A DNA stretch of 5,933 bases, from assembly GCA_002385675.1 (NCBI GenBank), contig DGDY01000268.1, positions 1 through 5,933 on the forward strand. The letters are read 5' to 3'. The DNA is from Anaerolineales bacterium UBA3940. GTDB taxonomy: Bacteria; Chloroflexota; Anaerolineae; Aggregatilineales; UBA3940. This document shows positions 1 to 5,933 of the stretch, one piece after another. A model generated the notes under the pieces. The model did not search any database, had not been told where the DNA came from, and was given only the letters and a program-made list of their open reading frames with translations. Numbering within the stretch: position 1 is the first letter of the stretch; every line of letters begins with the position of its first letter. The position numbers and the translations under genes were made by a program.

Positions 1-638
<638 letters not shown>

Positions 639-705
639 CGCGCCCGGAAGCGGGCAGGTGGTAGCGAAAGAACGCGCTGTGAGTGAGTCTGAGAGTTGAG
701 GAATT

Positions 706-2085
706 ATGGAAAGACGGATGGCTCGTTTCGTGGCCGGGCTGAGGGCGTCAGGCGTGCGAGTGTCTATCGCCGAGAGTGAGGACGCGTGGCGGGCGGTCGA
801 GCACATCGGCGTGACCGACCGGCGGCTGTTCTACCTCACCCTGCGCTCGACGCTCGTCAAAGAGGCGGAGGACTTCCCCATCTTTGACGAGTTGTTCCCG
901 CTGTACTTCGGTACGGATGTCCCGCCGCTGCTCAACCCGCAGGCCGAACTGAACGAAGAAGAACAGGAGATGCTGCGCAATGCGCTGCAGCAGCTTGCCG
1001 ACGAGCTTTCCGAACTGCTCTCGTGGCTGCTGAGCGGCCAGGGCCCAACGGAGGAGGAGCTTCAGGACCTCGCGGAGCAGGCTGGTATGCAGAATGCCGA
1101 CGCGCCCTACCAGGCCCAGTGGTACGCCCGCCGCATGCAGCGCCTGCTCGGCTGGGAGCAGCTTGAAAAGGTGCTGGAGATGCTGTGGGAGATGCTGGCG
1201 CAGATGGGCATGGACCCGGAAACGCTGGCGCGTCTCCAGCAGCAGGTGGCGCAGAATCAGGAGGCGCTCGGCGAGCAGCTTGAGCAGTTCGCCGGGCAGC
1301 AGATTCAGGACAACCGGGCCGAGCAGTGGCGGCACCGGCGCGAAACCGCCCATGACCTGATGCAGCGCTCGTTCAGTTCACTGAACGAGCACGAGCTGGA
1401 TGTGCTGCGCGACCAGGTGCGGCGGCTTGCGGCGCGGCTGCGCTCCCGCGCGGCCCTGCGCCAGAAGCGCGGCAAGCGCGGCAAGCTCGACACCAAGGCG
1501 ACGATCCGGGCCAACCTCAAGTATGGCGGCGTGCCGCTCGAACTGAGGCTGCGCCGCAAGCGTCGCAAGCCCAAGCTCGTGATGTTCCTCGACGTGAGCA
1601 CGTCGATGCGCCCCGTCGCGGAGTTCTTCCTGCGGCTGCTCTACCAGCTTCAGGACCAGGTGCAGAAGTCGCGCAGCTTCGCCTATATCGACCACCTGGA
1701 GGACGTGACGGCGGACCTCAAGACGCAGACGATGGAAGGCGCGGTCCAGACGGTGCTGACCAAGCTGCCGCCCGGCTACTACAGCACGGACTTCGGCAAC
1801 AGCCTGCGCCAGTTCACGTCGGAGCATCTCTCCACGGTTGACCAGCGCACGACGGTGATCGTGCTGGGTGACGCCCGCAACAACTATCGCGACCCGGCAC
1901 TGGACGCCTTCGCGGAGATCAGCAAGCGGGCGCGCCGCGTGATCTGGATGACGCCGGAGTACTCGGCGCAGTGGGGCACGGGTGACAGCGACATGCTGGA
2001 GTACGTGCCGCTCTGCACCGAGGTCTTTCAGGTGCGCAACCTCAACCAGCTTGCCAACGCCATTGACAACATGCTGGCGTCCTGA
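706..2085 (+). CDS. CoxE-like VWA-domain protein, partner of the MoxR/CoxD ATPase
   Basis: This 459-residue protein has three parts. Residues 1-75 form a short N-terminal domain. Residues 80-255 are very rich in Glu, Gln and Leu, probably long helices, ending in a basic stretch. Residues 290-459 form a VWA domain. The metal-ion-dependent adhesion site is intact: DVSTS (D296, S298, S300), a Thr in STDFGNSL (T361), and Asp in GDARNN (D389). The segment LDTKATIRANLKYGG before the VWA domain is typical of the CoxE family (PF05762). Such proteins work with MoxR ATPases as substrate adaptors during maturation of metal enzymes or other complexes in the cytoplasm. No signal peptide or membrane segment is seen. 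GAGGA at 698-702 lies only 3 bases before ATG 706; ATG 718 (residue 5) is an alternative start with a longer spacer. A small GCCCG/CGGGC hairpin (642-655) lies in the gap after the ATPase gene. Confidence 0.93.
   Translation: MERRMARFVAGLRASGVRVSIAESEDAWRAVEHIGVTDRRLFYLTLRSTLVKEAEDFPIFDELFPLYFGTDVPPLLNPQAELNEEEQEMLRNALQQLADELSELLSWLLSGQGPTEEELQDLAEQAGMQNADAPYQAQWYARRMQRLLGWEQLEKVLEMLWEMLAQMGMDPETLARLQQQVAQNQEALGEQLEQFAGQQIQDNRAEQWRHRRETAHDLMQRSFSSLNEHELDVLRDQVRRLAARLRSRAALRQKRGKRGKLDTKATIRANLKYGGVPLELRLRRKRRKPKLVMFLDVSTSMRPVAEFFLRLLYQLQDQVQKSRSFAYIDHLEDVTADLKTQTMEGAVQTVLTKLPPGYYSTDFGNSLRQFTSEHLSTVDQRTTVIVLGDARNNYRDPALDAFAEISKRARRVIWMTPEYSAQWGTGDSDMLEYVPLCTEVFQVRNLNQLANAIDNMLAS
1367..1390. repeat. 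Perfect 11-bp inverted repeat inside the VWA gene
   Basis: GCTCGTTCAGT (1367-1377) and ACTGAACGAGC (1380-1390) are exact reverse complements with TC between them. As RNA this would fold as a 10-bp stem with a TTCA tetraloop. It falls in the coding stretch for the RSFSSLNEHE part of the VWA protein. No T-run follows, so it is not an intrinsic terminator. Function unknown. Confidence 0.8.
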
Positions 2086-2108
2086 TCCTGCCAGACGTTT
2101 GGCGATGC

Positions 2109-2172
2109 GCGGGGCGGGTGTAATGATGCAGTCGGTGCGGAGCATCGCGCATCACCCGCCCCGCTGTTATTT
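2109..2172 (+). terminator. Putative intrinsic terminator of the ATPase-VWA operon
   Basis: GCGGGGCGGGTG (2109-2120) pairs perfectly with CACCCGCCCCGC (2153-2164), giving a 12-bp GC-rich stem. The 32-base loop can itself fold through GATGC (2125-2129) and GCATC (2142-2146). TGTTATTT (2165-2172) follows directly, a moderate T-rich tail. It begins 24 bases after the VWA stop codon and precedes the M23 gene, a sensible place for a transcript end. The large loop and interrupted T-run keep this below certain. Confidence 0.65.
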
Positions 2173-2242
2173 CCGGGCCAGGGGCCTGGAACCTTGCTTC
2201 CCCGCTCTGCGTAGACCCTCACGAGCTTGACGACCATGCCGC

Positions 2243-2251
2243 AGAGAGGAG
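2243..2251 (+). promoter_or_regulatory. Ribosome-binding site that fixes the GTG start of the M23 gene
   Basis: AGAGAGGAG lies 6 bases before GTG 2258. The good site and spacing, together with a hydrophobic N-terminus directly after, support GTG 2258 as the start. Confidence 0.8.
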
Positions 2252-2257
2252 ACTCGC

Positions 2258-3169
2258 GTGCTGCTACCCATCCTGAGCATCCTCATTGTTCTCGTTTTCT
2301 TTCCGGCCTATCTCATCTATACGCTGCTGACCGGGCGCAGGCGGGACCGGCTCTCGTGGCTGCTGGAAGTGCTGATGGGCGCGGCCTTCGTGCTGCTGGT
2401 GACGCTCATCGGGCGCTGGGACTGGCTCAGCATCTACCTGCGGTTTGTGCCGCTCGTCCTGTATGCCGGGGCGGTGGTGCTGTCCTACCGCCGCGTGCGC
2501 GAGCTGCCGTTCCGCGCCGAAAGCGGTGCGCGGGCGGAGTGGGTGAGCGGTGCGCTCGGCACGCTACTGGCGGCGGGGATGCTGGGCGTCAGCGTGAGCG
2601 GATGGTTCGTCGCCAGAGAGCCGGTGCAGCTTGCCTTCCCATTTCGGGGCGGCGCGTACTACGTGGCGCAGGGCGGCAGCAGCTTCATCGTGAACTACCA
2701 CCGCTCTCACCCGGAGCAGGCCTTCGCCGCCGACATCACGAAGCTCAACGCGGCGGGGGCGCGGGCGGCGGGCTTCCGCCCTGCTGCGCTGGAGCGCTAC
2801 GCCATCTTCGGCGAGCCGGTGTACAGCCCGTGCGAGGGCGAGGTTGTCTCTGCCGAGGGCAGCCTGCCCGACCTGACCCCGCCGGAGCGCGACCCGGAGA
2901 ACCCGCCCGGCAACCATGTCGCCATCGCCTGCCAGGGTGTGACGGTCGTGCTGGCGCACCTGCAGCAGGGCAGCGTCACCGTCGAGCCGGGGGATACCGT
3001 GACGAACGGGCAGATGCTGGGCCGTATCGGGAACTCCGGCAACACCGACGAGCCGCACCTGCACATCCATGCCTTTGAGGGCGGCGTGATGGGCGAGGAA
3101 CTCGGCGCGGGCGTGCCGGTGTCCTTCGAGGGTCGGATGCCGGTGCGGAACATGGTCTACCGGCGCTGA
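2258..3169 (+). CDS. Membrane-anchored M23-family (LytM-like) metallopeptidase
   Basis: This 303-residue protein begins with about four hydrophobic segments (residues 3-24, 34-52, 57-76 and 95-118), with basic RRRDR after the first. An M23 peptidase domain follows from about 130 to 300. The catalytic signature is recognisable: NYH (H148), then D159 in AFAADI; H234 in VVLAHL; and HLHIH (H267, H269, H271), with the barrel-sandwich motifs PVYSPCEGEVV and VEPGDTVTNGQMLGRIGNSG between them. M23 enzymes are zinc endopeptidases, mostly cutting peptidoglycan cross-links, so an envelope role with the domain facing outward is likely. In the classical motif the first His and Asp are 4 residues apart (HxxxD); here they are 8 (H151) or 11 (H148) apart, a longer loop that I recall from some M23 subfamilies. 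It starts 88 bases after the preceding hairpin and is followed after 48 bases by the nuclease-like gene. No clear promoter was found upstream. Confidence 0.9.
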   Translation: MLLPILSILIVLVFFPAYLIYTLLTGRRRDRLSWLLEVLMGAAFVLLVTLIGRWDWLSIYLRFVPLVLYAGAVVLSYRRVRELPFRAESGARAEWVSGALGTLLAAGMLGVSVSGWFVAREPVQLAFPFRGGAYYVAQGGSSFIVNYHRSHPEQAFAADITKLNAAGARAAGFRPAALERYAIFGEPVYSPCEGEVVSAEGSLPDLTPPERDPENPPGNHVAIACQGVTVVLAHLQQGSVTVEPGDTVTNGQMLGRIGNSGNTDEPHLHIHAFEGGVMGEELGAGVPVSFEGRMPVRNMVYRR

Positions 3170-3217
3170 GGTGATGTGGCATTTTGCGCGGTGGGCCGGG
3201 CGTGCTAGGATCTCGGC

Positions 3218-3703
3218 ATGACTTATGACTTTGATCGCCAGCTTGCCGAGGGTGAGGCAGGCGAGGCCTTCCTCGATGAGTTCTTCCGGCGGCGCGGGCA
3301 TACCGTCCGCCCGGCCACGCGGGAGGAGCAGCGGCAGGGCATCGACCGCTTCATCATCACGCCGTCGGGCCGTAAGATGAAGGTCGAGTATAAGACCGAC
3401 CACATCGCCGCCCGGACGGGCAACGCCTTCGTCGAAACCGTCTCCGTGGATACCGCCGGTAAGATGGGCTGGGCGCTCACCTCCCAGGCGGATTACCTCG
3501 TCTACTTCATCCCCGGCCAGATGATCGTCGTGCTGCCGCTGCGCTCGCTGCGCTGGGCGCTGCCGGGCTGGATGCGCGAGTACCCGGTGCGGACCGCCGC
3601 CAACAACGGCTACACCACACACGGGCTGCTCGTGCCGCTCGCCGCGCTGCTGGAGTACGCCGTGCAGACCTTCCACCTCAACGGGGAGGCGGGCGGCGAG
3701 TAG
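3218..3703 (+). CDS. Small PD-(D/E)XK nuclease-superfamily protein
   Basis: A 161-residue soluble protein. An N-terminal helix (residues 9-27, GEAGEAFLDEFFRRRG) is followed by the core signature: D43 in QGIDRFII, a turn, then E57 and K59 in KVEYKTD. This D...ExK pattern with a leading Glu-containing helix is the hallmark of the PD-(D/E)XK nuclease fold, which binds Mg2+ to cut DNA or RNA. The continuation TGNAFVE (with E73) and TSQADYLVYFIP resembles small phage-type and Holliday-resolvase-like members, in which ADYxVY packs on the core. ATG 3218 has AGGA (3207-3210) at 7 bases. A weak TAGGAT (3206-3211) could also act as a -10 box for a nearly leaderless transcript, with only a poor -35 (TTGCGC, 3184-3189). 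Substrate and pathway cannot be told from sequence. No helicase, methylase or partner gene adjoins it. The fold assignment is fairly sure; catalytic activity is inferred. Confidence 0.82.
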   Translation: MTYDFDRQLAEGEAGEAFLDEFFRRRGHTVRPATREEQRQGIDRFIITPSGRKMKVEYKTDHIAARTGNAFVETVSVDTAGKMGWALTSQADYLVYFIPGQMIVVLPLRSLRWALPGWMREYPVRTAANNGYTTHGLLVPLAALLEYAVQTFHLNGEAGGE

Positions 3704-3762
3704 CCCGCCAGTGCACACCCTGGCCACCTGACCAGTATTCCCGAGCTGGCGCGATTCGGGGG

Positions 3763-3792
3763 TTGACATGGCGAAAAAAGCCATGATACACT
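3763..3792 (+). promoter_or_regulatory. Strong sigma-70-type promoter with extended -10
   Basis: A perfect -35 box TTGACA (3763-3768) is followed after 18 bases by TACACT (3787-3792), which matches 4 of 6 consensus -10 positions and is preceded by the extended -10 dinucleotide TG (3784-3785) at the right distance. The spacer carries six A's in a row. Transcription should start near 3799. This is the most consensus-like promoter seen in the window. Confidence 0.8.
3767..3785. promoter_or_regulatory. Operator-like palindrome in the promoter spacer
   Basis: CATGGC (3767-3772) and GCCATG (3780-3785) are exact inverted repeats separated by GAAAAAA. They sit exactly between the promoter elements, overlapping the end of the -35 box and the TG of the extended -10. 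A dimeric repressor bound here would block RNA polymerase. The position is suggestive; the arms are only 6 bp, so this remains a candidate. Confidence 0.45.
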
Positions 3793-3840
3793 GACACTTG
3801 GTTTGTAATGGGCAAACCCTTGATCCTGACGATGCCTAAA

Positions 3841-3847
3841 AAGGAGG
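3841..3847 (+). promoter_or_regulatory. Consensus Shine-Dalgarno AAGGAGG before the 32-codon ORF, with complementary segments downstream
   Basis: AAGGAGG lies 8 bases before ATG 3856, an ideal site that favours this ATG over the in-frame ATGs at 3808 and 3832. Two later segments of the same transcript could cover it: GTGCGCCT (3935-3942) pairs with 3845-3852, and CTCCTT (3964-3969) is an exact complement of AAGGAG (3841-3846), extendable by one G-U pair. Confidence 0.6.
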
Positions 3848-3855
3848 CGCACAAG

Positions 3856-3954
3856 ATGCAGAGCACAGCCGCTATCTTCTGCTACGGCGCTGCTGCTGCC
3901 TACATTGGCGGCGGGTTCGTTGTGCCTGCTCGGAGTGCGCCTGGCGATCGTTAG
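3856..3954 (+). CDS. Possible 32-residue hydrophobic small protein or leader peptide
   Basis: ATG 3856 to TAG 3952-3954 encodes MQSTAAIFCYGAAAAYIGGG and 12 more residues. Residues 5-24 are almost entirely small or hydrophobic and could form one membrane segment; the tail (PARSAPGDR) is polar and basic. It has the best Shine-Dalgarno site in the window and its own promoter and terminator. In-frame ATGs at 3808 and 3832 would give 48 or 40 residues but lack good sites, and 3808 lies in the 5' hairpin. Four consecutive Ala codons (residues 12-15) would suit an attenuator peptide; a lone hydrophobic segment would suit a membrane small protein or type I toxin. I recognise no family. The coding call is uncertain because the same bases form RNA pairings. 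Confidence 0.45.
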   Translation: MQSTAAIFCYGAAAAYIGGGFVVPARSAPGDR

Positions 3955-3981
3955 GTTACAGTTCTCCTTACTGAACCCTCG

Positions 3982-4017
3982 CGGTCACAGGCCACCACCG
4001 GCCCTGTGACCGTTTTT
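3982..4017 (+). terminator. Intrinsic terminator of the small transcription unit
   Basis: CGGTCACAGG (3982-3991) pairs with CCTGTGACCG (4003-4012) as a 10-bp stem. It extends by two more pairs (CC/GG) across a bulged C around an ACCACC loop, and TTTTT (4013-4017) follows at once. This is a textbook rho-independent terminator for the + strand; the other strand lacks a T-run. Confidence 0.92.
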
Positions 4018-4188
4018 GATTCAACTCTCACCGAGACGAACCAGACGGTTACACTCCCGAAGGGAGGGGGCGTGCTCCGACGCTGGCAGCACAGCTAGCA
4101 GAGGGGCGCTTTTTCGTGTGGTTAGTGATGGGATGATGAATCAGAGATGAGTGGTCGAGACAACGCACGACTCGAGGGGATGGAGAAG
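4018..4188. other. Intergenic stretch between the small transcription unit and the next gene
   Basis: No convincing gene or complete promoter was found. A TACACT (4050-4055) repeats the -10 of the strong promoter but has no matching -35. A very purine-rich GGGAGGGGG (4062-4070) precedes GTG 4072, which opens only 8 codons (VLRRWQHS) before TAG 4096-4098. GTGCT/AGCAC can pair across this mini-ORF (4072-4076 with 4088-4092). These are weak hints of a leader region for the following gene. Confidence 0.4.
4174..4180 (+). promoter_or_regulatory. Ribosome-binding site favouring the 4189 start
   Basis: GAGGGGA lies 8 bases before ATG 4189. The in-frame ATG at 4147 has no comparable site, and ATG 4180 overlaps this one. 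The shorter 77-residue product is therefore preferred. Confidence 0.55.
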
Positions 4189-4422
4189 ATGTACAACCAG
4201 CGGCAGAACCCCAAACAAAAGAGCCAGTTGAGCCGTGAGGAGATGGCTCTATACCTGGCTGCTCGCTTTGCCATGGCGCTGATGCAGAACGCGCTCATGG
4301 AAGCTGTGCAGTACGCCGACGACCTCGGCGGGCTGCAGGCGGGTGACATCCGCATCGACAGGCGGCTGCCGCAGGCGGGCCTGCCTGAGATGGGGCGCGC
4401 ACCGGCTGGTGACTTGCTGTAG
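4189..4422 (+). CDS. Small hypothetical protein, 77 residues
   Basis: I do not recognise this protein. From ATG 4189 it has a polar, Gln/Asn/Lys-rich N-terminus (residues 1-14), then one likely amphipathic helix rich in Ala, Met and Leu (about 15-46, SREEMALYLAARFAMALMQN and on), and a proline-containing tail ending PAGDLL. Charged residues within the helix argue against a membrane segment; a helical dimer or partner-binding protein is possible. Third codon positions are mostly G or C, like the neighbouring genes, which supports real coding. An upstream start at 4147 would add 14 residues. No clear promoter was found; it lies 172 bases after the terminator of the small transcription unit and 98 bases before the acetyltransferase gene. 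The opposite strand is also open here (4122-4472) but lacks any sign of a family. Confidence 0.6.
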   Translation: MYNQRQNPKQKSQLSREEMALYLAARFAMALMQNALMEAVQYADDLGGLQAGDIRIDRRLPQAGLPEMGRAPAGDLL

Positions 4423-4460
4423 CATCGCGGCGCCAGCCGGGCAGGCCCGGCCCGGCGATG
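4402..4460. repeat. Competing inverted repeats at the end of the small gene
   Basis: Outer CATCGC/GCGATG (4423-4428 with 4455-4460) and inner GCCGGG/CCCGGC (4436-4441 with 4446-4451, CAGG loop) form one hairpin just after the stop codon. Alternatively CCGGCTGG (4402-4409) pairs perfectly with CCAGCCGG (4433-4440); this overlaps the inner stem, so the two folds exclude each other. No T-run follows, so this is not a standard intrinsic terminator. Confidence 0.55.
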
Positions 4461-4463
4461 GTG

Positions 4464-4495
4464 CCGCTTCAAGCGGTTAGGACCAGGACTAGGAC
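4464..4495. repeat. Palindrome and triple hexamer repeat upstream of the acetyltransferase
   Basis: CCGCTT/AAGCGG (4464-4469 with 4471-4476) is a perfect 6-bp palindrome around one C. Three copies of AGGAC spaced exactly 6 bases apart follow (starting at 4479, 4485 and 4491). They end 25 bases before the start codon at 4521. They could be an operator or part of the untranslated leader; no promoter consensus is evident beside them. Confidence 0.5.
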
Positions 4496-4510
4496 GCTCG
4501 TACTCGTAAA

Positions 4511-4515
4511 GGGAG
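4511..4515 (+). promoter_or_regulatory. Ribosome-binding site that decides the acetyltransferase start
   Basis: GGGAG (within AAAGGGAG, 4508-4515) is 5 bases before ATG 4521. The reading frame is open back to ATG 4458, but that ATG sits in the hairpin and repeat region and would add 21 residues with no resemblance to a GNAT N-terminus. Confidence 0.75.
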
Positions 4516-4520
4516 ACAGG

Positions 4521-5549
4521 ATGGATAGCGAGAATCTCCTTATTGCCAGCACCATCATGCGGGCGCCGTCGTTCGACGACGCCGAGGCGGTTGCAGACCT
4601 CTTCAACGCGTCCTCGCTGGATGTGTCCGGCGAGCGCGAGATAGACGTGAACGAGTTGCGCCGCGAGTGGCAGACGCCGGGCTTTGACCTGGCTCGCGAT
4701 GCCCGCGTTGTACTGACACCCGAGGGCCAGATCATCGGCTACGGGGAACTGTGGGACGTGTCAGAGCCGCACGTGCGGCGCTTCGCGTTCGTGCGCGTCC
4801 ATCCGGCGTACCGGGGGCGGGGCATCGGCACGGCGCTGAACCGCTGGGTCGAGCAGCGCGCCCGCGAAACGCTGCACACCGCGCCGGAGGGCGCGCAGGT
4901 CGTGCTCGGCGCGTCGGTGGTGGCGCATCACCGGCCCGCGCAGGACGTGCTCGAGTCGCTGGGCTTCAAGCCGGTGCGCCGCTTCTGGCGTATGGTGATC
5001 GAACTGAACGGCAGGCTGGAGCCCGCCGTCTGGCCGGATGGCTTCCGCGTGCGGCAGATGCAGCCCGGCGAGGAGCGGGCCTTCTACCACGCGCTGGACG
5101 AGGCGTTCGAGGATCACTGGGGCCACGTGCCCCGGCCCTTTGAAGAGGCGTTCGAGCAGTGGATGCACTTCGTGCAGAACTGCGAGAGTTGCGACCCGGA
5201 GCTGTTCTTCGTGGTGGAGGACTGCCATGCGGGCGGCGAGATCGCGGCGGCGGCTTACGGGCTGTCCGCTCTACCCGAAGACGAGCACATGGGCTGGGTG
5301 AGCATGCTCGGCGTGCGGCGGAACTACCGACGGCGGGGCATAGCCCTGGCGCTGCTGCGGCACATCTTTGCCGTCTTTGAGCGGCGAGGCCAGCAGCGTG
5401 TCGGCCTCTCGGTCGATGCCGCCAGCCTGACCAACGCGACGCGCCTGTACGAAAAGGCGGGCATGAGCGTCACACAGGAGCGCATTGTGTTTGAGAAGGT
5501 CCTGCGGGAGGGCAAAGACCTCACAAGGCGGCAGGTAGATAGTTTTTGA
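4521..5549 (+). CDS. Tandem-domain GNAT acetyltransferase
   Basis: A 342-residue protein with two GCN5-related N-acetyltransferase domains. Domain 1 (about 13-160) has the acetyl-CoA pyrophosphate loop RGRGIG (98-103) after VHPAY. Domain 2 (about 174-326) has RRRGIA (270-275) followed by the typical TNATRLYEKAGM (304-315), including Tyr310, which often serves as general acid. Domain 1 has VLESLGF at the equivalent place and lacks that Tyr, so domain 2 is the likelier catalytic unit and domain 1 may be structural or bind substrate. Tandem GNATs include mycothiol synthase (MshD) and many uncharacterised enzymes; nothing here identifies the substrate. The protein looks cytosolic. The next gene is a GNAT relative 31 bases downstream, so the two are probably co-transcribed. 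Start chosen at 4521 for its GGGAG site; the end is TGA 5547-5549. Confidence 0.9.
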   Translation: MDSENLLIASTIMRAPSFDDAEAVADLFNASSLDVSGEREIDVNELRREWQTPGFDLARDARVVLTPEGQIIGYGELWDVSEPHVRRFAFVRVHPAYRGRGIGTALNRWVEQRARETLHTAPEGAQVVLGASVVAHHRPAQDVLESLGFKPVRRFWRMVIELNGRLEPAVWPDGFRVRQMQPGEERAFYHALDEAFEDHWGHVPRPFEEAFEQWMHFVQNCESCDPELFFVVEDCHAGGEIAAAAYGLSALPEDEHMGWVSMLGVRRNYRRRGIALALLRHIFAVFERRGQQRVGLSVDAASLTNATRLYEKAGMSVTQERIVFEKVLREGKDLTRRQVDSF

Positions 5550-5580
5550 TCGCTGGATGGTTTTCAGGGAAGTGTTGAAG

Positions 5581-5933
5581 ATGCAAAAGACAGAAGAGCG
5601 GATCCATGTGGTAGACGCGCCGGACATCCCCGGCCTGACCTTCCGGCATTTTCGCGGGGAGGTGGACTACCCCGCGATGGTCGCCGTCATTCAGGGCAGC
5701 AAGGACGCCGACGGCATCGAGCGCGTGGACACGGTAGAGGAAATTGCGCGGTACTACGCCCACCTCCAGAACTGTGACCCGTACCGGGACATGATCTTTG
5801 CAGAGATGAACGGCAAGGTGATCGGCTACGGGCGTGTGTGGTGGGCGCAGGAGGCGAACGGCGAGAAACCGTATATCTACAGGTTGATTGGCTGGGTGCT
5901 GCCGGAGTGGCGGGGCAGGGGCATCGGCACGGC
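5581..5933 (+). CDS. Second GNAT acetyltransferase, N-terminal part (cut by window edge)
   Basis: The frame is open from ATG 5581 to the right edge (117 complete codons). It shows a GNAT core: MIFAEMNGKVIGYGRVWW (about 78-95), then IGWVLPEWRGRGIGT with the acetyl-CoA loop R111-x-x-G114-x-G116. The GYG strand and the RGRGIGTA loop resemble domain 1 of the preceding gene, so the two are likely paralogues from a local duplication, and this one may also continue into a second GNAT domain. AGGGAA (5566-5571) lies 9 bases before ATG 5581; an in-frame ATG at 5557 has no such site. The family call is secure from the fragment; the substrate is unknown. Confidence 0.85.
   Translation, partial: MQKTEERIHVVDAPDIPGLTFRHFRGEVDYPAMVAVIQGSKDADGIERVDTVEEIARYYAHLQNCDPYRDMIFAEMNGKVIGYGRVWWAQEANGEKPYIYRLIGWVLPEWRGRGIGT

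What the first reader, a model, noticed from the sequence alone, without database searches (positions are those of the whole stretch)
3763..4017. Self-contained small transcription unit with strong promoter and terminator, no recognised family
Seen: a consensus -35 with extended -10, about 220 nt of transcribed sequence, and a textbook terminator, standing alone between ordinary genes. Multiple stems can be drawn by hand, including 8-bp and 9-bp nested pairings (3845-3852/3935-3942 and 3858-3867/3921-3929). Known: this architecture is typical of standalone sRNAs and small-protein genes. Inference: a previously undescribed structured RNA or dual-function RNA.
Basis: partly seen in the sequence, partly recalled or inferred. 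Interest (0 to 1): 0.75.

Follow-up and report, generated by a model that had tools for sequence, protein, structure and literature searches.

The report
Self-masked small-protein transcript
In a bacterium whose proteins place it in the phylum Chloroflexota, a short stretch between two genes carries a promoter-like sequence, a region computed to fold tightly as RNA and a terminator-like hairpin, and it likely makes a short messenger RNA that is predicted to hide the start site of a 32-residue membrane peptide; my searches found no relative of it, and neither transcript nor peptide is proven.

Summary
Positions 3763-4017 carry the one outstanding sigma-70-like promoter of the window (TTGACA-18-TGATACACT; 2 like it in 1000 shuffles) and a 10-bp perfect terminator followed by T5 (none in 1000 shuffles). 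The ~219 nt between them fold far better than shuffles (z -5.5; central hairpin z -4.6). No Rfam family matches. It is not a missed 6S RNA: RF00013 passes its cut-off in 22 of 25 relatives.

The hairpin buries that start site (opening cost 19.4 kcal/mol; 0 of 150 shuffles reach it). I favour a self-masked small-protein mRNA that works like a type I toxin mRNA. Against this, codon use is unlike resident genes, and a search of 5.8 billion proteins found only the window's own.

Nothing homologous was found in 154 genomes of the order or 396 of the class, but no close relative is held. Covariation could not be tested. A non-coding sRNA remains a serious rival. Probably a lineage-specific member of a known kind; moderate interest.

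The parts
3763..3792 (+). sigma-70-like promoter: TTGACA, 18-nt spacer, TGA TACACT (extended -10)
3767..3785 (+). perfect inverted repeat CATGGC-N7-GCCATG reaching from the end of the -35 box to the TG of the extended -10; operator-like, inferred
   Evidence: sole match in the window, exact; matches with up to 2 mismatches are expected 0.56 times by chance
3800..3818 (+). 5' hairpin GGTTTG/CAAACC, z -3.4 (0 of 200 shuffles); holds the upstream in-frame ATG 3808 in its loop
3825..3955 (+). long central hairpin: P1 3825-3836/3943-3955 (one bulged base), 8-nt bulge UAAAAAGG 3837-3844, P2 3845-3852/3935-3942, P3 3855-3869/3919-3931, P4 3893-3900/3907-3914
   Evidence: z -4.55, 0 of 200 shuffles
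3841..3847 (+). Shine-Dalgarno sequence AAGGAGG, its last three bases paired in P2
3856..3954 (+). small ORF (stop 3952-3954 included), 32 aa, MQSTAAIFCYGAAAAYIGGGFVVPARSAPGDR, one hydrophobic segment; the same frame is open from ATG 3808 (48 aa)
   Evidence: codon use argues against
3954..3977 (+). potential 3' hairpin GGTTACAGT/ACTGAACC (only four pairs of it in the minimum-energy fold) with loop UCUCCUU (3962-3968), complementary to the Shine-Dalgarno sequence; the match is not beyond chance
3982..4017 (+). intrinsic terminator, 10-bp stem and T5

Best explanation
Positions 3763-4017 likely form a one-gene transcription unit whose roughly 219-nt RNA is predicted to be a self-masked messenger for a 32-residue membrane peptide (ORF 3856-3951). 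Seen in the sequence: promoter boxes with an operator-like palindrome between them, Shine-Dalgarno AAGGAGG eight bases before an ATG, a hydrophobic ORF, and a terminator. Predicted: once the 3' arm (to about 3950) is made, the long hairpin closes over the start site. Opening the stretch from Shine-Dalgarno to start then costs 17-19 kcal/mol, against 6-11 kcal/mol for transcripts ending at 3875-3935. Inferred: the full-length RNA is mostly silent, and the peptide is made only by an early ribosome, after RNA processing, or when a partner opens the hairpin. It would thus work like a type I toxin mRNA; toxicity, an antitoxin RNA and a repressor of the palindrome are untested.
For: Promoter and terminator are far beyond chance. 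Duplex energy of the Shine-Dalgarno stretch with the 16S tail (tail recalled) is -12.2 kcal/mol; 2 of 154 ATGs of the window, this one included, are as strong (the GTG start of the M23 gene, not in that count, is stronger at -13.5). Hydropathy over 19 residues is 1.69; 36 of 2000 shuffled ORFs and 0 of 339 off-frame windows of the VWA gene reach it. Opening of the start region costs 19.4 kcal/mol; 0 of 150 shuffles reach that, and the six other starts tested cost 3.0-13.9. The hairpin is more stable than most synonymous recodings with resident codon use (14 of 500 as stable). A toxin mRNA whose start site is occluded by anti-SD pairing, in some cases by a distant partner, is described as a hallmark of type I systems (PMC6733600, passages read; see also PMC11228461, abstract and section 5 read).
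Against: GC at third codon positions is 0.59 against 0.86-0.90 in four resident genes and 0.78 in the 91-aa ORF. 0 of 323 32-codon gene windows have codon use as poor (the usage table came from four of the six genes, the other two give 0 of 37). This suits non-coding DNA. The only protein found among 5.8 billion is the window's own. Codons permuted within the ORF often fold as well (48 of 500). Anti-SD words are not enriched (6-mers: 243 of 2000 shuffles reach the observed count). The Shine-Dalgarno bases alone are only modestly occluded in the full-length RNA (10 of 100 shuffles as much or more) and no more than chance in transcripts ending at 3875-3935 (49-86 of 100). No convincing antisense promoter was seen. 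The ORF, Shine-Dalgarno and hydropathy tests were made after seeing the sequence.
Confidence: 0.42

Rival explanations
1. A stand-alone non-coding small RNA acting by base pairing, for example through its CU-rich 3' loop (UCUCCUU) on Shine-Dalgarno sequences of other mRNAs; the ORF is fortuitous.
For: Composition and codon use of the ORF fit non-coding DNA. Promoter, rod-like fold and terminator are a usual sRNA layout. No protein relative found. Part of the loop, 3965-3968, is largely unpaired in the ensemble (0.70-0.81; 3962-3964 only 0.05-0.38).
Against: The strong Shine-Dalgarno-ATG-hydrophobic ORF would be a coincidence. The loop's pairing with the start regions of window genes is ordinary (-5.6 to -11.6 kcal/mol; the 5% background quantile is -11.6). 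No homologues, hence no covariation.
Confidence: 0.3
2. A transcription attenuator: leader peptide plus terminator controlling read-through into the 91-aa ORF (4147-4422) and the acetyltransferase genes downstream.
For: The terminator lies about 130 nt upstream of the next ORF on the same strand, no good promoter lies between (best score 8.2), and 4018-4146 is itself structured (z -3.8, 1 of 200 shuffles).
Against: The terminator's 5' arm has no better alternative partner upstream than chance gives (61 of 300 shuffles as good), and forbidding the terminator's 3' arm costs about 19 kcal/mol (-82.1 against -100.9).
Confidence: 0.1
3. A relic or selfish insertion (for example a decayed mobile-element hairpin next to the nuclease-like gene 3218-3703) with no present function.
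For: GC 0.55 is below six of the seven other gap stretches measured (0.48-0.69), no homologues were found, and the neighbour is homing-endonuclease-like.
Against: Promoter, fold and terminator are all intact and correctly ordered. Only short or imperfect direct repeats in the 451 bp examined (8-24 nt). No shared element was seen after 18 related nuclease genes.
Confidence: 0.12

Closest known systems
AapA3 type I toxin mRNA of Helicobacter pylori (PMC6733600; passages read)
   Same: Short mRNA of a small peptide; Shine-Dalgarno masked by successive partners, the last one far downstream; full-length form translationally inert (here predicted only).
   Different: No antisense RNA recognised here, no sequence relation found, no toxicity or processing data; anti-SD words here are not beyond chance.
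timP mRNA, first annotated as the non-coding RNA RyfA (PMC11228461; abstract with start of introduction and section 5 read)
   Same: RNA taken for non-coding that encodes a small membrane protein; Shine-Dalgarno trapped in a very stable stem.
   Different: timP needs a pseudoknot for translation and has the sRNA TimR; neither is shown here. timP is described from enterobacteria.
Dual-function sRNAs such as VcdRP of Vibrio cholerae with a 29-aa protein (PMC8672173; start of abstract seen in a search listing only)
   Same: Size of the ORF.
   Different: No base-pairing target established here.
6S RNA (Rfam RF00013)
   Same: Rod-like hairpin (the model has 187 positions).
   Different: No Rfam match in the window; family genomes carry their own 6S RNA (22 of 25 over cut-off); the large internal bulge here is one-sided.

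Membership tests
Type I toxin-antitoxin (toxin mRNA) | Short hydrophobic peptide with one membrane segment | tested here: met
   by sequence only: 32 aa, hydropathy 1.69 over 19 residues; translation itself not shown
Type I toxin-antitoxin (toxin mRNA) | Start site sequestered in the full-length mRNA | tested here: met
   by prediction only: 19.4 kcal/mol to open, 0 of 150 shuffles; Shine-Dalgarno bases alone 10 of 100 shuffles
Type I toxin-antitoxin (toxin mRNA) | Antisense or trans-acting antitoxin RNA | tested here: inconclusive
   best minus-strand site within 3799-4200, 4163-4133, scores 9.0 against 16.9 for the sense promoter; a site of 11.6 at 3809-3783 points away from the ORF
Type I toxin-antitoxin (toxin mRNA) | Toxic when expressed without antitoxin; RNA processing or refolding | not testable with these tools
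   needs the bench
Any Rfam family | Covariance-model score at or above the gathering score | tested here: not met
   0 matches in the window; at E up to 10 in 3700-4150 one match of E 9.1, outside the unit
6S RNA | Match to RF00013 | tested here: not met
   none in the window though 22 of 25 family genomes match over the cut-off
Transcription attenuator | Alternative antiterminator pairing with the terminator arm | tested here: not met
   61 of 300 shuffled upstream sequences pair as well
Conserved structured RNA | Covarying base pairs among homologues | not testable with these tools
   no homologue found

The most novel reading that the evidence does not exclude
A type I toxin-like, self-masking small-protein RNA native to Chloroflexota: a repressor-controlled transcript that locks its own start site in a long hairpin and releases a 32-aa membrane peptide only during transcription or after processing. 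My one search for Chloroflexi together with type I toxin-antitoxin and small RNA, in openly licensed papers, found none.
Probability: 0.2. Interest if true: 0.6.

Novelty: new member of a known kind. Interest (0 to 1): 0.36.

Why it matters
My two searches for small or structured RNAs of Chloroflexi/Chloroflexota (openly licensed papers only) listed four papers, none of them, by title and start of abstract, a study of sRNAs in this phylum. A compact unit with clear borders is a good bench target: it would show whether small self-masked peptide mRNAs exist in this phylum and whether apparent non-coding RNAs there can be messengers. It also gives a clean case of a gap between genes with a likely transcript that homology search alone does not see.

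Tried and rejected
Known RNA families: none. tRNA/tmRNA: none. 6S RNA: rejected. Homologues by DNA: 2 of 154 order genomes and 4 of 396 class genomes gave 25-34-bp matches, five different places in all. Each lies under an open frame: four in frames of 90 or more codons and the fifth, L095, in the first codons of a frame that runs off its contig; none shows wider similarity to the unit, so they are taken as chance. By covariance model from the single sequence: 0 of 154 (E up to 0.1, stricter filters) and 3 of 25 at E up to 1. On inspection two lie within a gene that looks like a DnaJ C-terminal region and one within a glycosyltransferase-like gene, these names being my recognition of the translations; rejected. 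An extra weak hit in locus L017 (E 0.04, 54 bases) was not followed up. By peptide: only the window itself, none in viral contigs. Phage and plasmid records by DNA: none. Antiterminator: no. Pairing of the RNA with the region 4018-4146: 6 of 300 shuffles pair as well, but through one implausibly long duplex; left open. Conserved RNA after related nuclease genes: 18 loci looked at; L007 (z -3.7), L047 (-2.5) and L087 (-2.0) fold somewhat, Rfam finds nothing in these or in L005, and L047 and L007, the two read through, show no shared element with the unit 3763-4017.

Integron attC site: considered from the sequence (one arm lacks the AAC triplet, motif recalled), not tested with a program.

Full report
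WHERE IT IS. The window encodes, all on the plus strand, a MoxR-type ATPase and VWA pair (related to MadB/MadC models but far below their cut-offs), an M23 peptidase-domain protein, a 161-aa protein (3218-3703), then a 443-bp gap with the unit, a 91-aa ORF and two GNAT acetyltransferases. The VWA protein places it in Chloroflexota, in the clade of G001 (record title 'Chloroflexi bacterium') and nearest in the tree to G154 (97/92 support), but at only 61-66% identity to the 13 close rows compared. G002, in the same order, bears the title 'Anaerolineae bacterium'. No genome of the window itself is held.

THE OBSERVATION. The promoter is the best site of the window by a wide margin (16.9 against 11.6), with two like it in 1000 shuffles. 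The terminator (3982-4012 plus T5) has none like it in 1000 shuffles. The transcript 3799-4017 folds to -100.9 kcal/mol, z -5.5, no shuffle of 200 as low. Without the terminator the central hairpin 3825-3955 still has z -4.55 (0 of 200), and 3799-3980 has z -3.99 (0 of 200). A scan of 146 160-nt windows of both strands, 30 shuffles each, put 3921-4080 (z -4.9) and 4001-4160 (z -3.7) first; these hold the terminator and the region behind it, and no scanned window that holds the whole central hairpin is among the 12 listed, so the hairpin stands out only when its own borders are used. A perfect palindrome CATGGC-N7-GCCATG spans the promoter spacer, a place where a repressor could act (inference).

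A SMALL ORF INSIDE THE HAIRPIN. ATG 3856 follows AAGGAGG by eight bases; the frame runs 32 codons to a stop at 3952-3954. The Shine-Dalgarno match is among the two strongest of 154 ATGs in the window. The peptide has one 19-residue hydrophobic stretch (mean 1.69; 36 of 2000 shuffles reach it). In the fold, the last three bases of the Shine-Dalgarno sequence and two bases of the start codon are mostly paired. Opening 3841-3861 costs 19.4 kcal/mol, 0 of 150 shuffles reach this, and the six other start sites tested cost 3.0-13.9. For transcripts ending at 3875-3935 the cost is 5.9-11.4, for those ending at 3950 or later 17.4-19.4. So a brief window for translation followed by closure is predicted.

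AGAINST THE ORF. Third-position GC is 0.59, against 0.86-0.90 in four resident genes and 0.78 in the 91-aa ORF. None of 323 gene windows has codon use as poor (the usage table was made from four of these six genes, and the two left out give 0 of 37). The protein search found only the window's own 48-aa reading. Part of the fold follows from the peptide's own composition: permuting synonymous codons gives an equally stable hairpin in 48 of 500 trials, recoding with resident usage in 14 of 500, uniform recoding in 0 of 500. The complementary loop UCUCCUU is attractive but not beyond chance (243 of 2000), and the Shine-Dalgarno bases taken alone are not unusually masked in shorter transcripts (49-86 of 100 shuffles as masked) and only modestly in the full one (10 of 100). 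The ORF tests are after the fact.

RELATIVES. Nothing homologous was found: Rfam, phage and plasmid records, viral contigs by peptide, 154 genomes of the order by DNA and by covariance model, 25 nearest genomes with looser filters, 396 genomes of the class by DNA. The short matches of the genome searches, all inspected, lie under open frames and look like chance. The 91-aa neighbour is also restricted: four relatives in 5.8 billion proteins, 0 of 154 order genomes. An empty search with a single-sequence model and no close genome is weak evidence of absence.

READING. The unit is most likely a lineage-specific short mRNA that masks its own start site; the alternative of a non-coding RNA with a chance ORF is nearly as good. 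Masked start sites, in some cases with distant anti-SD partners, are described as a hallmark of type I toxin mRNAs (PMC6733600, passages), and timP was first annotated as a non-coding RNA (PMC11228461). Coding ORFs in bacterial sRNAs are reported to be enriched for membrane segments and predicted type I toxins (PMC5521070, passages). These support 'works like', not membership: no antitoxin RNA was recognised and toxicity is untested.

NOVELTY AND SCORE. New as a sequence as far as the searches above reach, but the kind (short structured transcript with promoter and terminator, perhaps a small-protein mRNA) is known. Interest is moderate, because function and even transcription are unproven.

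Noticed in passing
3218-3703: The 161-aa neighbour has 381 protein relatives, relatives encoded at eight loci of viral contigs, but only patchy presence in genomes (8 of 154 in the order, 25 of 396 in the class). No Pfam, NCBIfam or PDB sequence match. Its predicted structure (pLDDT 85) is closest to the homing endonuclease I-Ssp6803I (E 1.1e-3, probability 1.00, TM 0.51), then EcoRV; invariant G41, D43, E57, K59 fit a PD-(D/E)XK nuclease (motif recalled). Possibly a free-standing homing-type nuclease.
   Followed up: partly
4018-4146: A second strongly folded stretch (z -3.8, 1 of 200 shuffles) closed by GATTCA/TGAATC lies between the terminator and the 91-aa ORF, without a good promoter of its own.
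   Followed up: partly
4147-4422: The 91-aa ORF has only four relatives among 5.8 billion proteins; the best is 80 aa long and covers 88% of the query, which would fit a start at ATG 4180.
   Followed up: no
3-2085: MoxR ATPase (cut by the window's start) and VWA pair resembling MadB/MadC models but far below the curated cut-offs (203.9 of 475 and 174.8 of 600 bits); in the 14 loci with the closest VWA genes (L013, L015-L027) the ATPase gene lies just upstream too.
   Followed up: partly
L047 (reverse strand), about 95-230 bases after the stop of the nuclease-like gene: A relative of the 161-aa gene is also followed by a promoter-like site (TTGCCG-17-TGTTATACT) and a terminator-like hairpin about 100 bases on, of unrelated sequence.
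   Followed up: partly
4104-4118 and L007, about 100-125 bases after the stop of the nuclease-like gene: The 15 bases GGGCGCTTTTTCGTG occur in both; in L007 they end a terminator-like hairpin (seen by eye). Chance or a shared terminator type; not tested.
   Followed up: no
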